Shown piece after piece: positions 1 through 64,000 of a stretch of 64,000 nt of DNA (position 1 is its first letter; every line of letters begins with the position of its first letter). The translations under genes were made by a program, and so were the position numbers. The notes below the pieces were generated by a model. That model had not been told where the DNA came from, did not search any database, and saw only the letters and a program-made list of their open reading frames with translations. The DNA is taken from NCBI GenBank assembly GCA_022827625.1, contig JAJEIE010000008.1:186001-250000 (forward strand). Reading direction: 5' to 3'. This stretch comes from Candidatus Poribacteria bacterium. GTDB taxonomy: Bacteria > Poribacteria > WGA-4E > WGA-3G.

Positions 1-159
1 GTTTAAGAAGATCTCACCGAGTATTGTTGTGTGGATTGCGATGTTTGGTGCGAATCCCCCAATGAGTGCGCCGGCAACAATGGCAATCACAATGCCATAA
101 AGCAGCCCGAGACTGACTTTTGGTTTATTTTCGTTTTCATTACTTTCGTTTTCATTCAT
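1..159 (-). CDS. Na+/dicarboxylate symporter, N-terminal fragment (cut by window edge)
   Basis: Reading the minus strand from an ATG at 159 gives an acidic Asn/Glu-rich head (about 14 residues) followed by a hydrophobic segment with the pattern LGLLYGIVIAIVAGALIGG, then FAPN..I..TT.LGEIFLN. This matches the first membrane helix and following loop of the dicarboxylate/amino-acid:cation symporter (DAACS, GltP/GltT-like) family, which imports C4-dicarboxylates or glutamate with Na+ or H+. A GGAG ribosome-binding site (complement of 167-170) sits 7 nt upstream of the ATG. Only 53 codons are visible and the gene runs off the window at position 1, so substrate cannot be judged. Family call is by pattern recognition of a short stretch. 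Confidence 0.7.
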   Translation of the reverse strand, partial: MNENESNENENKPKVSLGLLYGIVIAIVAGALIGGFAPNIAIHTTILGEIFLN

Positions 160-177
160 ATTTTGACTCCTTTTTAT

Positions 178-300
178 TGGTTGTCAGTACGCCTGCTATG
201 CAGGCTTTCAGTTATCAGTTTTCGGTTAGAAATGAGGTTTGTGAAATTCTCATAATATACAACTGTCACAAGGTTTAACTGGCAACTGATAACCGAGAAC
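178..300. repeat. Degenerate heptanucleotide repeats with small hairpin
   Basis: Seven-base units follow one another at 209-229 (CAGTTAT, CAGTTTT, CGGTTAG) and 277-297 (AACTGGC, AACTGAT, AACCGAG), the second set being the complement type of the first. A GCCTGC-TAT-GCAGGC hairpin lies at 191-205. The second block runs into the stop codon (300-302) of the LRR-cytochrome gene. The same heptamer family recurs at many other places in the window. No gene is visible in this spacer. Confidence 0.75.
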
Positions 301-3300
301 TATTTCCTTATCAACATCTTCCGAGTAGCCGTGAAGTCGCCTGCGGTGAGGGTGTAGAAATAGATACCACTTGCAACAGGTTCACCGACTTCGTTTTTAC
401 CGTCCCAATACGCCGCACGGCTCCGGTATTGATAGATACCCGTCGGTTGATGTCCCAAGTCCAAGGTCCGCACCAAGGCACTATTTGCTGCGTAGATGTG
501 GAACGTCACTTCAGCAGCTTCAGCGAGTTGGTACGGTATCCAGGTTTCGGGGTTGAACGGGTTTGGATAGTTATGGAGCAAGGCGGTTTCGTCAGGCTGC
601 AAGGGCGGTGCGGCGGGGGTATTCCCTACAGCAATAGTAATCTCCGGCAGTGTAGATGGGATTGTCTGACCGTCACTGTTACCTGCTCGGAAGTTACGAA
701 ACACCACGCGCCCCTGTCCATTGGCAAGTGCGGTAAATCTTATGGATAGGAGTCTGCCTGCGCCTGTGGCACCGCCTCTGGAGATTCGCGCCGATTTTAT
801 ACCCGTGACGCTACCTTGCTTATTTTTAATTGTACCTTTCTGGAAGAAGGTGCGTCCGTTGCCTTGCTTCAGAAAGTTGCCTTCGTTGATGCCGCTGGCA
901 CCGTTCACTTTTAGGAGTGCCGGGTCAAAAGCAATATCGGTTTGCCAGCCTGCTAAATCGGTAATATCTGCAGCATTGAGACGGAGGGTGAAGGCATCCC
1001 CCTTCCGAATCTGCGTTGGATTTGTGGAGAGATTGAATCTGGTACCAGGAGATAAAACGGTATATTCAGCATCGGGTGCGAAGCCGAAATACCCGCTTAC
1101 CCAACCATCCCACTTCCAGACTGCAACCAATAAGACGTTTTTCCCTTGTTTCAATGTGACAGGGAAAAATTCTTGGTAATCGTGGCTTGAATTCCAATAG
1201 AGTTTCTCGTTAACCAACTCTCCATTAAGCCAAACCTTGTGCCAATCAGCACTTCCAGCAAACATCTTGGTCTTCTGCTCTCGTGGTGAATCCAAGGTAA
1301 CTGAACCGTAAAATGTCTTTGAGGCATCACCGCTAGCTCCTAACATTTTTCCAATATTATTCCAACCTTCCGAGTTAATTTTCCCAGATGTCCAAACGCT
1401 ATCACCAACGGACTGTCCTTCCGTTGCCCCGTTTGTAGCAATCTGCAACTCTGTGGCCTCTCTCCCGCTTGCGCCTGCAAGCACATCTTTCTTAAAGTCA
1501 TTGGCTTCTAATCCAGGAAACTGCACCCATAACCAGGGTCCCGTTATTTTGGGACCACCTTGCCGTAGCGTCCCTGGATTGTTGGAGACGTGGATATAAA
1601 TCTTCTCAGCTAACCCTTTTAGAGGCGAAAAGTCGGCTATGGCGTTGTTATTAAGGGAGAGTTGCTTTAAGTTAGTTAACCCCGCAAGCGGGGATACATC
1701 CGATATGATATTGTTCCGGAGGTGGAGGTGCTCTAAATTGGTTAACCCCGCAAGCGGAGATACATCCAATATAGTATTGTTGACAAGCTCCAACGATTCT
1801 AAACGCGTTAACTTCGCAAGAGGCGATATATCTTTTATCGAGTTATCGTTGAGTTGTAGGCGGGTCAATTGCGTCAATTCTGCCAGTCCGGAGAGATTCG
1901 AGATATTGGAACGATCCATTTCCAGCCATCGGAATCTGGCTAACTTTGCTAAAGCAGAGAAATCGGAGATGGCAGTACGTCGGGCATTTATACCTTCTAA
2001 ACTGATGCATCCGGCAAGGGGAGACACGTCGGATATCGGATTGCCCTCAATCCCTATTCCGTTTAACTTTACTAACCCCTGCAATGCGGATAAATCCGTG
2101 ATTGCGTTCTCCTCCAATCCGAGCCAGTCTACGTTGATTAAATTTCCAAGCGGAGAGACATCGGTTATCTTATTCCCCCGCAACTTGATATTATTCAGAC
2201 GAACCAATCCAGCCAAGGGAGACACGTCGGATATTGAATTGTGTCGGAGTTCTATCCGTTCCAATCGGACGGCGTACTCGAGTCCCCTCAGGTCGCGGAT
2301 ACCCCTTTCATCAGCAACAAGCTCTGTCAATCTTGCGAGATCCGTCTCCGTAAGCGAGGCGGGTGCTGTGCCGAGCCTTTCTGCGATTGCTGCGCGGAGG
2401 TTCGGATCAGGGATCAAGCGGGGGTCCGGGTCGTTCTTGTTATCTTCCTCACGAGTTAGACACTCATCACCATACAAGCAAGAAACCACAGCCGCAAAGT
2501 TGGAAGTCCAAACATCCCGTTTGACGTTCCCACCACTCAGCAGTCCCGTTAGACCTAAGTTCTGTAAACTCGACTCTTGACTTATCCGTTGGCGAAATGC
2601 CTCTGTTTCTAAACCGACAGCGGCGGCAGCGTGTGCTACATCAAGCGCATCTTGAAACTCTTCGTAGAACCGATGCACGGGTTCTATACCACCGAACACA
2701 CCCCCCGTCTCTTCAAGCGCATCGCGGTAACGTTGCGTATCTTCACGCACCAAACGATCCGTCTCCGCTTTCTCCGTATACAGACGCAACGCTTGTGCTT
2801 TATCGTAAGATGGGTTTTCAGTCTGTTCTATCACAGCGCGCACCTCATCTTCAAACTCTTTCATCCCCTCCGTATGGCAACCGATACATGAGATACCATT
2901 ACGCACAGCCGGATCGCTTGCCGCAGGATTCGAGACGATTTCTGTAGGCGCAACATCTATCCGATTCCCTAATGCATCCGAAATATAGTATGCCTGCAAA
3001 CCGTTCGGCAGGTTGAAGATTACTTCACCCCCATCACGCTCGAAAAACAACGGATGTGTGAAGATATTTTTCTCATCAACGCTACTCGCAAAGTCGTGGC
3101 TCTTCCAATACGCACCATGCGGAGATCTATGACGCTCCACAACTCGGTTGTTCGTCGATACGCCAGAATTGTTCGTGCCCGCACGCCAGACGCGATTGCC
3201 CGGAGCAGTTCGTAGATTCCGCTCTACATCTATACCCAGCTCTCGCTCGAGTTCACGCTCTGTGGCAGGGAGTGCCAGAATATCGTGGTAGAGCGGGGGC

Positions 3301-4097
3301 AGCGAAGCCGTCGCAAGAAACCAATCCGCATGCACAAACGGCACCTCACACGCCATTTCTTGACGGAGATCCGTCAGTTTCTCATGTAAACCCGCGTGCG
3401 TAGCTACGTTGAACTCTATGGTATACGGATAGATTTCCTCAATCTGTGTCCATGCGTCACGGATATCCCATTCATAGTTGCGTAGATCAATGTAAAAAAT
3501 CGTCTCTGCTGTATCAATGGGGTGTGGATTAATAATATCAGACCTCCAGGAAAGGCTATTGACGAGTTTCGAGAGCGCGACGTGATACGCACTGAGTGCT
3601 TCAGGGCTTTCACCGGCATTATAGAGATGTGTGATCGTAAAATAACGGGCGAATGGACGATCAAAGGCATCCAAGGTTGCCAGATGTGCCTGCATCATCG
3701 TGAGCATCGCATCGGTTGGAATGAAGTTGACATCGTGTTGGACATCCCAACTCGGAGCCCCTGCTTGAATCCAGTTGCCGATCGTTAGAATCGCTTGCGG
3801 TGAAAGCTGACCCCCTAACGGCATCCGTTTTGCGGGATCGGCTTCCCAGAGACGTTTATAGAGCTCGGACTCAATAGCTGGTTTTCCTGGGACAACGGCT
3901 CCTGAATTAACCAAACCCGCTGCGGATTCAATAACAATCTCCTCTGTGAAAGCACCGTGCGGACCGTGGCAGTTCAGGCAGTTCTGTTGAAAGATCGCAT
4001 ACGCCTGTTGCGCCAGATCCTGTTGGGCAGACACTACGGTATACCCGGACAAGATAAATATTAAGAGGATTAAAAAGCAATATTTGTGGTTTTTCAT
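300..4097 (-). CDS. Secreted LRR protein with c-type haem sites, cohesin and C-terminal sorting domain
   Basis: A 1265-residue exported protein. Order: signal peptide (about 1-25), cytochrome c-like domain with haem motif CLNCH at 40-44, a long cytochrome-associated region with a second haem motif CIGCH at 404-408, about a dozen 22-residue SDS22/internalin-like leucine-rich repeats (about 600-870, consensus N.I.D.SPL..L..L..L.L), and a PA14-like beta-sandwich (about 890-1020, VWLNGE, GKNVLLVAVW). A cohesin domain (about 1030-1165) and a FlgD-like C-terminal domain (about 1175-1265, ending in TRKMLIRK) follow. The last is the kind of domain used for sorting by Por/type IX-like secretion; that role is inferred. 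RBS AGGAG precedes the ATG. The gene is followed by heptamer repeats. Electron transfer combined with protein-binding repeats suggests a surface complex; substrate unknown. Confidence 0.85.
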   Translation of the reverse strand: MKNHKYCFLILLIFILSGYTVVSAQQDLAQQAYAIFQQNCLNCHGPHGAFTEEIVIESAAGLVNSGAVVPGKPAIESELYKRLWEADPAKRMPLGGQLSPQAILTIGNWIQAGAPSWDVQHDVNFIPTDAMLTMMQAHLATLDAFDRPFARYFTITHLYNAGESPEALSAYHVALSKLVNSLSWRSDIINPHPIDTAETIFYIDLRNYEWDIRDAWTQIEEIYPYTIEFNVATHAGLHEKLTDLRQEMACEVPFVHADWFLATASLPPLYHDILALPATERELERELGIDVERNLRTAPGNRVWRAGTNNSGVSTNNRVVERHRSPHGAYWKSHDFASSVDEKNIFTHPLFFERDGGEVIFNLPNGLQAYYISDALGNRIDVAPTEIVSNPAASDPAVRNGISCIGCHTEGMKEFEDEVRAVIEQTENPSYDKAQALRLYTEKAETDRLVREDTQRYRDALEETGGVFGGIEPVHRFYEEFQDALDVAHAAAAVGLETEAFRQRISQESSLQNLGLTGLLSGGNVKRDVWTSNFAAVVSCLYGDECLTREEDNKNDPDPRLIPDPNLRAAIAERLGTAPASLTETDLARLTELVADERGIRDLRGLEYAVRLERIELRHNSISDVSPLAGLVRLNNIKLRGNKITDVSPLGNLINVDWLGLEENAITDLSALQGLVKLNGIGIEGNPISDVSPLAGCISLEGINARRTAISDFSALAKLARFRWLEMDRSNISNLSGLAELTQLTRLQLNDNSIKDISPLAKLTRLESLELVNNTILDVSPLAGLTNLEHLHLRNNIISDVSPLAGLTNLKQLSLNNNAIADFSPLKGLAEKIYIHVSNNPGTLRQGGPKITGPWLWVQFPGLEANDFKKDVLAGASGREATELQIATNGATEGQSVGDSVWTSGKINSEGWNNIGKMLGASGDASKTFYGSVTLDSPREQKTKMFAGSADWHKVWLNGELVNEKLYWNSSHDYQEFFPVTLKQGKNVLLVAVWKWDGWVSGYFGFAPDAEYTVLSPGTRFNLSTNPTQIRKGDAFTLRLNAADITDLAGWQTDIAFDPALLKVNGASGINEGNFLKQGNGRTFFQKGTIKNKQGSVTGIKSARISRGGATGAGRLLSIRFTALANGQGRVVFRNFRAGNSDGQTIPSTLPEITIAVGNTPAAPPLQPDETALLHNYPNPFNPETWIPYQLAEAAEVTFHIYAANSALVRTLDLGHQPTGIYQYRSRAAYWDGKNEVGEPVASGIYFYTLTAGDFTATRKMLIRK

Positions 4098-4164
4098 TAT
4101 TAGTCTCCTAAGGCGGGTGAGCTTGGAGGAAACCTTACCATCAAAATGTATCTGACAGAATTGT

Positions 4165-4869
4165 TTATTCAGAAGTTTGCAGACGTTTCAATGCATCGCG
4201 TAATTTTTCCAGTTCGGCTTCAGCCTCTTGGCGAGCACGAGCCTCTTGTTCAGCGCGGTTCTCGGCTTCAGAGGCGCGGTTCTCGGCTTCGCCTAAGTGC
4301 TCCCGAGATGGACCAAACCACAAATCCTTGATTGGATCATAGAGCCGCAGCACACCCTCATGCTCGCCTAACTCCAAACCTAATACCTCCGACGGAAGTC
4401 GTCCCTCTACAAAATCTATCTCCTCATAAGAACTACCCACAAGACGAAACCCTATAAATGACGGTTGAATTTCATGATACGGATCGTAGATATAGTACTC
4501 CTTCACTCGCAAAATCTGCTCATAAATATCCTTCTTCTCAGCGAAGTCTCGCGAAAACGTACTTGGACTCGCCAACTCCAGCACGAAATCCAAATATGGC
4601 TGCTGTTCCCACGTCTTATAGGTCCGGAGGTCTTTCTTTGAAACACCCCGCACCATGAAGACATCCGGGGAGATGACTTTACGTGGGTTCCCCTCTTCGT
4701 AATATATGAACATATTCCCACAGACGTGCACATCGGGTGCGTCTTGGAAATGCCGGTCTATCGTCTCTATCATATCTAAGAGTAATCTTACATGTTTACC
4801 AGTTTCCGCCATAGGTTCCCCATCTGATTCGGGATAGAAGAGTGTCGGTGCAGTCCCTATTTTTTTCAT
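4165..4869 (-). CDS. Uma2-family (DUF820) restriction-endonuclease-like protein
   Basis: 234 residues. The core has the Uma2/DUF820 pattern of the PD-(D/E)XK fold: an N-terminal helix region, a strand with SPDVFMV at about residue 70, and FVLELASPST about 30 residues later, followed by K-rich YEQ..VKEYYIYDP. The last 45 residues (EAENRA repeats) form a charged coiled coil encoded by short near-identical DNA repeats. A strong AAGGAG site lies 8 nt before the ATG. The family is abundant in Poribacteria and cyanobacteria and its biological role is not established; members often sit near transposable or accessory genes. It lies between the two LRR genes on the same strand. Confidence 0.85.
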   Translation of the reverse strand: MKKIGTAPTLFYPESDGEPMAETGKHVRLLLDMIETIDRHFQDAPDVHVCGNMFIYYEEGNPRKVISPDVFMVRGVSKKDLRTYKTWEQQPYLDFVLELASPSTFSRDFAEKKDIYEQILRVKEYYIYDPYHEIQPSFIGFRLVGSSYEEIDFVEGRLPSEVLGLELGEHEGVLRLYDPIKDLWFGPSREHLGEAENRASEAENRAEQEARARQEAEAELEKLRDALKRLQTSE

Positions 4870-4895
4870 TGTGCTATCTCCTTATCCGTTAAATG

Positions 4896-4922
4896 GTAGG
4901 GGTGAGGCTACCTCGCCCCTAC
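4896..4922. repeat. 27-bp palindrome (hairpin), downstream of LRR/dockerin gene
   Basis: GTAGGGGTGAGG and CCTCGCCCCTAC form a 12-bp stem (one G-T pair in one orientation) around a CTA loop. It lies 30 bp past the stop of the minus-strand gene ending at 4952 and upstream of the Uma2 gene. It could terminate transcription, but there is no T-run, so a REP-like or MITE-like repeat is equally likely. Confidence 0.6.
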
Positions 4923-4951
4923 AAGAAGGTTTCTGCAAGCCGAGAACCAAT

Positions 4952-7225
4952 TTATTTCCGTATCAGCATTTTTCGGGTAGCCGTGAAATCCCCTGCTGTA
5001 AGCGTATAGAAATAGACACCACTCGCTACAGATTCACCCATCTCGTTTCTGCCATCCCAATACGCCGCCTTGCTCCGATCCTGATAGCGTCCCGCCGGTT
5101 GATGTCCCAAATCCAACGTCCGTACCAATACGCCGCCTATTGCATAAATTCGCAATGTGACTTCAGCAGACTTGGCAAGGTGATAAGGTATCCATGTCTC
5201 AGGGTTGAACGGATTCGGATAGTTCGCCAGCAAAGCCGTATTTTCGGGAGTTAGCAACATCAAAAGCTGCTGGAGATTTGCTATGCCTTGTTGAAAGGCG
5301 AGTGAGCCATCATTTTCAAGCCGTGCCTGTGCTATCCATGTCCGGATTATCGCAGTATCTAATGTCAGATTACGCAAAGCGAGGGAAAAGGGTGCAGCAG
5401 AAACGCCACTGGGTTCGCCAAGGTGTTGTGCAACAAGAACGAGGTCCGCAATATTCCGTTTCCCGTCGCGATTCACATCCGTTCGGGCGTTAATGGAATT
5501 GGCTTTTCCGAAGTCTTGTCCGACGAGGATCAGGTCCAGAACATCTATCATTCCATCCTTGTTAACATCCCACCTCGGTAGTTGGATGACAATCTTTTTC
5601 CCAATTGGGTTCACCGTATATTCCGCGTCCGCTGCGAACCCGAAGAAACCGCTAAAATTCCCATGCCCGTGATTGTCAACGGCGACCAATAATACATTTG
5701 CTCCCTGCTTCAAGGTAACAGGGAATGCATCTTCGTAACCACCAGCAGGTCGAGTGACAGAATTGTAGTGGACGACCTCACCGTTGAGCCACACCTTGAC
5801 TCCATCATTGCTGCCAACGAGCATCGTTGTTTCTTGCTTCCGCGGTGAATTGAAAGTGAGGGAACCGTAAACGACGTGGTCATATACCTCCGGACCGCTT
5901 CCCCAGCCGAGGGCAGCTGTCATCTCGTTGATGTTATCCCCCCCCGTGGAGGCAAGGTTATGGGCTCTCCACTTGCTGCCCCCGACGGGTTTTCCTTCGG
6001 TTGCACCGAAGGTAGCGACCTTCACCTCTGTCGCTGCTCCCTTAGTCGCTTTTGCGATCAGATCTGTGTTAGAAACACCTGTCCCAGACACGATTGCCCA
6101 TAACCAGGGTCCCTCTATCTTTGGTCCTTCTTCCGGGAGCGCCGAGTTGGTGAAATCCGAGTGCAAGATAGATGTTTGCGGGGAAAATCGCTCCAACTGA
6201 GCCGAATCGATGCTTGTGTTTTCGGCGAGGCTCATCCATGTCAGATTGGGTAAGGTAGCAAGTGGGGATACATCCGTTATCGCGGTGTTTTGGCTCAGAT
6301 CTATCCACTTTAAGTTATTCGCTGCTGCGAGGGGAGATACGTCCGATATTTCATTGTTATGTAGGTCTACCCATGCCAAGTTAGTCAGCCCTTCAAGGGG
6401 GGATAGATCCGACACCTGGTTATTTTGAAAATAAAGGTGTGTTAAACTCGTTAACCCCTTCAAGGGCGACAGATCCGAAACCTCGTTACCTGGAAGGTAG
6501 AGTTCCTTTAAACCCTTGGCATCGGCTAAGGCGGAGATATCCGATATCTGTCCACCGCACACGTTTATCACTCGGAGCTTCGGCAATTTCGCTATGGCGG
6601 CAAGATTCACGACAGGCGTGCTCCAACCGTGAAAATTCTGCAAGTTCGTTAACCCTGAAAGGGGGGTGAGGTCTGCCAGCGGGTTATCGCTCATCCCTAT
6701 CCATTCCAGCCGCACCAATCCCGCAAGGGGCGATAAATCGGATATGGCATTATGATGAAGCGTTATACCTCTCAAGTTGATTAATCCTGCAAGCGGCGAG
6801 AGATCGGATATTAGATTATTCCCAAGACGTAGCTCCTCTATGCTACTGAGTCCCGCAAGCGGTGAGAGATCGGATATTACATTCTTTTCCAATGCTATGT
6901 GGCGCAGTTTTGTCATCCCCGCAAGTGGTGATAGGTCAGATATTAAGTTGTTGTTAAGCCTTAAATCTTCAAGATTCGTTGCGGCTCCAAGACCTGCCAA
7001 GTTTTTAATCTCCATGCTCACAGCGCGAAGTTCCCGCAATGTCGCCATCTCATCCGTTGTAATCTGGGCGTTGGATGCTTTGCCGAGTGCCTCATTGATT
7101 GCCTCACGAAGGTTGGCATCGGGAACATTAACAGTTTGTGCGGATGTGATCAGGGGTATTAAAAAAAGCAGCGCACAGAACGCGAGCGTGCCAACGAAAA
7201 TGTGTCGTTTTTTACTGAGTTGCAT
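4952..7225 (-). CDS. Secreted LRR protein with dockerin and C-terminal sorting domain
   Basis: 757 residues: signal peptide (about 1-30), a short helical cap (VPDANLREAINEALG), about thirteen 22-residue SDS22-like LRRs (about 65-365; SDLSPLAGL), a PA14-like domain (about 390-545, VWLNGEVVH and GANVLLVAVDN), a type I dockerin at about 555-615 with two Ca-binding loops (DVNKDGMIDVLDL and DVNRDGKRNIADL), and a FlgD-like C-terminal domain (about 660-757) nearly identical to that of the LRR-cytochrome gene at 300-4097. RBS AAGGAG lies 8 nt before the ATG and overlaps the end of the preceding nuclease-fold gene, 2 bp away, so the two are probably cotranscribed. Role in adhesion or extracellular complex assembly is inferred. 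Confidence 0.85.
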   Translation of the reverse strand: MQLSKKRHIFVGTLAFCALLFLIPLITSAQTVNVPDANLREAINEALGKASNAQITTDEMATLRELRAVSMEIKNLAGLGAATNLEDLRLNNNLISDLSPLAGMTKLRHIALEKNVISDLSPLAGLSSIEELRLGNNLISDLSPLAGLINLRGITLHHNAISDLSPLAGLVRLEWIGMSDNPLADLTPLSGLTNLQNFHGWSTPVVNLAAIAKLPKLRVINVCGGQISDISALADAKGLKELYLPGNEVSDLSPLKGLTSLTHLYFQNNQVSDLSPLEGLTNLAWVDLHNNEISDVSPLAAANNLKWIDLSQNTAITDVSPLATLPNLTWMSLAENTSIDSAQLERFSPQTSILHSDFTNSALPEEGPKIEGPWLWAIVSGTGVSNTDLIAKATKGAATEVKVATFGATEGKPVGGSKWRAHNLASTGGDNINEMTAALGWGSGPEVYDHVVYGSLTFNSPRKQETTMLVGSNDGVKVWLNGEVVHYNSVTRPAGGYEDAFPVTLKQGANVLLVAVDNHGHGNFSGFFGFAADAEYTVNPIGKKIVIQLPRWDVNKDGMIDVLDLILVGQDFGKANSINARTDVNRDGKRNIADLVLVAQHLGEPSGVSAAPFSLALRNLTLDTAIIRTWIAQARLENDGSLAFQQGIANLQQLLMLLTPENTALLANYPNPFNPETWIPYHLAKSAEVTLRIYAIGGVLVRTLDLGHQPAGRYQDRSKAAYWDGRNEMGESVASGVYFYTLTAGDFTATRKMLIRK

Positions 7226-7227
7226 AT

Positions 7228-7857
7228 TCAGTTCTCCTTTCTTGTGACAGCGTACGGGATCTGTCTACTTCCTTCTTGCATGAAGTACGCAATCGCGCCG
7301 AATACCTTTTTTAACTCGCTTATTGCCAAAACCGTGGCGTTGCGCGTAAACACATCCTCAACTAATTTTCCGAATTGCCAGAGTTCCCCGTCTGTTACGA
7401 TACCATAAACGGCTTTTCGGGGATCGCCATTAATCCTTTGGGCAGCTACTAACTCAGCCAAACACTGCCCCCATCCTTTGACAAAGTCGTTCCTCTTTGC
7501 CTCCACGATGATGATAATCGGGATGCCTGGCACCGTTTTGCCCAATGCCGATTTGGTCGAGATGAGATAGTCAGGGGTGCCAGTGAGTTCTGCATCGTAA
7601 GAAATTGAGCGGTGGCTCCAGAGCGAAAACTGGTCTACATAGTTTTTATAGACATCTCTCAGAATCGGATAGATGACATTCTCACAGCGGGCGGCTTCCG
7701 ATGAAAAAAGGTCAATGTGCCGCTGATTGAAAGCGAATTCTTCTAAGAACGTCGGAGAGGGCTCAACACCCGCATATTCAATATAGTCGGCTTCACTATA
7801 TTTAATATCAAAGACTTCTTGAACTTGTGCAATTGAATTGAAATCAGTAAAAGCCAT
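7228..7857 (-). CDS. PD-(D/E)XK nuclease-fold hypothetical protein
   Basis: 209 residues with no signal peptide. A central GTPDYLIS strand followed about 25 residues later by IIIIVEAKRND gives the D...ExK arrangement of PD-(D/E)XK nucleases, similar to the N-terminal domain of type I restriction R subunits. The C-terminal half (GWGQCLAELVAAQRIN, VYGIVTDGELWQFGKL) matches a widespread cyanobacterial/poribacterial family of unknown function. No helicase or methylase partner is nearby. RBS GGAGG precedes the ATG. Its stop lies 2 bp from the LRR/dockerin gene start. Nuclease activity is inferred from fold motifs only. Confidence 0.7.
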   Translation of the reverse strand: MAFTDFNSIAQVQEVFDIKYSEADYIEYAGVEPSPTFLEEFAFNQRHIDLFSSEAARCENVIYPILRDVYKNYVDQFSLWSHRSISYDAELTGTPDYLISTKSALGKTVPGIPIIIIVEAKRNDFVKGWGQCLAELVAAQRINGDPRKAVYGIVTDGELWQFGKLVEDVFTRNATVLAISELKKVFGAIAYFMQEGSRQIPYAVTRKEN

Positions 7858-7906
7858 CTGATAATCCTCCGAAAAAAGTCCACGCGCCTATATAACGCCC
7901 GTTGCC

Positions 7907-9928
7907 CTAAAGGTCTGCATCCACGCGGATGGACAATTCTTCTAATTGTTCATCCGCTACAACAGACGGTGCGTGCGTGAGCGGGCAGAGTCCTTGCTGC
8001 GATTTCGGAAACGCGATGACTTCTCGAATGTTTTCTTCGTTGCGCATGAGCATAACAATCCGGTCTAAACCTGGAGCGATCCCCGCATGCGGGGGGGTGC
8101 CATACGCTAATGCGTCTATAAAATATCCAAACCGGTTTTCAACATCTTCGGGTGTAATCTCCAAAACATCAAAAACTTTCTGCTGGACATCCCACTGATG
8201 GATCCTGACACTTCCACTACAGATTTCATATCCGTTACACACGAGATCATAGTGTTGGCTTTGAACATTTCCGGGATCCGTGTCTAACAGTGGTAAAGTC
8301 TCTTCCGTGCATCCGGTGAACAAATGGTGGAAGGGTTCGTAGCGACTCTCTTCCTCTTTCCATTCAAAGAGCGGATAATCAACAATCCACAAGAAGTTAT
8401 ATTGCGTTTCATCAATAAGGTTGAGCTGTTTCCCAAGATGGAGGCGGAGGTTACCCAGCGCGTCGGCGACAATATTCGGTTTGTCAGCAACAAAGAACAT
8501 GATGTCCCCGGGCTTCGCACCCGTTCGCGCCTGTGCGGTTTCGAGTTGCTCTGTTGTGAAAAACTTGACGATACCAGACGAAAATCCGTCTGCTGTGACT
8601 TTAACCCATGCCAAACCTTTCGCTCGATAGATAGCGACAAACTTTGTTAGGTCGTCGATGTCTTTGCGTGAGAAGTCTGCCCCACCCGGCGCAGCAATCG
8701 CTTTGACCTGTCCACCTGTTTCCAGAGTTCGTGTGAATACCTGAAAATCACAGTCTGCCATGACATCCGAGACATCCGTCAGTTCCATACCGAACCGCGT
8801 ATCGGGTTTGTCGTTTCCGAAGCGTGCTATTGACTCATGATAGGGGAGCCGTAAGAACGGGATTTCGACGGGGATATTCCCAGCCTCCTCAAAAATGCGT
8901 TTCATCAGCCCTTCGGTTACGTCAAGCACATCGTCCACACCTGCGAATGACATCTCAATGTCAAGTTGCGTGAACTCCAGCTGCCTATCGGCTCGAGTGT
9001 CCTCATCACGGAAACATCGGGCGATCTGAAAATAGCGGTCAACACCGCTCATCATGAGAATCTGCTTGAACTGCTGTGGCGATTGTGGGAGGGCGTAGAA
9101 CCTACCCGGATAATGACGGCTCGGAACAAGGACATCGCGGGCACCTTCAGGTGTACTGTTCATCAAGATAGGCGTTTCGATTTCAAGGAATCCCTGTTCG
9201 TTCATATAGTTGCGCGCGGCGAGTGCCGCTTTATGGCGCATCGCCAACGTCTCTTGCATCTCAGGACGGCGTAAATCGATGAAGCGATACCGCATCCGAA
9301 TGTCTTCCGCCACGTCAATCTCGTCTTCAACCGGAAACGGCGGGGTCTTGGCAGTGTTCAGGATACGCAACACATCCACGGCGAGCTCAATCTCACCTGT
9401 GTCAAGCTCAGGATTGACAGTGCCTTGGTAAATGCCGAGACGGTTTTCTCCGTCTATATCTTCGTTGGCGATATGATATGTCCGATTATTTTCTAAATCG
9501 GTGAGCAGCCAACGGGCACCGAGTTCTCGTGTTGCGACTTCAATGTCATCAGAAAGAGCGTACTTTGGATCGGCATCCGAAAACAGGGTTCGGAATGCTG
9601 AGGATAGGTTGCCATCGGTGAGTTCTGTTTGGTACGCCGCGTCTGCGTGAAAAAGAAGTTCACCCGGCTCGCGCTCACGGACGGTACCGCTGACATGCAA
9701 GACATATTCGCTTCTGACAGCGTCAGCGATAGCGTGCGATTTTTCGTCAATCTGCGGATCAAAGACGACTTGCGTGATACCCGTTCTGTCGCGTAAATCC
9801 ACGAAGATGACCCCACCGTGGTCTCGGCGGCGTTTGACCCAGCCGTTAAGACTTACCTGAGTACCCCTGTCTGCTAAACGTAGGTCACCGCAATAGTGGG
9901 TTCGTTTTAAAGAAGGTCCTTGGGACAT
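7907..9928 (-). CDS. aspS: Aspartyl-tRNA synthetase with an internal insertion
   Basis: Class II synthetase charging tRNA-Asp. Bacterial-type order: N-terminal OB-fold anticodon domain (1-200), motif 1 (FLEIETPILMNSTPEGARD, 247-265), motif 2 (RYFQIARCFRDED, about 298-310, with LEFTQLDIE), the GAD insertion domain (about 400-520), and motif 3 (GIAPGLDRIVMLM, near 630). At 673 residues it is about 80 longer than usual: residues about 87-168 interrupt the OB-fold just before GTVNPELDTGEIE, where other enzymes run directly from the RPEGTVN strand. The ATG is preceded by AAGGAG 14 nt upstream, a long spacing. Whether it is discriminating or non-discriminating (AspRS/GatCAB) cannot be told here. 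Confidence 0.97.
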   Translation of the reverse strand: MSQGPSLKRTHYCGDLRLADRGTQVSLNGWVKRRRDHGGVIFVDLRDRTGITQVVFDPQIDEKSHAIADAVRSEYVLHVSGTVREREPGELLFHADAAYQTELTDGNLSSAFRTLFSDADPKYALSDDIEVATRELGARWLLTDLENNRTYHIANEDIDGENRLGIYQGTVNPELDTGEIELAVDVLRILNTAKTPPFPVEDEIDVAEDIRMRYRFIDLRRPEMQETLAMRHKAALAARNYMNEQGFLEIETPILMNSTPEGARDVLVPSRHYPGRFYALPQSPQQFKQILMMSGVDRYFQIARCFRDEDTRADRQLEFTQLDIEMSFAGVDDVLDVTEGLMKRIFEEAGNIPVEIPFLRLPYHESIARFGNDKPDTRFGMELTDVSDVMADCDFQVFTRTLETGGQVKAIAAPGGADFSRKDIDDLTKFVAIYRAKGLAWVKVTADGFSSGIVKFFTTEQLETAQARTGAKPGDIMFFVADKPNIVADALGNLRLHLGKQLNLIDETQYNFLWIVDYPLFEWKEEESRYEPFHHLFTGCTEETLPLLDTDPGNVQSQHYDLVCNGYEICSGSVRIHQWDVQQKVFDVLEITPEDVENRFGYFIDALAYGTPPHAGIAPGLDRIVMLMRNEENIREVIAFPKSQQGLCPLTHAPSVVADEQLEELSIRVDADL

Positions 9929-9954
9929 GATCTGTTTATAGTCTCCTTGCCTTT

Positions 9955-9968
9955 GGCTGTCGGCTATC
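9955..9968. repeat. Two heptamer repeats abutting a stop codon
   Basis: GGCTGTC and GGCTATC occupy 9955-9968 between aspS and the MFS/spermidine-synthase gene; the last base is shared with that gene's stop codon. Same family as the heptamers elsewhere in the window. Confidence 0.6.
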
Positions 9969-12900
9969 TATTTTTTCAATTGTTCAAGCTCGTTTTGAAT
10001 CTGTTCCTTCGCACGCTGCAAATCGGTAGGATCTGTAGAGATCTGAATCTTTTGATCGAGCGCTTTCAAAGCGTTATTATAATTTTCAATCTGTTTTTGC
10101 GGTTGGTTCATCGCTGCGTAAACGTTTCCGAGAGTGAGGTAGGAACGCCATGAACCGACATCTACGGCGATACCTTTCTTTGCATATTTTTCGGATTCAT
10201 CTAAATTTCCCAACTGCAAGTGAAGCTGCGCCATTGCTGCGAAAATAGGGGCAGGCAAGCGAGGTTCTTGCTGTTCTAACCGTTCATAGGTGCGGAGTGC
10301 CTCTCTATAACGCTCTTGGCGTTCATACAAGGGACCCAAGAGTAAATAGACATCAGATCTGCTCGGATCGCCCCTGAGAAATTCCTCAAGTTCTCTCGTC
10401 GCTTTTCCGAGTTCTCCCTGCATTTCGTACACAGTCGCTAAGTAGAGGTGTCCCTGTAGGTCGTCAGGATTCTGTGCCATTGCCTGCTGCACCTGTTGTT
10501 CGATCTGACGGAGTTCCTCCTGTTCACCTTCGCGAATTAAACCCGAAACAACCCCAAAGTTATAACGAATTGTTTCATCAAGCGGATTAAGTTCGACCGC
10601 TTGGTTCATGAGTTCTGCGGCATTTTGGTACTGGGCACTCGCATAAGCGATCTGTCCACGGATTAATCTATGCGTCGCTCTAAAGTAAGTATCAAGTTTT
10701 TCTCTAACGCCCTTCATCTCAGCGAGTGTTGACCCATAGTTCGTCAGGTATGGGAGCACGCGTTCACGATACTCAGCCATCCCTTTGACATTTTCGGTTG
10801 TTGTATCAGCGAGGTCAGCCCCACGGAAGAATTCCAGTCGCGGTCGGTTGTCTGTGTGGACAGGTCCAACGCCTACATATTTGCGGACCGTTTCCGGTCC
10901 CATCATAAATGAGTCAAGTAGCGACATGCCGTCTAAGTCATCGGCAGCAAGTCCTTCACTGATACTCGCTATCTGTGCGCGTGCGATAAAGTTTTTGTAG
11001 TCAATCCGCAGGGGTTCCCGTGTACCGATGAGGATTACGAAGTCAGGCGTATATTTGTACCAGAGCGTCGTATGTGGGAACACCTCAATGAAGGTACGGA
11101 CGATCATCTTATAGTGGGTCTCAGGCAAGCGATGCAGCGGCACCCACTGACACATAATGCCGTCTTCGCTCAAAATGCGACGGCACAAGCGGTAGAAGTC
11201 GGCGGTGTAGATATTGGAACTCCCAGCACTGACCAGCGGATGGATGATCCCCGTGGAAATCATATCGTATTTCGTTTTTGTCATTAGGATATGGTTGCGT
11301 CCATCGTTGATTTTATAATCAAACAGTGGGCTTTCAAATACATTTCCATTAACGTGTGTGAAATGTTCCTGTGCTGCCGAAATCACACCTTTAGAAAGTT
11401 CTATCGCGTCAACTCGTACCCCGTGCTGTGTTATCGAGTAGGAAGTGAGTCCCATACCGAATCCAACGACGAGGGCGCGTTTCGGACGTGGATGTAATAA
11501 CAGGGGCAGATGTGCAATAACACGGTGCGATGGCGAGTCCCACCGCGAGGCATCCGCTGCCTGATTCGTATCCACATAGAGACGGTAGACCCCTTCATCG
11601 TCTTTCAGCGTGGTTACCGTTGCGTCCACTTCCTCATTGTAATCGACGAGTGTGTCGCCGGGACGCTGCGTCTTAAAAATCGCGCTCTTGAGAAAAAGCG
11701 GTTGGTTCAGCGTGAGCAGCAGAATGACTGCCAACCCAGCGTTGAGAATCGGCATACCGATACTTATGCCTTGTAGCAACGCGCCGCCAGTTTCGGTCTG
11801 CTGTCCGCTTTTTAGCACAAGGAGACATCCGATACCTGTATTCAACGCCACCATTAGCACAATACTCGGTCGGATACCCAAAAGCGGAATTAGGATAAAT
11901 CCGGCACAAAACGCTCCGAGAATGCTGCCCACCGTGTTAACAGCGTAGACGTTGCCGATGCTTCTACCGAGTCGACGTTCGCTGCCGGTATAGATTTTCG
12001 TCACAAGCGGAAAACTCGCACCCATCAAGAACGTCGGAAGGCACATCACCAAAAAACAGGAGAAAAACGCCCAAAATCTACTGCTACCGAAGGTAGATTG
12101 GAAGGCGCGGGTCATCCCGTACAACTCTTCAAACGCCGGCATCAGGATAAGTGCAAAGAGTCCAATACCGAGCTGGACGATACCGAAAACAGTGATCGGC
12201 TGCTGCATCCGATCTACCCAGCGTGCAAACACGACACTTCCGAGCGCGATGCCAAAAAGAAATGCTGCCAGCATGGTTGCGAACGCATAGGTCGTACTAC
12301 CAAGGAAGAAGACCATAATGCGCGTCCATAGCACCTCATAAGCCAAAGCACAGAACCCAGAAACGCCTATTGCCCACAATACCAAATGGTTGTTGGTTGT
12401 TGGTTGTTGGTTGTCGGTGTGTGGCAGTTGCGTCCTACTTTCTGCGACAAGGTCTTCTGGCTGACTGCTGACTGCTGACTGCTGACTGCTGATATCTTCT
12501 GTTCCTGACGCTCGCTGTGTTAGCACCAACGCAATCGCTGCGACGGCAAAATTAATGGCGATACCAATACCGAGTGTCCATCGGATACCGAAGGCTTCCA
12601 GCAGGAAGAATCCCGCTGCCACAGTCCCGATGACGGCACCGAATGTGTTGAGCGCATACAGCACCCCGATGTTCGTACCGAGTTGCTCCAATCTTTTCAC
12701 AAAGAATCGGGTTAGCACCGGTAGTGTACCGCCCATCAGTGTTGACGGAATCAATATCACTGCAACAGTCAACACGAACCGGATTAACGAAAGCGTATAG
12801 AACTCGGACGTGACGTTGCGATGGATGAGTACATACAAGCCACCGAGCACCGACAAAATCAGTGGCCACACGAGACAGAAGGCACCGATACCCGCTTCCA

Positions 12901-13129
12901 ACAAAGCGTACATCCGCAGCGGGGATTGGTCACTTTCGTCAATCTTCCGACCGAAGTAGTAGCTGCCGAGTGCGAGTCCTGCCATAAACGCTGTTAGGAC
13001 AGTGCTGGTCGCGAAAACCGTACTGCCGAAGATGAGCGTAAGTTGCCGCATCCAGATGACTTGATAGATAAGTCCGCTGGCACCGGAAAAGATAAAGATA
13101 AGCCAAACGATGGGTTTGATGTGTCGCAT
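9968..13129 (-). CDS. Fused MFS transporter / spermidine synthase-like protein with TPR tail
   Basis: 1053 residues from an ATG at 13129, chosen over a TTG at 13186 because the latter adds 19 non-conserved residues; an AGG lies 6 nt upstream. The first about 450 residues hold two sets of membrane helices of the spermine/spermidine synthase-associated MFS type (SGASGLIYQVIWMRQL...FGSTVFA, repeated as SGFCALAYEVLWTRIM...LGSTTYA). A Rossmann domain follows (HPRPKRALVVGFGMGLTSYS, about 560-760) resembling aminopropyl- or methyl-transferases, then about six TPR-like repeats to the C-terminus. Polyamine synthesis is not assured; the family is large and uncharacterised. Residues about 212-247 are a Gln/Asn/Ser-rich loop made by heptamer DNA repeats, between the two helix sets. 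Confidence 0.85.
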   Translation of the reverse strand: MRHIKPIVWLIFIFSGASGLIYQVIWMRQLTLIFGSTVFATSTVLTAFMAGLALGSYYFGRKIDESDQSPLRMYALLEAGIGAFCLVWPLILSVLGGLYVLIHRNVTSEFYTLSLIRFVLTVAVILIPSTLMGGTLPVLTRFFVKRLEQLGTNIGVLYALNTFGAVIGTVAAGFFLLEAFGIRWTLGIGIAINFAVAAIALVLTQRASGTEDISSQQSAVSSQPEDLVAESRTQLPHTDNQQPTTNNHLVLWAIGVSGFCALAYEVLWTRIMVFFLGSTTYAFATMLAAFLFGIALGSVVFARWVDRMQQPITVFGIVQLGIGLFALILMPAFEELYGMTRAFQSTFGSSRFWAFFSCFLVMCLPTFLMGASFPLVTKIYTGSERRLGRSIGNVYAVNTVGSILGAFCAGFILIPLLGIRPSIVLMVALNTGIGCLLVLKSGQQTETGGALLQGISIGMPILNAGLAVILLLTLNQPLFLKSAIFKTQRPGDTLVDYNEEVDATVTTLKDDEGVYRLYVDTNQAADASRWDSPSHRVIAHLPLLLHPRPKRALVVGFGMGLTSYSITQHGVRVDAIELSKGVISAAQEHFTHVNGNVFESPLFDYKINDGRNHILMTKTKYDMISTGIIHPLVSAGSSNIYTADFYRLCRRILSEDGIMCQWVPLHRLPETHYKMIVRTFIEVFPHTTLWYKYTPDFVILIGTREPLRIDYKNFIARAQIASISEGLAADDLDGMSLLDSFMMGPETVRKYVGVGPVHTDNRPRLEFFRGADLADTTTENVKGMAEYRERVLPYLTNYGSTLAEMKGVREKLDTYFRATHRLIRGQIAYASAQYQNAAELMNQAVELNPLDETIRYNFGVVSGLIREGEQEELRQIEQQVQQAMAQNPDDLQGHLYLATVYEMQGELGKATRELEEFLRGDPSRSDVYLLLGPLYERQERYREALRTYERLEQQEPRLPAPIFAAMAQLHLQLGNLDESEKYAKKGIAVDVGSWRSYLTLGNVYAAMNQPQKQIENYNNALKALDQKIQISTDPTDLQRAKEQIQNELEQLKK
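12388..12493. repeat. Two heptamer tandem arrays inside the MFS/spermidine-synthase gene
   Basis: GGTTGTT is repeated at 12388-12415 (three perfect copies then GGTTGTC), and CTGACTG four times at 12461-12488 followed by CTGAT. Both are in frame and translate to SSQQSAVSSQ and NQQPTTNN in the loop between two membrane domains. The heptamer unit is not a codon multiple, so the reading frame survives only because each insert's total length fits. Confidence 0.85.
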
Positions 13130-13339
13130 TTTCTGCCTATTCTGTGGACATTTTGCCTTTACAGGATTATTCAAGCCTCTACACAATATATGATACGTCA
13201 GAATGCTCAGAATTTCAAGTAGAATCTCTAATTTACGGCGAGTCTGACATAAGGGGTTTAGGTGTGGTTGTTGGACGTGTTGTATCTGAATTGCAGATTT
13301 TCTATGTTATACAACGCGGGTGCGAATACGTCAGTGCTA

Positions 13340-14935
13340 TTATGTCTGTTGTGAGGGGACTTCTTGTATGACAGGGATGACATAACTTCGGATTGTCAAA
13401 TCGTCTATTGTCTCTGTTTCTACACGCGGTTCTGGTTCGGCGCGATGATCAAAAACGATGTAGTAGCCTTCACTTACCCCCTCTAACTTGAGATACGCTG
13501 CGAGTTGTCTTTTGCCCGCCTGATAGGACCGGGGACCCTCCCATATCTTGGTCTCAACGATGTATTTTCGGGCGTTGTGGAAGATGACGAGGTCCATTCT
13601 GCCGCGTCCCGTTTGAACTTCAAGATACATCACCCCGCGAATGAGACCCACAAATTGGTCGAGATAAGCGTAGAGAAGGTCTTGCCCAACGTACTCTTTC
13701 GGTGTTTCTGGAACTTGGAGTATCCGAAAACCGGCGCGTATAATGAAAGCTCGGAAGTTGTCAAGGAGCAGCCCCATATTGATCTGTCCGGTGGGCGTGA
13801 GGTAGTCCACGAAATCGGTGCCTTCAGGAAAGTACTCCGACTCCAATCCATTTATCTCCGGTTTGAACGCTTGTAGGATGCAGTACTGATAAATTGGGTT
13901 GACAATTTGGCACATACCATCAGGCCCTTTTCCGATGACTCCATAGGTGGCAAGTTGATTGATGATTTCCCTGCGTGGGTTAAAGCGCACGCCTCTCTCG
14001 TAAGAGACGATCTCCATCAAAATATTTTTAAAATGTGTATCCCGATAAATATTTGTTATCAGATGCGTGAGGTTCGCGTTATCTTCTTCTCGAATTTCTG
14101 CATGTGCTTCTGAAAAGTGGGTCATCCTAATTGTCTCAGTTTTCGGGATGCCCATTTCCTCGGTCAGCATCTGTGCGAACCGATTGACGAGGAAGGGTTG
14201 TCCAGCAGTCTGCTTGTGGATATTTTCAATGACTTCAGGAGCGAAGGCTTGACCGACTTCGTCTGTATACTGGGTCAACAACTCGCAGACCTGTTCAAGG
14301 GTGAAATTGGGTAACGTAAACTCGTCTTGGATATTGAAAGGCGAAATAGAGCGGTTTAGATTGAGTTGTGTAATGTTCTTGACACCTACAATGCCGACGC
14401 TGTAGGGGCAGCCACGCATAGAACGCTGCACATAGATATTACGGAGGGCATGAAGGAAACCGTTCACAGCATCACCTGGGATGCCATCAAACTCGTCAAT
14501 AATAAGAACAAGCTTCTCATGTCCCAGAAAAGCTCTGAATTGTTGAAAGAACCTAAGCATCGCCACGTGATCGGTGAGTTTAGTATTCTTTAAGAATTGG
14601 CTTAAATTATCAGAAGGTACGATACCGCGTCCTTCAAAGACCCGCTGAATCTCCTCGTAAATGCTTTGATAGAGTGAAGCGTAGAAATCAGCCGCGCTAT
14701 AATCTTCATACACCTCAAAATTAAGCTCAATCGGGAAATAGGTTACCCCAGTATCGGCAGCGAGCACATCAAGTGCCCATTGGAAAAATGTGGTTTTGCC
14801 TGTCTGTCGGGGCGCGAAGATAACGATGTATCGCCCGAGTTTGACGCGGTTGATGAAATCAGCGAGCTCTTCAGTGCGTGAGACAACGTAATGCTCTTGG
14901 GGATTTACGGGTCCATAGGTCCCAAATGTTCTCAT
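13340..14935 (-). CDS. AAA-like ATPase with C-terminal PD-(D/E)XK nuclease domain
   Basis: 531 residues. Walker A APRQTGKTT at 41-49 and Walker B LVLIIDEFDG at about 145-155 mark a STAND/AAA_35-type ATPase. Following helical regions resemble winged-helix modules (TNIYRDTHFKN...). Residues about 435-515 hold a PD-(D/E)XK nuclease core: GRGRMDLVIFHNARKYIVETKIWEG, with D and ExK residues in place, then RQLAAYLKLEG. This architecture is common, often multi-copy, and of unknown function; roles in selfish-element or defence biology have been suggested for relatives. It begins inside the last codon of the TrmJ-like gene (ATGA overlap, 14932-14935), suggesting translational coupling. Confidence 0.85.
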   Translation of the reverse strand: MRTFGTYGPVNPQEHYVVSRTEELADFINRVKLGRYIVIFAPRQTGKTTFFQWALDVLAADTGVTYFPIELNFEVYEDYSAADFYASLYQSIYEEIQRVFEGRGIVPSDNLSQFLKNTKLTDHVAMLRFFQQFRAFLGHEKLVLIIDEFDGIPGDAVNGFLHALRNIYVQRSMRGCPYSVGIVGVKNITQLNLNRSISPFNIQDEFTLPNFTLEQVCELLTQYTDEVGQAFAPEVIENIHKQTAGQPFLVNRFAQMLTEEMGIPKTETIRMTHFSEAHAEIREEDNANLTHLITNIYRDTHFKNILMEIVSYERGVRFNPRREIINQLATYGVIGKGPDGMCQIVNPIYQYCILQAFKPEINGLESEYFPEGTDFVDYLTPTGQINMGLLLDNFRAFIIRAGFRILQVPETPKEYVGQDLLYAYLDQFVGLIRGVMYLEVQTGRGRMDLVIFHNARKYIVETKIWEGPRSYQAGKRQLAAYLKLEGVSEGYYIVFDHRAEPEPRVETETIDDLTIRSYVIPVIQEVPSQQT

Positions 14936-15753
14936 TTTTCTTTTTCCAGCGTCTGCTCCAACCGCTCAATATACCGATACGTCGTAGAGAAAATCATATC
15001 CAATGTCGCGATGTCCCTTGGCTCTAACGGGGCGCGAGAGAAGACGCGCCGTAAGGATTTCAGATACGTCTCCCATTCGCGATTATACGGCGACATACCA
15101 ACCTTGTCCAGCAGACGGGTGACGCGTCCGTAAAACGCTTCCAAGGCGTTGACTTCGGCGTAGTCTATCTCGGAGGGTGGATACGCCTCCAAACTTGCGA
15201 CGAAGACTTCATAGGCGAAGACTTGAACGGCTTGTGCAAGGTTCAGAGACGGATTTTTAGTCGCCATCGGGACACTCGCAGTCAACTGGCAGAGACTCAG
15301 TTGATCGGTAGATAAGCCGAAATCTTCACGTCCAAACAAGAGTGCAACAGATTTATCTTGCGAAATGGAGGCGATGGTCTGTGCAGCATCACGGACAGGG
15401 ACAGGTTGTGGTAGACGGACATCGCGGCGACGGTGTGTCGTTCCAACGAGATATTGGATACCCTCCAGTGCGTCTTTGAGTTCTGGAACGACGCGACAGT
15501 TTTCGAGAATATCCTGTGCACCGTGCGCCATATACCATGCGGCATCAACATCCTGAAATGGAACAGGGTTCACTAAATAGAGTTGTGACAGCCCCATCCC
15601 CTTTACAACTCTGGCGACGGAACCGATGTTTCCGGGTTCGCGCGGTTCAAGGAGGATGACTCGAATGTTAGTTAGATTTTCCGGCACGGCGACAGGGAGC
15701 GCGCGAAAATTTCCAGTGGGTTGAATCGGTTTGTTGTGGGTGTTTGTTGACAT
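14932..15753 (-). CDS. SPOUT RNA 2'-O-methyltransferase, TrmJ-like
   Basis: 273 residues. SPOUT (TrmH/SpoU) knot motifs are clear: IRVILLEPREPGNIGSVARV near residue 30 (motif 1), VALLFGREDFGLS near 133 (motif 2) and SLNLAQAVQVFAYE near 168 (motif 3, the SAM-binding knot). The C-terminal extension (YNREWETYLKSLRRVFSRAPL...) is typical of TrmJ, which methylates position 32 of tRNA. A short, poorly conserved N-terminus of about 25 residues precedes the domain. No ribosome-binding site precedes the ATG; instead a promoter ends 6 nt upstream (15760-15788), so the mRNA may be leaderless. Overlaps the AAA-ATPase start by 4 nt. Confidence 0.88.
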   Translation of the reverse strand: MSTNTHNKPIQPTGNFRALPVAVPENLTNIRVILLEPREPGNIGSVARVVKGMGLSQLYLVNPVPFQDVDAAWYMAHGAQDILENCRVVPELKDALEGIQYLVGTTHRRRDVRLPQPVPVRDAAQTIASISQDKSVALLFGREDFGLSTDQLSLCQLTASVPMATKNPSLNLAQAVQVFAYEVFVASLEAYPPSEIDYAEVNALEAFYGRVTRLLDKVGMSPYNREWETYLKSLRRVFSRAPLEPRDIATLDMIFSTTYRYIERLEQTLEKEK

Positions 15754-15759
15754 GTCAAT

Positions 15760-15788
15760 AGGGTAGCGTAAATGGCTTGAATTGTCAA
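15760..15788 (-). promoter_or_regulatory. Sigma-70-like promoter for trmJ-like gene, leaderless geometry
   Basis: On the minus strand TTGACA (complement of 15783-15788), a 17-bp spacer and TACCCT (complement of 15760-15765) are followed by 6 nt and the ATG at 15753. The -35 box is perfect; the -10 keeps only the TAnnnT core. Transcription would start at or 1 nt from the ATG. Confidence 0.55.
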
Positions 15789-15811
15789 GAGGAATTGTTC
15801 GCGATCCGTGT

Positions 15812-16963
<1,152 letters not shown>

Positions 16964-17026
16964 AAGTTATCAGTAAACCATCGCGAAACGAAGTGGAGCG
17001 ATGCCCAGGAGCCCATAGTTAAAAGT

Positions 17027-17782
17027 ATGAGAACACCTATCATTGCAGGAAACTGGAAACTAAACAACACAGTTTCAGAGGCAGTCTCGCTCACAACGGC
17101 ACTAAAACCGTTAATTGCCGGATGTAGGGACGTTGAAATCATAGTTGCCCCACCGTTTACAGCACTTACTTCAGTAAGCAGCACGATCGCAGATAGCAAC
17201 ATCCACCTCGCTGCTCAAGATGTCTATTGGGAAGACAGCGGCGCGTTTACCGGCGAAGTCTCTGCACCGATGCTAAAAGATGTCGGATGTGATTACGTTA
17301 TTATCGGACACTCGGAACGACGGCAATATTTCGGTGAGACAGACGAAAGCGTCAATCAGAAAGTCAAAGCGGTGTTAGCGCACGGCTTAAAGCCGATTAT
17401 CTGTGTCGGGGAGCAGCTCGAAGAACGGGAATCCGGACAGACAGAAGCAGTTATTGAGAGCCACGTCACAGGCGGTATTGCCGGTCTATCCGCAACGGAT
17501 TTGTCCGCGTGTGTGATCGCTTACGAACCCGTCTGGGCAATCGGGACGGGAAAAACCGCAACGCCTGATCAGGCACAAGAGGTGCACGCCTTTATTCGAG
17601 GGCTGTTGGCAGCGGCACATTCGGCAGAAATTGCATCGCAGATCCGCATCCAATACGGCGGCAGTGTTAAGCCGGAAAATGCGTCGGAGTTAATGGCACA
17701 GCCGGATGTAGACGGTGCCCTTGTTGGTGGTGCAAGTCTTGAGGCAGAATCGTTTGCCCAAATCGTGAAATTCGATCAATAG
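17027..17782 (+). CDS. tpiA: Triosephosphate isomerase
   Basis: 251 residues, usual length. Active-site Lys11 in AGNWKLNN, His95 in IIGHSERR, Glu167 in AYEPVWAIGTG, and phosphate-binding YGGSVKPEN. Interconverts dihydroxyacetone phosphate and glyceraldehyde 3-phosphate, working next to the gap product. The upstream 63-bp gap contains two heptamer-like units (AGTTATC, AGTAAAC) and no strong ribosome-binding site. secG follows 14 bp downstream after an AGGAGG. Confidence 0.98.
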   Translation: MRTPIIAGNWKLNNTVSEAVSLTTALKPLIAGCRDVEIIVAPPFTALTSVSSTIADSNIHLAAQDVYWEDSGAFTGEVSAPMLKDVGCDYVIIGHSERRQYFGETDESVNQKVKAVLAHGLKPIICVGEQLEERESGQTEAVIESHVTGGIAGLSATDLSACVIAYEPVWAIGTGKTATPDQAQEVHAFIRGLLAAAHSAEIASQIRIQYGGSVKPENASELMAQPDVDGALVGGASLEAESFAQIVKFDQ

Positions 17783-17796
17783 GAGGAAATTGTTAG

Positions 17797-18204
17797 ATGG
17801 GAATTATCATGGGTTTTGTATTGGTGGTCTTTGTCCCGCTCTGTGTCGTTCTGACGCTGGTTATTTTGCTACAGGACAGCAAGGGTGAAGGGCTTTCATC
17901 GAGTGCGTTCGGGGGTGCAGAGATGCAGTCCGTTCTCGGTGGACGCGGGGCGGCGACTTTCCTGAGTAAGTTGACGACATGGCTCGCTATTGGGTTCATG
18001 GTTATTTCGCTTTTCCTGATGCGTTTCTATGGCGAAGAAAAAAGCCGTGCGCTTACGCCAATCGAACAGGAAACAACGCAAGAAGCGACTGCAGAACCTA
18101 TTGACACAATAGGCGAAGAAAGTGTTGAGACCCCTACGGACGGAGCAAGCGGAGATACTGCTGATGATGCCTCAAAGACAGAAATTGACGATACTTCGGA
18201 ATAG
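17797..18204 (+). CDS. secG: Preprotein translocase subunit SecG
   Basis: 135 residues. Two membrane helices (about 3-25 and 55-75) flank the conserved SecG loop: VILLQDSKGEGLSSSAFGGAEMQSVLGGRGAATFLSKLT, read as family pattern. SecG assists SecYE in protein export across the inner membrane. The C-terminal 55 residues are acidic and Thr/Ser/Asp-rich, an extension seen in several phyla. AGGAGG lies 10 nt before the ATG. The gap-tpiA-secG order is common in bacteria (usually gap-pgk-tpiA-secG). Confidence 0.95.
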   Translation: MGIIMGFVLVVFVPLCVVLTLVILLQDSKGEGLSSSAFGGAEMQSVLGGRGAATFLSKLTTWLAIGFMVISLFLMRFYGEEKSRALTPIEQETTQEATAEPIDTIGEESVETPTDGASGDTADDASKTEIDDTSE

Positions 18205-18283
18205 TCGTCAGTCATCTGTTTAGCGTGTGGTAGGTAAGAATGGCTTTATTGCTCCAACAAATTACTGATAACTATTAACCAAT

Positions 18284-18724
18284 ATGGCAGACGCGCCGAC
18301 CACGCTTTCATGGACAGTCCATCCGATCGTTGAGAACTGGCGTAAATCCCTTTTATTGGGGCTTTTTCTGGCATTACTTTTGTTTGGCATTTATTTCGGC
18401 TTCCAATCTATTTACGTCGCCTTGATCTCTGGCATTGTTCTGCTCGGATCGCTCTACAAGTACTTTCTACCGTTTCACCACCGATGTGAAGCCGATCGAC
18501 TCATCATCACAAGTTGCTGCTATAGACTGGAGCGGTCTTGGGAAACATTTCGCAGCTTTTACGTTGACGCGAACGGGGTTTTACTGAGTCCGTTCGCCCG
18601 CCCAACACGCCTTGAAAATTTCCGCGGCGTTTACGTCCGATTCGGAAAACACACCCCTGAAGAAGTCGTTGATTTTATCACCAGCAAGATTGAAAATAGC
18701 CCTCGGCAGTCAGCAGTCAGTTAA
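18284..18724 (+). CDS. Small membrane protein of unknown function, PH-like domain
   Basis: 146 residues. Two closely spaced hydrophobic segments (about 24-42 and 47-66) are followed by about 75 soluble residues (CEADRLIITSCCYRLERSWETFRSFYVDANGVLLSPF) resembling a bacterial PH-like/YdbT-type beta domain; this is a weak resemblance. The last residues (RQSAVS) and the stop codon are made of heptamer repeats, so the native C-terminus was probably replaced or extended. No clear ribosome-binding site precedes the ATG. Probably cotranscribed with secG, 79 bp upstream. Function not recognised. Confidence 0.7.
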   Translation: MADAPTTLSWTVHPIVENWRKSLLLGLFLALLLFGIYFGFQSIYVALISGIVLLGSLYKYFLPFHHRCEADRLIITSCCYRLERSWETFRSFYVDANGVLLSPFARPTRLENFRGVYVRFGKHTPEEVVDFITSKIENSPRQSAVS

Positions 18725-18738
18725 ACGGCTGCCAGTTG
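18704..18738. repeat. Five heptamers forming a gene end
   Basis: CGGCAGT, CAGCAGT, CAGTTAA, ACGGCTG, CCAGTTG run without gaps. The TAA stop of the preceding gene lies in the third unit and the Shine-Dalgarno of the next gene begins directly after the fifth. Confidence 0.7.
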
Positions 18739-18747
18739 GAGGAGAAT

Positions 18748-20028
18748 ATGAACGTTTCCGAATCAAACAGGACACAGACAATTGAGACTACAGCAGAACT
18801 AAAAACCGTCGTGCTTGGCGCGGTCGATTCCCAAAGCGTTACGGATATCCATACCCATCTTTTTAGTCCGCCTTTCGGAGAGTTGTTGCTGTGGGGGATC
18901 GACGAATTACTGACCTACCACTACCTCATCGCTGAAGTATTCCGCAAATCAGATGTCTCGTATCAGCAATTTTGGGCAATGACGAAGACAGAACAGGCAG
19001 ACTTGATTTGGCAGACCCTGTTCATTGAGAATTCACCCATCAGTGAAGCCTGTCGCGGGGTCGTTACAACACTGAACGAGTTAGGCTTGGATGTCAGTTC
19101 ACGTAATCTACAAGACTACCGTGACTACTTCGCCGATACGACCGTCGAGGCATTTATTGATACCGTTTTTGAACGATCGAAGGTCTCTAAAGTAGTGATG
19201 ACAAACGACCCGTTTGACGCTGCAGAGGCACCCGTCTGGCAGTCAGGAGATACCGGCGACGCACGCTTTGAGGCGGCACTGCGGATGGATGTCCTTATTA
19301 ATACCTATCAAGAGACCGGTTATGAACATCTGCGGGGGCTCGGTTATGACGTGGATCCGACGCTTTCATCAGAAAAGAGTTATAAAGAAGTCCGCCGATT
19401 TTTAGAGACGTGGATCCAACGGATGAACCCAAAATACATGGCGGTCTCCCTTCCGCCGGACTTCCAATATCCTGATGATGGCGTTTTGGGAAGACTGTTT
19501 GATAACTGTATATTACCCATCTCTCGTGAGTTCAATGTCCCCTTCGCGTTGATGATTGGTGTGAAGCGTGCGGTTAACCCACAACTCCAGATGGCTGGAG
19601 ATGGCAGTGCTAAGGCAGATTTGGAGAGTTTAGAAACGCTTCTACGCGAGAACCCTGATAACAAGTTTCTCGTTACGCTCCTGTCCCGTGAAAATCAACA
19701 CGAGTTATGTGTCATCGGACGGAAGTTCAAAAATCTGATGATATTCGGATGTTGGTGGTTCATGAACAACCCGAGTATCATTGAGGAGATCACACGAGAA
19801 CGGATTGAGCTGCTCGGTCTGAGCGTGATTCCGCAACATTCGGATGCCCGAATCTTAGATCAACTTGTGTACAAGTGGAAGCACTCACGGCAAATCATTG
19901 CAGATGTTCTCGTGGAAAAGTACCAGACGCTTCTTGATGTCGGGTGGACCGTCAGTAAATCAGAGGTTGAGCGGGATGTCAACAACCTGTTTGGTGGTAA
20001 CTTCGATCGGTTTTTAAACGGACATTAG
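18748..20028 (+). CDS. Amidohydrolase-superfamily protein, uronate isomerase-like
   Basis: 426 residues from the ATG at 18748, preceded by GGAGGAG; an in-frame TTG at 18736 is rejected because the ribosome-binding site would fall inside the gene. VTDIHTHLFSPPFG near residue 35 gives the HxH metal site of the amidohydrolase fold, and the layout (long N-terminal helical insert ELLTYHYL..EVFR, later LVTLLSRENQHELCVIGRKF and IFGCWWFMNNPS) resembles glucuronate isomerase UxaC, which opens the sugar-acid ring to a ketose. No other uronate-pathway gene is adjacent, so the true substrate is open. Overlaps the convergent mazG-like gene by 4 nt. Confidence 0.75.
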   Translation: MNVSESNRTQTIETTAELKTVVLGAVDSQSVTDIHTHLFSPPFGELLLWGIDELLTYHYLIAEVFRKSDVSYQQFWAMTKTEQADLIWQTLFIENSPISEACRGVVTTLNELGLDVSSRNLQDYRDYFADTTVEAFIDTVFERSKVSKVVMTNDPFDAAEAPVWQSGDTGDARFEAALRMDVLINTYQETGYEHLRGLGYDVDPTLSSEKSYKEVRRFLETWIQRMNPKYMAVSLPPDFQYPDDGVLGRLFDNCILPISREFNVPFALMIGVKRAVNPQLQMAGDGSAKADLESLETLLRENPDNKFLVTLLSRENQHELCVIGRKFKNLMIFGCWWFMNNPSIIEEITRERIELLGLSVIPQHSDARILDQLVYKWKHSRQIIADVLVEKYQTLLDVGWTVSKSEVERDVNNLFGGNFDRFLNGH

Positions 20029-20309
20029 CAGGAACATGGAGTGTCGCTGCATTTCGGACATCCGTCTGCATAAATTTGCGCAGCATCCTCCAGGTCGATA
20101 CCAAGCAAGCTCGCCAATGTAGCGAGCCATGCAAAGACATCAGCAAACTCTTCGCGGAGTCGCTCCATATTCTGTGGTTGTTTCCGAATCTCTTTTGCAA
20201 GTTCCCCGACCTCCTCAACGAACCACGTAAAGGTTAGCGGCACGCCACGCGCAGCGTCTCGTGTGTAATAAATAGCTTCGATCTGTTTTTGAAAGTCTTG
20301 AATTGTCAT
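20025..20309 (-). CDS. MazG-like nucleotide pyrophosphohydrolase
   Basis: 94 residues, an all-alpha single MazG/RS21-C6-like unit. EEVGELAKEI (about 31-40) and EEFADVFAWL (about 53-62) give the E-E-x-x-E and E-x-x-D metal-binding pairs. Hydrolyses non-canonical or excess NTPs to NMP and PPi. The C-terminus ends CPKCSDTPCSC, five cysteines that might bind metal; this tail is found in some related short MazG proteins. Convergent with and overlapping the uronate-isomerase-like gene by 4 nt. Confidence 0.85.
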   Translation of the reverse strand: MTIQDFQKQIEAIYYTRDAARGVPLTFTWFVEEVGELAKEIRKQPQNMERLREEFADVFAWLATLASLLGIDLEDAAQIYADGCPKCSDTPCSC

Positions 20310-20331
20310 ACAATCCCTTTTTGTGTATAAT
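20303..20331 (+). promoter_or_regulatory. Sigma-70-like promoter upstream of TIM-barrel isomerase gene
   Basis: TTGTCA (20303-20308), 17-bp spacer, TATAAT (20326-20331). Expected start near 20338 gives a leader of about 53 nt containing AAAGGAG before the ATG at 20391. Confidence 0.65.
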
Positions 20332-20390
20332 CGTGCTGAAATAGAACTCAGTTAGAAACAAATTTAGGTTGACGGAAAGGAGCTACGTCG

Positions 20391-21212
20391 ATGATAGGTA
20401 TCTCTTACCATGCAGGCGGCATGAAAGACCTGCCCCTACACGAGGTTATTACCATTCTTGCCGATGTCGGTTATGATGCGATTGAGATGATGTGCGGCCC
20501 AGAAGCACACATTCCGTCCGGTGAAGTCACGGATAGCTTACTCAAAGAGGTTAAAGCGATGACATCAGAGCAAGGGTTAAAGGTCTCAGTCATCAATCCG
20601 TTCGCAGGACCCGGTTTGTATCAATTAGCGTTAAAAGACCAGCAAGGTGCCGTTGACCACTATGCCCTTCTCCAAGATGTCGCTGTAGCACTTGGCGCGC
20701 ACGGTGTTAATTTCCTGACCGGCTACGGCGGCGATAAAGGGGATGCCTTCGCGTGGCGGTGCCTCGTTGATGTGCTGAAGCCGATCTGCCGACGCGCGGA
20801 AGAACTCGGTGTGACGATGAACATCCATAACCACGAAGCGACAACGATTGATGCGTCCTCGAAAGTCACCCTACTGATAGAACATGTCGGTTCTGACGCG
20901 CTGAAGTCACTCAATGATATTACCAACTTCTACCATCTCGGCGAAGATATTGCTGAAGTAACCGAAAAACTCGGACCGCTTACCGCTCACTGTCACGTCA
21001 AAGGTGTGACCGGAATGTATCCGTATAGTACTTTCCTCATTCCAGGTGAAACAGGGGACGAGTTGGATTTCCGAACCTTTGCAGAGAGTTTGGGAAAAAC
21101 GGGTTACGATAAGTATATCTCAGTGGAAACGTTTCCACACATGCGGATGGAGAAAGCACAGATTGCTTATGACATGATGGCGCGGACGCTGAAAGATTTG
21201 GGCTTAAGATAG
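20391..21212 (+). CDS. Sugar phosphate isomerase/epimerase (xylose-isomerase-like TIM barrel)
   Basis: 273 residues, an AP-endonuclease-2-type TIM barrel. Family signs are the start MIGISYHAGGMKDLPLHEV, GYDAIEMMCG near 30, NIHNHEATTIDAS near 145 (His metal ligand), HCHVKGV near 200 and a final Glu in YISVETFPH near 245. Such enzymes isomerise or epimerise keto-sugars and inositol derivatives with a divalent metal; exact substrate cannot be assigned. AAAGGAG lies upstream. Stands alone between the divergent mazG-like gene and convergent PhyH gene. A second related protein is at 62292-63134. Confidence 0.85.
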   Translation: MIGISYHAGGMKDLPLHEVITILADVGYDAIEMMCGPEAHIPSGEVTDSLLKEVKAMTSEQGLKVSVINPFAGPGLYQLALKDQQGAVDHYALLQDVAVALGAHGVNFLTGYGGDKGDAFAWRCLVDVLKPICRRAEELGVTMNIHNHEATTIDASSKVTLLIEHVGSDALKSLNDITNFYHLGEDIAEVTEKLGPLTAHCHVKGVTGMYPYSTFLIPGETGDELDFRTFAESLGKTGYDKYISVETFPHMRMEKAQIAYDMMARTLKDLGLR

Positions 21213-21220
21213 ATGCGAAG

Positions 21221-21241
21221 GGCGCGGGTACAAGCCGCGCC
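21221..21241. terminator. GC-rich hairpin between convergent genes
   Basis: GGCGCGG and CCGCGCC form a perfect 7-bp stem with a 7-nt loop, located 8 bp after the isomerase stop and 14 bp before the end of the PhyH gene. Its position fits a bidirectional terminator, but no T-run follows, so it may instead be a REP-like palindrome. Confidence 0.5.
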
Positions 21242-21254
21242 GACACATTACAGC

Positions 21255-22046
21255 CTATCGCGCCTCTAATGCCCTGATGCCGGGCCAATCGCGCCACATA
21301 TCCTCGTTAGGCGATTCCTCCTGCGTCTCCGCCAATTCGGTCTTTCGGAAGTCATAGAGCACAGCCTGCCGAATCTGTTTTGAATAGTTGTGTCCGGCAG
21401 CGTGCCCGATCCGATGATGCCAGAAGACAACATCACCGGCATTCCCATAACACTCAACGCCAGGCGTTCTGCTGATACGCTCTCGGTCGATGTCGTATTG
21501 CCGGGTCGGTTCATTTTTGTATTGCGAGTGGTAGTCGTAATAGAAAATCCGATGGCTCCCTGGCCAGACTGTGAATCCTCCACCTTCTGGCGGCACATCG
21601 TCAATATAGCCGACTGCGCCGAGATGGAACGGATGTGCGTCAACGTGGCACCCGATTGACTTCTTCGGGACATCCCCATACGGAAGCGTACAATAAATAC
21701 CGCGCACACGCTCAGGCTCCACCAGATTCCCTTCCCCCAAAAACTGCTCTGCCATACGCCAGACGTTCGGATCTGTAGCGAGGAGTTTGACCATCCAATC
21801 TTCACCACCGGGTTCACGAAAATTCCACCGAAATCCACGACGATTATTGCTCTTATCAAGGTTTTCTTCTTCCGGTGTGAAGGGACCGACCCACGTCTCA
21901 GGATCCTCACGTTTGCGTCCTGCCGGCGCACCGTCCCATAACCTTGCCCGTGCCCGCTCCATCAATGCTGGGTCAAGGACGTTTCGTTTTATCAAATAGC
22001 CTTGATTCTTGAAAAATTCTATGTCTTCGCGTGTAAGTTCAACCAT
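21255..22046 (-). CDS. Phytanoyl-CoA dioxygenase (PhyH) family protein
   Basis: 263 residues. Double-stranded beta-helix oxygenase with HxD iron ligands His134 and Asp136 (IGCHVDAHP), distal His at 215 (GDVVFWHHRIGHAAGHN) and 2-oxoglutarate-binding Arg in KQIRQAVLYD. Such enzymes hydroxylate substrates using Fe(II), O2 and 2-oxoglutarate; the family is strongly expanded in Poribacteria and substrates are mostly unknown. AAGGA lies 9 nt before the ATG. Also typical is the N-terminal REDIEFFKNQGYLIKRNVL. Divergent from the DUF5916 gene. Confidence 0.92.
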   Translation of the reverse strand: MVELTREDIEFFKNQGYLIKRNVLDPALMERARARLWDGAPAGRKREDPETWVGPFTPEEENLDKSNNRRGFRWNFREPGGEDWMVKLLATDPNVWRMAEQFLGEGNLVEPERVRGIYCTLPYGDVPKKSIGCHVDAHPFHLGAVGYIDDVPPEGGGFTVWPGSHRIFYYDYHSQYKNEPTRQYDIDRERISRTPGVECYGNAGDVVFWHHRIGHAAGHNYSKQIRQAVLYDFRKTELAETQEESPNEDMWRDWPGIRALEAR

Positions 22047-22253
22047 TGTTGTGTATCCTTCCGCGTTGAAGTCGCACCAGTCGTGCTGACAGAAATTTTT
22101 TAGCGATATACAAGTACACTCAAAAAAGGGCTGAAGCCATTTCTCTAACCGAAGTTAAAGAATCTTAAATATATTTAACGATTTTTTCAAGGAAAAGTAG
22201 TAAACTTTTCAACTTTCGGACGCGGATTGTCTGAATCATATAACACTCTCAAT

Positions 22254-22282
22254 TTGACAATACCATACGTTTCGACTATAAT
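22254..22282 (+). promoter_or_regulatory. Perfect consensus sigma-70 promoter, leaderless geometry
   Basis: TTGACA (22254-22259), exactly 17 bp, TATAAT (22277-22282): both boxes match consensus fully. The ATG of the DUF5916 gene is at 22290, 8 nt after the -10 box, so the expected start of transcription coincides with the start codon. No Shine-Dalgarno is present between promoter and ATG. Confidence 0.8.
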
Positions 22283-22289
22283 TGAGCGC

Positions 22290-24521
22290 ATGCTAAGATT
22301 TGCAATCGTGCTCCTGCTCACTATTTCATATCCGATGCTGCTCTTCGCACATCCAGAGGGTGCGGGAGCGCATACCCTTGAAACCTACCGAATTGAAGGT
22401 AAACCGCCGCAAATTGACGGGCTACTCGACGACCCTGTTTGGCAGCAGGCACAACCCCGTGATGGCTTTATCCAACTTGAACCCACGCGCGGTGCCCCGG
22501 CAACCGATGACACAGAATTCCGTATTGCTTACGATGTCCATAATATCTACGTCGCATTCCGGTGTTACGACGCTGAACCCGATAAAATTGTGAACCGGAT
22601 GACGCGGCGCGGCGATGTATACGCCTCAGATGTCATCTCCTTCTTCATTGACCCACATCACGATCATCGTACAGGCTATAAATTTGCCACAAACCCCGCT
22701 GGGGTTCAGAGTGATAATTACCGATACGAGGATACACAGCGTGACGCCAACTGGAAGGGAATTTGGTGGGTTGAATGCCAGATTGATGAATTAGGATGGA
22801 GTGCCGAATTCAAAATTCCATTCTCTAACTTCCGATTCACCAACAAACCGACACAAGTCTGGGGTTTTGATGTGGAACGGGTCAACCGTAGAAAGGGTGA
22901 GGTGACGGTATGGAAACAGTTGACACAGGCGGGTGTGGTTACACGGATGTCCGATTTAGGGCATATCTTGGACATCCAAGGCATTGAGACGGGGAAAAAT
23001 TTCGAGATTGCACCATACCTCTTAGGGGGCGGAACGGGTGCTGCCGACACGGACCTGACACGTCAACTCGGCACTGGACTGGATGTTCAATACAGTCTCA
23101 CGAGTGCGTTGAAGGCGAACGTCACATTTAACCCTGATTTCGCACAAGTTGAAGCAGATCAATTGGAGATTAATCTGACCCGTTTCCCGACTCGGTTCCC
23201 CGAAAAACGCCCATTTTTCGTTGAAGGCAATAGTTTTTTTGAAACGCCTTATGATCTTATGTTCAGTCGTCGTATCGGGAGTCGCGGGAATATCCTTTGG
23301 GGTAGTAAACTTACAGGGAAAGTCGGGAACTACTCTATTGGTGTCTTAGGCAATCAAACGGGGGAATTCGGTTTGTCTGAAACCGCTGCGTCTGAAAAAG
23401 AGGCGGCATGGTTTTCTGCGATCCGCGTTAAGCGCGACATCCTTAAGCGCTCAAATGTTGGGATTCTGTTTGTCAATAAGGAGCAGGGCGGCAACGACAG
23501 ATGGCATAGCCGCGTCGGTGGTATTGATATGAACCTTGCCCTTGGCAAAACTTATCATCTCACAGGACAGTATGCCGGTAGCTTTCATCCAGGAGATGAC
23601 AGGAGTAACTCGGCGTGGACGATTGATTTCGCGCAACGCAACTACCTGTGGAGCAGCAATATTGGAGTGGAACGGGTCGCACCGCACTTTGAGATTAACG
23701 AGACCGGGTATCTCCGTAAAGAACGAAATCGGGGATGGCAGCGGGTTCAGATGCGAACTTCCTATTCTCCGCCGTGGGGAACACGCCAGTTTTTCTCAGG
23801 CATCAGTGGACGGCTCTCACAAAGCCTTTATACACCAGAATATTTCGCTGAATGGAAAGAACGGAACCCTGAATTGTCGCTTTCGCCTCAATTTGACGAA
23901 GATTTGCTCAGATGGCATGTGAGTGCCGATGTTGGGATGGATTTCAGAGAGACGCTCGTAGAGGATCTGATGTTCTACTATTATCGAAGTCGAGAAGTTG
24001 AACTAACGGAGGTATTTGTAGCGGATGGATACGGATTTGAGATTGACACCAACGCCACATATCCGATTGCTATCGGTATCGGTATAGATTTTTCTGACTA
24101 CTTTAACTTCGGACGGCAACAAGCCGGTAAACAGCGAAGCCTTACCTTTGAATCGACGCTGCGTCCACAGAGTAATTTTTCGATAGAATTAGACAGCGGT
24201 TATGCGCAAAGCCTTGATTTAACAGGGGCAATTGACGGTAGATTTTTCGTCAGCTCCATGCGTGCGACTTACTTATTCACGCGAGAATCGTTTCTTCGGA
24301 TGTTCGCCCAAGCGAATCGGGAACGTGAACTTTCTGAGGAAATCCATCAAAGCTACCTGTTGAGTTTTCTCTTCGGATGGGAATATAGCCCGAAGAGCCA
24401 TCTGTTTGTTGCTTACAATGAGGCTTGGGGGGATGTCCCTACTCGGACAGGCGTAGGTCGCGAATTACAGTTGGAAAATCGGGTTGTCGTGGTTAAAGTG
24501 ACATATTTGTATAACTTATAG
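22290..24521 (+). CDS. CBM9-like / DUF5916 outer-membrane protein
   Basis: 743 residues from the ATG at 22290; a TTG at 22227 would place 21 polar residues before the signal peptide and would read through the promoter. Signal peptide about 1-22 (LRFAIVLLLTISYPMLLFA). Residues about 35-230 form a carbohydrate-binding family 9-like sandwich (EGKPPQIDGLLDDPVWQQA, ISFFIDPHHD, GWSAEFKIPFSNFRF). The rest has alternating beta-strand character expected for a membrane barrel (ETPYDLMFSRRIG, GVLGNQTGEFG). DUF5916 proteins are common in Bacteroidota and Poribacteria; a role in polysaccharide or surface binding is inferred. Divergent from PhyH; likely single transcript. Confidence 0.85.
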   Translation: MLRFAIVLLLTISYPMLLFAHPEGAGAHTLETYRIEGKPPQIDGLLDDPVWQQAQPRDGFIQLEPTRGAPATDDTEFRIAYDVHNIYVAFRCYDAEPDKIVNRMTRRGDVYASDVISFFIDPHHDHRTGYKFATNPAGVQSDNYRYEDTQRDANWKGIWWVECQIDELGWSAEFKIPFSNFRFTNKPTQVWGFDVERVNRRKGEVTVWKQLTQAGVVTRMSDLGHILDIQGIETGKNFEIAPYLLGGGTGAADTDLTRQLGTGLDVQYSLTSALKANVTFNPDFAQVEADQLEINLTRFPTRFPEKRPFFVEGNSFFETPYDLMFSRRIGSRGNILWGSKLTGKVGNYSIGVLGNQTGEFGLSETAASEKEAAWFSAIRVKRDILKRSNVGILFVNKEQGGNDRWHSRVGGIDMNLALGKTYHLTGQYAGSFHPGDDRSNSAWTIDFAQRNYLWSSNIGVERVAPHFEINETGYLRKERNRGWQRVQMRTSYSPPWGTRQFFSGISGRLSQSLYTPEYFAEWKERNPELSLSPQFDEDLLRWHVSADVGMDFRETLVEDLMFYYYRSREVELTEVFVADGYGFEIDTNATYPIAIGIGIDFSDYFNFGRQQAGKQRSLTFESTLRPQSNFSIELDSGYAQSLDLTGAIDGRFFVSSMRATYLFTRESFLRMFAQANRERELSEEIHQSYLLSFLFGWEYSPKSHLFVAYNEAWGDVPTRTGVGRELQLENRVVVVKVTYLYNL

Positions 24522-24572
24522 TGGTAGTTGGCAGAAGAACTGAATTCCTCTGAAGGGAGCGTAGGTTAAAAA

Positions 24573-24601
24573 TTGTAAAAAGAATTGAGGTATGATATAA
24601 T
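24573..24601 (+). promoter_or_regulatory. Sigma-70-like promoter, leaderless geometry
   Basis: TTGTAA (24573-24578), 17-bp spacer, perfect TATAAT (24596-24601), then 6 nt to the ATG at 24608. The expected transcription start is the first base of the start codon. No ribosome-binding site is visible. Confidence 0.7.
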
Positions 24602-24607
24602 AAAAGC

Positions 24608-24976
24608 ATGAAAGATTTTTTACTTCTATTTTTCAACGTCTTGCTAACAGTGATCGGGCAAATCCTCTTCAAACACGGCATGAATACGATAGGTCGTATC
24701 AGTACGCTGCGGGATGCCCTTGGGAAATTGACGCAAGCGTTCTTGAACCCTTACATTCTCAGCGGGATTGCGATATACGGTTTTACAACGCTGGTCTGGC
24801 TCGTCATTCTGTCGCGTGTTAAACTGAGTATTGCGTATCCAATGTTAAGCTCTGGGTATGTGTTGTCAATTCTGTTTTCATGGATGGTGTTCAAAGAATC
24901 TGTTCCGAAGATTCGCATAATTGGTGCACTGATTATCTGTATCGGTGTTTATCTTGTTGCGCAAGGAGAGTCTTAA
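24608..24976 (+). CDS. SMR/EamA-like small membrane transporter
   Basis: 122 residues with four membrane helices (about 3-20, 50-70, 75-93, 99-117). Features LTVIGQILFKHGM, AYPMLSSGYVLSILFSWMVFKE and a final helix IIGALIICIGVYLVAQ match the small multidrug resistance/half-EamA group, including ArnE-like lipid flippases. Probably acts as a dimer in the inner membrane; substrate unknown. It starts an apparent two- or three-gene run with the TM2-like protein (4 bp downstream). Confidence 0.82.
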   Translation: MKDFLLLFFNVLLTVIGQILFKHGMNTIGRISTLRDALGKLTQAFLNPYILSGIAIYGFTTLVWLVILSRVKLSIAYPMLSSGYVLSILFSWMVFKESVPKIRIIGALIICIGVYLVAQGES

Positions 24977-24979
24977 TCG

Positions 24980-25447
24980 ATGGTAGAACCGGTGTCTACT
25001 CGTGCTGAAACGGGCACTTCTGGGAGTAATTCGGGTGGTGCTGCGTATGCGCGTTCTTATGCTGCAATGGTCCTGTCGGCGATTCTCCCCGGCCTCGGTC
25101 AGTTATACTTAGGGCAATTTGTCAAAGGTGTTATAATTTTCCTGATCTTTGCTTCAGCAGCAGGGCTGTTCTATTTGAATGCGTTGCCCGTAACGGAGTG
25201 GCGGGATTTGTTGCGTTTTCGCGCCGCGACAAAGGCGGATGACCGATCAGGCGACGCCGCTGCGTTGGATTCTGATGAACTGATGCAACCTTATGAAATC
25301 CATATTTGGACGTTTGATGACGGTGAAAAGTTAATGTACCGACCTTCTTGGAAACTTAAAATTAGCTCATCCGTCCAAGGCGTACTCTGTTGGCTGTACG
25401 CCGTTGGTGATGGCTGGCGCGGGAGGCGTAGGACCAGAAAACGCTAA
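24980..25447 (+). CDS. TM2-like/DUF5683-like membrane protein
   Basis: 155 residues. SAILPGLGQLYLGQFVKGVIIFLIFA (read as a pattern from about residue 35) is the hallmark of TM2-like proteins, two helices joined by a short turn. A polar 70-residue region follows, then a second hydrophobic segment (VQGVLCWLYAVGDGW) and a basic tail RRRTRKR. Function unknown. GGAG lies 11 nt before the ATG and within the previous gene's end. Confidence 0.72.
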   Translation: MVEPVSTRAETGTSGSNSGGAAYARSYAAMVLSAILPGLGQLYLGQFVKGVIIFLIFASAAGLFYLNALPVTEWRDLLRFRAATKADDRSGDAAALDSDELMQPYEIHIWTFDDGEKLMYRPSWKLKISSSVQGVLCWLYAVGDGWRGRRRTRKR

Positions 25448-25451
25448 TTTC

Positions 25452-25482
25452 TTGAGAATCAATACGCTACAACTGATACATT
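25452..25482 (+). promoter_or_regulatory. Possible promoter with leaderless geometry
   Basis: TTGAGA (25452-25457), 19-bp spacer, TACATT (25477-25482), 6 nt, ATG at 25489. The boxes are weaker and the spacer long, so this is the least certain of the four leaderless-type promoters. A TAGG 3 nt before the ATG is too close to be a usual Shine-Dalgarno. Confidence 0.35.
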
Positions 25483-25488
25483 AGGTTT

Positions 25489-26859
25489 ATGGTAAAATAT
25501 AATTTGTCTTCGCTTTACATTCGGAGCTACGGCTTAATAGTTCAATGCCTTATGCTCTTGGTAATCTTCTTGATTGGATGCCAAGGGAACTCGGCGGTTC
25601 TAAAAAAGAACCGAGACCTCCTAAACACCGGCATGTTCCAAGAAGCGGCAGATGGGTTAGAGACCCTTATTCAAACGGATTCTGAAGATGCCGAGGCACG
25701 GGTACTGCTCGCGAAAGCCTACAATGAGTTAGGACGTTACACCGATGCAGTCGTGCAACTCCGAAAAGCTTCGCAACTTTACGCTGCAGACCCTGAAGCC
25801 CTCGCTGCGACGCGTCTTGAACTCGCACGAACCTATCTCAAATTCGGGGATAGAGATTCCGCATTCCGAGTGTTACGGCTCATTCAACACGGTAATTCGG
25901 ATCACTCTGTCTTGCGTGAAATTGCTGGACTGATTGGGGATAGCTACGAAAGTAAACAACTGACGCATGGGGACTCGGACAACTATTCACCCACCTTCTC
26001 ATCAGATGGGACAGAGATAGCGTTTGCCTCGTTCCGACTTGACAACGGCGAAATTTATTTGATGGACTTGGACGGCCGTATTCGCCGTCGCGTGACGTTT
26101 ACGACGGATTTCAATGACAGTTCTCCCACCTTTCTTACCACGCCAAATTACATCTTCTATAGCAGTGAACCGAAATCATCACGAGAGGTTAAAGTTGTGA
26201 TTCAAAGTAGCGGTTCAACGCCGATTTACGCTGGCTTCAACCTCACCCACATTCATAGCAAAGTTACACGGGCAGTCTTACCAGTAAGCTTCGGGGCTCG
26301 TGTGCCACGTGCCTCACCGGTGGAAAATCAGGTAATTTACGAATCCAATGCCGACGGAAATCTGGAATTATATCTCCTCAATTTAGATGGACTTGATCTG
26401 GCACAAATTACAGCTGCCGACGTTGAACCGAAGCGTATCACTTACAACGAGACGGATGACGGAAGCCCTGCGTTTTTCCCTAATGGCAAACGCATCGTAT
26501 TTGTCTCCTCTCGGAACGATGTGAATCAGCTCTACACAATGGATATTGATGGACAGAACGAGAAACATTTCAATCCCAACCGCTATGATTGTTACAATCC
26601 GACCGTGTCCCCTGATGGCAAAACGATAGCCTATGTCTCCGCGAGAGACGGAGACATGGAGATTTATCTTATTGATGCCGATGGTAAAAACGAGCGGCGG
26701 ATAACAGGTGAAATCGGTGTGTCCATTCATCCGGCGTTCTCACCGGACGGTCGACACCTCGCGTATGTTTCTGATAGAAGCAATACCTTTCACATCTATT
26801 TGATGTCTCTTGATAAACCCATTACGCGTGAGGAATTAGTAAAGCGTTTATGGGATTGA
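25489..26859 (+). CDS. TPR / TolB-like beta-propeller lipoprotein
   Basis: 456 residues. Lipoprotein signal with lipobox LIGC, Cys31. Residues about 45-140 hold two to three TPRs (GMFQEAADGLETLIQTDSEDAEARVLLAKAYNELGRYTDAVVQL). Residues about 160-445 form a WD40-like PD40 propeller with repeated blades such as YSPTFSSDGTEIAFAS, GSPAFFPNGKRIVFVSSR, YNPTVSPDGKTIAYVS and IHPAFSPDGRHLAYVS, as in TolB. Likely an envelope-anchored scaffold. Pal/TolA genes are not nearby, so it should not be called TolB itself. Its stop codon overlaps an IS200/IS605-end-like sequence. Confidence 0.85.
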   Translation: MVKYNLSSLYIRSYGLIVQCLMLLVIFLIGCQGNSAVLKKNRDLLNTGMFQEAADGLETLIQTDSEDAEARVLLAKAYNELGRYTDAVVQLRKASQLYAADPEALAATRLELARTYLKFGDRDSAFRVLRLIQHGNSDHSVLREIAGLIGDSYESKQLTHGDSDNYSPTFSSDGTEIAFASFRLDNGEIYLMDLDGRIRRRVTFTTDFNDSSPTFLTTPNYIFYSSEPKSSREVKVVIQSSGSTPIYAGFNLTHIHSKVTRAVLPVSFGARVPRASPVENQVIYESNADGNLELYLLNLDGLDLAQITAADVEPKRITYNETDDGSPAFFPNGKRIVFVSSRNDVNQLYTMDIDGQNEKHFNPNRYDCYNPTVSPDGKTIAYVSARDGDMEIYLIDADGKNERRITGEIGVSIHPAFSPDGRHLAYVSDRSNTFHIYLMSLDKPITREELVKRLWD

Positions 26860-26918
26860 CATACTCCCCCGCTAAAGAATAGGGATTTTAGACTTAAAGG
26901 AACTTTGGTAAGAAAAAT

Positions 26919-27881
26919 ATGTTTAGGGTAATCAAACCAGAAGGTTTTGGCAACATCCAACTCGAAGAGATACCAATACCGGAGATAAACGACCGTCAGA
27001 TCCGGGTGAAATCAGATACAACGCTCATTAGCCGCGGCTCTGAACTCTTCCGGCGATACATTCGGGAAGAAGCCGTATCCCCATCAATTATGGGATACTC
27101 ACTTACAGGGACGGTGGATGCGGTAGGCGCAGCAGTGATGGATTATAGCGTTGGGGACCGTGTGATGGTTGTAGCACCGCACGCCCAATACGTCATTGCC
27201 GAACCCGATCCAACCGATGGACGTATCGTACAACTCCTTGACGATGTAAGTTTTGAAGAGGGCACGTTCCTGCCGCTATCCACCAGTGCTATCGCTTGGG
27301 CAGACTCCTCTGGTGTGAAAGCAGGAGACACTGTTGTTGTTTTAGGGCAAGGTTTAGTGGGTAGCCTGATGCTCCAAGTATTTCGTGGATACGATCCAGC
27401 TCGGATTATCACTGTAGACGCGTTGAGGCTTCGGTGTCAGTTATCAACGCGACTGGGGGCAGATGTGGTCATAAATGCTGAGGACACAGCACCGGTTGAA
27501 GCGGTACGCCGTCTGACGGATGGAAACGGCGCGGACCTTGTGGTTGATTGCGTTGGCGGGTACGCTGGCATCGGATCGTTCGAGCAGGCACAAGATATGA
27601 CCCGTCGATTCGGCACGATTCAACTGATCGCTCTCTACCAACAGGCACCGCTCCCGTTGCATGCCTCAAAGATAATGAGCAAGCGCCTTGTCGCTGGTAT
27701 TCTGACCGATGAACCTCGCGCGCAGATCGCTGGACGCGCCCTAAAAAAGATAAAAGACGGTGAGATTCGCGCCGCTGAGATGATTACGCATCGTTTTCAC
27801 TACACCGAAGTGAAAGCCGCCTTCGATCTGCTCTGGAATTCTCCCGGTGATGCGCTTGGAGTACTGATAAAATGGCAGTAG
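26919..27881 (+). CDS. Medium-chain dehydrogenase/reductase (MDR) family protein
   Basis: 320 residues, GroES-like N-terminus (LEEIPIPEINDRQIRVKSDTTLISRGSELF; SLTGTVDAVGAAV; GDRVMVVAPHAQY) and Rossmann domain with GQGLVGSLMLQ near 145 and ADLVVDCVGG near 205. The position of the catalytic zinc cysteine in true alcohol dehydrogenases is occupied by Ser (ISRGSE), so zinc-independent oxidoreduction is likely. This subfamily resembles BchC-like/uncharacterised dehydrogenases. Overlaps the downstream methyltransferase by 10 nt, which implies a shared transcript and perhaps a shared pathway. Confidence 0.82.
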   Translation: MFRVIKPEGFGNIQLEEIPIPEINDRQIRVKSDTTLISRGSELFRRYIREEAVSPSIMGYSLTGTVDAVGAAVMDYSVGDRVMVVAPHAQYVIAEPDPTDGRIVQLLDDVSFEEGTFLPLSTSAIAWADSSGVKAGDTVVVLGQGLVGSLMLQVFRGYDPARIITVDALRLRCQLSTRLGADVVINAEDTAPVEAVRRLTDGNGADLVVDCVGGYAGIGSFEQAQDMTRRFGTIQLIALYQQAPLPLHASKIMSKRLVAGILTDEPRAQIAGRALKKIKDGEIRAAEMITHRFHYTEVKAAFDLLWNSPGDALGVLIKWQ

Positions 27882-28456
27882 ATGTCTCACCCCGAGAAGT
27901 CGAGTTCCGAGCAGCGTTGGGCGGGTTTCCTGTCACTTTCTCCACAACATGGGGACTTTTCTCGCCAAAAGGAATTGACGCAGGCACAGAGTTATTGATT
28001 GGACATCTGGGCTTCCAAGAAGGTGATACCTGCCTCGACCTCGGGTGTGGGTATGGTGCCATCGGTATCACTATCGCCAAATGTATGCCAACAGCAACAG
28101 TCTATATGGTGGACAAAGATTTTGTGGCAGTTGATTACGCCCGGAAAAACGTCGAACGGAACCAACTCTCGAATTGTCATGTCCTCCTGAGCAACGGATT
28201 TAGTCATCTCTCCGACATCCAATTCGATTTAATCGCTGCTAACCTTCCTGCCAATGTCGGTAAAGAACTGCTACAGATTTTTCTCGCAGACGCAAAGCAG
28301 CATCTGAAACCCAACGGTCGCCTCTATGTCGTAACGATTTCTGGACTGCGAGAATTTATCAAGCGTAACTTCTTGAATATTTTTGGAAATTATCAGAAAG
28401 TTAAACAGCGTCACACCCACACAGTAGCGATGGCAACCCGCAGCCCGAACAATTAG
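27872..28456 (+). CDS. SAM-dependent methyltransferase, RsmC-like small domain
   Basis: 194 residues. PVTFSTTWGLFSPKGIDAGTELLI followed by the SAM motif LDLGCGYGAIGI (about 51-62) and acidic ribose ligand MVDKD gives the MTS (RsmC C-terminal) fold. The usual catalytic NPP(F/Y) after motif IV reads NLPAN here, so base methylation of RNA is doubtful and a different substrate is possible. Starts 10 nt inside the MDR dehydrogenase gene. Confidence 0.85.
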   Translation: MAVDVSPREVEFRAALGGFPVTFSTTWGLFSPKGIDAGTELLIGHLGFQEGDTCLDLGCGYGAIGITIAKCMPTATVYMVDKDFVAVDYARKNVERNQLSNCHVLLSNGFSHLSDIQFDLIAANLPANVGKELLQIFLADAKQHLKPNGRLYVVTISGLREFIKRNFLNIFGNYQKVKQRHTHTVAMATRSPNN

Positions 28457-28485
28457 GCGTTTCCAGACTTCACCATCCAAAAGAT

Positions 28486-28515
28486 TTGACATAGACATAT
28501 CCGATTCAGTATAAT
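28486..28515 (+). promoter_or_regulatory. Sigma-70-like promoter for transglutaminase gene
   Basis: TTGACA (28486-28491), 18-bp spacer, TATAAT (28510-28515), both boxes perfect. Expected start near 28522 gives a leader of about 69 nt with AGGGGATGAAG-type site before the ATG at 28591. Confidence 0.75.
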
Positions 28516-28590
28516 TAACGCTATAGATAACGCCAATAATCAGACACTTTCTTCACGAGTTAGAAAGACGCTAAAGGGGATGAAGAACAA

Positions 28591-30168
28591 ATGGATCGTT
28601 TGTGTTTAGTGCTAATAATTGCTTGTGTGTGGGCATTCGCTGGTATCGTCTTCGCACAGGACAACGGAGCGAATGGTGAACCTGTTCAAGGCAAGATTGT
28701 TGATACCACTACAGCAGAAACCGCAATCGAAAGCATTGAATCAGAAAAAAATAGACCACAAATCACACTTGAAAACATGCCACAAGACTTCCGGGAACAA
28801 TGGTACAGCCTCACGCTAATGAACACCAAGATTGGTTATATGCACGCCTCCCTCGAAGAAACCGAGTACCAAGGTGAACCCGTAATCCGAAACAAATTTA
28901 ATATGGTCATGAACTTTAAGGCACTCGGGACGGATGTCACACAAGAAATCACCCGTGCTGAGTATACCGGTTTTGACCTGGTCCCGCGCTATTTCCTTTC
29001 AACTTCTAATGAGTCAGGCTCAAAACAGGTGGAAGGACGGATTGTCGATGGAATCGCCTACATAAAAACTACCCTCAACGGTGAAACGACTGAATCAAAA
29101 GTCCCTGTACCACCCGATACAATTTCCGAAATCCCTGGTTTACAGTCCCTCCTCAACCAGAAAGGGCTCAAAATAGGCGATAAATACAACCTTCATATAT
29201 TTAGTTTCGATCTCTTGAAACCTGTAAAGGCAGAACTTGAAATTACAGGGCAAGAGACCTTAGTCCATCAGTCAGAGGAAAAGCAGGTCTTCGTTTTGCA
29301 TCAAACAATGGATATAATGGGAGGCATTACAGCGAAGGCTTGGATTGATACCGATGGAGTGACCTATCGAACAGAAGTACCCTTGATGGGCTTTTCTCTC
29401 GTAACTACGAAAACAGATAGAGAAACGGCACTTGGTGGCATGGAAGAGATTGATGTCGTCTTAAAAATCCGCATTCTTCCCTCTGGAAAACGCCCGACAC
29501 CAAAGGCAGAACACCTCGAAGCGGAAGTGAAGCTTTTGACAGGAAACATCACCGAAGCCATTATGTCTAACGCACGACAGAAACTTGATGTCGAGACCGG
29601 TCAATCAGGTAGACTTTCAATCCAAGTTCCAACGATTGTTGCAGAAGATTGTTCCGACCTACCCTTCCATGACGCAGAAGGCGAATTCCTGCGTTCCAGT
29701 GCTTATATTCAAACACACCATTCTGACATCCAAGCGAAGGCTAAGGAGATTTTGAATGGCGAGACGAATTCATGGCGTGCGGCGAAAAAATTGTGTCAAT
29801 GGGTTTATGAATCCATCACCGACAAAAGAGCAACCGGCGGCTTTGGTTCGTCACTAACCGTATTAGAGGCGCGCGCTGGAGACTGCACGGAACATACTAT
29901 GCTTTTTATTGCATTGGCACGGGCTGCGGGAATCCCTTCACGCATCTGTTCGGGCATTGTATTTTCAGGCGACGCCTTCTATTATCACTTCTGGCCCGAA
30001 GTTTATGTCGGCAGATGGGTACAAATGGATCCAACATTCGGCCAGATGGTAGCGGATGCGAATCACATTCAACTTGGCGGAAGCACGCTCGAATCGGATA
30101 ATCTAATGGAATTTGCTGAAGGCGTTTTCCAAACAATCAACCGACTTGAGATTGTGATTACTGAGTGA
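28591..30168 (+). CDS. Secreted transglutaminase-like protein
   Basis: 525 residues with signal peptide (about 1-23, ending FAQ). The C-terminal transglutaminase core carries the full triad: Cys432 in GDCTEHTML, His466 in FYYHFWPEV and Asp480 in QMDPTFGQ. The preceding 350 residues are beta-rich (LTLMNTKIGYMHASLEET; MDIMGGITAKAWIDTDGVTYRTEVPLMG), the usual partner region in this family. Such enzymes act as peptidases or crosslinkers in the envelope. In other bacteria they neighbour MoxR/DUF58/BatA genes; here only the BatA-like gene follows (39 bp downstream). Confidence 0.88.
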   Translation: MDRLCLVLIIACVWAFAGIVFAQDNGANGEPVQGKIVDTTTAETAIESIESEKNRPQITLENMPQDFREQWYSLTLMNTKIGYMHASLEETEYQGEPVIRNKFNMVMNFKALGTDVTQEITRAEYTGFDLVPRYFLSTSNESGSKQVEGRIVDGIAYIKTTLNGETTESKVPVPPDTISEIPGLQSLLNQKGLKIGDKYNLHIFSFDLLKPVKAELEITGQETLVHQSEEKQVFVLHQTMDIMGGITAKAWIDTDGVTYRTEVPLMGFSLVTTKTDRETALGGMEEIDVVLKIRILPSGKRPTPKAEHLEAEVKLLTGNITEAIMSNARQKLDVETGQSGRLSIQVPTIVAEDCSDLPFHDAEGEFLRSSAYIQTHHSDIQAKAKEILNGETNSWRAAKKLCQWVYESITDKRATGGFGSSLTVLEARAGDCTEHTMLFIALARAAGIPSRICSGIVFSGDAFYYHFWPEVYVGRWVQMDPTFGQMVADANHIQLGGSTLESDNLMEFAEGVFQTINRLEIVITE

Positions 30169-30179
30169 ACATCCTGAAG

Positions 30180-30207
30180 GCTGATAACCGACAACTAACA
30201 ACTACTA
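30180..30207. repeat. Four heptamers running directly into a start codon
   Basis: GCTGATA, ACCGACA, ACTAACA, ACTACTA fill 30180-30207 and the next base is the A of the ATG of the BatA-like gene. They displace any Shine-Dalgarno sequence. Confidence 0.75.
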
Positions 30208-32403
30208 ATGGCATTTCTTAATCCGTTTTTTCTCTTCGGACTTCTCGCTGCGGGTATCCCCTTACTTATCCATCTTTGGAACCGCCGTCGTGTCGTGACA
30301 ATCGATTTTAGCAGTCTTATGTTCCTTGCGGCGGCACATCGTGAAAACGCTCGCCGATTCCAACTTCGACAACTCCTGATTTTACTGCTACGGATGGCAA
30401 TTGTTGCGCTTATTGCGTTCGCTTTGGCGCGTCCCTTTTTAACACTCGGCTTGCCGGTTGCTTCTGTGCGAGCGAAAACCGATGTAGTTATCGTCTTGGA
30501 TAACTCCTATAGCATGGGGTATCAAGAGGTGGATGGTGTCCGGTTTGAGAAAGCAAAAACTTTGGCGACAGATATCCTCGACACACTGCGGCACGGCGAT
30601 AGTGCCACGCTTATTTTAATGTCGGATACGCCACAACCTGTTTTTCAGCAACTCACACCCGACCTTGAGAGTGTTATCGCGGCAATCAACACGGCGGAAA
30701 TCTCTTACCGGACAACGAACGTCCAACCGAGCCTTGAACTCGCACATGAAATCCTTACCGAATCCGAGCAGCTGAATAAGGAGCTCTATCTTATCTCAGA
30801 CTTCGCGCGGAACGGGTGGGAAAACTGGGGTCGGCTTCCCAACCGATCTGGTGCTCGGATTTCGTTGATTCCTGTTACCGAAAACGAAGCACATAACATA
30901 AGTATTGAAGAAATCCGTCCCTCCAACCAACTAATAGGCGTGAATTTACTGCTCCAATTGAATGTAACAATCGTCAACCATTCGACGGCATCTTTGGATC
31001 AGAATATCTTAACGTTGTTTATTGGAGGCGAGAAGCAAAAAACCGTGAACGCTTCGTTTGATCGCGCAGCCGAAACATTAAATACCACTCTAACACACAC
31101 TTTTTCTACGCCGGGTACGCATACCGGCTATCTGACGCTAACGGAAGATCGGCTTAATATTGACAACCGACGTTATTTCGCTTTAGAGGTCCTCGGTGAA
31201 GTGCGGGTACTCTGTGTCGGGGAAGAGACTGACTATCTAACGTTAGCATTAAATCCAAACAACGTTGTGGCAGACCAAACGTTTAGCCGAAGACCGATAG
31301 CCAATACAATGATTCTGCCGACACAATGCACGCCTGCTGAGTTCGAGAATTTCCCGCTGGAAGACTATGATGTTATCATCCTTGCGGATGTCCCAAAGGT
31401 CACACGCCAGAGCAACACACAACTGCAAGAATTTATCCGTCAGGGTAAAAGTATAATTGTCTTCGTGGGCAGCCAGAGCGACTCAACCAGCTACAATGCC
31501 CTCAGCAGTATGTGGCTACCCGCTGAAGTCGGGACCACCTTAACATGGACACCACCACAGCAGGTCGGTACATATCAAGAATCGCATCCCATTTTCGACA
31601 TTTTTCCGAGCGCAGGATTTTCCACGCAATACGCGCCTCAATTTTATAAGGGTGTAGCACTACAACCTACCGCTGAATCCAAAGTAATCGCTCGTTTTGA
31701 AGATGATACCCCTTTTCTTGTTGAACGCATTCAGGGAACAAGTGCCGTGCTACTCTACAATTGTGGGCTATTCATACAACACAGGACTTCTGAAACCACG
31801 CAGTACACGAACGACCTATTTGTTAATCCGTATTTCCTTCCAATGCTCCAACAGAGCGTGCTTTATACGGCTATGGCAAGTGGTAATTCTTTAACATGGG
31901 GAAGTCAGGTCGGTGATACCTATACAGCGTATTATCCACGTAGTGCTGGCGGGAAAGCGTCCGTTCGTTTAATGGATGTCAGCAGTCAGCAAGAGAATAT
32001 TTCTGCTGATAGCCGACAGCCAACAACCGATAGCCAGAACACCGTAGTGCCGATTGATGAAGACGGCAGGCTACGCTTTCAAGGCACGGAACGTCCCGGT
32101 ATCTATCAAATTGAGGTGGAAACGCAGGGCAGGATTCAACGCGACTTTTTTGCGGTTAATGTTGATGGCAATGAATCCGATTTAGCACAGATTTCGCTCC
32201 AACAAGCAGCAGCACGCGTCGGGGCACGAACAACAGTTTCCGAGAAAACCGAGGCATCAACTCTGGCAACTGACACCATAGATGTCAGAAGACACGGTCG
32301 GGAAATCTGGGGTGAATTGCTTATATTAGCGGTTTGTCTCATGATGCTTGAAAGTTTTCTGTCAAATCGCGCAAGTGCACTGGTTGTAGGTGAAAAACAA
32401 TGA
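30208..32403 (+). CDS. BatA-like membrane protein with von Willebrand A domain
   Basis: 731 residues. N-terminal BatA/aerotolerance-regulator helix pair (FLNPFFLFGLLAAGIPLLIHLWNRR and LRQLLILLLRMAIVALIAFALARPFL), then a VWA domain whose MIDAS starts DNSYS at 98-102. A long periplasmic beta region follows and a C-terminal membrane helix near 700. Residues about 600-611 (SADSRQPTTDSQ) are encoded by heptamer repeats. Genes of this type work with MoxR ATPases and DUF58 proteins, neither present here. The start abuts heptamer repeats; no ribosome-binding site is seen, so translation may depend on the upstream gene. ATGA overlap with the Omp85 gene. Confidence 0.87.
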   Translation: MAFLNPFFLFGLLAAGIPLLIHLWNRRRVVTIDFSSLMFLAAAHRENARRFQLRQLLILLLRMAIVALIAFALARPFLTLGLPVASVRAKTDVVIVLDNSYSMGYQEVDGVRFEKAKTLATDILDTLRHGDSATLILMSDTPQPVFQQLTPDLESVIAAINTAEISYRTTNVQPSLELAHEILTESEQLNKELYLISDFARNGWENWGRLPNRSGARISLIPVTENEAHNISIEEIRPSNQLIGVNLLLQLNVTIVNHSTASLDQNILTLFIGGEKQKTVNASFDRAAETLNTTLTHTFSTPGTHTGYLTLTEDRLNIDNRRYFALEVLGEVRVLCVGEETDYLTLALNPNNVVADQTFSRRPIANTMILPTQCTPAEFENFPLEDYDVIILADVPKVTRQSNTQLQEFIRQGKSIIVFVGSQSDSTSYNALSSMWLPAEVGTTLTWTPPQQVGTYQESHPIFDIFPSAGFSTQYAPQFYKGVALQPTAESKVIARFEDDTPFLVERIQGTSAVLLYNCGLFIQHRTSETTQYTNDLFVNPYFLPMLQQSVLYTAMASGNSLTWGSQVGDTYTAYYPRSAGGKASVRLMDVSSQQENISADSRQPTTDSQNTVVPIDEDGRLRFQGTERPGIYQIEVETQGRIQRDFFAVNVDGNESDLAQISLQQAAARVGARTTVSEKTEASTLATDTIDVRRHGREIWGELLILAVCLMMLESFLSNRASALVVGEKQ
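32005..32039. repeat. Heptamer array inside the BatA-like gene
   Basis: GCTGATA, GCCGACA, GCCAACA, ACCGATA, GCCAGAA run without gaps and are read in frame as a Gln/Ser/Thr-rich linker. Confidence 0.8.
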
Positions 32404-34403
32404 CAGATTTTTGGTATATTGCGCGCTTGTTTGGGGTTCTGTGCTTAATTATGGCAATCAGCAGTCAACCGTCAGCAGTCGGTCAAGAACGGTTTGAGGA
32501 AACCGAAAGCAATACGCAACCGCCATACACTGAAAACCGAAAGCTGAAAGCCGAAAGCCAATCTGATGCGGCGAATATCGTACGCAGTCTCGTCATCAGT
32601 GGGAATAACTCATTTTCCAACCAACAAATTCGCGCCCTGATGGGGACAGATGTCTGGAGTGTCTATGATGAGACCCTTCTGAAAGCGGATTTTCAAGCGA
32701 TCGTCCGTTTCTATCGGGAGAGAGGCTATCAGTTTGCCCGCATTGTTGAAGAGCAACTCTCCGTAAAGAAATTCAAAGATGGCATTTATCTCGGTATTGA
32801 AATTGATGAAGGGACCATCGGGAAGATTGTCGTAGAGGGTAATATACAGACGAAGGAAGAGGTCATTCGCCGTGAACTTCTATTCGCGGAAGGGGATATC
32901 TATACAGAAGCAGATAGAGTAGAAAGCGAGCAGATTCTCCGGCGGAAGACCTATATCGGTGCTGCAAAGATTGAAGCGCAGTGGGATGAACTCTCAAAAA
33001 CTGTTACTGTTCATGTGAGCATCACGGAACTCTTGTCGTTTCCATTTGGCGTAGACCTGAACTTGAACAACCAAAAAAGATATTGGATGCTACAATTTCG
33101 AGATCCCAACCTATTCGGGTCGGGGCAAAGTACCTTATGGCGGTATGAAAGGATTAGTGAAATTGGTGAAAGGACCCGTAGTCTCGTGAGAGGCAGGTAT
33201 AATAATCCTCGACTCTTTACTTCACATTGGAATTTTGATGGTGAATACATCCAGAAACGAGATGGCGACTCTCTGCTTGTGTTGTTAGAACGTCCACAAT
33301 ACACATTGAAAAGTCGATGGAGTGCGAGTGTCCGTTTTTCTGAATCGGTTAATCCAGTAATTTGGTATGAAAATGGACGGGAAACCGATAGGTTTGAGCA
33401 AAATCTACAGGGGGCTTTTGCAAATGTACAACGTTATTTCGGAGACAGACGGCAACAGAACTATATAGGACTCTGGGCAACCTCACGGCGATTAAAATAT
33501 GTGCTACTTAACAAATCAGGCGAATCTGGAGCGATGTTAGAGGAGCGTGATATAAAACGAGTGGGCTTCACACTCGGTAGAAAACATACAGCATATCACA
33601 AAACTCGGTTTCTCCAACGGATGGGACAAGAGGAGAATTTTCTCGTCGGTGCGCAATACGCGCTTTCTCTTGGATATGCCTCGGCATTATACGGTTCTGA
33701 CCGAGCAGAATCTTACGCTGAACTGGCTGTCGGTTCGGGATGGATGCGAGGCGACCGATTTTTCGGTCTCACAACAGTCGCAATTAACACGAACTTGACG
33801 AGTCGAATTGAACGGTCTGTGCTCCAGGCACGGACTTCTTGGTTCTATACAGATGTATTTAATACCGGTGATATCTATACGCTTGAGAGGGGTTTTAGGA
33901 AGAACGGACTCTTTGACTTTCATCAGACATTTGTTGCGCAGTTGACAACAGAGATGCAGTTCGGATGGAGTGGACGAAGTCAAGTCCTTTTGGGGGCTTT
34001 TAATGGGCTGCGCGGTTATGATTATAGACAATTCAACGGCGAGAAGATGGTACTGCTGAATCTTGAAAGCCGAACTGTATTCGGTGGAACAATTTTCCAC
34101 AGGATAGATGAAGCCCTCGCGGCGGTTGCAACGTTTGCAGCGCGCCCGTTTATTGATAGGCCTGTACATCTCGGATTCATATTAAGCGGCGTTGTGTTCG
34201 CCGATATCGGATACATCTGGAATGGAAGAAATAGTTTTGATTTGGCAGCACCAAAGCGGAGTGTGGGATTTGGATTGCGGAGTAGCCTCTCTCAGTTCAG
34301 CGGCACTGGCATCCTCCGGGTAGAATTTGCCTTCCCACTCGATCCGCCTTTCACGCTATCGCTCAAACCTCGGATTTTCTATGGTCAGGAACGCACATTC
34401 TAA
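32400..34403 (+). CDS. POTRA/Omp85 outer-membrane protein (BamA/TamA-like)
   Basis: 667 residues. N-terminal signal-anchor-like segment (about 5-25), a low-complexity linker from heptamer repeats, two to three POTRA domains (about 60-220: RSLVISGNNSFSNQQIRALMG, GTIGKIVVEGNIQTKEEVIRREL) and a C-terminal 16-strand barrel (DPNLFGSGQSTLWRYER; LLGAFNGLRGYDYRQFNGEKMVLLNLESR; VGFGLRSSLSQFSGTGILRVEFAFPLD). These proteins insert or translocate proteins or lipids across the outer membrane. Overlaps the BatA-like gene (4 nt) and directly abuts the OPT-like gene, so the three form an operon with the transglutaminase gene upstream. Confidence 0.88.
   Translation: MTDFWYIARLFGVLCLIMAISSQPSAVGQERFEETESNTQPPYTENRKLKAESQSDAANIVRSLVISGNNSFSNQQIRALMGTDVWSVYDETLLKADFQAIVRFYRERGYQFARIVEEQLSVKKFKDGIYLGIEIDEGTIGKIVVEGNIQTKEEVIRRELLFAEGDIYTEADRVESEQILRRKTYIGAAKIEAQWDELSKTVTVHVSITELLSFPFGVDLNLNNQKRYWMLQFRDPNLFGSGQSTLWRYERISEIGERTRSLVRGRYNNPRLFTSHWNFDGEYIQKRDGDSLLVLLERPQYTLKSRWSASVRFSESVNPVIWYENGRETDRFEQNLQGAFANVQRYFGDRRQQNYIGLWATSRRLKYVLLNKSGESGAMLEERDIKRVGFTLGRKHTAYHKTRFLQRMGQEENFLVGAQYALSLGYASALYGSDRAESYAELAVGSGWMRGDRFFGLTTVAINTNLTSRIERSVLQARTSWFYTDVFNTGDIYTLERGFRKNGLFDFHQTFVAQLTTEMQFGWSGRSQVLLGAFNGLRGYDYRQFNGEKMVLLNLESRTVFGGTIFHRIDEALAAVATFAARPFIDRPVHLGFILSGVVFADIGYIWNGRNSFDLAAPKRSVGFGLRSSLSQFSGTGILRVEFAFPLDPPFTLSLKPRIFYGQERTF
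32459..32564. repeat. Two heptamer arrays inside the POTRA/Omp85 gene
   Basis: 32459-32486 carries CAGCAGT, CAACCGT, CAGCAGT, CGGTCAA; 32530-32564 carries CTGAAAA, CCGAAAG, CTGAAAG, CCGAAAG, CCAATCT. Both are read in frame between the signal segment and the first POTRA domain. Confidence 0.8.
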
Positions 34404-36311
34404 ATGGACACTTCCGCGCGTATATCAACCGAAAGTATTACATGGCGAGCGATTTTGTTGGGACTGCTATCGCTCCCGCTCAACATTTACCTCGTTGTTC
34501 AGACGGAGACAGTCTGGACGACACAGTATCCCACCACGATGGCGATTTTCTTTAACGCCGTCTTCACGCTCTTTCTTATCGCGATTCTCAATCTGCTCCT
34601 AACACGTTATCTCCCGAAATGGCAACTCACGCAAGCAGAAATGCTAACGGTGTATCTCATGGTAACCTTGGCATGTGTCGTCTGTGGACACGACCTTTTG
34701 CAGGCAACAATGTGTGTTTTGGGCCACGCGGCGTGGTTCGCGACACCGGAAAATGAATGGCAATCGCTTTTCTTTCGCTATATTCCGGACTGGATTGCTG
34801 TGATGAACCGTCGCGCCTTAACCGGCTACTATGAAGGCACCTCAAACCTATTTGAGACAGATCATATTCAGGCATGGCTCACCCCAGTAGTGGCATGGCT
34901 GGTTTTTTTCTCTGCACTGGCATTCTCGATGATGATGCTGAGCGTAATCTTGCGTAAACAGTGGATTGAACATGAAAAGTTAAGCTACCCAATTATCCTG
35001 CTCCCTTTTGAAATGACGAAAGGTGTAAGTTTCTATCGCAACCGTCTTCTTTGGATCGGCTTTGCAGTTGGATGCGGTCTTGACCTTCTTAACGGTATTA
35101 GTTTTCTTTATCCGTACGTACCGAGCATCCCTATCCGTTATGACATCGGACTCTTATTCACAGAGAAACCGCTGAGTGCTATTGGTTCGACACCTATCCA
35201 TCTAAACCCTTACGCTATCGGCATCGGTTTTCTAATGCCGCTGGATTTGTCGCTCTCCTGCTGGTTGTTCTACCTCTTCTGGAAGGCGCAACTCGTTTTC
35301 GGAGCGATGACGGGGATGAATCAGACACCGGGTTATCCGCATATTGATATGCAGTCGCTGGGTGCATATTTCGGTCTCTGTTTCTTCGCACTCTGGATAA
35401 CACACAAGCACCTCTGGCAGGTTGCCCGCAATATTCTGGGACTGCAAACGAACCTTGACACGACGAATGAACCGATGGGATATCGGAGTGCGTTTGTTGG
35501 CTTGGTCCTTAGCATTGGTGTTGTGTTCGGATTTTGCTTGAAGGCAGGGATGTCGTGGTGGGGTGTGCTTGGATTTTTCTCCATCCATTTTATACTCGTT
35601 CTGGCGTTCACACGGATGCGCGCGGAACTCGGAACACCCACAATGGATTTCTATCGCGCCGGCCCCGGGCTTTTCCTAACCTCAATTTTTGGTTCCAGAA
35701 AGATTGGTCCACCCACGTTGACAGGCTTCGCTTTTCTTTACGGTTTCACGCGGAACTATCGTTCGCAACCGATGCCGAATCAACTGGAAGGCTTTAAACT
35801 CGCTGACAGAGGGGCTATCAACACGCGTCAAATCCTTTGGGTGATGTGGGGCGCAACGGTTATTGGATTGCTAATCGGGTTTGTTGCGTTCCTTCACGCA
35901 GGTTATCGACACGGCAGCTTAGGGACATGGCGCGGACAGGAAGCATTTAGCGACTTACAACGTTGGTTGACACTCCCAAACGACACAGATTGGAGACATC
36001 TCGGCTTTTTCGGCTTCGGTATCACACTTACGCTCACAACGCTATTTATGCGCCTACGGTTTATCTGGTGGCAGCTGCATCCGTTGGCTTATCCGCTTGC
36101 TGGGAACTGGAACTTCGGTAGGCTTTGGTTTCCTGTATTTCTGGCGTGGGTATTAAAGTCGATACTGATTCGCCACGGTGGGATCGGTGCGTATCGCCGA
36201 ACACTGCCCCTGTTTTTAGGAACAATGCTCGGCGAATTTGTGATGGGAAGTATCTGGGCGATTTTAGGACTGTTTCTCGGACAACGGATGTATTCTTTCA
36301 AACATTGGTAA
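34404..36311 (+). CDS. DUF6785/DUF6784-type OPT-like membrane protein
   Basis: 635 residues and at least 12 membrane helices. Conserved features are ITWRAILLGLLSLPLNIY, PTTMAIFFNAVFTLFLIAILNLLL, GHDLLQ, FATPENEWQSLFFRYIPDW, RKQWIEHEKLSYPIILLPFEM and RAELGTPTMDF. These match the DUF6785/DUF6784 group common in planctomycetes and Poribacteria and are reminiscent of oligopeptide transporters. Substrate unknown. Start codon follows the preceding stop with no gap. The neighbouring transglutaminase, VWA and Omp85 genes suggest an envelope-linked role. Confidence 0.82.
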   Translation: MDTSARISTESITWRAILLGLLSLPLNIYLVVQTETVWTTQYPTTMAIFFNAVFTLFLIAILNLLLTRYLPKWQLTQAEMLTVYLMVTLACVVCGHDLLQATMCVLGHAAWFATPENEWQSLFFRYIPDWIAVMNRRALTGYYEGTSNLFETDHIQAWLTPVVAWLVFFSALAFSMMMLSVILRKQWIEHEKLSYPIILLPFEMTKGVSFYRNRLLWIGFAVGCGLDLLNGISFLYPYVPSIPIRYDIGLLFTEKPLSAIGSTPIHLNPYAIGIGFLMPLDLSLSCWLFYLFWKAQLVFGAMTGMNQTPGYPHIDMQSLGAYFGLCFFALWITHKHLWQVARNILGLQTNLDTTNEPMGYRSAFVGLVLSIGVVFGFCLKAGMSWWGVLGFFSIHFILVLAFTRMRAELGTPTMDFYRAGPGLFLTSIFGSRKIGPPTLTGFAFLYGFTRNYRSQPMPNQLEGFKLADRGAINTRQILWVMWGATVIGLLIGFVAFLHAGYRHGSLGTWRGQEAFSDLQRWLTLPNDTDWRHLGFFGFGITLTLTTLFMRLRFIWWQLHPLAYPLAGNWNFGRLWFPVFLAWVLKSILIRHGGIGAYRRTLPLFLGTMLGEFVMGSIWAILGLFLGQRMYSFKHW

Positions 36312-36338
36312 ACAATTATACTTAACGTTCAAAGAGGC

Positions 36339-37418
36339 TTAGTCCTCTGCCTTCTGTAAGTGGATACTCCCCCCAGAGGTGCGCAATTTCAACAGAGGGC
36401 CGCCGCCGTTTATGCTACCTTTTAGCCTATTTTTCGGAACCTTTCCTTGAACAACCGAGGTAACCATAAAATCTGTCGAAACACGTCCACCGCTGGTTTC
36501 CGCATCCACGTCAATCGCTATATCTGGGGTGAGTGTGACGGTTATTCCGCCGCCCGATGTCCGTAAACTACACGCCTCCTCAAGTTGTGTTGTTATAGAT
36601 GTACGGATGGAGCCACCTGAGGTTTTCGCGTTGACATCTCCGCCGACGCTATCGAGTCTGATACTACCCCCCGAGGTATGGACATCTGCTCCACCTCTAC
36701 AGTTCTCAACCCTGATGCTACCTCCTGAAGTCTTGCCCCAAATAGAACCCTGAATGTCGCCAAAGCGGAGCCCCCCGCCAGAGGTTTGTGCCTGAACATC
36801 GCCTGCGACATCGCCCACGTCAATGCTACCACCAGAGGTCTTGAGATCGACAGGACTGTCACACGATGTAAGTTTGATGCTTCCACCGGACGTCCGACCC
36901 CACACTGTGCCAGTAATGTTCCCAAAACGTAAGCTACCACCTGAGGTCTTCGCGCGGACATCCCCGTTAAGATCGGCTACGGAAATGCCGCCGCTTGAAG
37001 TATCCAAATCAACATTGTATTGGTGTGGTACGGTTACCAAAAAGCGTATTTTCAGTCGATTTAACTGTTTCCGCCAGTGCTCCCGACCGTGTTTGAAGAC
37101 TCCTTCAATATGAACATCAGCATCCTCGTGTTTAAACGCCACCTCAAAGTCTTCAAGCATTTCTTGCACCGATCCAGCCAATTTGAATTTTGATTCTTTT
37201 GTGACAACAACTTCAACTTTATCTTGTTCAGCGGTATGGATGTCAATCGCGCCGAACTCTGACACAATTGTTAAATTTCCGCCAGTTTCGACGCTATATG
37301 TTCTTTCTATATTGTTCACAATGTGTTCCTCTGCCTTTAAAGGCGTGGATTGGCAGCCAACACTATAGAACAGAGGCAGTGCTGAGAAAAAAATGGTTAA
37401 CGCGATAAGTGCTTTCAC
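36339..37418 (-). CDS. DUF4097-type beta-helix lipoprotein with TSGGS repeats
   Basis: 359 residues, GTG start with GGAGG 6 nt upstream. Signal peptide with Cys22 in YSVGCQS, probable but non-classical lipobox. Residues about 40-140 hold a beta domain (NLTIVSEFGAIDIHTAEQDKVEVVVTKES), then about eleven TSGG(S/G) motifs spaced 18-22 residues apart (TSGGSLRFGNI.G.VWGRTSGGSIKLTSC), giving a stacked beta-helix. DUF4097 proteins are envelope proteins of unknown function. A hairpin (37526-37561) separates it from the upstream 191-residue gene. Convergent with the OPT-like gene, 27 bp apart. Confidence 0.82.
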   Translation of the reverse strand: MKALIALTIFFSALPLFYSVGCQSTPLKAEEHIVNNIERTYSVETGGNLTIVSEFGAIDIHTAEQDKVEVVVTKESKFKLAGSVQEMLEDFEVAFKHEDADVHIEGVFKHGREHWRKQLNRLKIRFLVTVPHQYNVDLDTSSGGISVADLNGDVRAKTSGGSLRFGNITGTVWGRTSGGSIKLTSCDSPVDLKTSGGSIDVGDVAGDVQAQTSGGGLRFGDIQGSIWGKTSGGSIRVENCRGGADVHTSGGSIRLDSVGGDVNAKTSGGSIRTSITTQLEEACSLRTSGGGITVTLTPDIAIDVDAETSGGRVSTDFMVTSVVQGKVPKNRLKGSINGGGPLLKLRTSGGSIHLQKAED

Positions 37419-37525
37419 CAGGTACCTCCATCAACTTCCCATGTTGCGGCGGCTTTGCTGTGAGAGTTGTATACTTCTTAGAGTGTCGCAATCGCAGTGC
37501 TTTCAAGCGAGGATGCTGCCAAGTA

Positions 37526-37561
37526 TATGTTGGGAATAGTTTCCCGACTTTTCCCAACATA
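37526..37561. terminator. Hairpin between two minus-strand genes
   Basis: TATGTTGGGAA (37526-37536) and TTCCCAACATA (37551-37561) pair perfectly over 11 bp with a 14-nt loop that itself contains GGGAA/TTCCC-like bases. It lies 6 bp past the stop of the 191-residue gene. No clear T-run, so terminator or attenuator function is a suggestion. Confidence 0.55.
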
Positions 37562-37567
37562 CATAGT

Positions 37568-38143
37568 TTAAAGCTCTTTGTTCCGCTCGACCTGTTGTGT
37601 TCTGATCTCTTGGAGAATCTCTACAACCGTCTCCATCTGTCCTTCCAGTCTGCCAATACGCTGCTCGACAGATGTCGTGGATTCTATGTCCTCATCTTCA
37701 TCAGAGGTGACCTCAACCGTCTCGACCGTCTCAGCATCAGATTTCTCTTGCGCACGTTCACCCAAGAAGTCTTTGAGAAAGTCAGGTACCGATTGCCGGA
37801 CAACTTCACTCACATCTTTGAGTTCGTCGCCAATAGTTTTCTTGACGTTGGAGAAGTCGAAGTCGAAATCCGGCGCACACCCCTCTCTGAGATATGCAGC
37901 AATTTGGTGGCAGGCAACGCTAATCTCGCTAAAAGAGGCATCCGTTTCGAGAGGTTGAAACAGTCCTGGATAGACAGCACCGAGTTCGCTTAAGCGGTTA
38001 AGCGCGTTGTTGACTTGCTGTGCGCACCGTTCCTCACCTTCTGAAGGATCAACTATCGGTGATGTCTCTACCACGCGAGCCGTTGTTTCCAAGAGCCGAA
38101 GAATTGCGCGAATTTCCTTTTGGTTTTCGTGTTCGTTAGACAT
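37568..38143 (-). CDS. Hypothetical acidic protein with C-terminal coiled coil
   Basis: 191 residues, not recognised. An N-terminal helical region (LRLLETTARVVE), a Cys-containing middle (GEERCAQQVNNALNRL), then FDFDFSNVKKTIGDELKDVSEVVRQSVPDFLKDFLG, an acidic Ser/Asp/Glu stretch and a final heptad-rich helix (VEQRIGRLEGQMETVVEILQEIRTQQV). Soluble cytoplasmic protein. AAAGGAG lies 8 nt before the ATG. The upstream spacer holds a duplicated 45-bp element that may carry its promoter. No conserved partner nearby. Confidence 0.75.
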   Translation of the reverse strand: MSNEHENQKEIRAILRLLETTARVVETSPIVDPSEGEERCAQQVNNALNRLSELGAVYPGLFQPLETDASFSEISVACHQIAAYLREGCAPDFDFDFSNVKKTIGDELKDVSEVVRQSVPDFLKDFLGERAQEKSDAETVETVEVTSDEDEDIESTTSVEQRIGRLEGQMETVVEILQEIRTQQVERNKEL

Positions 38144-38165
38144 GGTTGTCTCCTTTTTATGTCCA

Positions 38166-38210
38166 TTTGCCTATATAGAGTCCCTCAAGGCTAAAAAGGA
38201 TAGCAAAAAA
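38166..38210. repeat. 45-bp element, copy 1
   Basis: TTTGCCTATATAGAGTC at one end and AAGGATAG plus an A-run at the other; same layout as 38401-38445. It lies 22 bp upstream of the 191-residue gene. Read on the minus strand it carries CTATCC and TATATAGG about 20 bp apart, so it could be a promoter. Confidence 0.65.
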
Positions 38211-38212
38211 TA

Positions 38213-38250
38213 TTTTTTTAACGATTAAATCTGGGCACTGTTCCAAATGT
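38213..38250. repeat. Truncated copy of the 118-bp dispersed repeat
   Basis: Read on the minus strand it keeps the CAATTGGA-like end and the CAGATTTAATCGTT end seen at 41872-41989, but lacks about 20 bp between them. Weak but consistent with an internally deleted copy. Confidence 0.4.
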
Positions 38251-38261
38251 AAAGCAAAAAC

Positions 38262-38287
38262 AAATTATGCCATTTAAGGCATAATTT
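38262..38287 (-). terminator. Rho-independent terminator for DegT gene
   Basis: AAATTATGCC and GGCATAATTT form a perfect 10-bp stem with a 6-nt loop; on the minus strand the stem is followed by GTTTTTGCTTT. It is downstream of the DegT aminotransferase gene ending at 38479. Confidence 0.65.
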
Positions 38288-38400
38288 CATTACACAGCGG
38301 TTTTCGGTTAATTCAAACGCTCCGAGCTATCAAAGATTCTCTAATCATTAAAAAATCGACACAACACCTCAGAAGCAATCGTCAAAAATCGCCTATTGGG

Positions 38401-38445
38401 TTTGCCTATATAGAGTCGCCTGAACATGAAAAGGATAGTAAAAAC
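38401..38445. repeat. 45-bp element, copy 2
   Basis: Direct repeat of 38166-38210, 235 bp away, with the 16-base TTGCCTATATAGAGTC core intact. The remainder of the 335-bp spacer (38144-38478) holds the terminator and truncated repeat described separately, and no gene. Confidence 0.65.
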
Positions 38446-38478
38446 ACAATAAAGTTTGAGAATTGTGATATTCAGACG

Positions 38479-39693
38479 TTAGGAGATCTCTGATTTCAGT
38501 TCACCGACATTCCGGCGGATTTTTATTACCGCCTTGATAATGTCCTCTATGTCCTCCTCGCTCGCCATAAGGACATTTTGACTTAAGGAGAGACCGGTTT
38601 GGCATATCTTCTCAGTCTCTGGGCAATGTACATTGGTATAGTTGAGACCTTGACCGAAAAGATTGGAAGCAAGAAAAGCCTCACGATACATGGGTGTCGT
38701 ATACCAGTGTCCCATCGGTATCCCCTCTGCGCGCATTGCTTTGAGAAATGTTTCACGTGAAATGTCTTCAAATTCCTCAGCATCAAAGAGTGCTTTATAG
38801 CCGTGGCATCCGCCACGCGTGGCGCGTGGATCGAGCGGTGTAACTTTGATGCCGGGAACCTCACCGAGCCAACCGTCTAACCATCGCATATTCTTATGTC
38901 GATAGTTAGTTTCAGCTTCAAGCCGAGTGAGACGCGAAAGAAGAAGCCCTGCCTGCCACTCGGTCATGCGGAAATTGCCGCCGAAGGGTTCCGCTTCTCC
39001 GAATTCGGCATCGGGTAGTGTGCGTCCGCAATTATGGAGTGCCCATGCCCGCTCGTAAAGTTCACGATCGTTGATGAGGACGATACCGCCTTCACCGGCG
39101 CAAAGGTTCTTTGACGATTGGAAACTGAAGCATCCGAAATGCCCCCAGCTGCCGACACCTCGCCCGCGCCACTCGGCACCGTGTGCTTGTGCGCAATCCT
39201 CAACAATCTTAAGGTCATGTCGATTTGCGATGTCAACCAAGGCGTCGAGATCAGCTGGATATCCAGCGATATGAACCGGTAAAATCGCTTTTGTTTTCTC
39301 GGTTATCGCCGCTTCAACTTTTGAAGGGTCCAATAGAAAACTGTCTGGTGCGGTATCTACAAAAACAGGAGCGGCGTGCGTCATGAGGATCGCCACGACT
39401 GTCGCTTGGAAGGTATAGGGTGTGGTGATAACTTCATCACCCGGACAAACACCAGCGGCTTTCAGGGCAATGTAGAGTGCCGATGTCCCACTATTGACAC
39501 AAACGCCATACTTCGCGCCTTGGAATTCAGCGAACTGTTGTGCGAATTCTGGCACTTTTGGTCCACCAACGCCCCATTGTCCACTCTTGTAGATACGTTC
39601 AAAGGCTTCAAGATCAGCGGGGTCCTGCGTCGGCCAGGTAGGATAAGGATCGGTGCGGACAGGTTCGCCGCCGTTTATTGCTAATGTTGCCAT
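38479..39693 (-). CDS. DegT/DnrJ/EryC1/StrS family aminotransferase
   Basis: 404 residues, PLP-dependent fold type I. PLP-binding Lys195 in FSFQSSKNLCAGEGG; NSGTSALYIALKA near 68-80 binds the phosphate; HIAGYPADLDAL and EDCAQAHGA are typical. The family transaminates keto-sugars for polysaccharide or antibiotic synthesis; no nucleotide-sugar genes lie beside it, so the pathway is open. GGGAG precedes the ATG at 8 nt. A terminator lies downstream. Confidence 0.93.
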   Translation of the reverse strand: MATLAINGGEPVRTDPYPTWPTQDPADLEAFERIYKSGQWGVGGPKVPEFAQQFAEFQGAKYGVCVNSGTSALYIALKAAGVCPGDEVITTPYTFQATVVAILMTHAAPVFVDTAPDSFLLDPSKVEAAITEKTKAILPVHIAGYPADLDALVDIANRHDLKIVEDCAQAHGAEWRGRGVGSWGHFGCFSFQSSKNLCAGEGGIVLINDRELYERAWALHNCGRTLPDAEFGEAEPFGGNFRMTEWQAGLLLSRLTRLEAETNYRHKNMRWLDGWLGEVPGIKVTPLDPRATRGGCHGYKALFDAEEFEDISRETFLKAMRAEGIPMGHWYTTPMYREAFLASNLFGQGLNYTNVHCPETEKICQTGLSLSQNVLMASEEDIEDIIKAVIKIRRNVGELKSEIS

Positions 39694-39733
39694 ATCTTTG
39701 TCTCCCTTTAATTCTTAAGAATATAATGCTAAT

Positions 39734-39771
39734 TGTCTGAATCAGGATTAACGGATTTTCAGGATTACAGA
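39734..39771. repeat. GTCTGAATCAGGATT-type interspersed repeat
   Basis: A run of GGATTA/GGATTTTCAGGATTA-like units preceded by GTCTGAATCA, a pattern found as interspersed repeats in several bacterial genomes. A shortened GTCTGAATCA also occurs at 22229-22238. The spacer 39694-39999 otherwise holds a promoter and no gene. Confidence 0.5.
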
Positions 39772-39904
39772 TTCTGCTTAACTGAGGAGTGCTTTTTTCC
39801 GAACGGACGTTGATGGACACACATTAGGCGTTGAGCCTCTATGCATTCACAAGAATAACATGTTTGACAAGGCGCGTCAAGCAGCATGTTTCAATTCAAA
39901 AAAC

Positions 39905-39933
39905 TTGACTTTTGATTGCTTATGTGATATGCT
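39905..39933 (+). promoter_or_regulatory. Sigma-70-like promoter for coiled-coil gene
   Basis: TTGACT (39905-39910), 17-bp spacer, TATGCT (39928-39933). Expected start near 39940, giving a leader of about 60 nt to the ATG at 40000. Confidence 0.6.
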
Positions 39934-39999
39934 ATATTAAACAAGCGGAAACAGCCAATGCCTGTCAAAGACATCAGCAGAACGCAAGGGGAAAAGAAA

Positions 40000-40281
40000 A
40001 TGGACACTCGGGAGTTATATGAATTGCTATCAAAGCAGATAACTGAAATGGACGCACGCTTCACAAAGCAGATAACTGAAATGGACGCACGATTCACGAG
40101 GCAATTTGAGAGCCTTGATAGTCGGCTTGAGGCCCTTGATAATCGACTTCGGAATGTTGAGATAGATGTTGCTGAAATCAAAGGACAGAAAGCCGGGTGG
40201 GACTCTGCTCGAAATTGGGTATCCGCCGGTATTGCCCTTGTTGCACTTGGGGTCGCAATAGCCGTCGCTTTATGGAAATAA
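40000..40281 (+). CDS. Short coiled-coil protein with C-terminal membrane anchor
   Basis: 93 residues from the ATG at 40000, which has AAGGGG 8 nt upstream; an ATG at 39958 would add 14 residues with a weaker site. Residues 12-33 are two identical 11-residue units (KQITEMDARFT) followed by degenerate units RQFESLDSRLE and ALDNRLRNVEI, a hendecad coiled coil. The last 20 residues form a membrane helix (WVSAGIALVALGVAIAVALWK). Function unknown; tail-anchored small proteins of this kind are common near accessory genes. Confidence 0.75.
   Translation: MDTRELYELLSKQITEMDARFTKQITEMDARFTRQFESLDSRLEALDNRLRNVEIDVAEIKGQKAGWDSARNWVSAGIALVALGVAIAVALWK
40033..40098 (+). repeat. 33-bp tandem duplication in coiled-coil gene
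   Basis: Units 40033-40065 and 40066-40098 differ at two of 33 positions and encode the 11-residue coiled-coil unit twice. Confidence 0.9.
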
Positions 40282-40339
40282 CTGAATAATTTGGATAGAT
40301 AGCACGTCGCTGGTGTGCGTCGCGTTTTCTATAGACATA

Positions 40340-40888
40340 TCACATTGTTGGCGGGCGAATCGGGTCTGTGAACCCTGCTCTATAAATAACCTCTCGTAAC
40401 CGTTGTTCTAAATAACCTGCTTCAACTTCAGCGATTAACGTTTTCATGACCTCCCACGTTTTTCTTTCCAATTCAGCGTCAATTACCCCATTCTGAACCG
40501 CTTCTTCAAACTCATCCTCGTCTTGAATTTGGTATGTGCCATCGGGATTTATCCAGAGGTCCAAAAAGAGGTCTGTTATTTCAAAATAATCGAGTTTGCC
40601 CGTTGCATCTACACGCCGCTTGACAGGCATCATAATATCGCAGTAATAGCCAGTCCACTCGTTATTTAAATTGTAAACTTTACCAACATCGTACCAAAGT
40701 CCTGTAAACACGAACCAGACCGCGGCGAAGTTATCCGCTAAAACTGTTTCGCCATTTTGCACTATCGGTGAGGATGGCTTAACCCGTTGGGATGTAACAA
40801 TGACCTCATCGTCTACGTAGAGCAATTGCTGCTGAAAGTGATTCACCCGGTTAGGAGGTCTTTTATAAGTAAGTGTTACAGTTTCCAT
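40340..40888 (-). CDS. DUF402 domain protein
   Basis: 182 residues. The DUF402 beta barrel is recognised from VWFVFTGLWYDVGKVYNLNNEWTGYYCDIMMPV and DYFEITDLFLDLWINPDGTYQIQDEDEFEEAV. Relatives are phosphatases acting on nucleotides or RNA 5' ends with divalent metals; that activity is not certain here. Starts 13 nt inside the homocysteine methyltransferase gene upstream, so they are cotranscribed, though the functional link is unclear. Confidence 0.82.
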   Translation of the reverse strand: METVTLTYKRPPNRVNHFQQQLLYVDDEVIVTSQRVKPSSPIVQNGETVLADNFAAVWFVFTGLWYDVGKVYNLNNEWTGYYCDIMMPVKRRVDATGKLDYFEITDLFLDLWINPDGTYQIQDEDEFEEAVQNGVIDAELERKTWEVMKTLIAEVEAGYLEQRLREVIYRAGFTDPIRPPTM

Positions 40889-41919
40889 ATTGCCTCACGG
40901 AACGCTTTAATATGCCTCGGTGTTGTTCCGCAACATCCCCCGACCAAGTAAGCACCGGTTTTAAGGAGTTCAGGGATATAACTTGCCATCTGCTCAGGAG
41001 TCTGCGTATAGATAGTTTGATGATTCTCATCAAGCTTGGGCATACCGGCGTTTGGATATGCCATCATCCGCTTGCCCTGAATTCCTCTGTCAGTCAGTGC
41101 AGTCTGCAGCTGCTGGGTCCCAGTAATCGCATAAGGCATCCCAGTATGCTCATCACGTCTGGACTCAGCACCGCAGTTCACACCTATGATGCTCACGGCA
41201 TCCAATAACGAGTCACCACCCGAAAATTCACCGCTCATGAGAATATCCAGCAAATCTGCTGGAGAATTCCCCCAATCTGTCCGATAAACAATGTTGTCAG
41301 TTCGCCGTTCTTTTGTCCATTTATATGTCAAGTTCACCGCGATAGGGAGATGCGTCTGACGTGCGATGTCTACGGCGATTGCGGCTTCTTTCGCGGAAAA
41401 CATTGTTTCAAGGCAGAGGAAATCTACGCCCTCTTCTACGAGTGTATGGATAACTAATTTATGTGCCTCTCTGGCATCTACGTTTGGAATCCCGAAAGTC
41501 GTATCACCACTGTCTGCTTCAATTGCGCCGGGAGAGGGTCCGACGGAACCTGCTATATAGGCATCTCTACCACTCCGCTCGATAGCATCCTTGGCATGTT
41601 GAACAGCGAGGCGTATCAGACGTTGCGCATCCGATGGACTTTGTCCCGCCATTTGTAGATGAAGCGGTGAGGCTACAAACGTATTCGTTCCTATTGCCTC
41701 AGCACCAGCGTTGATGTAATCTGAATGAATGTCAATAACGGCAGTAGGATGCAGTTCGTTGGCGAGTGCGCTGTTGGCAAGTTCTATATTACGTGTAAAC
41801 AATTGCGAACCGAACCCACCATCATACAAAATCGGTTCATCAGCGTTTAAGCGTTCTTCAAAGCTATTTTTAACTATTAAATCTGAGCTGCTGCGTCCGT
41901 TGTCCTTGCAGTATTCCAA
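40876..41919 (-). CDS. Homocysteine S-methyltransferase family protein
   Basis: 347 residues from a TTG at 41919. Zinc-thiolate ligands are in IIGVNCGAES and YLVGGCCGTTPRHI; the barrel start ILYDGGFGSQLFTRN is typical of the methionine synthase N-terminal/BHMT family, which transfers methyl from betaine, S-methylmethionine or a corrinoid to homocysteine. The first about 16 residues (EYCKDNGRSSSDLIV) are encoded by a 118-bp dispersed repeat, so the original start is uncertain; no ATG occurs in frame before the conserved region. Lies downstream of the corrinoid activator and B12-binding genes, which fits methyl transfer via a corrinoid protein. Confidence 0.85.
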   Translation of the reverse strand: MEYCKDNGRSSSDLIVKNSFEERLNADEPILYDGGFGSQLFTRNIELANSALANELHPTAVIDIHSDYINAGAEAIGTNTFVASPLHLQMAGQSPSDAQRLIRLAVQHAKDAIERSGRDAYIAGSVGPSPGAIEADSGDTTFGIPNVDAREAHKLVIHTLVEEGVDFLCLETMFSAKEAAIAVDIARQTHLPIAVNLTYKWTKERRTDNIVYRTDWGNSPADLLDILMSGEFSGGDSLLDAVSIIGVNCGAESRRDEHTGMPYAITGTQQLQTALTDRGIQGKRMMAYPNAGMPKLDENHQTIYTQTPEQMASYIPELLKTGAYLVGGCCGTTPRHIKAFREAIWKL

Positions 41920-41989
41920 TTGTTAATAAACCTCTCGTGACCTGAAGCAGGTGCTTTACTAACTTCAGAGAATCAACACTGAATGCGCG
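41872..41989 (-). repeat. 118-bp dispersed repeat, copy A
   Basis: Aligns over its full length with 48122-48238 in the opposite orientation; the last 53 bp (41872-41924) match at about 49 positions and the rest is more diverged. It fills the spacer after the activator gene and overlaps the first codons of the homocysteine methyltransferase gene. Confidence 0.8.
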
Positions 41990-42000
41990 TAAATTCAACG

Positions 42001-43914
42001 TCAAGTGCGATCAGAAAAAAACATGGGTTTGAATTGGCAACCTTCCACGAATACATCGAAGAAATCGGGTGTAGTCTCCAGCTCAATGTGTTCGATATTC
42101 TTGACGAGACCTTCAATATCTGTGCGTTTTTTCTCGGAAAGGAGAACAGCCATCGCACCGGCAACTGCAGCGTTGCCGATTTTAACGACATTCGCCTCTG
42201 GAACAGGCGCAAGGAATCCGATGTCAACAGCGTCTTGCAGATCAACATAATTAGCAAAACCCCCTGCCAAAAAGAGCCTTGTGATGTCCTCAGGAATACA
42301 GCCGAAATGCCGTAAAACAATGTATTGTCCGCAATAGTTTGCAGCCTTTGCTTGTGCCAGATTGCTTGAATCGTCGCGCGAGAAAGTGATACCGTGTTCT
42401 GGCAAGACCGACATGATGCGTTGCTTCCTATCCGCAAAAACGCCTTTTGGACTCATCAAATCATTTCGACGTAACTCAGCGAGGAGCGAAATCAGCCCTG
42501 AACCGCATAACCCCTGAGGGGTCGCACTATCAATTGTCCCATAACTGAATTGATGCCCCTCCCATTTCAGAGATTCAATGGCACCCGGATAAGCAGGCAT
42601 TCCGTATTCAATGCCGCCACCTTCAAATGCAGGACCAGCAGGACACGACGCAGCAACCATCCGTTTCATGTTTCCGACGACTACCTCCGTGTTTGTCCCC
42701 ACATCAACTAACATGATGATTTCGTCTGTTGATGGAATATCAATAGAGACTAAATCAGCGGCGACATCTGCACCGACATGGCTCGCAATCAAGGGTAGGC
42801 TGACAACCATCGCCTTCGGATTCGCACGGATACCTAACCGGCGTGTTTTTTCAACAAGAGCGGTGGTTGAACGAATTCCGTCCTGATACTCATGTTCAAT
42901 CGTTGACTTATACGGTTTCTGACCGATGCTCTGGACATCCTGTTTAAAGAAGATATCCCGCATCGTCGTATTACCAGCCACAACGATCTCATAAATTTCT
43001 TGCCGGACGAAATCATGGCGATCGCACATATCCATGATTTCGCTGTTCAGGGCAGCAATGAGAGACCGGCGGAGTTCCCCATGAAATTCACCGTCGTAAC
43101 TGATGCGGTTCATGATGTCGCTACCACCAAAACGTTGTGGGTTCTCAAAGGAACTCACAGAAACCACTTTTCCAGTCTCCAAATCCACGAGATTTGCCAC
43201 CACTGTAGTTGTCCCGATGTCTACCGCTAATCCGTAAAGGTGGCCTCGGTAACGGTCAATCGGCTCATCATTGTAATAGACAACGCCGTCGTGCTGGCTC
43301 ACGCGTGGATTGTGTTCCAGTGTTTCGTTGTCATTTGTGTTTGTATGGGTTAGAATCCTCGGTGTACGCCGGAGCGGTGTAAACTCGATGTCTGTATCAA
43401 CATCAACAACGACAGCTTGGCAAGCGAGGCGGTAGTTATCTCGAAGGAAGGCTTCCGCTTCGTTGGGTGGCTGGAGGGCGTCCATGCCGCGTTTAATTTC
43501 AACAATACATTCATGACATTGTCCGGTTCGGAAACAGGAGGTAGGGACCTGTACGACTAAATCATCTGCGTAGTCAAAAACGGTTTTTCCGGGGGTGAGC
43601 TGATAGGCTTTTCCTTCGCATGTAATTGTACCGGTACCCTGTGGTTCTACCGCTTGATCGGAATCATCAATTTCCCAAGCACTGCGATAGTCCAGCTTAT
43701 CATCTCCGACACAGAGCAGCCCCGTCCCTTCATCAATTTTCCGTTGGTTTCGGCAACCAAATTTCGCCGTGCAGTGATCAAAGCGATTTTTGTAAGGGCA
43801 TCGGTAGGTAGCCTGGACATCGGCGTGGGTGACCAATCCCTCAAAAATCCGCGTAATTTTATTGAGACGTTTTTCGTATTCGGCTTTGTCTATTTTTTTT
43901 TCCACCGCTACCAT
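42001..43914 (-). CDS. ASKHA-domain corrinoid activation protein with [2Fe-2S] ferredoxin domain
   Basis: 637 residues. A Cys-rich head (Cys39, 48, 54, 68) is followed by a [2Fe-2S] ferredoxin domain (Cys127-x5-Cys133-x2-Cys136 and Cys165) and a long ASKHA/DUF4445 ATPase domain starting GLAVDIGTTTVVANLVD. This is the layout of RACo/RamA-type reductive activators, which use ATP to reduce inactive Co(II) corrinoid proteins to Co(I). Overlaps by 7 nt the B12-binding protein gene upstream, its probable partner. The extra N-terminal cysteines could hold a further metal site. Confidence 0.9.
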   Translation of the reverse strand: MVAVEKKIDKAEYEKRLNKITRIFEGLVTHADVQATYRCPYKNRFDHCTAKFGCRNQRKIDEGTGLLCVGDDKLDYRSAWEIDDSDQAVEPQGTGTITCEGKAYQLTPGKTVFDYADDLVVQVPTSCFRTGQCHECIVEIKRGMDALQPPNEAEAFLRDNYRLACQAVVVDVDTDIEFTPLRRTPRILTHTNTNDNETLEHNPRVSQHDGVVYYNDEPIDRYRGHLYGLAVDIGTTTVVANLVDLETGKVVSVSSFENPQRFGGSDIMNRISYDGEFHGELRRSLIAALNSEIMDMCDRHDFVRQEIYEIVVAGNTTMRDIFFKQDVQSIGQKPYKSTIEHEYQDGIRSTTALVEKTRRLGIRANPKAMVVSLPLIASHVGADVAADLVSIDIPSTDEIIMLVDVGTNTEVVVGNMKRMVAASCPAGPAFEGGGIEYGMPAYPGAIESLKWEGHQFSYGTIDSATPQGLCGSGLISLLAELRRNDLMSPKGVFADRKQRIMSVLPEHGITFSRDDSSNLAQAKAANYCGQYIVLRHFGCIPEDITRLFLAGGFANYVDLQDAVDIGFLAPVPEANVVKIGNAAVAGAMAVLLSEKKRTDIEGLVKNIEHIELETTPDFFDVFVEGCQFKPMFFSDRT

Positions 43915-44666
43915 TCCTCATCTTCTTCCAGAAGGAACTTTTTAGCTAAAGCAACACAAGCAAGGGCATCTTTACCGTATCCATCAGCCCCCATATCATC
44001 AGCAAATGTCTGTGTGACAGGTGCGCCGCCCACCATAATCTTTACGTCTTCCCGCAAATCTTCATCAATGAAGGCATCAATTGTTTTCCCCATATTCGGC
44101 ATCGTCGTCGTCAGGAGTGCGGACATACCCAAAATAGGTGCCTCATATTCCTCAACGGCTTCAATAAATTCATCTTCAGAAGTATCAACCCCCAAATCGT
44201 GTACGACGAAACCGGCACCGCGGAGCATCATGATGCACAGATTTTTGCCGATATCGTGGAGATCGCCCTTGACGGTTCCCATAATCACAGTGCCGATGGG
44301 TTCGATACCTGAGTCGGAAAGAATGGGTTCGATGTGTGCCATTCCGACTTTCATCGCGCGAGCACAGGCTAAGACTTCCGGGACAAAGATGAAGTTTTCT
44401 CGGAACTTGATACCGACGATACCCATTCCCGCAATGAGCCCATCATCCATAATCTCCAGTGCTTCCGTGCCACCTTCGAGTGCGGTCACCGTCAATTCAT
44501 CGACGGTGTGATGGTCGCCATCAATAAGTGCAGCAGCGATGTCTTGCATTGCTGGGGTCGCTTGTGCGAACATCTCAATGGTCAGTTCTATCTCATCAGG
44601 CTGCTCAAGATATTCTTCGATTTCTTCTCGGATAAATTCATTTGCGATGTCATTAATAGATGCCAC
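43908..44666 (-). CDS. Corrinoid (B12)-binding methyltransferase protein, MtbC/MtmC-like
   Basis: 252 residues from a GTG at 44666 with GAGGAGG upstream (12-nt spacing); an ATG at 44723 is possible but adds a Cys/Arg-rich non-conserved head. The helical cap (LIDGDHHTVDELTVTALEGGTEALEIMDDGLIAGMGIVG, read as pattern) and Rossmann B12 domain with GTVKGDLHDIGKNL, whose His137 is the lower cobalt ligand, are clear. Carries methyl groups between a substrate-specific methyltransferase and an acceptor. The substrate-specific MttB/MtgB-type enzyme is not in this window. Confidence 0.92.
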   Translation of the reverse strand: MASINDIANEFIREEIEEYLEQPDEIELTIEMFAQATPAMQDIAAALIDGDHHTVDELTVTALEGGTEALEIMDDGLIAGMGIVGIKFRENFIFVPEVLACARAMKVGMAHIEPILSDSGIEPIGTVIMGTVKGDLHDIGKNLCIMMLRGAGFVVHDLGVDTSEDEFIEAVEEYEAPILGMSALLTTTMPNMGKTIDAFIDEDLREDVKIMVGGAPVTQTFADDMGADGYGKDALACVALAKKFLLEEDEEW

Positions 44667-44791
44667 GAGTTTTGAACGCCTCCTCAAACAACATAAGATA
44701 CCACAGGCAGAGAAAAATGGCAATGAATTTTGTGAGTGACAACATAACTATATTGGATTTCACGATTCCCGAAATACCTCATAAATTTGAC

Positions 44792-44814
44792 AGGCGCGCC
44801 TTGAAAGCGCGCCT
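44792..44814. terminator. Perfect GC hairpin after TRAP binding-protein gene
   Basis: AGGCGCGC and GCGCGCCT pair over 8 bp with a 7-nt loop. It lies 40 bp past the stop of the TRAP protein gene. Terminator or REP-like repeat; no strong T-run. Confidence 0.5.
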
Positions 44815-44853
44815 ATTCGGGTAAAGTTTGCTAACGCGTCGCGTCAGTGCCAC

Positions 44854-45897
44854 CTAATTTTTCTCCCGGTATTCCTGCAAAAGAGCGTTAATCTTATCAA
44901 GGAAGGCTTGCGAGTAGACTTCACCCACGAGTGCGTTATGGGTGTCTATAGCAATAGCATCCCATGCTTCGCGGGAATCTTCCTCAAATTCGACGATCTC
45001 AATGCCCGCTTTCTTTTGCAGCGCCTCAAGTGCCCGTTCATTATCTTTTCGGATATCCTGAATTAAGCTGTCCTGATACGCGTTCGCGATTTCACGCACA
45101 ACCTGCTGTTGATCGGGAGAAAGTTGATCAAATTTCTCTTTTGTTATAACAGTCGCACCAACCCCAACATTAACAGGCAGATCACTCATATACTTAAACT
45201 TATCATACCATTGCAATGCTACAGTGACATACGGAGAGGCAACTATAGTGTTAAGCTGTCCTGCGTAGAGAGAAGGAAGGACCTGTGTAACCTCTCTGAG
45301 TACAGTTGCGATTTCGGCGTTTTCGTAAAATGTACGTGCGATTTTGTCGCTTGAGCGCGCCCACATCTTGACGCTTGATGCCTGAAGATCGGCAATGGTG
45401 CGAATCGGTTGATTACTGAAAATATAATAATAACCGATGTCCCCCATACCGAGCAGTACGTATCCGGCATCCATAAAGGCTTTTTCGAGATCTGCGCGGA
45501 GGTAATCCCGTACGTAGTCGAGTTCCTCGTAGGTTTTGAACATCCGAGGCAGTTGGAAAATCAGGACCTCTTCTTGTATTTCACCGAGTCCAGTGGCTGT
45601 CATCGCACCAGCATGAATCAACCCAGCCCGCATCTTACGAACGACATCAAGTTCGTCGCCCTGTACCCCGTTTGGATAGATACGCAGTCGGATTTCACCA
45701 TCTGTTTTGGCGCGCATCTCCTTTCCCATCGCCTCAAAATTGTTCATCCATGTAGAGCCTTTCGGCGCGAGCGTCGCGAACTTAATAGATTCAGCGGCGA
45801 TGTCTGCTATGGGTAAACAGAGCAGCCCCCAAATTAAGAGAAACACGCCCCCGAATTGAGCGGCGTATGCTTTATAGTCCCTTTTCTTTTCCTGCAT
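44854..45897 (-). CDS. TRAP transporter solute-binding protein, DctP-like
   Basis: 347 residues with a signal peptide (about 1-35). Features KFATLAPKGSTWMNNFEAMGKEM, GEIRLRIYPNGVQGDELDVVRKMRAG, MWARSSDKIARTFYENA with the conserved Arg that binds carboxylates, and NTIVASPYVTVALQWYDKFKYMSDLP match the DctP family. Binds a periplasmic organic acid for Na+-driven import. Partner membrane subunits DctQ and DctM are absent from the window. The upstream TatT-like gene overlaps its ATG by 1 nt, matching the TatT-TatP pairing. Confidence 0.9.
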   Translation of the reverse strand: MQEKKRDYKAYAAQFGGVFLLIWGLLCLPIADIAAESIKFATLAPKGSTWMNNFEAMGKEMRAKTDGEIRLRIYPNGVQGDELDVVRKMRAGLIHAGAMTATGLGEIQEEVLIFQLPRMFKTYEELDYVRDYLRADLEKAFMDAGYVLLGMGDIGYYYIFSNQPIRTIADLQASSVKMWARSSDKIARTFYENAEIATVLREVTQVLPSLYAGQLNTIVASPYVTVALQWYDKFKYMSDLPVNVGVGATVITKEKFDQLSPDQQQVVREIANAYQDSLIQDIRKDNERALEALQKKAGIEIVEFEEDSREAWDAIAIDTHNALVGEVYSQAFLDKINALLQEYREKN

Positions 45898-46808
45898 TAT
45901 TCAATCCCTCCTTCTTCCATTTCTTCTAAATCAAAAAGCATATCCATCTGATCGAGCCAACGTTTCGCGCGTGATTTTGCCAAAGCGGTCGCCGCCTCCT
46001 CGCCAGGATAAACGTCCGACGGGGCATCAAGCACTTCCTGTAAAGACCGTCTGTAGAGTTCCGCATCCAGTTTAGGATAGGCATAGTAACGGGCGAGATA
46101 GAATTTGCTCATCAGGAATTTGCCATCATTAATCTCGTCTACACGCTCAATGTGTTCCTTCGCCTTCTCTGGGTCACCACCGATTGTTGGTGCCCGGTCG
46201 CCATAATAAACAGCATAAAACAGATGTGCGCTACCGAAGTAGAACGTTTCATCTAATTCAAGGATACGTGCCATCATGAGTTCAACGCGCGCCAGGTCAA
46301 TTACCTGCATCGGATCATCTTTCTGAAGGCTAATCCCGCGTGCTACAGCGTAAGCCCCCCAAAACAGGGGTTCAACCTGCTTTTTTTTCAGTTTTTGAAG
46401 TGCTTTTTTGAAGGTTTCCATATCAACACTTCTCGGTTCTTTGAACGCCTCATCAGATTTTGCGAGCACGTCGAATGCGTATGCCTCAGTCCGCTTATAG
46501 CGCTCAATTGCCTGTGCGCGCATTTCTGCTGCAGTCTCGTAGTCTCCAGCGATTTCAGCCTCCTCCATCCTATCCTCAAGGAACCCGGCGTAAGAAGAAT
46601 GCGCGCGGGCGGTTTTAACGATGAGACCTGTATTCCCAAGTTTTGCGAGTCGGTCAAGGGTCCCGAGATTGCCTTCAAGCGTAGATTCCACAACGGTTAG
46701 GTTCCCCTCACTCTGAATCCGAGATAACTTGGCGAGACCACACCCACCAAGGAGTATCGGGAGGAGGAGTAAAATGGATATACGAAAACAAAGCTTACTG
46801 TATATCAT
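45897..46808 (-). CDS. TatT-like TRAP-associated lipoprotein
   Basis: 303 residues, lipobox LGGC with Cys23. Helical TPR-like repeats continue to the end (TAAEMRAQAIERYKRTEAYAFDVLAKSDE; YFGSAHLFYAVYYGDRAPTIGGDPEKAKEHIERV, typical of the TatT family first described in Treponema). TatT proteins form trimers and dock the TRAP binding protein. AGGAGG lies 12 nt before the ATG. Stop overlaps the next gene's start by 1 nt. Confidence 0.87.
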   Translation of the reverse strand: MIYSKLCFRISILLLLPILLGGCGLAKLSRIQSEGNLTVVESTLEGNLGTLDRLAKLGNTGLIVKTARAHSSYAGFLEDRMEEAEIAGDYETAAEMRAQAIERYKRTEAYAFDVLAKSDEAFKEPRSVDMETFKKALQKLKKKQVEPLFWGAYAVARGISLQKDDPMQVIDLARVELMMARILELDETFYFGSAHLFYAVYYGDRAPTIGGDPEKAKEHIERVDEINDGKFLMSKFYLARYYAYPKLDAELYRRSLQEVLDAPSDVYPGEEAATALAKSRAKRWLDQMDMLFDLEEMEEGGIE

Positions 46809-46929
46809 AGGTTAAATTTGCCTCCTATACATGTTGCGCGGCTTTATTGTAACCGCGAGAAAAATATAATACCATTTCTGAAAATTGATGTCGCATGAGC
46901 GGTTTGTTATGCATTACGGCACAACAGAA

Positions 46930-46948
46930 CACAAACTAAAAGTTTGTG
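46930..46948. repeat. CACAAAC/GTTTGTG palindrome
   Basis: CACAAAC-TAAAA-GTTTGTG, a perfect 7-bp stem between the YgfZ/GcvT-like and TatT-like genes. Similar elements with this core are widespread as interspersed repeats; terminator function is uncertain. Confidence 0.5.
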
Positions 46949-46983
46949 CTACATAAGATAGCAAGTTTTGGGAAACCCGCAAA

Positions 46984-48096
46984 CTACACCGTAAACGGTA
47001 GAAGCGCGATTGTCCCGTCGATCCGTCCCTCTGAGGTTTCAATTTGAACGCGACTTCCAGCGTCAGTGACCGCCATCCGTACGTAAGCCATAGCTATCGG
47101 TTTTTCGAGCGTTGGGGAGAAGGTGGAACTGGTAATCCAACCCACCTCTTTATCCGCATTGAAAACCCGCGCACCGTGGCAAAGTTCAAAGGATTCTGCT
47201 GATGCAGAGATACCGTCAATTTCAATACCACGCAGTAAGCGATTGGGATGCCCTCGATACTTCATTCGGGCGACAATTTCTTGCCCAATATAGCACCCCT
47301 TTTCAAAATCAATAGCGTGTTCTAACTCCGCCTCAAGCGGGATGACAGCATCGGTGAGTTCGGTGCCATACCTTGGAATGCCCGCCTCAATCCGAAGCGA
47401 TTCAAGGGCGTTCCAACCAACCGGTTGAACGTTAAACCGTTCACCTGCATGCATCAGTCTTTCCCAGAGCGGCACCAATGCCGCAGCTGCCGTGTAAAGT
47501 GTATAACCGATCTCGCCAGTGGTGTCTGTTCTCACACATACAGCGTTATAGTTGAACAGGGCATCCGCTTCATGAAAACGATTGTGGCGTTCAGGTAAGT
47601 CTGCGAGGTCATTCATACCCAACACGGATTGGACGAGGCCCGATGACGCGGGACCGTGGACAGCAATTGCCCCGGTTTCAGCAGTCAAATCAGAAATTTC
47701 TACATCGTCAGCGATGATGTATTTGTCCAATTCGTTGAAGAGGGTTTCCGTGGTCTCAGCGGCGGTGTCAATGCCAATCATATCTTTGAGAACGTAGACA
47801 TTAAAATCTGCGATAATTTTGCCCCGATGTGTCAAGACCATGGCATAAGTGCCTTGTCCAACTGATAGGCTTTCAACATCGTTGGAGATGATACGGTGTA
47901 GAAATTTTGCCCGATCTTCCCCGACGAATCGGTATCTGCCGCGATAGGATACATCTGCAATGCCGACGCTCTGCCTGACAGCATGATGTTCGGAAATTGG
48001 GTCGATAAACTGGGCAGCTACATGCCAATCGTCGTGCTTTTTGGCAAAGGTTGCCCCCAACTGTTCATGGATGTAATAGAGTGGTGTCGTCTTCAT
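46984..48096 (-). CDS. YgfZ/GcvT family folate-binding protein
   Basis: 370 residues. The YgfZ signature KGCYIGQEIVARMKYRG (about 270-286) and the GcvT-like folate-binding core (VGIADVSYRGRYRFVGEDRAKFLHRIISND near 45; FEKGCYIGQE) are clear. The protein binds tetrahydrofolate and, in E. coli, helps iron-sulfur enzyme maturation; a GcvT-like aminomethyltransferase or DmdA-like demethylase role cannot be excluded. AGAGG lies 7 nt before the ATG. Upstream is copy B of the dispersed repeat. Confidence 0.88.
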   Translation of the reverse strand: MKTTPLYYIHEQLGATFAKKHDDWHVAAQFIDPISEHHAVRQSVGIADVSYRGRYRFVGEDRAKFLHRIISNDVESLSVGQGTYAMVLTHRGKIIADFNVYVLKDMIGIDTAAETTETLFNELDKYIIADDVEISDLTAETGAIAVHGPASSGLVQSVLGMNDLADLPERHNRFHEADALFNYNAVCVRTDTTGEIGYTLYTAAAALVPLWERLMHAGERFNVQPVGWNALESLRIEAGIPRYGTELTDAVIPLEAELEHAIDFEKGCYIGQEIVARMKYRGHPNRLLRGIEIDGISASAESFELCHGARVFNADKEVGWITSSTFSPTLEKPIAMAYVRMAVTDAGSRVQIETSEGRIDGTIALLPFTV

Positions 48097-48121
48097 TTGT
48101 CAACCTCTGATGAATGCCATG

Positions 48122-48238
48122 CGCGCATTCAGCGTTGATTTTCTAAAATTGGTAAGAACCTACTTCAGAATATGAATGGTTCCCAAACAATTGGATGTCT
48201 GCAAGGACAACGGACGCAGCAGCTCAGATTCAATAGTT
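48122..48238 (+). repeat. 118-bp dispersed repeat, copy B
   Basis: Runs from CGCGCATTCAG to CAATAGTT and aligns with the complement of 41872-41989. It fills the spacer between the Omp85-fusion gene and the YgfZ-like gene, and its end overlaps the Omp85 gene's stop codon. Confidence 0.8.
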
Positions 48239-51200
48239 CAAAAAATGCGATCCAAACGCAAAATGATTTGCGGATCCCGTAGCGAGAACGAGGCACTAAG
48301 CGGTTCTGCGACTTCAAGAGCGACACTCCAAGGTGGGAGATCTCCTGACGGATCCATAAAAATGGAACACCCCACGCCGATTGCGGTGTTGAATTGTGCC
48401 GAGAGTTCGCCAAAGTCTGGAAATGCGACATCGTCGTCCCACCACGTCCTGCCTGAATCTAAGAAGCAGCTCAGCGTCCATCCAAATACAGCATCGGATT
48501 CTGAGAGAATTATCTCTTTGATAAACCGATACTCAAGGTTAACCAATAACCGATTATCTCCAGCAAACCTATTGAAACCGTAGCCACGCAGGTTAGCACC
48601 CCCACCAAGATGCAGAAGGCGTTGTGTGGGCAAGGGCGCGTCTGAAAAATCACCACCAACTCGGACATGCAGATGATGCGGACCGAACAATCGAGTATAC
48701 CGCATCAACTCAAATTGATAGAGGTTGAACCCGTAGTCGCCTCTTACGATTTCGATGCCGAACTGTCCACGCCACCCACGTTGAGTGCGTTCATTTGCAG
48801 AAGAATAGGTATGGAAATGCCGTCTTGTGGTGGATTTGTGGTCTCGCGTATCAAAGGCGTAAATCAACGCAACACCTTCCAACACACCCCGATCAATTCG
48901 GGCATTGCCCCGTTTGATCTGGTTTCGATTTAAGTAACTCCAATCCGTTGATTTGGAGAGATTATCGTGCGCTTCCGTTGTCAATTCGAGTCGTAGGTAG
49001 TGCCATTCGGCAGTTGCGTAAGTTATCCAGCCTTGAATTCCCTGACGACGGTAATAATCCTGAAGGTCGAAACCGTAGTAGGCAGCACTCAGATTGATAT
49101 TGCCGGAACGCAGAGAAGCATTTGAGCTAATGCCTGTGAGCTTATACACACTTGCGCCGACTTTGAGAGATTGCCGACGAAAAAAAATCTTTTCAAGCCC
49201 TGCGTGATAGTCCCACGTTTTACTGGAAATGCCACGGCTGATGGCACCGGAAAGTTGCTCTTTACCTGCGAGTTGGGTTGTGAGCTGGGTGGCGAGTGTT
49301 CCGCCTGCGCCGAGTACTAACCCATGAACACGATTGAATTGAAGGATCGGGAAGCCGGATGTGCTTGCGAGAGGTTGCTCCTCAATTTCAACAATCATGA
49401 TGTTTTTTCCACCCTCGCGCTGGACCCGCCAATTCTGGATCGATTTGAAGTGCTCATTATTAGCGTTGAGTTGCCGGCGCATCTGATTTATTTTCGACTG
49501 TCCGAGGGAACGATGATAAATATCAGGCGTTTGTAAAGTCGATTTTTCGTCGGCATCCGCGGTCTTTATATTCAATGCCGCCAACAGTTCTGCGCGAGAG
49601 ATTCGGTTATTTCCGGTGAAACGGACTTCATGTAATGTACCCTCATTAATGGTAAAGGTCAGCACATCATTAACGATTTCGTAGGTAACCGTGGCGAACT
49701 CATACCCCCGATTTAAATAAAAATCAGCAATCAGTTGTTGCTTTAGCCAAACGCCATCAACAGCAAGATAGCCACTTTTTAAGTCGAACCACCTCCTGAT
49801 GAATGCCGTAGGAAAACTCCGGTTTCCCTTAATCTTAATTTCACGAGCAAATATCGTAGGTGCTTCCGTGATTTTAATAAGCAGATCTATAGCTGCTGGA
49901 CGTTCAACCGCTGCACCGTCGGCAGCAACTTGTTTCGTTTCCAAATGTGCATCTTGGAATCTATCTTGGTTCCCCAGTTCAGCAAGCAACCATGTGAGCT
50001 GTGCGCTTGTAACGACATCTCCAGGGCGAACAGGGATCTGTTTCTCAACGACCTCAGGCGGCATCACAGTATTGCCCTCAATTTCAATGGATGCAACTCG
50101 GAATTGCGCTTCAGTTGCAAAGGTTTCAGCAGGGAACGGTGACCGTCTCTCAAAGCGAAGGACTCCCATCGCTGGGGCAATGTATTCGGAAAGTGGGGCT
50201 GTATATTCATGCGGCAGATGGGGCCACCACGGATGCTCGTCGTAGTAAGTTGGTAACCAATAACTGTACTCCCGCTGTGTAGTAGCTGTGAGGTTCTGGG
50301 TATCCTTTGTAATAAGTTGTGCCTTACGGTGAATGTTAAAAAGTGATATATCTTTGAGCTGGGGCGAATTTTGTAAATTCATCTGAGCCGGTTTTTCCAG
50401 GGTTTCACGCGGGAATGCGATTTCAAGGGTCCAAGAAGTAGCGTTAATTTGTGTTGCCACCTCCGCATCTGAACTCCATGCGCGGTTTCCTTCAAAGGTA
50501 GTCTCCAGTGTTTGTTGATCCAAGGCGAGTTGGACGTCTGACGGTGCGAATTGGAAACTCGCCTCTCCGGGCTTACGAACCTGTTGGTCAAAGAGCGCAC
50601 CAATTGGATTGATAACAAGGTGATGGTAAATATCGGTTCGGGGATTGGCATCAATTAGAATTTCAATGCACTCATCTTCCCAAATCGGCGAATCGCGCTG
50701 CGTCTGTGAGACACGAGGCAGGTGCGAATTCGGGATATGTGCGACCACACCGATATATAAATTTTGGTCATCCCACATCAAGAAAGTCTCAGTCAAATCG
50801 TTAGATGCCTCGGTGCCTTCAGCATTCTGAAACGCCGAGAGTGCACTGGCAGCTTGCCAGACGAGTTCAGACAAATTGCCATCAATAACAGGAGGCTTCT
50901 CTGTTCGCGGTACAGGATGCGCCGCGTTCAGCAGCGACGCCGGTGCTGTATCTGTTTGGACGTTCCGTTGGTTTTCAGCAGGCATACTTTGTAACAGCGA
51001 GATGCCGTTAGTGGCTTTCAAACGAAATAGCGGGCCACCATCATTAATAAGAGCGAGTGCGGTATCGCTTTCAATTTGTGCGGGTAGATTGATCACGACT
51101 TGCTGCTTTTCGCTTTCAAGCAGGGCATCAATAGCGTAATCTTTCGGGAGTTGCAAGAGGATGTTCCCACCTTGCGCAGTTATATCCATCGGTGCTGCAA

Positions 51201-51948
51201 CACGGTCAAGGATAGTCAACTCAACCGCCCCATGCTGCGTCTCCAATTTGTTCTGACCGCGGGTCAACAAAATCTTGCCTTTGATGCTTCCACTTGTTAG
51301 GTTCACATTATAGTTACCTAAGGTTTCATTTAAGTGGACATCACCCGTCTCCGTTTTAATCTCTATCTTCCCACGAATACCGTGAAGTCGGACCTCTCCT
51401 GCCTTCGATTGAAGTTTAACGGAGACATCTGAAGGCGTTTTGATTGTACACTTCAACCGGAGTTGCCCTTGGAATGTTGCTGGTAGATTCTCAATACTGG
51501 AAAATGGAACTGGGGCTGCCTGGGTGCCATCGTCTCCGGGGAGTTGGACTTTCAACTGAAGGATGCCGTTATCTTTGGTGCCTGTTACAGAGATGTTATC
51601 CAGGTAGCTGCGGAGAGCGAGGTCGTGTCCGGTATGTGTGGCTTGCGTCTCTTTTTCAAGGGTAACGCTAATCAGATCTGCCGCTGTGGCGACGCATTCG
51701 ATGTCTCCCGCTATATCCACATTCAGGTTTATCTGATAAACATCTTCAAAACTAAAGGTATGCGACGATGTTGTCCGCAATGCCGCTTTCTGTGCTTCAG
51801 TGATTGGTTCGGCCGCAATTGCGTTAGGTGTACGGCTCTCAACATCAGGATCCACTGCGTATGTAGGATGGACGAGTAGATTCAACACGAGCATGCGTGT
51901 GAGAAATAGAAAGAGATTGGGGAGAACGGCGCGAGATAGGAGTGACAT
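48238..51948 (-). CDS. Omp85-family fusion: DUF4097-like, CBM9-like, POTRA and barrel domains
   Basis: 1236 residues with signal peptide (about 1-32). Order: DUF4097-like beta region (about 55-310: DVSVKLQSKAGEVRLHGIRGKIEIKTETGDVHLNETLG), CBM9/DOMON-like sandwich (about 340-600: VPRTEKPPVIDGNLSELVWQAAS, SPIWEDECIEILIDAN, WTLEIAFPRETL), two or more POTRA domains (about 625-850: FRVASIEIEGNTVMPPEVVEKQIPVRPGD, EIKIKGNRSFPTAFIRRWFDL, EVRFTGNNRISRAELLAAL) and a C-terminal Omp85 barrel (about 890-1236: LRGYGFNRFAGDNRLLVNLEYRF). An outer-membrane insertase/translocase joined to carbohydrate-binding and DUF4097 modules. Related domains occur in separate genes in this window (36339-37418, 22290-24521, 32400-34403). 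Stop overlaps dispersed repeat copy B. Confidence 0.82.
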   Translation of the reverse strand: MSLLSRAVLPNLFLFLTRMLVLNLLVHPTYAVDPDVESRTPNAIAAEPITEAQKAALRTTSSHTFSFEDVYQINLNVDIAGDIECVATAADLISVTLEKETQATHTGHDLALRSYLDNISVTGTKDNGILQLKVQLPGDDGTQAAPVPFSSIENLPATFQGQLRLKCTIKTPSDVSVKLQSKAGEVRLHGIRGKIEIKTETGDVHLNETLGNYNVNLTSGSIKGKILLTRGQNKLETQHGAVELTILDRVAAPMDITAQGGNILLQLPKDYAIDALLESEKQQVVINLPAQIESDTALALINDGGPLFRLKATNGISLLQSMPAENQRNVQTDTAPASLLNAAHPVPRTEKPPVIDGNLSELVWQAASALSAFQNAEGTEASNDLTETFLMWDDQNLYIGVVAHIPNSHLPRVSQTQRDSPIWEDECIEILIDANPRTDIYHHLVINPIGALFDQQVRKPGEASFQFAPSDVQLALDQQTLETTFEGNRAWSSDAEVATQINATSWTLEIAFPRETLEKPAQMNLQNSPQLKDISLFNIHRKAQLITKDTQNLTATTQREYSYWLPTYYDEHPWWPHLPHEYTAPLSEYIAPAMGVLRFERRSPFPAETFATEAQFRVASIEIEGNTVMPPEVVEKQIPVRPGDVVTSAQLTWLLAELGNQDRFQDAHLETKQVAADGAAVERPAAIDLLIKITEAPTIFAREIKIKGNRSFPTAFIRRWFDLKSGYLAVDGVWLKQQLIADFYLNRGYEFATVTYEIVNDVLTFTINEGTLHEVRFTGNNRISRAELLAALNIKTADADEKSTLQTPDIYHRSLGQSKINQMRRQLNANNEHFKSIQNWRVQREGGKNIMIVEIEEQPLASTSGFPILQFNRVHGLVLGAGGTLATQLTTQLAGKEQLSGAISRGISSKTWDYHAGLEKIFFRRQSLKVGASVYKLTGISSNASLRSGNINLSAAYYGFDLQDYYRRQGIQGWITYATAEWHYLRLELTTEAHDNLSKSTDWSYLNRNQIKRGNARIDRGVLEGVALIYAFDTRDHKSTTRRHFHTYSSANERTQRGWRGQFGIEIVRGDYGFNLYQFELMRYTRLFGPHHLHVRVGGDFSDAPLPTQRLLHLGGGANLRGYGFNRFAGDNRLLVNLEYRFIKEIILSESDAVFGWTLSCFLDSGRTWWDDDVAFPDFGELSAQFNTAIGVGCSIFMDPSGDLPPWSVALEVAEPLSASFSLRDPQIILRLDRIF

Positions 51949-52024
51949 TCCGAGACAATTCCTCTACAATTTTAGCATACATCGCAGTGTAATATCGGCA
52001 TGAAAAGCGTCCCTACAGATTTCC

Positions 52025-52053
52025 TTGACATATTTTAAATAATACTTTATACT
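52025..52053 (+). promoter_or_regulatory. Sigma-70-like promoter for xylose-isomerase-like gene
   Basis: TTGACA (52025-52030), 17-bp spacer, TATACT (52048-52053). Expected start near 52060, giving a leader of about 126 nt to the ATG at 52186. It lies in the spacer between divergent genes. Confidence 0.72.
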
Positions 52054-52185
52054 TATTAGAAAAGTCAAGGAGTTTTTTCGTATCCTTCATAGCAATCGCA
52101 ACGTTTCAATTAGCGGAGAGAAATACCATTATTGTCTGACCTAATGACGAAGACAATCCGAAAACGCTGCGCATAGGAGAAGAAA

Positions 52186-53238
52186 ATGAGTGAATCTGTC
52201 AAAGGGGCAACAGAATACTGTTTCTCTTTTGGACCATGGAACATACACGAGGGAGCAGACCCTTTTGGGCCCCCTGTTCGGGAATCGTTCAGTTTTGATA
52301 AGAAAGTCGGATTTTACAGAGATCTCGGTTTCGTTGGCATTCAATTTCATGATGATGACATTGTTCCTGATATTGATGAGAAAACATACGCCGAATTGAT
52401 AGAGCAGACGAAAAAGGTTAAGACGCAACTGGATGGTGAAGGACTAACAGCAGAGGTGGTCGCACCACGACTGTGGGAATCTCCACAGACGATAGATGGT
52501 GCTTATACATCGAATTCCGCCAAAGAACGACAATACGCGCTCGAACGCTCAAAACGGTGTGTGGATATTGCTAATGAGATTGGGTGCAAGAACCTTGTAC
52601 TCTGGCTTGCGCGCGAAGGCACTTATATTCGAGAAACGAAATCATCGGCGGATGCCGTTGGACAGATTCTTGATGCGATTAACGTGCTACTTGAATACGA
52701 TTCAGAAATCCGCATTCTCATTGAGCCGAAACCTAATGAACCGATGGACATCGCCTACATCCCAACGATTGGGCATGCTATCGGTTTAGCGTATGCCAGC
52801 AACGCACCGGAGCGTGTTGGTGGGTTAATTGAGAGTGCGCACGCTATTCTTGCAGGATTAGAACCCTCCGATGAAATGGGGTATGCCCTTCACCATAAAA
52901 AACTCTGGAGTGTCCATCTTAACGACCAGAACGGTCTAAAATTCGACCAAGATAAGGCATTCGGTTCAGTCAATCTACGACGTGCATTTAATCAGGTCCG
53001 CGTGCTTGAAGAAAACGGATACGGCAGAAATGGTGAATTCATAGGGCTGGATGTGAAAGTTATGCGAACACAACCGCGCGAAATCTCAACAAAACATTTA
53101 TTGAGTAGCCGCCGAACTTTTCTAAATCTACTCGAAAAGGTCCGAACATTTGATAAAAAGATCGAGCAGGAGTTTATTGAATCTCGAGACTATGAGGGTT
53201 TGGATTTCTATATTCTTGAACACCTGCTGGGTGCATAA
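52186..53238 (+). CDS. Xylose isomerase-like TIM-barrel protein
   Basis: 350 residues. Start FSFGPWNIHEGADPFGPPVRESF, then KNLVLWLAREGTY, RILIEPKPNEPMD (metal ligand Glu, Lys) and LWSVHLNDQNGLKFDQDKAFG (His, Asp ligands) are the core of the xylose isomerase family. It is shorter than class I/II XylA (about 390-440 residues) and resembles the short xylose-isomerase-like proteins of planctomycetes and Poribacteria; the natural sugar may not be xylose. AGGAG lies 6 nt before the ATG. Confidence 0.85.
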   Translation: MSESVKGATEYCFSFGPWNIHEGADPFGPPVRESFSFDKKVGFYRDLGFVGIQFHDDDIVPDIDEKTYAELIEQTKKVKTQLDGEGLTAEVVAPRLWESPQTIDGAYTSNSAKERQYALERSKRCVDIANEIGCKNLVLWLAREGTYIRETKSSADAVGQILDAINVLLEYDSEIRILIEPKPNEPMDIAYIPTIGHAIGLAYASNAPERVGGLIESAHAILAGLEPSDEMGYALHHKKLWSVHLNDQNGLKFDQDKAFGSVNLRRAFNQVRVLEENGYGRNGEFIGLDVKVMRTQPREISTKHLLSSRRTFLNLLEKVRTFDKKIEQEFIESRDYEGLDFYILEHLLGA

Positions 53239-53323
53239 GGTTATCGGAAATACGCGTGCGTTGTTCATGTAAGACCCATTATAATTCAATGAAGAATAAA
53301 GGCGGCAGAGGACAAAAACAGAA

Positions 53324-53974
53324 ATGATAACGGATAAGAGCCCTCTACCTGAGGCGACCGGACCGTGTTATCAAGCAGTGCTGCTTGTCGGTCCACCGGG
53401 TGTTGGTAAGGGAACACAAGGGAAGATGCTGGCGCAAATTCCAGGTATTTTCCACATCTCCAGCGGAGACATGTTCCGCGAACTTGATCGCAATTCAAAA
53501 TTCGGGCGAATTTTCCAAGAATACGCAGGCATCGGTAAGTTAGTTCCAGATGATATGACCATCAAAATCTGGCAAGACTACATGGCGGCGAAAATACGGG
53601 ACGAGGTATACAACCCTAAAAGCGACCTGCTCATTCTTGATGGGATCCCACGCAACATCACACAAGCAAATTTGATGGCACCTTTTGTACAGGTTTTTAA
53701 AGTCATCTACATGGTTTGCGAAGATCGAGAAGTGATGTTTAAACGGATTCGCGGACGCTCGTTGAAAGAGCACCGCATTGACGATGCCGAAGAACTGGTG
53801 GTTCGGTATCGATGGGACGTTTATAAACGCGAAACGGAACCGCTGATCGACTACTACCCACAAGAACGGGTTCGGATTGTGGATGCGAACACTATTGCTT
53901 CTGATGTACTTCACCAAATCTTATCGGCAATCGTCCCTGTTCAGAAGAAGTACTTCGAGCCACCCGTGATGTAA
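53324..53974 (+). CDS. Adenylate kinase-family nucleoside monophosphate kinase
   Basis: 216 residues. Walker A LLVGPPGVGKGTQGKML (about 24-40), ISSGDMFRELDR for the nucleotide monophosphate site, LDGIPRNITQANLM with the conserved Asp-Gly and Arg, and RIRGRSLKEHRIDDAEELVVRYRWDVYK forming a short lid without zinc cysteines. Transfers phosphate from ATP to AMP or another NMP. A canonical adk usually sits with secY; here it stands alone, so a paralogue with another nucleotide is possible. GAGGA is 11 nt before the ATG. Confidence 0.85.
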   Translation: MITDKSPLPEATGPCYQAVLLVGPPGVGKGTQGKMLAQIPGIFHISSGDMFRELDRNSKFGRIFQEYAGIGKLVPDDMTIKIWQDYMAAKIRDEVYNPKSDLLILDGIPRNITQANLMAPFVQVFKVIYMVCEDREVMFKRIRGRSLKEHRIDDAEELVVRYRWDVYKRETEPLIDYYPQERVRIVDANTIASDVLHQILSAIVPVQKKYFEPPVM

Positions 53975-53980
53975 ATGGTT

Positions 53981-54096
53981 GTTAGTTATAAGTTTTTAGT
54001 GATGCGTCAGAAGTCTTTTCGTAACAATTCACGCCTTCTTGGAATATTCCAAGTTTGGGACGATTACTACTAACAGCCCCTTACCTAAAAACTAAC
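53981..54096. repeat. Possible MITE with terminal inverted repeats
   Basis: GTTAGTT...GTTTTTAG at 53981-53999 is complemented by CTAAAAACTAAC at 54085-54096 (imperfect, with a 5-6-bp interruption), and the perfect 16-bp palindrome CTTGGAATATTCCAAG sits at 54038-54053. It fills the spacer between the kinase and the GT39 gene, with no ORF inside. Confidence 0.45.
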
Positions 54097-54110
54097 CCAA
54101 AATTCCATAT

Positions 54111-55814
54111 TCAATCAAGACGTTGATAGAGACGGAGTTCAGGATGTGCAAGTGCCCGCATAGGAAATGGGGCACCTGTATCAGATATCTGAATGCCTAA
54201 AAATTGCGGTGTACGCTTAAAGGTCTTGGACAATACGTAAGGGCTTTCTACCCCTAAAATCCGATCGTAAAATGCGAGTGTCCCTTCCACGGCGATCCCG
54301 CTGAGAGGATACCAATCCTGCTCTTGATAATCCTTGGGCTGCTTTTGGTATTTTTCGAAAACCTCAAGGTCCGGCATGAGGATAAGGACCCACGCCGCCG
54401 CTTCATCCGTCACTTCTAAATCTACTTCAGGGAGAAGCCAGTCGAATAAGACCTCTGGGGCACGAACGATAATCTCTTCTGGTGGAACGTGTGCTGTTAT
54501 CCATTCAGCAGCTGCAATGCGTGTCGGTTGTGTTGTCAAAACAGAGGCAAAAGCAGCCGTATAAACCGATGCATAAAGTACGACAATCCCTCCCACAACT
54601 GTTGCAACCCATTTTCCAAAGACACCTGACCCGCCTGCTCTGGCAGGGCTTTTAGAGCCTCTCATCTTTTTCTGATGTCCGAACTCGAAAAGTGCTTCAA
54701 TAGCACTTGGCAAGTATACAAGCGCAGCTGCAGCGAAGACAGTCAGGACTGGATAGAGTATCAGCAAATGACGCGCGAACTTGACTTTATGTACCCCGAT
54801 AAAGAGTAGATACGGAATAACGAAGGCAAGTAAGGCGAACGTTACTGTAGGGGACCCGCCGATTTCTCGTCTCAGCGAAAAGATACCGCGCAGGACACCC
54901 AAACCGACAAGGAGCGCGAGCGGCAATCCCATACCCCATTTCAAGAGGGTCCACAAGTAGGTAAACCGCTGTAGCCACCCCGCATCACCCGTTGAAATGA
55001 GACCGAAGTGTCCTTGATGATAGTGGATCGCCTCATACCAGAAATCAGTAAAGAAAAGATTCCATGTTGGTGAAACCAGATCCATTAACCAGTAGGGACA
55101 GAGGAGTGTGAAGGTTAGCGCAGAAACGCCGATGACTGTCGCGAGTCTCTTATAGAATCCGGTGCTACCCATGAAACATAACAGAGAAAAACCGCAAAAG
55201 ACAGTCGTGAACTTGACTGCAAACCCGAATCCGGCGACAATACCGAGCCATACCGCGGTCTGGAAGGGCAGTGCATCCGAAGAAGAACGCGAACGTGTTA
55301 CAAGATAGAGGAACAGTGTCACACAAAAGGTCGCTGGAATGTCAACGAGTGCGAAACGCGACTCGTTGGTGGCGTGTAACATTGCAACAGCGAGCAATCC
55401 AGCTGCGATTTGTCCGATCCGCCTGTTGTAACACCGCAGCCCGAGGCGATAGGTAAACCAGAGCGTTGCCGTTGATAATAAGACATTAACACACCGTGCC
55501 AACAAAATCACCCGGGTTTCTGTTAGATGCAAACCGCCGAACGACAGCAGTTTACCTATCAGCGCGATGAGGTAGAACCACGCTGTTCCGGGCCAGTTGT
55601 AGGTTTGCGGGACGGTTGCAAAGTGAACGAGGTTCAGCACATCTTGTGCAATTATGACCTCACGCGGATCTGGAGAGTCAGGCAATCCGACGTTTATACC
55701 GATGAAACGGAGCGCGAAACCGATGGCAAGAATTGAAGGTAAAATAAGGTGAGCAGCAAATTTTAAACTGTTTGTTAGCCCGAAGCGGTTCGTCACTGGC
55801 ATAAGCGATTTCAT
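54111..55814 (-). CDS. Glycosyltransferase family 39 membrane protein
   Basis: 567 residues with about 10-12 membrane helices. The N-terminal region LRFIGINVGLPDSPDPREVIIAQDVLNL holds the Asp and nearby acidic residues (D-x-x-E type) of PMT/ArnT-like enzymes, and RWVCNVLLSTATLWFTYRLG-type helices follow. Such enzymes transfer sugars from lipid-linked donors to proteins or lipids on the outer face of the membrane. A soluble C-terminal domain (about 410-567) ends in RLYQRLD. Twelve bp downstream of the GNAT gene, same strand, so they may form an operon. Confidence 0.85.
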   Translation of the reverse strand: MKSLMPVTNRFGLTNSLKFAAHLILPSILAIGFALRFIGINVGLPDSPDPREVIIAQDVLNLVHFATVPQTYNWPGTAWFYLIALIGKLLSFGGLHLTETRVILLARCVNVLLSTATLWFTYRLGLRCYNRRIGQIAAGLLAVAMLHATNESRFALVDIPATFCVTLFLYLVTRSRSSSDALPFQTAVWLGIVAGFGFAVKFTTVFCGFSLLCFMGSTGFYKRLATVIGVSALTFTLLCPYWLMDLVSPTWNLFFTDFWYEAIHYHQGHFGLISTGDAGWLQRFTYLWTLLKWGMGLPLALLVGLGVLRGIFSLRREIGGSPTVTFALLAFVIPYLLFIGVHKVKFARHLLILYPVLTVFAAAALVYLPSAIEALFEFGHQKKMRGSKSPARAGGSGVFGKWVATVVGGIVVLYASVYTAAFASVLTTQPTRIAAAEWITAHVPPEEIIVRAPEVLFDWLLPEVDLEVTDEAAAWVLILMPDLEVFEKYQKQPKDYQEQDWYPLSGIAVEGTLAFYDRILGVESPYVLSKTFKRTPQFLGIQISDTGAPFPMRALAHPELRLYQRLD

Positions 55815-55825
55815 CTTTTACGCAA

Positions 55826-56368
55826 TCACACCATGGGGGTATCGGGAATACCCAGTTTTTCAAAAATTAAGCGCCAACGTTCTCCATGATTTTCGCCTGC
55901 ATTAACGGGAACAAATCCCAAGTTGAGATAATTTTTGATGGCGGGCAGTCGAAAGTCGTCGGTATCCAGCATCACATAAGCCGCGCGCCGCGCTTTAAAA
56001 TAGTGCAGAAGGAACACGGTGAGCCACTTGCCGAGCTTATATCCCCTGTGTTCCGGAAGCACTGCGAGCATGTCAATGTAGCCAATCCTTTTACCGCGGC
56101 GTTCTCTATTCCATGCACATGCCGTGCCTATGGGGAGGTCTTCATAGGTAGCAAAGAGGAACCCGTTCGGATCGAAAGCGGGTTGGCTGATAACATTGGT
56201 ATACGTATCTTGGGCAGTTCTGCCTTGGTCCACAAATGCAATATCCATTATGCGTGCCCAATGCACTTCGTCGCCTTTCTGATAGGTTCGGATATGATAG
56301 CCATCAGGACACTGGAGTTTCGGTAGATGCTCCAAATCCTGCAGACCCATTTTGAGTTGGTCTTCCAT
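55826..56368 (-). CDS. GNAT-family N-acetyltransferase (copy 1)
   Basis: 180 residues. GNAT fold with the acetyl-CoA motif A VLPEHRGYKLGKWLTVFLLHYF (read as R/Q-x-x-G-x-G/A-like EHRGYKLGK) near 107-125 and a strand YVMLDTDDFRLPAIKNYLNLGFVPV. It is paralogous to the next gene: both begin with YHIRTY.KGDE.HWARI-type residues. Substrate unknown. AGGTG lies 6 nt before the ATG and the gene is 7 bp from its paralogue. Confidence 0.85.
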   Translation of the reverse strand: MEDQLKMGLQDLEHLPKLQCPDGYHIRTYQKGDEVHWARIMDIAFVDQGRTAQDTYTNVISQPAFDPNGFLFATYEDLPIGTACAWNRERRGKRIGYIDMLAVLPEHRGYKLGKWLTVFLLHYFKARRAAYVMLDTDDFRLPAIKNYLNLGFVPVNAGENHGERWRLIFEKLGIPDTPMV

Positions 56369-56375
56369 TTCGCAC

Positions 56376-56972
56376 CTAAGCTGCGACTTTCGTCCAGAGT
56401 TCGTCAGGGAGCAACTTTCGGACGTTTTCGATTTGTGATGTCATCGGTGGTAGCTTTAATTTTTCAAAGAGATTTTGCCACCGTTCGGATTGTCCCTCTT
56501 CAACATAGACGGGTATGAACCCTAAATTGAGATAGGTTTTAACAGCAGGGATGCGAAAGTCATCGGTATCCAGCATGGCACTTCTGAATCCATTATCCCG
56601 AAAATAGTGAAGGACGGCAAGTGAGACCCATTTTCCGAGTTTATGTCCGGTATGTTCAGCAACAACCCCGACCATGTGGACGTACCCGACCTCCTTTTCA
56701 TCCACAGATTGCCGCCATGCGCAAGCGGTACCAACGGGAATACCACGATATGTTGCGAAGTAGAATCCGTCCGGAAGAAACACATCTCTCCCTGTAATCT
56801 GGTCCCGCGTATCTTGTGCGGTGCGTTCCCTACCGCCAAACGAGTCGCTGATAATACGCGCCCAATGCGCTTCATCGCCTTCAAGGTAAGTGCGCATACC
56901 ATAGCCTACTGGAAGTTCCAGTTTCGGCAAATTTTCTAAACTGGGACGTACCATTCTGAGCTGCCTTGGCAT
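56376..56972 (-). CDS. GNAT-family N-acetyltransferase (copy 2)
   Basis: 198 residues. YGMRTYLEGDEAHWARIISDSFGGRERTAQDTRDQI, motif A VVAEHTGHKLGKWVSLAVLHYF and AMLDTDDFRIPAVKTYLNLGFIPVYVEEG parallel copy 1 almost position by position, indicating a tandem duplication. The C-terminus is extended by about 20 residues (VRKLLPDELWTKVAA). AAAGGAG lies 6 nt before the ATG, and a promoter (57033-57061) is upstream. Confidence 0.85.
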   Translation of the reverse strand: MPRQLRMVRPSLENLPKLELPVGYGMRTYLEGDEAHWARIISDSFGGRERTAQDTRDQITGRDVFLPDGFYFATYRGIPVGTACAWRQSVDEKEVGYVHMVGVVAEHTGHKLGKWVSLAVLHYFRDNGFRSAMLDTDDFRIPAVKTYLNLGFIPVYVEEGQSERWQNLFEKLKLPPMTSQIENVRKLLPDELWTKVAA

Positions 56973-57032
56973 CTGCTACTCCTTTTGCGGTGCTGTTGCA
57001 AGGTTTGCAATAGATTTGCTGGTTTTGCCATA

Positions 57033-57061
57033 ATTATATCACACCTTCTAAATTCCTGCAA
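57033..57061 (-). promoter_or_regulatory. Promoter for GNAT-GT39 run
   Basis: On the minus strand TTGCAG (complement of 57056-57061), 17-bp spacer, perfect TATAAT (complement of 57033-57038). Expected start near 57026, about 54 nt before the ATG at 56972. The -35 is weak. Confidence 0.5.
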
Positions 57062-57066
57062 AAATC

Positions 57067-57095
57067 TTTACAATATTTCTCAAAAGTGCTATAGT
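57067..57095 (+). promoter_or_regulatory. Promoter for aroK-aroB
   Basis: TTTACA (57067-57072), 17-bp spacer, TATAGT (57090-57095). Back to back with the GNAT promoter. The leader of about 145 nt contains heptamers and a small hairpin before aroK. Confidence 0.65.
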
Positions 57096-57102
57096 GGTAT
57101 TT

Positions 57103-57211
57103 AGTTTTCGGTTGTCAGTTAAGAGGTTGATTTGTAATCGGGCGTTCAGTTTTTCTGTAAGACTGAACTCTAAATCCTGACTTCTCGCTGTAGGAGGGAT
57201 TTCCGAATCCC
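57103..57211. repeat. Heptamers and GGGATT hairpin in aroK leader
   Basis: AGTTTTC, GGTTGTC, AGTTAAG at 57103-57123, then GTAGGAGGGATTTCCGAATC at 57190-57209, whose GGGATT/AATCCC (57196-57211) makes a 6-bp stem with TCCG loop. The latter looks like another interspersed palindrome family. Confidence 0.55.
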
Positions 57212-57245
57212 GACTCTTCCCCCTGTAGAAGGAACCGTTAAAAAG

Positions 57246-57791
57246 GTGAAAAGATCGTTTAAAAGAAAACCCAATATTGTACTCGTCGGTTTCATGGGAA
57301 CGGGGAAGACCTCTGTCGGCAGACGACTTGCTTCGCAGCTTCGGATGCGTTATGTAGATACAGACGACATCATTGAACGGGATAGTGGACGACGCATCAC
57401 GGACATCTTTGAGGAAGACGGCGAACCGGCTTTCCGAGATCTCGAAAGCGAAGCTGTGTGTAAAGCGTCCGAGTTGTACAACCACGTTATCTCTACAGGG
57501 GGTGGTGTCGTTTTAAGAGAGACCAATATGGAAGCCTTGAAGCAAAGCGGAATTATCTTCTGCCTAACAGCGACACCAGAGGAGATATATCGGCGCGTCC
57601 GACATCAGACACATCGTCCGCTGCTGCAAACCCCCGATGCACTCGCCAAAATCCGGTCAATGCTGGAAGAACGGCACTCATACTATGCGGAAGCCGATTA
57701 TATGGTCCGAACAACAAGACGACCGTTTCGAGAAATCATTGGTTACATCAAGCATATCTATACAAAAAATACAAGGGGTCCAAAACGGTGA
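57246..57791 (+). CDS. aroK: Shikimate kinase
   Basis: 181 residues from a GTG at 57246. Walker A GFMGTGKTS at 15-23, shikimate-binding DTDDIIE near 38-44, Arg64 in AFRDLE, GGG at 85-87 and lid Arg in VRHQTHRPLL near 118-127. Phosphorylates shikimate at O3 in aromatic amino-acid synthesis. Followed by aroB with a GTGA overlap of 4 nt, the usual coupled aroKB arrangement. AAGGA lies about 13 nt upstream. Confidence 0.96.
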   Translation: MKRSFKRKPNIVLVGFMGTGKTSVGRRLASQLRMRYVDTDDIIERDSGRRITDIFEEDGEPAFRDLESEAVCKASELYNHVISTGGGVVLRETNMEALKQSGIIFCLTATPEEIYRRVRHQTHRPLLQTPDALAKIRSMLEERHSYYAEADYMVRTTRRPFREIIGYIKHIYTKNTRGPKR

Positions 57792-58873
57792 AAACCCTGC
57801 GCGTGGAACTCGGCGATAATAGTTACCCAATCATTGTCGGGACAGATCTCCTCAATCGAGTTGGGGAGCTACTAACACCACATACCAAATCAAATAAAGC
57901 ACTCATCGTTTCGGATGCCTTTGTTCAAGGACGCTACATGCCTATCGTTCAGCAAAGCCTTGAAGATGCTGGACTCGATGTCTGTACGATTGAGGTTCCG
58001 ACTGGCGAAGAAAGCAAATCGTTGGTACAGTTTTCACGGGTACAAGACAGTTTGGTTGACCACCAACTCGACCGGGGCTCAATGGTCGTTGCGCTCGGCG
58101 GCGGTGTCATCGGGGATTTAGCCGGTTTTACGGCGGCGGTATACATGCGCGGTATCCCTTACGTTCAGATCCCAACGACGCTACAGGCACAGGTTGACGC
58201 GAGCGTCGGTGGCAAGACGGCGATTAATCATCCAAAGGGTAAAAACCTGATTGGGGCGTTTCATCAACCGAAATTGGTGCTTATTGATGTCCAGACACTT
58301 GAAACCTTGCCGCAACGGGACATCCGGGCAGGACTTATTGAAGTGATTAAGATGGGCGTTATCCGAGATGAACCGCTATTTGAGATGGTCGAAGAAAACC
58401 TTGACGCTATTTTGAATGTGGACAGTGCAATACTCAGTCAGATGATTGCCGCTGCGTGCATCAATAAGGCAGAGATTGTCGCGAAAGATGAGAAAGAGAG
58501 CGGGTTGCGGATGGTCCTCAACTACGGACATACCTTTGGGCATGCCCTTGAAGCAGTGACGCATTACAACAGATACCGACACGGTGAAGCGGTTTCTATC
58601 GGTCTGAACTGCGCAGCGCAGTTAGCCACGAATTTAGGTATGCTTTCGGAAACCGATTTTCAACGGCAACGGACACTTTTAAAACGTGCGAGATTGCCGA
58701 TTACTTTTCCGCCGGACATCACTCCAGAGGCAATGTGTGAGGCTATGTATTTAGACAAAAAAACGTTAGGTGGTAAGCTCCGCCTCATTTTACCGACGCG
58801 TATTGGAGAAGTTGTTATAAGAGATGATATTGATGATATAGATGTTTTAGAGGCGATTTCACAATGTTTTTGA
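57788..58873 (+). CDS. aroB: 3-dehydroquinate synthase
   Basis: 361 residues from a GTG at 57788. NAD-binding GGGVIGDLAGFTAAVYMRGIP (pattern), PTTLQAQVDASVGGKTAINHPKGKNLIGAFHQP as family core, and metal ligands Glu in RAGLIEVIKMG and His in GHTFGHALEAVTHYNRYRHGEAVS. Converts DAHP to dehydroquinate in the shikimate pathway. Translationally coupled to aroK. Followed by heptamer repeats and then the unknown membrane operon. Confidence 0.97.
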   Translation: MKTLRVELGDNSYPIIVGTDLLNRVGELLTPHTKSNKALIVSDAFVQGRYMPIVQQSLEDAGLDVCTIEVPTGEESKSLVQFSRVQDSLVDHQLDRGSMVVALGGGVIGDLAGFTAAVYMRGIPYVQIPTTLQAQVDASVGGKTAINHPKGKNLIGAFHQPKLVLIDVQTLETLPQRDIRAGLIEVIKMGVIRDEPLFEMVEENLDAILNVDSAILSQMIAAACINKAEIVAKDEKESGLRMVLNYGHTFGHALEAVTHYNRYRHGEAVSIGLNCAAQLATNLGMLSETDFQRQRTLLKRARLPITFPPDITPEAMCEAMYLDKKTLGGKLRLILPTRIGEVVIRDDIDDIDVLEAISQCF

Positions 58874-58875
58874 AT

Positions 58876-58979
58876 GGCTGTCGGCTATCAGTTGTCGGCT
58901 GTCAGTAAACCGTTTGTGGCAGTAAAAACGTTGTCAACCGCCACACGATCTGCTGACCGCTGATCGCTGACCGCTACAT
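58876..58979. repeat. Heptamer arrays between aroB and the membrane operon
   Basis: 58876-58910 is five heptamers (GGCTGTC, GGCTATC, AGTTGTC, GGCTGTC, AGTAAAC); 58952-58979 is four more (GCTGACC, GCTGATC, GCTGACC, GCTACAT). No gene lies in this spacer. Confidence 0.8.
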
Positions 58980-58998
58980 ACAAGGAAATACAGGATTT

Positions 58999-60144
58999 AT
59001 GAAAAAAATAATCCAATATCTAACTGTCTATCTGGTTTTATGCATAGCGATTAGCAGTGCATTCAGCCAAGGACTTGCCCCACCGTCAAACGTGACGGCG
59101 GTAGATACCCCAAACGATGATGGCAGTAGTATCACCATTAAATGGGATGCAGCACCCGAGGATAGCGGTATCAGTGGGTACCAAATCCTAAGACGGATTG
59201 CTGGTGGCGGTCTCGAAGAAGTTGGTGAGCTCCTACCCGCTGGCACGACAACCTACGTTGATTCAACGATCGAAAAGGGCAATGCTTACGCCTACATCGT
59301 GCGTGCGGTTAGCGCAACAGAAGCAACGGTGGAATCCGAAGAGACTGCTCCCGTTAGTGGTTCAGGTGAATGGTTTCATACAGGCAAAATTCCGCTCCTT
59401 GTTGCGATGCTCCTTTTTTCCGCAGCGATCGTTTGGAATATCTATGATGCGCGGAGTGGAAAAGAGATATTTGTCAGGCGAATCCCTGGATTAGAAGCCG
59501 TTGACGAAGCGATCGGTAGAGCCACCGAAATGGGGCGTTCGATTCTTTATAGTTTAGGTTTGGGACGCGTAGACGAAGTGCCTACTATCGCGAGTATGAC
59601 GATTCTGGGTCAGGTTGCGCGACGCACTGCCGATTATGAAACACCGTTGCGTGTCCCTTGTCGGGACCCAATTGTTATGAACGTGGTGCGCGAGGTTGTG
59701 CGAACGGCTTATCTTGATGAAGGACGGCCGGATGTCTATAACGAAGAAAACGTCTTCTTCCTAACTGAAAGCCAATTCGCGTATGCTGCGGGTGTAGATG
59801 GCATAATGGTTCGTGAAAAGCCAGCGGCAGTATTTCTACAAGGTCAATTCTTCGCTGAATCCCTTATCCTCGCCGAGACAGGAAACTCAATTGGTGCCAT
59901 TCAAATTGCTGGAACAGATTCCGAGCACCAACTTCCATTCTTTATCGCTGCCTGCGATTATACCTTAATCGGTGAAGAATTGTACGCGGCGAGTGCTTAC
60001 CTGTCAAAAGAACCGATGCTCCTTGGGAGCCTCAGAGGGCAAGATTGGGGAAAACTCTTTATTTTTGGTATTATCGTGCTGGGTGTAGTGCTTGAATTAG
60101 CGGGGGTCAACTGGATCACCACACTCTTACAGCGAGTGAGTTAG
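58999..60144 (+). CDS. Membrane protein with fibronectin III and DUF6754-like domain
   Basis: 381 residues. Signal peptide (about 1-24), a fibronectin type III domain (about 28-120: PPSNVTAVDTPNDDGSSITIKWDAAPEDSGISGYQILRR, as pattern), a membrane helix (about 130-147), a soluble alpha/beta domain (about 150-355: VARRTADYETPLRVPCRDPIVMNVVREVVRTAYLDEGRPDVYNEENVFFL; PFFIAACDYTLIGEELYAASAYLS) and a C-terminal helix. The soluble domain resembles DUF6754, an assignment I make from memory. First gene of a four-gene run with short gaps. Function unknown. Confidence 0.75.
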   Translation: MKKIIQYLTVYLVLCIAISSAFSQGLAPPSNVTAVDTPNDDGSSITIKWDAAPEDSGISGYQILRRIAGGGLEEVGELLPAGTTTYVDSTIEKGNAYAYIVRAVSATEATVESEETAPVSGSGEWFHTGKIPLLVAMLLFSAAIVWNIYDARSGKEIFVRRIPGLEAVDEAIGRATEMGRSILYSLGLGRVDEVPTIASMTILGQVARRTADYETPLRVPCRDPIVMNVVREVVRTAYLDEGRPDVYNEENVFFLTESQFAYAAGVDGIMVREKPAAVFLQGQFFAESLILAETGNSIGAIQIAGTDSEHQLPFFIAACDYTLIGEELYAASAYLSKEPMLLGSLRGQDWGKLFIFGIIVLGVVLELAGVNWITTLLQRVS

Positions 60145-60152
60145 GAGGTTTT

Positions 60153-60803
60153 ATGAAACGACAAGTCCCATTAATCCTCTGCTTTGCTTTTGGGATTGTG
60201 ATGATCCTCACACAATTCAGTCCGCATTCATTTTCGCAAGGGATTTACGAGGAAGTTATCAGTTGGACATTGATTATTTCGCCTTTTGCATTGGTATTAG
60301 CAACAGCGACCCTGATTCAAACCCACGTCGCGCGCATTCAACGCCGCACGGATCATTGGCAATACAGTTTCGTCGTGTTTGCCGGACTCATCACGATGGT
60401 CGTAATAGGGGTTCCATTTGGTCCCCAGCATCAAGCTTTTGAATGGCTCTACACCAATATCCAAGTCCCTATGGATGCAACGATGTTTTCGTTGCTTGCC
60501 TTCTTTATCGCTTCAGCAGCATTCCGCGCCTTCCGTGCCCGAACGTTTGAAGCGAGTCTACTATTAATTACGGCTCTAATTGTCATGATGGGGAACGTGC
60601 CTGTTGGAGATCTCATCTGGAATACGGTGCTCGGGTGGCTCCCGTTGGAAGACGGTGCTTCAAAAGCACGCCAGTGGATTTTGGACAACCCGAATCTCTC
60701 CGCAAGACGTGGCATCATTCTCGGCGTGAGCTTAGGGATAATTTCGCAATCTATCCGCATCATCTTGGGCATTGAGCGTTCGTACTTAGGGGGAGGGGAT
60801 TAG
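60153..60803 (+). CDS. Six-helix membrane protein of unknown function
   Basis: 216 residues, about six membrane helices (5-22, 33-57, 70-88, 107-127, 131-150, 188-207) with basic loops HVARIQRRTDHWQ and RAFRARTFE. No family recognised. AGGAGG overlaps the end of the preceding gene, 8 bp away; the next gene begins 3 bp after its stop. Part of the 58999-62255 operon. Confidence 0.72.
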   Translation: MKRQVPLILCFAFGIVMILTQFSPHSFSQGIYEEVISWTLIISPFALVLATATLIQTHVARIQRRTDHWQYSFVVFAGLITMVVIGVPFGPQHQAFEWLYTNIQVPMDATMFSLLAFFIASAAFRAFRARTFEASLLLITALIVMMGNVPVGDLIWNTVLGWLPLEDGASKARQWILDNPNLSARRGIILGVSLGIISQSIRIILGIERSYLGGGD

Positions 60804-60805
60804 AT

Positions 60806-61600
60806 ATGAATCGGCGAATTGTTTTCATTTTGGTCGCGCTTGCGGTTATCATACCGATGTTGTTACCTGTCAGTCTACCTGTATCGGTATCTGAACCGAC
60901 GCAGCAGCTTTACGATTATATCACCGCGCTGCCTGCCGGATCAACAATCATGCTTGCGTTTGACTACGGTCCGGCCTCATTGGCAGAACTCAATCCGATG
61001 GCAAGGGCAGTGCTGAGACAGTGCTTTGATAGAGACGTTCGCGTCATCGGCTTCACACTTGCCGCAGATGGAACAACACTGGCGAGTACAATTATGCGGG
61101 AAGTTGCTGAAGAGAAAGGCGCAGTAGACGGTGAGGACTATGTTTTTCTCGGCTTCCGTCCGGGCGGCACACAAGTTATGCTGGGAATGGGCAACAGCAT
61201 CAGTAGCGTTTTTGAGACCGATTACAGCGGAAATACCACTACCGAAATTCCGATGATGAAAGAGATTACGAGCTATGACGAAATCGCCCTTCTGATTGAC
61301 CTCGCCTCCGGCAGCACAACAGAACTATGGATCATCTATACAAACGTACGATACGATCTACAGATTGCTGCAGGCGTTACGGGTGTTATCATCTCACAGA
61401 TGTATCCCTACTTACAAACAGGACAATTGGTCGGTCTGATACCCGGCATCTTGGGTGCTGCGCAGTATGAGAGATTAATAGATGTACCGGCAAAAGGGAT
61501 GCTGTGGATAAATATTGAATCGTTCGTGCATTTGTTGATTGTACTACTGGTTGTCATTGGGAATATCATTTTTTTCAATCAACGACGGCGAGAGGAGTAA
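60806..61600 (+). CDS. Membrane-anchored protein of unknown function
   Basis: 264 residues: N-terminal helix (about 5-28), a soluble domain of about 200 residues on one side of the membrane (QQLYDYITALPAGSTIMLAFDYGPASLAELNPMARAVLRQCFDRDVRVIGFTLAADGTTL; YVFLGFRPGGTQVMLGMGNSIS), and a C-terminal helix (about 237-256). The soluble domain alternates beta strands and helices in a Rossmann-like manner, with LAFDYGPAS and FLGFRPGG as conserved-looking turns. Not recognised. GGGGAGG lies 9 nt before the ATG. Confidence 0.72.
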   Translation: MNRRIVFILVALAVIIPMLLPVSLPVSVSEPTQQLYDYITALPAGSTIMLAFDYGPASLAELNPMARAVLRQCFDRDVRVIGFTLAADGTTLASTIMREVAEEKGAVDGEDYVFLGFRPGGTQVMLGMGNSISSVFETDYSGNTTTEIPMMKEITSYDEIALLIDLASGSTTELWIIYTNVRYDLQIAAGVTGVIISQMYPYLQTGQLVGLIPGILGAAQYERLIDVPAKGMLWINIESFVHLLIVLLVVIGNIIFFNQRRREE

Positions 61601-61604
61601 ATTG

Positions 61605-62255
61605 ATGGAACTTTTTGGCATTTGGGTTGCTGCGCTTCTGACACTTTGCATCTATAGTTTTCTTTATCAAGACAATCCGTTTTACCGATTTGCCGAGCAC
61701 CTCTTTGTCGGTATATCTGTCGGATATGGGATTGTCCTCTCTATCCATCAAGGTTTGGTTCCTTTTGCCCTGAAACCGCTTTGGGCAGCACTCACAGGAG
61801 AGTCGCTTAGCGGTTTAGTCAAATTAATTCCGATCGGTGTCGGTTTGCTATTTTTTGCTCGATTATCACCGCAGCATGTATGGTTAATCCGTTATCCTAT
61901 TGCGATTCTCATCGGATTTGGTGCTGGTATTGCGATCCCGAACGTGCTACGCGCGAATATTTTTGAGCAGACCCGTGGAACGATCGAACCGTTTGCAGCT
62001 ATGCATGCTGGGACCCTTTCGGGTTTCGGCGTTTTAGAGGCAATCCTTATGGTTGCTGGAGTGGTTTGCACACTCACCTACTTCTTCTTTTCTGTAGAAC
62101 ACCGAGGTCCCGTTAAATGGCTTTCAAAGGTCGGTATCGCGTTCCTGATGATCGGGTTCGGTTCAGCATTCGGGAACACTGTTATGGGACGTGTTGCGCT
62201 GCTGATTCAACGCGTTGATTTCCTATTAGGCGATTGGCTTAACCTAATTTCTTGA
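61605..62255 (+). CDS. Membrane protein of unknown function
   Basis: 216 residues from the ATG at 61605, which has GAGGAG 7 nt upstream; a TTG at 61539 would overlap the preceding gene. About six helices (5-22, 32-50, 69-86, 93-112, 145-164, 178-197) with YRFAEHLFVGISVGYG and GAGIAIPNVLRANIFEQTRGTIEPFAA. No family recognised. Last gene of the 58999-62255 run; 36 bp before the isomerase gene. Confidence 0.72.
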   Translation: MELFGIWVAALLTLCIYSFLYQDNPFYRFAEHLFVGISVGYGIVLSIHQGLVPFALKPLWAALTGESLSGLVKLIPIGVGLLFFARLSPQHVWLIRYPIAILIGFGAGIAIPNVLRANIFEQTRGTIEPFAAMHAGTLSGFGVLEAILMVAGVVCTLTYFFFSVEHRGPVKWLSKVGIAFLMIGFGSAFGNTVMGRVALLIQRVDFLLGDWLNLIS

Positions 62256-62291
62256 CGATCTTGGTCCGTTACCGCAAGGAAAATTAAAAAA

Positions 62292-63134
62292 ATGAAAATT
62301 GGATATAGCACGTGGGGTATGCCCACAGTACCCATAGACACCGCCGTCTCACACATCGCGAAACTCGGATACGATGGACTTGAACTCACCATCATCCCGC
62401 GTTTTACAACTGAACTCAGCACACTTGACGCTGCAGAACGGAAACGGATTGCGGCTCTGCTGAAAGAGCACAATTTGGCACTCCCCGCAATCGCGGCACA
62501 CTCCAGTCTATTGGAAACAGATCCAGATAGACATGCGCAAAATATGTGGCGGTTGAAAGGTGGTGTCGATTTAGCAGTTGAACTCGCGCAAGGCGACGAA
62601 TTGCCTGCGGTGAATACAACTCCCGGCGGAAAGCCAGAGGAGTGGGATATGCAAAAGGATTTTCTCGCGGAGCGGGTCGGAGAACTCGCCGATTACGGTG
62701 CCTCGCGCGGTGTCACTATCGCTATGGAACCACACGTCGGTGCAATCATCGACACACCCGCAAAAGTGCTTGAACTTCTGGAAATCGTCAATTCGCCGTA
62801 TCTGAAAGTTAACTTCGACATCAGCCATTTTGATATTGTCGGTATGACGACAGAAGAGACGGTAGCGGCGTTAGCCCCGGTATCCATACACACGCACGTC
62901 AAGGATCAACGCGGCACCGCGCCTAATCATGAGTTCCTTATTCCCGGTGAAGGTCCGTTCGACTATGTTCACTACCTCAAAGAGATGCAAGCACACGGTT
63001 ACGACGGGTTTATTACGGCTGAGGTGAGTTTTATGGTGCAAGGGCGCGAAGATTACGATCCACTCGCTGCGGCGACGCTCTCTTACGAGACATTATCACG
63101 CGCTTTCACGGAAGCAGGGATTGAAAGAGGGTAG
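62292..63134 (+). CDS. Sugar phosphate isomerase/epimerase (AP-endonuclease-2-like)
   Basis: 280 residues. MKIGYSTWGMPTVPID start, GYDGLELTII near 30, GVTIAMEPHVGAIIDTP with Glu ligand near 145, KVNFDISHFDIVGM with Asp and His ligands near 178, HTHVKDQRGT near 203 and FITAEVSFMVQ with final Glu near 240 mark the family. Isomerises or epimerises keto-sugars. The following sulfatase begins 2 bp after its stop, suggesting a sulfated-carbohydrate catabolic pair. Confidence 0.87.
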   Translation: MKIGYSTWGMPTVPIDTAVSHIAKLGYDGLELTIIPRFTTELSTLDAAERKRIAALLKEHNLALPAIAAHSSLLETDPDRHAQNMWRLKGGVDLAVELAQGDELPAVNTTPGGKPEEWDMQKDFLAERVGELADYGASRGVTIAMEPHVGAIIDTPAKVLELLEIVNSPYLKVNFDISHFDIVGMTTEETVAALAPVSIHTHVKDQRGTAPNHEFLIPGEGPFDYVHYLKEMQAHGYDGFITAEVSFMVQGREDYDPLAAATLSYETLSRAFTEAGIERG

Positions 63135-63136
63135 CT

Positions 63137-64000
63137 ATGAAAAGTCCGAATATCCTACTCCTTATGACAGACCAACAGCGATGGGACGCGATGGGGTGTA
63201 GCGGCAATTGGGTGCAGACCCCAAATCTGGACCGCATCGCAAGTGAAGGGGTGCGATTCACGAACTGTGTCACGACCTCGCCGGTTTGTATTCCGACGCG
63301 GCTCAGTCTGGCGACAGGTTTGTATCCACATAATACGGGGGTCTGGAATAACATGAATCATCAGATGCCCCCTGAAAGACCGACATGGATGCAAGCGGTA
63401 CGGGATGCGGGTTACCGTATGAGTCTGTTTGGGAAAACGCATCTCCATCCACACAGCGGCGATCTTCGAGAACGTGCAGGGTTAATGAACGCTTACGGGT
63501 TGGACGATGTGAACGAAATCGGGGGACCGCGGGCGAGTGCGAAGGTCCTGTCACACATGACGGTGGAATGGGAAACGAAAGGGTTATGGGATGCGTATCG
63601 CGCCGATTATCAAGAACGGTTCAGTACGAAACCGTACCTTGTCCGTCCATCTACCCTGGGACTCGAAAACTACGCCGATGTCTATGTCGGACAACAAGCG
63701 AAACAATATCTGCAGAACTACAATCGTGAGCAGCCTTGGTGCTGCTGGGTGAGTTTCGGGGGACCGCATGAACCGTGGGATACACCAGAACCCTACGCCA
63801 GTATGTATGATCCCGAAGAAATGCCACCTGCCATTCCACGTCAAGCTGCTGGAGACCGTCCGAAGGGCCACTTGGATCGACTGATGGAGCGGGTGAATCC
63901 AACGTTTGAACCGGGGGAAATTGGGAGGTTGCGCGCGAATTACGCCGGCAATGTCACACTCATTGATGACCAGATTGGTGAGATTCTTAATGCAATCGAG
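63137..64000 (+). CDS. Sulfatase, N-terminal portion (cut by window end)
   Basis: 288 codons visible. Start ATG at 63137 with GAGGG upstream. SPNILLLMTDQQRWDAMGC gives the two metal-binding Asp/Gln residues; SPVCIPTRLSLATG carries the C-x-P-x-R sulfatase signature whose Cys is converted to formylglycine; KTHLHP and VSFGGPHEPWD are further active-site elements. Removes sulfate from sulfated polysaccharides or glycans; type I sulfatases are abundant in Poribacteria. The gene is open at the window end, so C-terminal features cannot be seen. A maturase is not in this window. Confidence 0.95.
   Translation, partial: MKSPNILLLMTDQQRWDAMGCSGNWVQTPNLDRIASEGVRFTNCVTTSPVCIPTRLSLATGLYPHNTGVWNNMNHQMPPERPTWMQAVRDAGYRMSLFGKTHLHPHSGDLRERAGLMNAYGLDDVNEIGGPRASAKVLSHMTVEWETKGLWDAYRADYQERFSTKPYLVRPSTLGLENYADVYVGQQAKQYLQNYNREQPWCCWVSFGGPHEPWDTPEPYASMYDPEEMPPAIPRQAAGDRPKGHLDRLMERVNPTFEPGEIGRLRANYAGNVTLIDDQIGEILNAIE

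Follow-up and report, generated by a model that had tools for sequence, protein, structure and literature searches.

The window, by which we mean the whole 64-kb stretch of DNA analysed here, carries on its forward strand a gene for a 743-aa CBM9_1 and DUF5916 protein with a signal-peptide-like N-terminus (22290..24521), preceded at close range by a consensus promoter. The -35 box, TTGACA (22254..22259), and the -10 box, TATAAT (22277..22282), match at six of six positions each and are separated by a spacer of 17 nt, which gives 12/12 bases of the sigma-70-type pattern TTGACA-N16-18-TATAAT and confirms both the position and the perfect TTGACA-17-TATAAT consensus reported by the first-pass annotation. 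That annotation had counted 8 nt between the -10 box and the start codon; the gap is 7 nt long (TGAGCGC, 22283..22289) and is followed by the ATG at 22290..22292. Judging from the distance to the -10 box and the missing Shine-Dalgarno (SD) sequence, the A of this ATG would also be the first transcribed base (+1), and base 22289, at the end of the gap, would be -1. The earlier statement that an SD sequence is lacking agrees with our own search, in which the 20 nt preceding the ATG contained none of the 4-mers GGAG, GAGG and AGGA. A -10 box 7 nt before the start codon, together with the lack of an SD sequence, is the layout of a leaderless (TA-led) gene. The divergent PhyH gene on the reverse strand (21255..22046) provides a contrast, being equipped with an ordinary AAGGA SD sequence. 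The signal-peptide-like N-terminus that opens at ATG 22290 is conserved in orthologues, which makes this ATG the credible start codon.

The window contains the exact pattern TTGACA-N17-TATAAT a single time, and 0/100 dinucleotide shuffles contain it. When spacers of 16-18 nt are admitted, the window holds 2 perfect promoters against 0.03 expected, and the whole genome 127 against 3 for the reversed pattern. Given these 127 sites, a perfect promoter is not in itself rare in this genome, but its position here is. The second perfect sigma-70 promoter of the window (28486-28515, spacer 18) stands about 75 nt before an ORF at 28591, which is an ordinary leader distance.

The next gene downstream, also on the forward strand, encodes a 122-aa EamA-like (DMT) protein (24608..24976) and is a second leaderless candidate; its Pfam EamA match (E 4.5e-06, 27.4 bits) falls just below the cut-off of 28.2. 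A weak -35 box, TTGTAA (24573..24578, 4/6), precedes an extended -10 box, TGATATAAT (24593..24601), which ends 6 nt before the ATG. Among orthologues, TGn followed by TATAAT, TACAAT or TAAAAT lies at a gap of 6-7 nt in 17/17 of the starts found, none of them with an SD sequence, in a tally that leaves aside 12/29 loci where the start was not found. Two adjacent genes thus each have a leaderless-type promoter of their own.

Conservation of the promoter and of the base before the ATG

The footprint of the DUF5916 promoter was drawn from 42 Poribacteria loci, namely 19 from the same genus and the first 23 of 55 loci in a wider listing of relatives, and 29 of the 42 are distinct; for each locus, the best-scoring promoter register was chosen. 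Both boxes are kept in 27/29 distinct upstream regions, with 12/12 consensus bases and a spacer of 17 nt (18 in L031), and the gap between the -10 box and the ATG is 6 nt in 6 of these 27 rows and 7 nt in the other 21. One further orthologue (L049), whose protein is 75% identical, keeps the layout with two changes, as TTGACC-17-TATCAT-7, and a single orthologue (L043) is without the promoter. Over 26 rows, the upstream region has a mean pairwise identity of 37%, compared with 58% for the spacer and 57% for third codon positions; these rows were chosen for a perfect spacer-17 pattern, and the 100% identity of the hexamers follows from that choice. Orthologues are related sequences and not independent samples, but the retention of the promoter in 27/29 of them while the flanks diverge argues that its placement is not due to chance.

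The start codon is ATG in all 29 rows, which is compatible with a 5'-terminal AUG as the site where translation begins. Five loci (L003, L004, L005, L008 and L046) have an extra ATG 6 nt further upstream, 1 nt past the -10 box. If transcription starts 7-8 nt past the -10 box, this extra ATG would be excluded from the transcript, and the RNA would begin at the second, conserved ATG.

Start sites at which a purine (+1) follows a pyrimidine (-1) are commonly preferred by bacterial RNA polymerase. Immediately 5' of the ATG, C or T is present in 29/29 DUF5916 rows and in 17/17 EamA-like rows, as well as in all genus rows of three other families described below (UppP 24/24, BioD 21/21, aldo-keto reductase (AKR) 15/15), against a genome baseline of 48% for the scanned ORFs. 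Since the rows of any one family are related, these counts should be read as evidence from five families and not as 106 independent cases. Most SD-type orthologues from outside the genus have a purine at this position (DUF5916 4/5, UppP 5/5, AKR 8/10), and the BioD orthologues outside the genus have T in 7/9. A pyrimidine at -1 is as expected if +1 is the A of the ATG.

Leaderless-type starts elsewhere in the genome and the genus

The genome comprises 5.02 Mb in 41 contigs, of which 1.96 Mb (39%) was scanned. With ORFs of at least 120 aa and the first ATG as start, a crude form of gene calling, 1435 of 1481 ORFs were kept after those with no ATG in their first 30% were dropped, and they divide into 720 with an SD 4-mer and 715 without. 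SD motifs peak 5-10 nt before the ATG (1.16 Mb). Upstream sequences were scored with a generic promoter model, whose base frequencies are approximate E. coli values rather than values fitted to this genome, and a score of at least 10 at a gap of 5-10 nt was reached by 16/715 non-SD ORFs as against 0/720 SD ORFs. The corresponding controls gave 0.4 for Markov sequences and 0.1 for internal ATGs, and other gap windows of equal width contained 3-4 ORFs with such scores. The leaderless class is therefore real but small, about 1% of the 1435 ORFs by this strict scan, and the majority of genes in this genome appear to have ordinary starts.

Less specific patterns do not single out this class. Enrichment of TANNNT before start codons genome-wide, which the first-pass annotation had proposed as a check, did not materialize: at gaps of 6-8 nt, 40 of the 715 non-SD ORFs carry the motif against 37.5 +/- 6.7 expected. 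Among perfect promoters with an ATG within 30 nt, gaps of 6-8 nt account for 5/60 listed rows, with no excess. An unsupervised motif fit to the non-SD ORFs converged on another motif, whose likelihood did not exceed that of the best Markov control, and was discarded.

Six more genes were taken from the high-scoring scan list and tested by orthologue search. Within the genus, a -10 box at a gap of 5-10 nt precedes UppP in 24/24 rows, AKR in 14/15 and BioD in 18/21, and the same tally for DUF5916 gives 17/17 of the starts found, with an SD sequence in 0/17; the 2/19 DUF5916 loci that it missed are both present in the footprint. An SD 4-mer occurs in 1/15 of the AKR genus rows. Outside the genus, such a -10 box was found before 0/29 of the starts found for DUF5916, UppP, BioD and AKR together, and an SD 4-mer is present in 5/5 DUF5916, 4/5 UppP, 10/10 AKR and 0/9 BioD starts. 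These outside counts omit the loci that were missed, 6/11 for DUF5916 (among them L020, where AGGAGG precedes an ATG), 1/6 for UppP and 1/11 for AKR. With -10 boxes inside the genus and mostly SD sequences outside it, the genus differs from its sister families in start mode at three genes at least.

The remaining genes from the list gave mixed results. The gene for a HEAT-repeat lipoprotein has a box resembling TATACT or TATAGT, recognized by eye, about 8-9 nt before the ATG in 11/12 of the starts found, 5/17 loci not being recognized by the start pattern. For a TPR gene, the layout is kept in 6/24 of the loci looked at, a subset. A cyclase-like gene was rejected as a conserved leaderless candidate because, despite its high score, the layout is not conserved in its orthologues.

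Two kinds of repeated sequence were also encountered. Two unrelated genes (C26:97951 and C31:125607), whose translations by eye look transporter-permease-like and oxidoreductase-like, are preceded by nearly the same sequence over about 40 nt, which contains TTGACA and a CATAAT just before the ATG and looks like a repeated promoter element. Near-identical perfect promoters (TTGACATCAGTTAG.AAAAA...GTATAAT) occur at several sites (e.g. C8:117082, C25:365862, C26:51766 and C26:139331), which suggests a repeat family that brings its own promoter.

Probable leaderless transcription and its known parallels

We infer from the promoter layout that a housekeeping sigma-70-type RNA polymerase would bind the perfect -35/-10 promoter and begin transcription 7-8 nt past the -10 box, with the A of the ATG as first base. 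A start at this base would yield an mRNA with neither a 5' leader nor an SD sequence, on which translation would begin at the 5'-terminal AUG, probably along a 70S or leaderless pathway. The DUF5916 gene would then belong to a small conserved leaderless class in a Poribacteria genus whose SD signal is clear genome-wide. We regard this reading as a whole, from the ATG-adjacent promoter to the small conserved class in an SD-using genus, as highly probable. The leaderless character that the first-pass annotation had proposed for this gene is well supported by the conservation of the promoter, of its distance of 6-7 nt from the ATG and of the pyrimidine at -1, and further by the recurrence of this layout in neighbouring as well as unlinked genes.

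How exactly the 5' end coincides with the ATG is the point on which an alternative has most to say. Bacterial start sites are often spread over 2-3 bases, and transcription might begin 1-3 nt before the ATG or just inside it, producing a tiny leader or spread ends with the same working. The gap varies from 6 to 7 nt in DUF5916 and reaches 10 nt in BioD and 9 nt in AKR, so that a leader of 1-3 nt is possible in the latter two; a start at A+1 is the best fit to the pyrimidine that all genus rows of the five families have at -1, and we give a near-leaderless start a modest chance. It is improbable that the promoter is real but secondary, with the main transcript starting further upstream. The roughly 240 nt of intergenic DNA could hold another promoter, but a transcript of this kind would have no SD sequence, and the region 5' of the -35 box has diverged to 37% mean identity while the hexamers are unchanged in 27/29 rows.

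The start codon could conversely lie further downstream, leaving the promoter with an ordinary leader, as an in-frame ATG 15 codons on in some orthologues would allow. That codon is absent in many orthologues and its use would remove the conserved hydrophobic N-terminus, so this arrangement seems very improbable. A chance consensus match adjoining an ATG might be entertained because perfect promoters are common (127 in the genome) and show no gap peak at that stringency; its conservation in 27/29 distinct orthologues and the recurrence of the layout in adjacent and unlinked genes make coincidence extremely improbable.

Beyond the leaderless reading of the DUF5916 gene, a broader proposal can be framed, namely that in this genus leaderless starts, combining a strong promoter with a fixed Y(-1)A(+1) initiator, were adopted by a defined group of genes (DUF5916, EamA-like, uppP, bioD, an aldo-keto reductase and others), and that these genes serve as a co-regulated class whose translation takes place under 70S-favouring conditions inside the sponge host; we consider it doubtful. 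The named records to which the genome is closely related are metagenome-assembled genomes (MAGs) of Candidatus Poribacteria, which are sponge-associated. Leaderless genes are a known kind, and in the open-licence literature we found no earlier description of members from Poribacteria. An uncultured, sponge-associated phylum would thus join those with conserved leaderless-type genes, their transcription start being predicted from sequence, and the gene families described here form a set on which the timing and manner of switches between SD and leaderless starts can be tested. They also illustrate that scans for TANNNT only can miss a small leaderless class, which promoter models and orthologue footprints reveal.

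A classical leaderless gene in SD-using bacteria is phage lambda cI. The DUF5916 gene resembles it in having a promoter placed at the start codon within an SD-dominated genome, and differs from it in that gene and lineage are unrelated. On a wider scale, Zheng et al. 2011 (PMC3160421) describe leaderless (TA-led) genes as widespread, not dominant, in many bacterial groups, with orthologues switching between SD-led and leaderless states at a rate tied to phylogenetic distance; the word 'Poribacteria' does not occur in the text of that paper. The genes reported here share with the TA-led genes of that study a -10-like box some 10-12 bp upstream of the start and the lack of an SD sequence, and differ from them in making up, in a strict scan, about 1% of the ORFs and in having a strong -35 box or an extended -10 box instead of a bare TANNNT. 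In Deinococcus-Thermus, according to Zhong et al. 2025 (PMC12340547), a TANNNT -10 motif precedes nearly one-third of D. radiodurans genes. The features in common with that system are a -10 box located about 6-7 bp upstream of the ORF, a leaderless mRNA (here predicted) and conservation across the genus; unlike it, the Poribacteria genome shows no enrichment of TANNNT alone, and for this reason is not Deinococcus-like. The likeness to Deinococcus and Actinobacteria drawn in the first-pass annotation accordingly holds in kind but not in extent, the class in the scanned part of this genome comprising 16/715 non-SD ORFs against a control of 0.4, or about 1% of the 1435 ORFs.

Follow-up and report, generated by a model that had tools for sequence, protein, structure and literature searches.

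The DNA window analysed here is a stretch of 64,000 nucleotides (G000:C37:186001-250000), part of the 5.0-Mb genome of a Candidatus Poribacteria bacterium. It carries four genes, all on the plus strand, at 58999-60144, 60153-60803, 60806-61600 and 61605-62255, which encode products of 381, 216, 264 and 216 amino acids and are separated by gaps of 8, 2 and 4 bp, exactly as in a preliminary description of this DNA. Genes 2 to 4 are each preceded by a Shine-Dalgarno-like sequence (AGGAGG, GGGGAGGGG and GAGAGGAG). Comparison with five genus-level relatives gave dN/dS values of 0.05-0.12 for the module genes, counting finite estimates only, with synonymous sites saturated in some pairs. Values this low indicate that the four open reading frames are real genes, and strong purifying selection acts on all of them.

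The module is flanked on its 5′ side by a 125-bp spacer with short repeat-like sequence (58874-58998, no strand assigned), beyond which lies aroB. No promoter-like match is listed within the spacer, where the promoter scan did not exceed shuffled sequence, and promoter and terminator scans of the module region likewise gave no signal above shuffles. On the 3′ side, a gene for a xylose-isomerase-like TIM-barrel protein (62292-63134, plus strand; PF01261, E 1.3e-32) begins 36 bp beyond gene 4 and is possibly co-transcribed with the module, whose strand it shares. The preliminary description had regarded both neighbours as unrelated and separated by repeats. The separation holds for aroB but not for the isomerase; the arrangement aroK-aroB-[1-2-3-4]-isomerase-sulfatase is kept among close relatives, and beyond these the isomerase gene falls outside the conserved module.

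Domains and predicted structure of the four subunits

Subunit 1 (58999-60144, plus strand) is the only one of the four that belongs to a catalogued family. Profiles, hydropathy and the positive-inside rule give it a signal peptide, an extracytoplasmic fibronectin type III (FnIII) domain at residues ~28-115, a transmembrane (TM) helix at ~130-150, a cytoplasmic alpha/beta DUF6754 domain and a C-terminal TM helix. It is a full-length member of DUF6754 (PF20539; E 3.9e-121, 403.5 bits against a cut-off of 27, profile positions 3-256 of 257), a family catalogued without function, whose descriptions, where found, mention neither subunits 2-4 nor the operon. The fn3 match is under the Pfam cut-off by sequence (E 2.4e-4), and a Foldseek search of the model of a homologue (L033) recovered the FnIII fold through titin and Fn3 matches; the FnIII/DUF6754 assignment made earlier is thus borne out. 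Some DUF6754 homologues (L117, L120 and L122) are missing the FnIII domain, which therefore does not define the family. About 50 residues of subunit 1 are invariant across phyla, including the motifs GRATEMG, AETG, QIAGT and IGEEL.

The other three subunits are described by conservation, structural models and hydropathy. Subunit 2 (60153-60803, plus strand) is a polytopic membrane protein of ~6 TM helices with an invariant RAFRA(R) cytoplasmic loop and a (G)IER motif at its C-terminus. Subunit 3 (60806-61600, plus strand) consists of an alpha/beta domain held between an N-terminal and a C-terminal TM helix. Subunit 4 (61605-62255, plus strand), again with ~6 TM helices, carries the invariant motifs FLYxDN, YF and FGxxFGxTxMxRxxL. 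The two six-helix proteins and the two-helix anchored protein with a soluble domain that had been read from the sequence correspond to genes 2 and 4 and to gene 3. By hydropathy and positive-inside counts, the DUF6754 domain is predicted to be cytoplasmic and that of subunit 3 to lie outside.

In Pfam and NCBIfam, subunits 2, 3 and 4 match no family above its cut-off, and among PDB sequences they have no convincing match; in the PDB sequence search with all four subunits, the FnIII domain of subunit 1 alone matched solved structures. Membership in a known complex, sought in Pfam, NCBIfam, PADLOC and PDB sequence, was not found. The PADLOC models matched none of subunits 1-4 and did not match c11, a partner protein described below, and a known anti-phage defence system was rejected on this ground. 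Homology among the four subunits was likewise rejected, as profile-profile comparison detected none. In the models, helices and strands succeed one another in an identical order in the DUF6754 domain and in that of subunit 3. A profile comparison of these two domains alone gave nothing, and for this reason no common origin is claimed.

Co-folding was carried out for pairs of subunits, using AlphaFold2 on read-through translations of the L033 and L054 loci in which neighbouring genes lie in one frame. Subunits 3 and 4 of the L054 homologue, joined by a fusion linker that carries an extra predicted TM helix, gave pTM 0.88 and pLDDT 89.9. By our own estimate from residue counts, a pTM of ~0.55 would be expected if the two were not mutually placed, and the difference indicates that a defined arrangement of 3 and 4 is predicted; the model places them together confidently. 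For subunits 1 and 2 of the L033 homologue the values were lower (pTM 0.69, pLDDT 79.9, linker disordered), and the predicted placement of these two chains is suggestive only. Foldseek against the PDB returned nothing significant for the 3+4 model (best E 0.074), and FnIII dominates among the matches listed for the 1+2 model. A few whole-chain dextranase alignments to the latter were disregarded (TM ~0.1).

Gene order, joint duplication and occurrence

A scan of genome contigs for subunit 1 yielded 80 loci, or 81 with locus L001, over which iterated profile searches were run for subunits 2-4. The record titles of these loci name Poribacteria, WOR-3, Latescibacteria, Zixibacteria, Fermentibacteria and others. 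The other subunits were located in 74-79 of the 81, and the loci missing a member are mostly those that end too early. In essentially all loci of sufficient length the genes stand in the order 1-2-3-4 on a single strand, usually a few bases apart. A variant order, 1-1-2-3-4 with tandem DUF6754 genes, occurs in L117, L118 and L120. Scattering of the genes in other genomes was looked for and not seen; the order 1-2-3-4 extends across many candidate phyla.

The genes also duplicate together. Many loci from Zixibacteria records, and some others, carry the complete module two or three times over, arranged head to tail. Gene trees pair all four subunits congruently between genomes in the clearest paralogue cases (L062.1 with L039.2, L062.2 with L039.3, L066.2 with L071.2, and L073.3 with L071.3), and the remaining modules have mixed nearest neighbours. 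Tree distances correlate between subunits at 0.65-0.88, a range that shared ancestry alone would also raise. From conserved order and co-duplication it follows that the four genes act as a single heritable module. The complex of four different subunits proposed in the preliminary description is supported by the same order across phyla and by the tandem copies, and we regard the grouping of the products into one complex as strongly supported. That the reading frames are unrelated genes lying side by side by chance would draw on nothing except their missing annotation, and is refuted by an order kept in ~80 loci, by tandem copies of the whole module and by co-duplication; its probability is negligible.

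The module is also close to universal where it was surveyed. Of 85 Poribacteria genomes, 82 encode DUF6754 (55 of the 56 of good quality). It is present in every one of 60 genomes from the Zixibacteria phylum, which have up to 6 copies each, and in 57 of 60 from the WOR-3 phylum; well-known control genomes gave 0 of 14. Phyla are named here after the titles of the records, and GTDB may assign genomes differently; the Calditrichota survey genomes, which largely overlap the Zixibacteria survey, are not counted as a separate phylum. DUF6754 is missing from six genomes, five of which lack subunit 4 as well. The sixth, a Poribacteria genome (G017), has a subunit-4 match of 22 residues only, which suggests a fragmented copy. 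In the surveyed groups the module is a core gene set, not an accessory cluster.

The MutL, c11 and c18 partners

The window holds no recognised enzyme accompanying the four genes, as the preliminary description had observed. Other genomes do offer companions, namely a MutL-like ATPase and a conserved protein, c11, in some cases with a small protein, c18; that description had overlooked all three, as it had the near-universal core status of the module. The MutL partner (~610-630 amino acids) is a PF13941 protein of the ASKHA type, matching at 426.7 bits against a cut-off of 27 over positions 1-450 of 450. The c11 protein has ~375 amino acids and a barrel-sandwich-like region with sub-threshold matches to biotin_lipoyl, RnfC_N and NQRA_N. 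Its conserved C-terminus looks KOW- or SH3-like by eye.

These genes are arranged differently from lineage to lineage. Fermentibacteria have the order c18-MutL-c11-1-2-3-4; in Latescibacteria c11 lies immediately 5′ of the module, and in Zixibacteria (L066 and L072) c11 and MutL are divergent and adjoin it. In L075, c18 and MutL come after subunit 4. Two genes lie between c11 and subunit 1 in the Coatesbacteria locus L070, and in WOR-3 (G181) c11 is just upstream of the modules. Within Poribacteria, a deep-branching genome (G002) has c11-1-2-3-4, and another (G004) has a separate c18-MutL-c11 operon. Single open reading frames of ~910-1046 amino acids fuse MutL to c11 in G099, G102, G103 and G121. 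The neighbours in Fermentibacteria were also considered as a functional clue, and this was rejected because they do not recur in other phyla; named by eye, they are glycine cleavage genes upstream and TonB receptor, ExbB, ExbD and TonB-like genes downstream.

Co-occurrence is broad. Beyond the close relatives, 38 genomes carrying the module were surveyed, of which 33 have c11 and 32 have MutL, and both are found in 38 of 40 Poribacteria genomes. The window's own genome has MutL and c11 on contigs C36 and C25, with the module on a third contig; c18 was not found near MutL and c11 in the stretches searched. The co-occurrence is not absolute, as G183 has c11 and is missing both DUF6754 and subunit 4.

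The sequences might also be explained by two independent systems, 1-2-3-4 and MutL-c11-c18, whose core genes are adjacent by happenstance in some lineages. This would fit the unlinked genes of the window's genome and the presence of c11 without the module in G183. On the other hand, at least five lineages have c11 and/or MutL no more than a few genes away from the module, in differing arrangements, a proximity rarely expected by chance in genomes of 2-3 Mb, and we consider full independence unlikely.

Proposed function and relation to known systems

Taken together, a four-gene inner-membrane complex and a link to the MutL/c11 ATPase are probable, a judgement that leaves out any transport function or substrate. 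The four genes would encode one obligate inner-membrane complex, to which subunits 2 and 4 may contribute ~12 TM helices. The near-invariant alpha/beta domain of subunit 1 (DUF6754) would face the cytoplasm, with FnIII outside in most versions; subunit 3 would provide a second alpha/beta domain outside, packed on subunit 4. A cytosolic unit made up of a MutL/GlmL-type ASKHA ATPase, c11 and c18 would work with this membrane complex, MutL and c11 perhaps energising or controlling it. The complex may in turn move or handle a substrate across the membrane as an energised transporter or translocase. This is our leading functional guess, unproven and with chances well short of even; the module matches no transporter, pump or enzyme family. 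The fullest form of the proposal is put forward only tentatively: a seven-part inner-membrane machine (subunits 1-4 with MutL, c11 and c18), core in several uncultured phyla and multiplied there into several paralogous modules within one genome, that would carry out ATPase-dependent transport or handling of a substrate in a manner unlike known transporter or envelope-machine families.

Two other readings, a membrane enzyme complex and a platform in the envelope, come close to transport in likelihood. As a membrane-embedded enzyme, the complex would bind or modify a ligand through DUF6754 and act outside through the subunit-3 domain, with MutL/c11 as its chaperone or reactivator. GlmL probably has such a role for glutamate mutase, and MutL falls within the GlmL superfamily by profile; the unusual conservation of the cytoplasmic alpha/beta domain, with its many invariant polar residues, points the same way. 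However, the search for enzyme families gave no match, neither a mutase nor any other metabolic gene accompanies the module across phyla, and Foldseek offers no significant solved homologue for 3+4, with the matches listed for 1+2 almost all FnIII; the enzyme is a doubtful reading. The complex could instead serve the cell envelope as a scaffold, structural or for assembly, such as a platform for a machine of the envelope or surface; the ASKHA protein would be its cytosolic anchor, in a layout like that of PilM-type platforms. Near-universal core presence, domains facing either side of the membrane with FnIII external, the ASKHA partner and the several paralogous modules within one genome are all in keeping with such a scaffold. 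Yet gene families for pili, secretion or the envelope were not seen to recur alongside across phyla, some versions are without FnIII, and Pfam finds no similarity to known platform subunits, which leaves the scaffold improbable in our assessment.

Several known systems resemble parts of the proposed machine. The MutL partner shares PF13941 membership and the ASKHA signature with GlmL/MutL (NF040745, TIGR01319), the accessory protein of coenzyme-B12 glutamate mutase. It differs in that it fails the GlmL equivalog NF040745 (231.6 bits against a cut-off of 475) and is below that of TIGR01319 (171 against 204); moreover, mutase genes are absent from the inspected neighbourhoods of the partner MutL, which pairs with c11. 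Rnf and Na+-NQR are likewise multi-subunit membrane complexes with six-TM subunits, and the barrel-sandwich region of c11 weakly resembles the RnfC and NqrA N-termini, with sub-threshold matches (E 0.005 and 0.017). However, subunits 1-4 match no membrane-subunit family of theirs in Pfam, and subunits 2 and 4 have no invariant cysteine. In the PilM/FtsA-type platforms of type IV pili and type II secretion, a cytosolic ASKHA protein is combined with small membrane partners; no sequence relation to these platforms was found, and pilus or secretion genes were not seen repeatedly in the neighbourhoods of the module.

As far as tested, no known system has these subunits, a view that a structural link to a known transporter or enzyme fold could change. 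Searches of open-licence PMC on DUF6754, PF20539, Poribacteria operons and the context of MutL returned nothing relevant, and no paper mentioning DUF6754 was found there, in line with the earlier proposal of an undescribed system. No description of the operon, of subunits 2-4 or of the link to MutL/c11, and no function for the complex, was found in the libraries searched or in open-licence PMC; an earlier description elsewhere is possible. Complexes found throughout a phylum are normally well known, and this module is near-universal in three surveyed phyla and present in several more. As an ATPase-linked membrane machine, should it prove to be one, it would be of a new kind, and the MutL/GlmL link, if true, would place in a new setting an ASKHA family that is known from the accessory protein of one enzyme. 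The parts are now defined well enough for co-folding, co-expression and purification. Subunits 2 and 4 both contain invariant basic and acidic residues, which, speculatively, might fit the handling of a charged substrate.

Variants and second copies of the module

Departures from the usual subunit 1 take two forms: DUF6754 genes are doubled in tandem ahead of subunits 2-4 at loci L117, L118 and L120, and a short subunit 1 of 259-292 aa without FnIII occurs in L117, L120 and L122. Subunit 2 reaches ~310-325 aa, above its usual length, in L031, L035, L040, L060 and L064; in L106 its profile match is split into two stretches, which suggests an insertion. In some Poribacteria (L105, L107, L109, L112) the module or DUF6754 is present a second time in divergent form, with the full 1-2-3-4 set at L105, L107 and L112. 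The neighbours of these second copies differ; examples are SurE and an undecaprenyl-phosphate-translocase-like gene at L105 and DUF4340 at L107.

The barrel-sandwich protein c11 and its fusions

The C-terminus of c11 (e.g., L072:3528-4655) contains a strongly conserved VRVIRxPYFGxLGxV...PRANVE stretch. Judged by eye, this resembles a KOW/SH3 motif, which would be unexpected in a partner of a membrane complex. MutL and c11 are also found joined within one ORF of ~910-1046 aa, located apart from the module, in genomes G099 (contig C242), G102 (C105), G103 (C68) and G121 (C13 and C17) (L113-L115).

Flanking genes

At L045-L047 and other Fermentibacteria loci, the module is flanked on one side by glycine cleavage genes and on the other by TonB-receptor/ExbB/ExbD/TonB-like genes (names assigned by eye), an arrangement that did not recur outside Fermentibacteria loci. 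In the window, two similar acetyltransferase-like genes lie side by side (55826-56368 and 56376-56972) and share a 73-nt repeat that is 75% identical; the pair is a tandem duplication.
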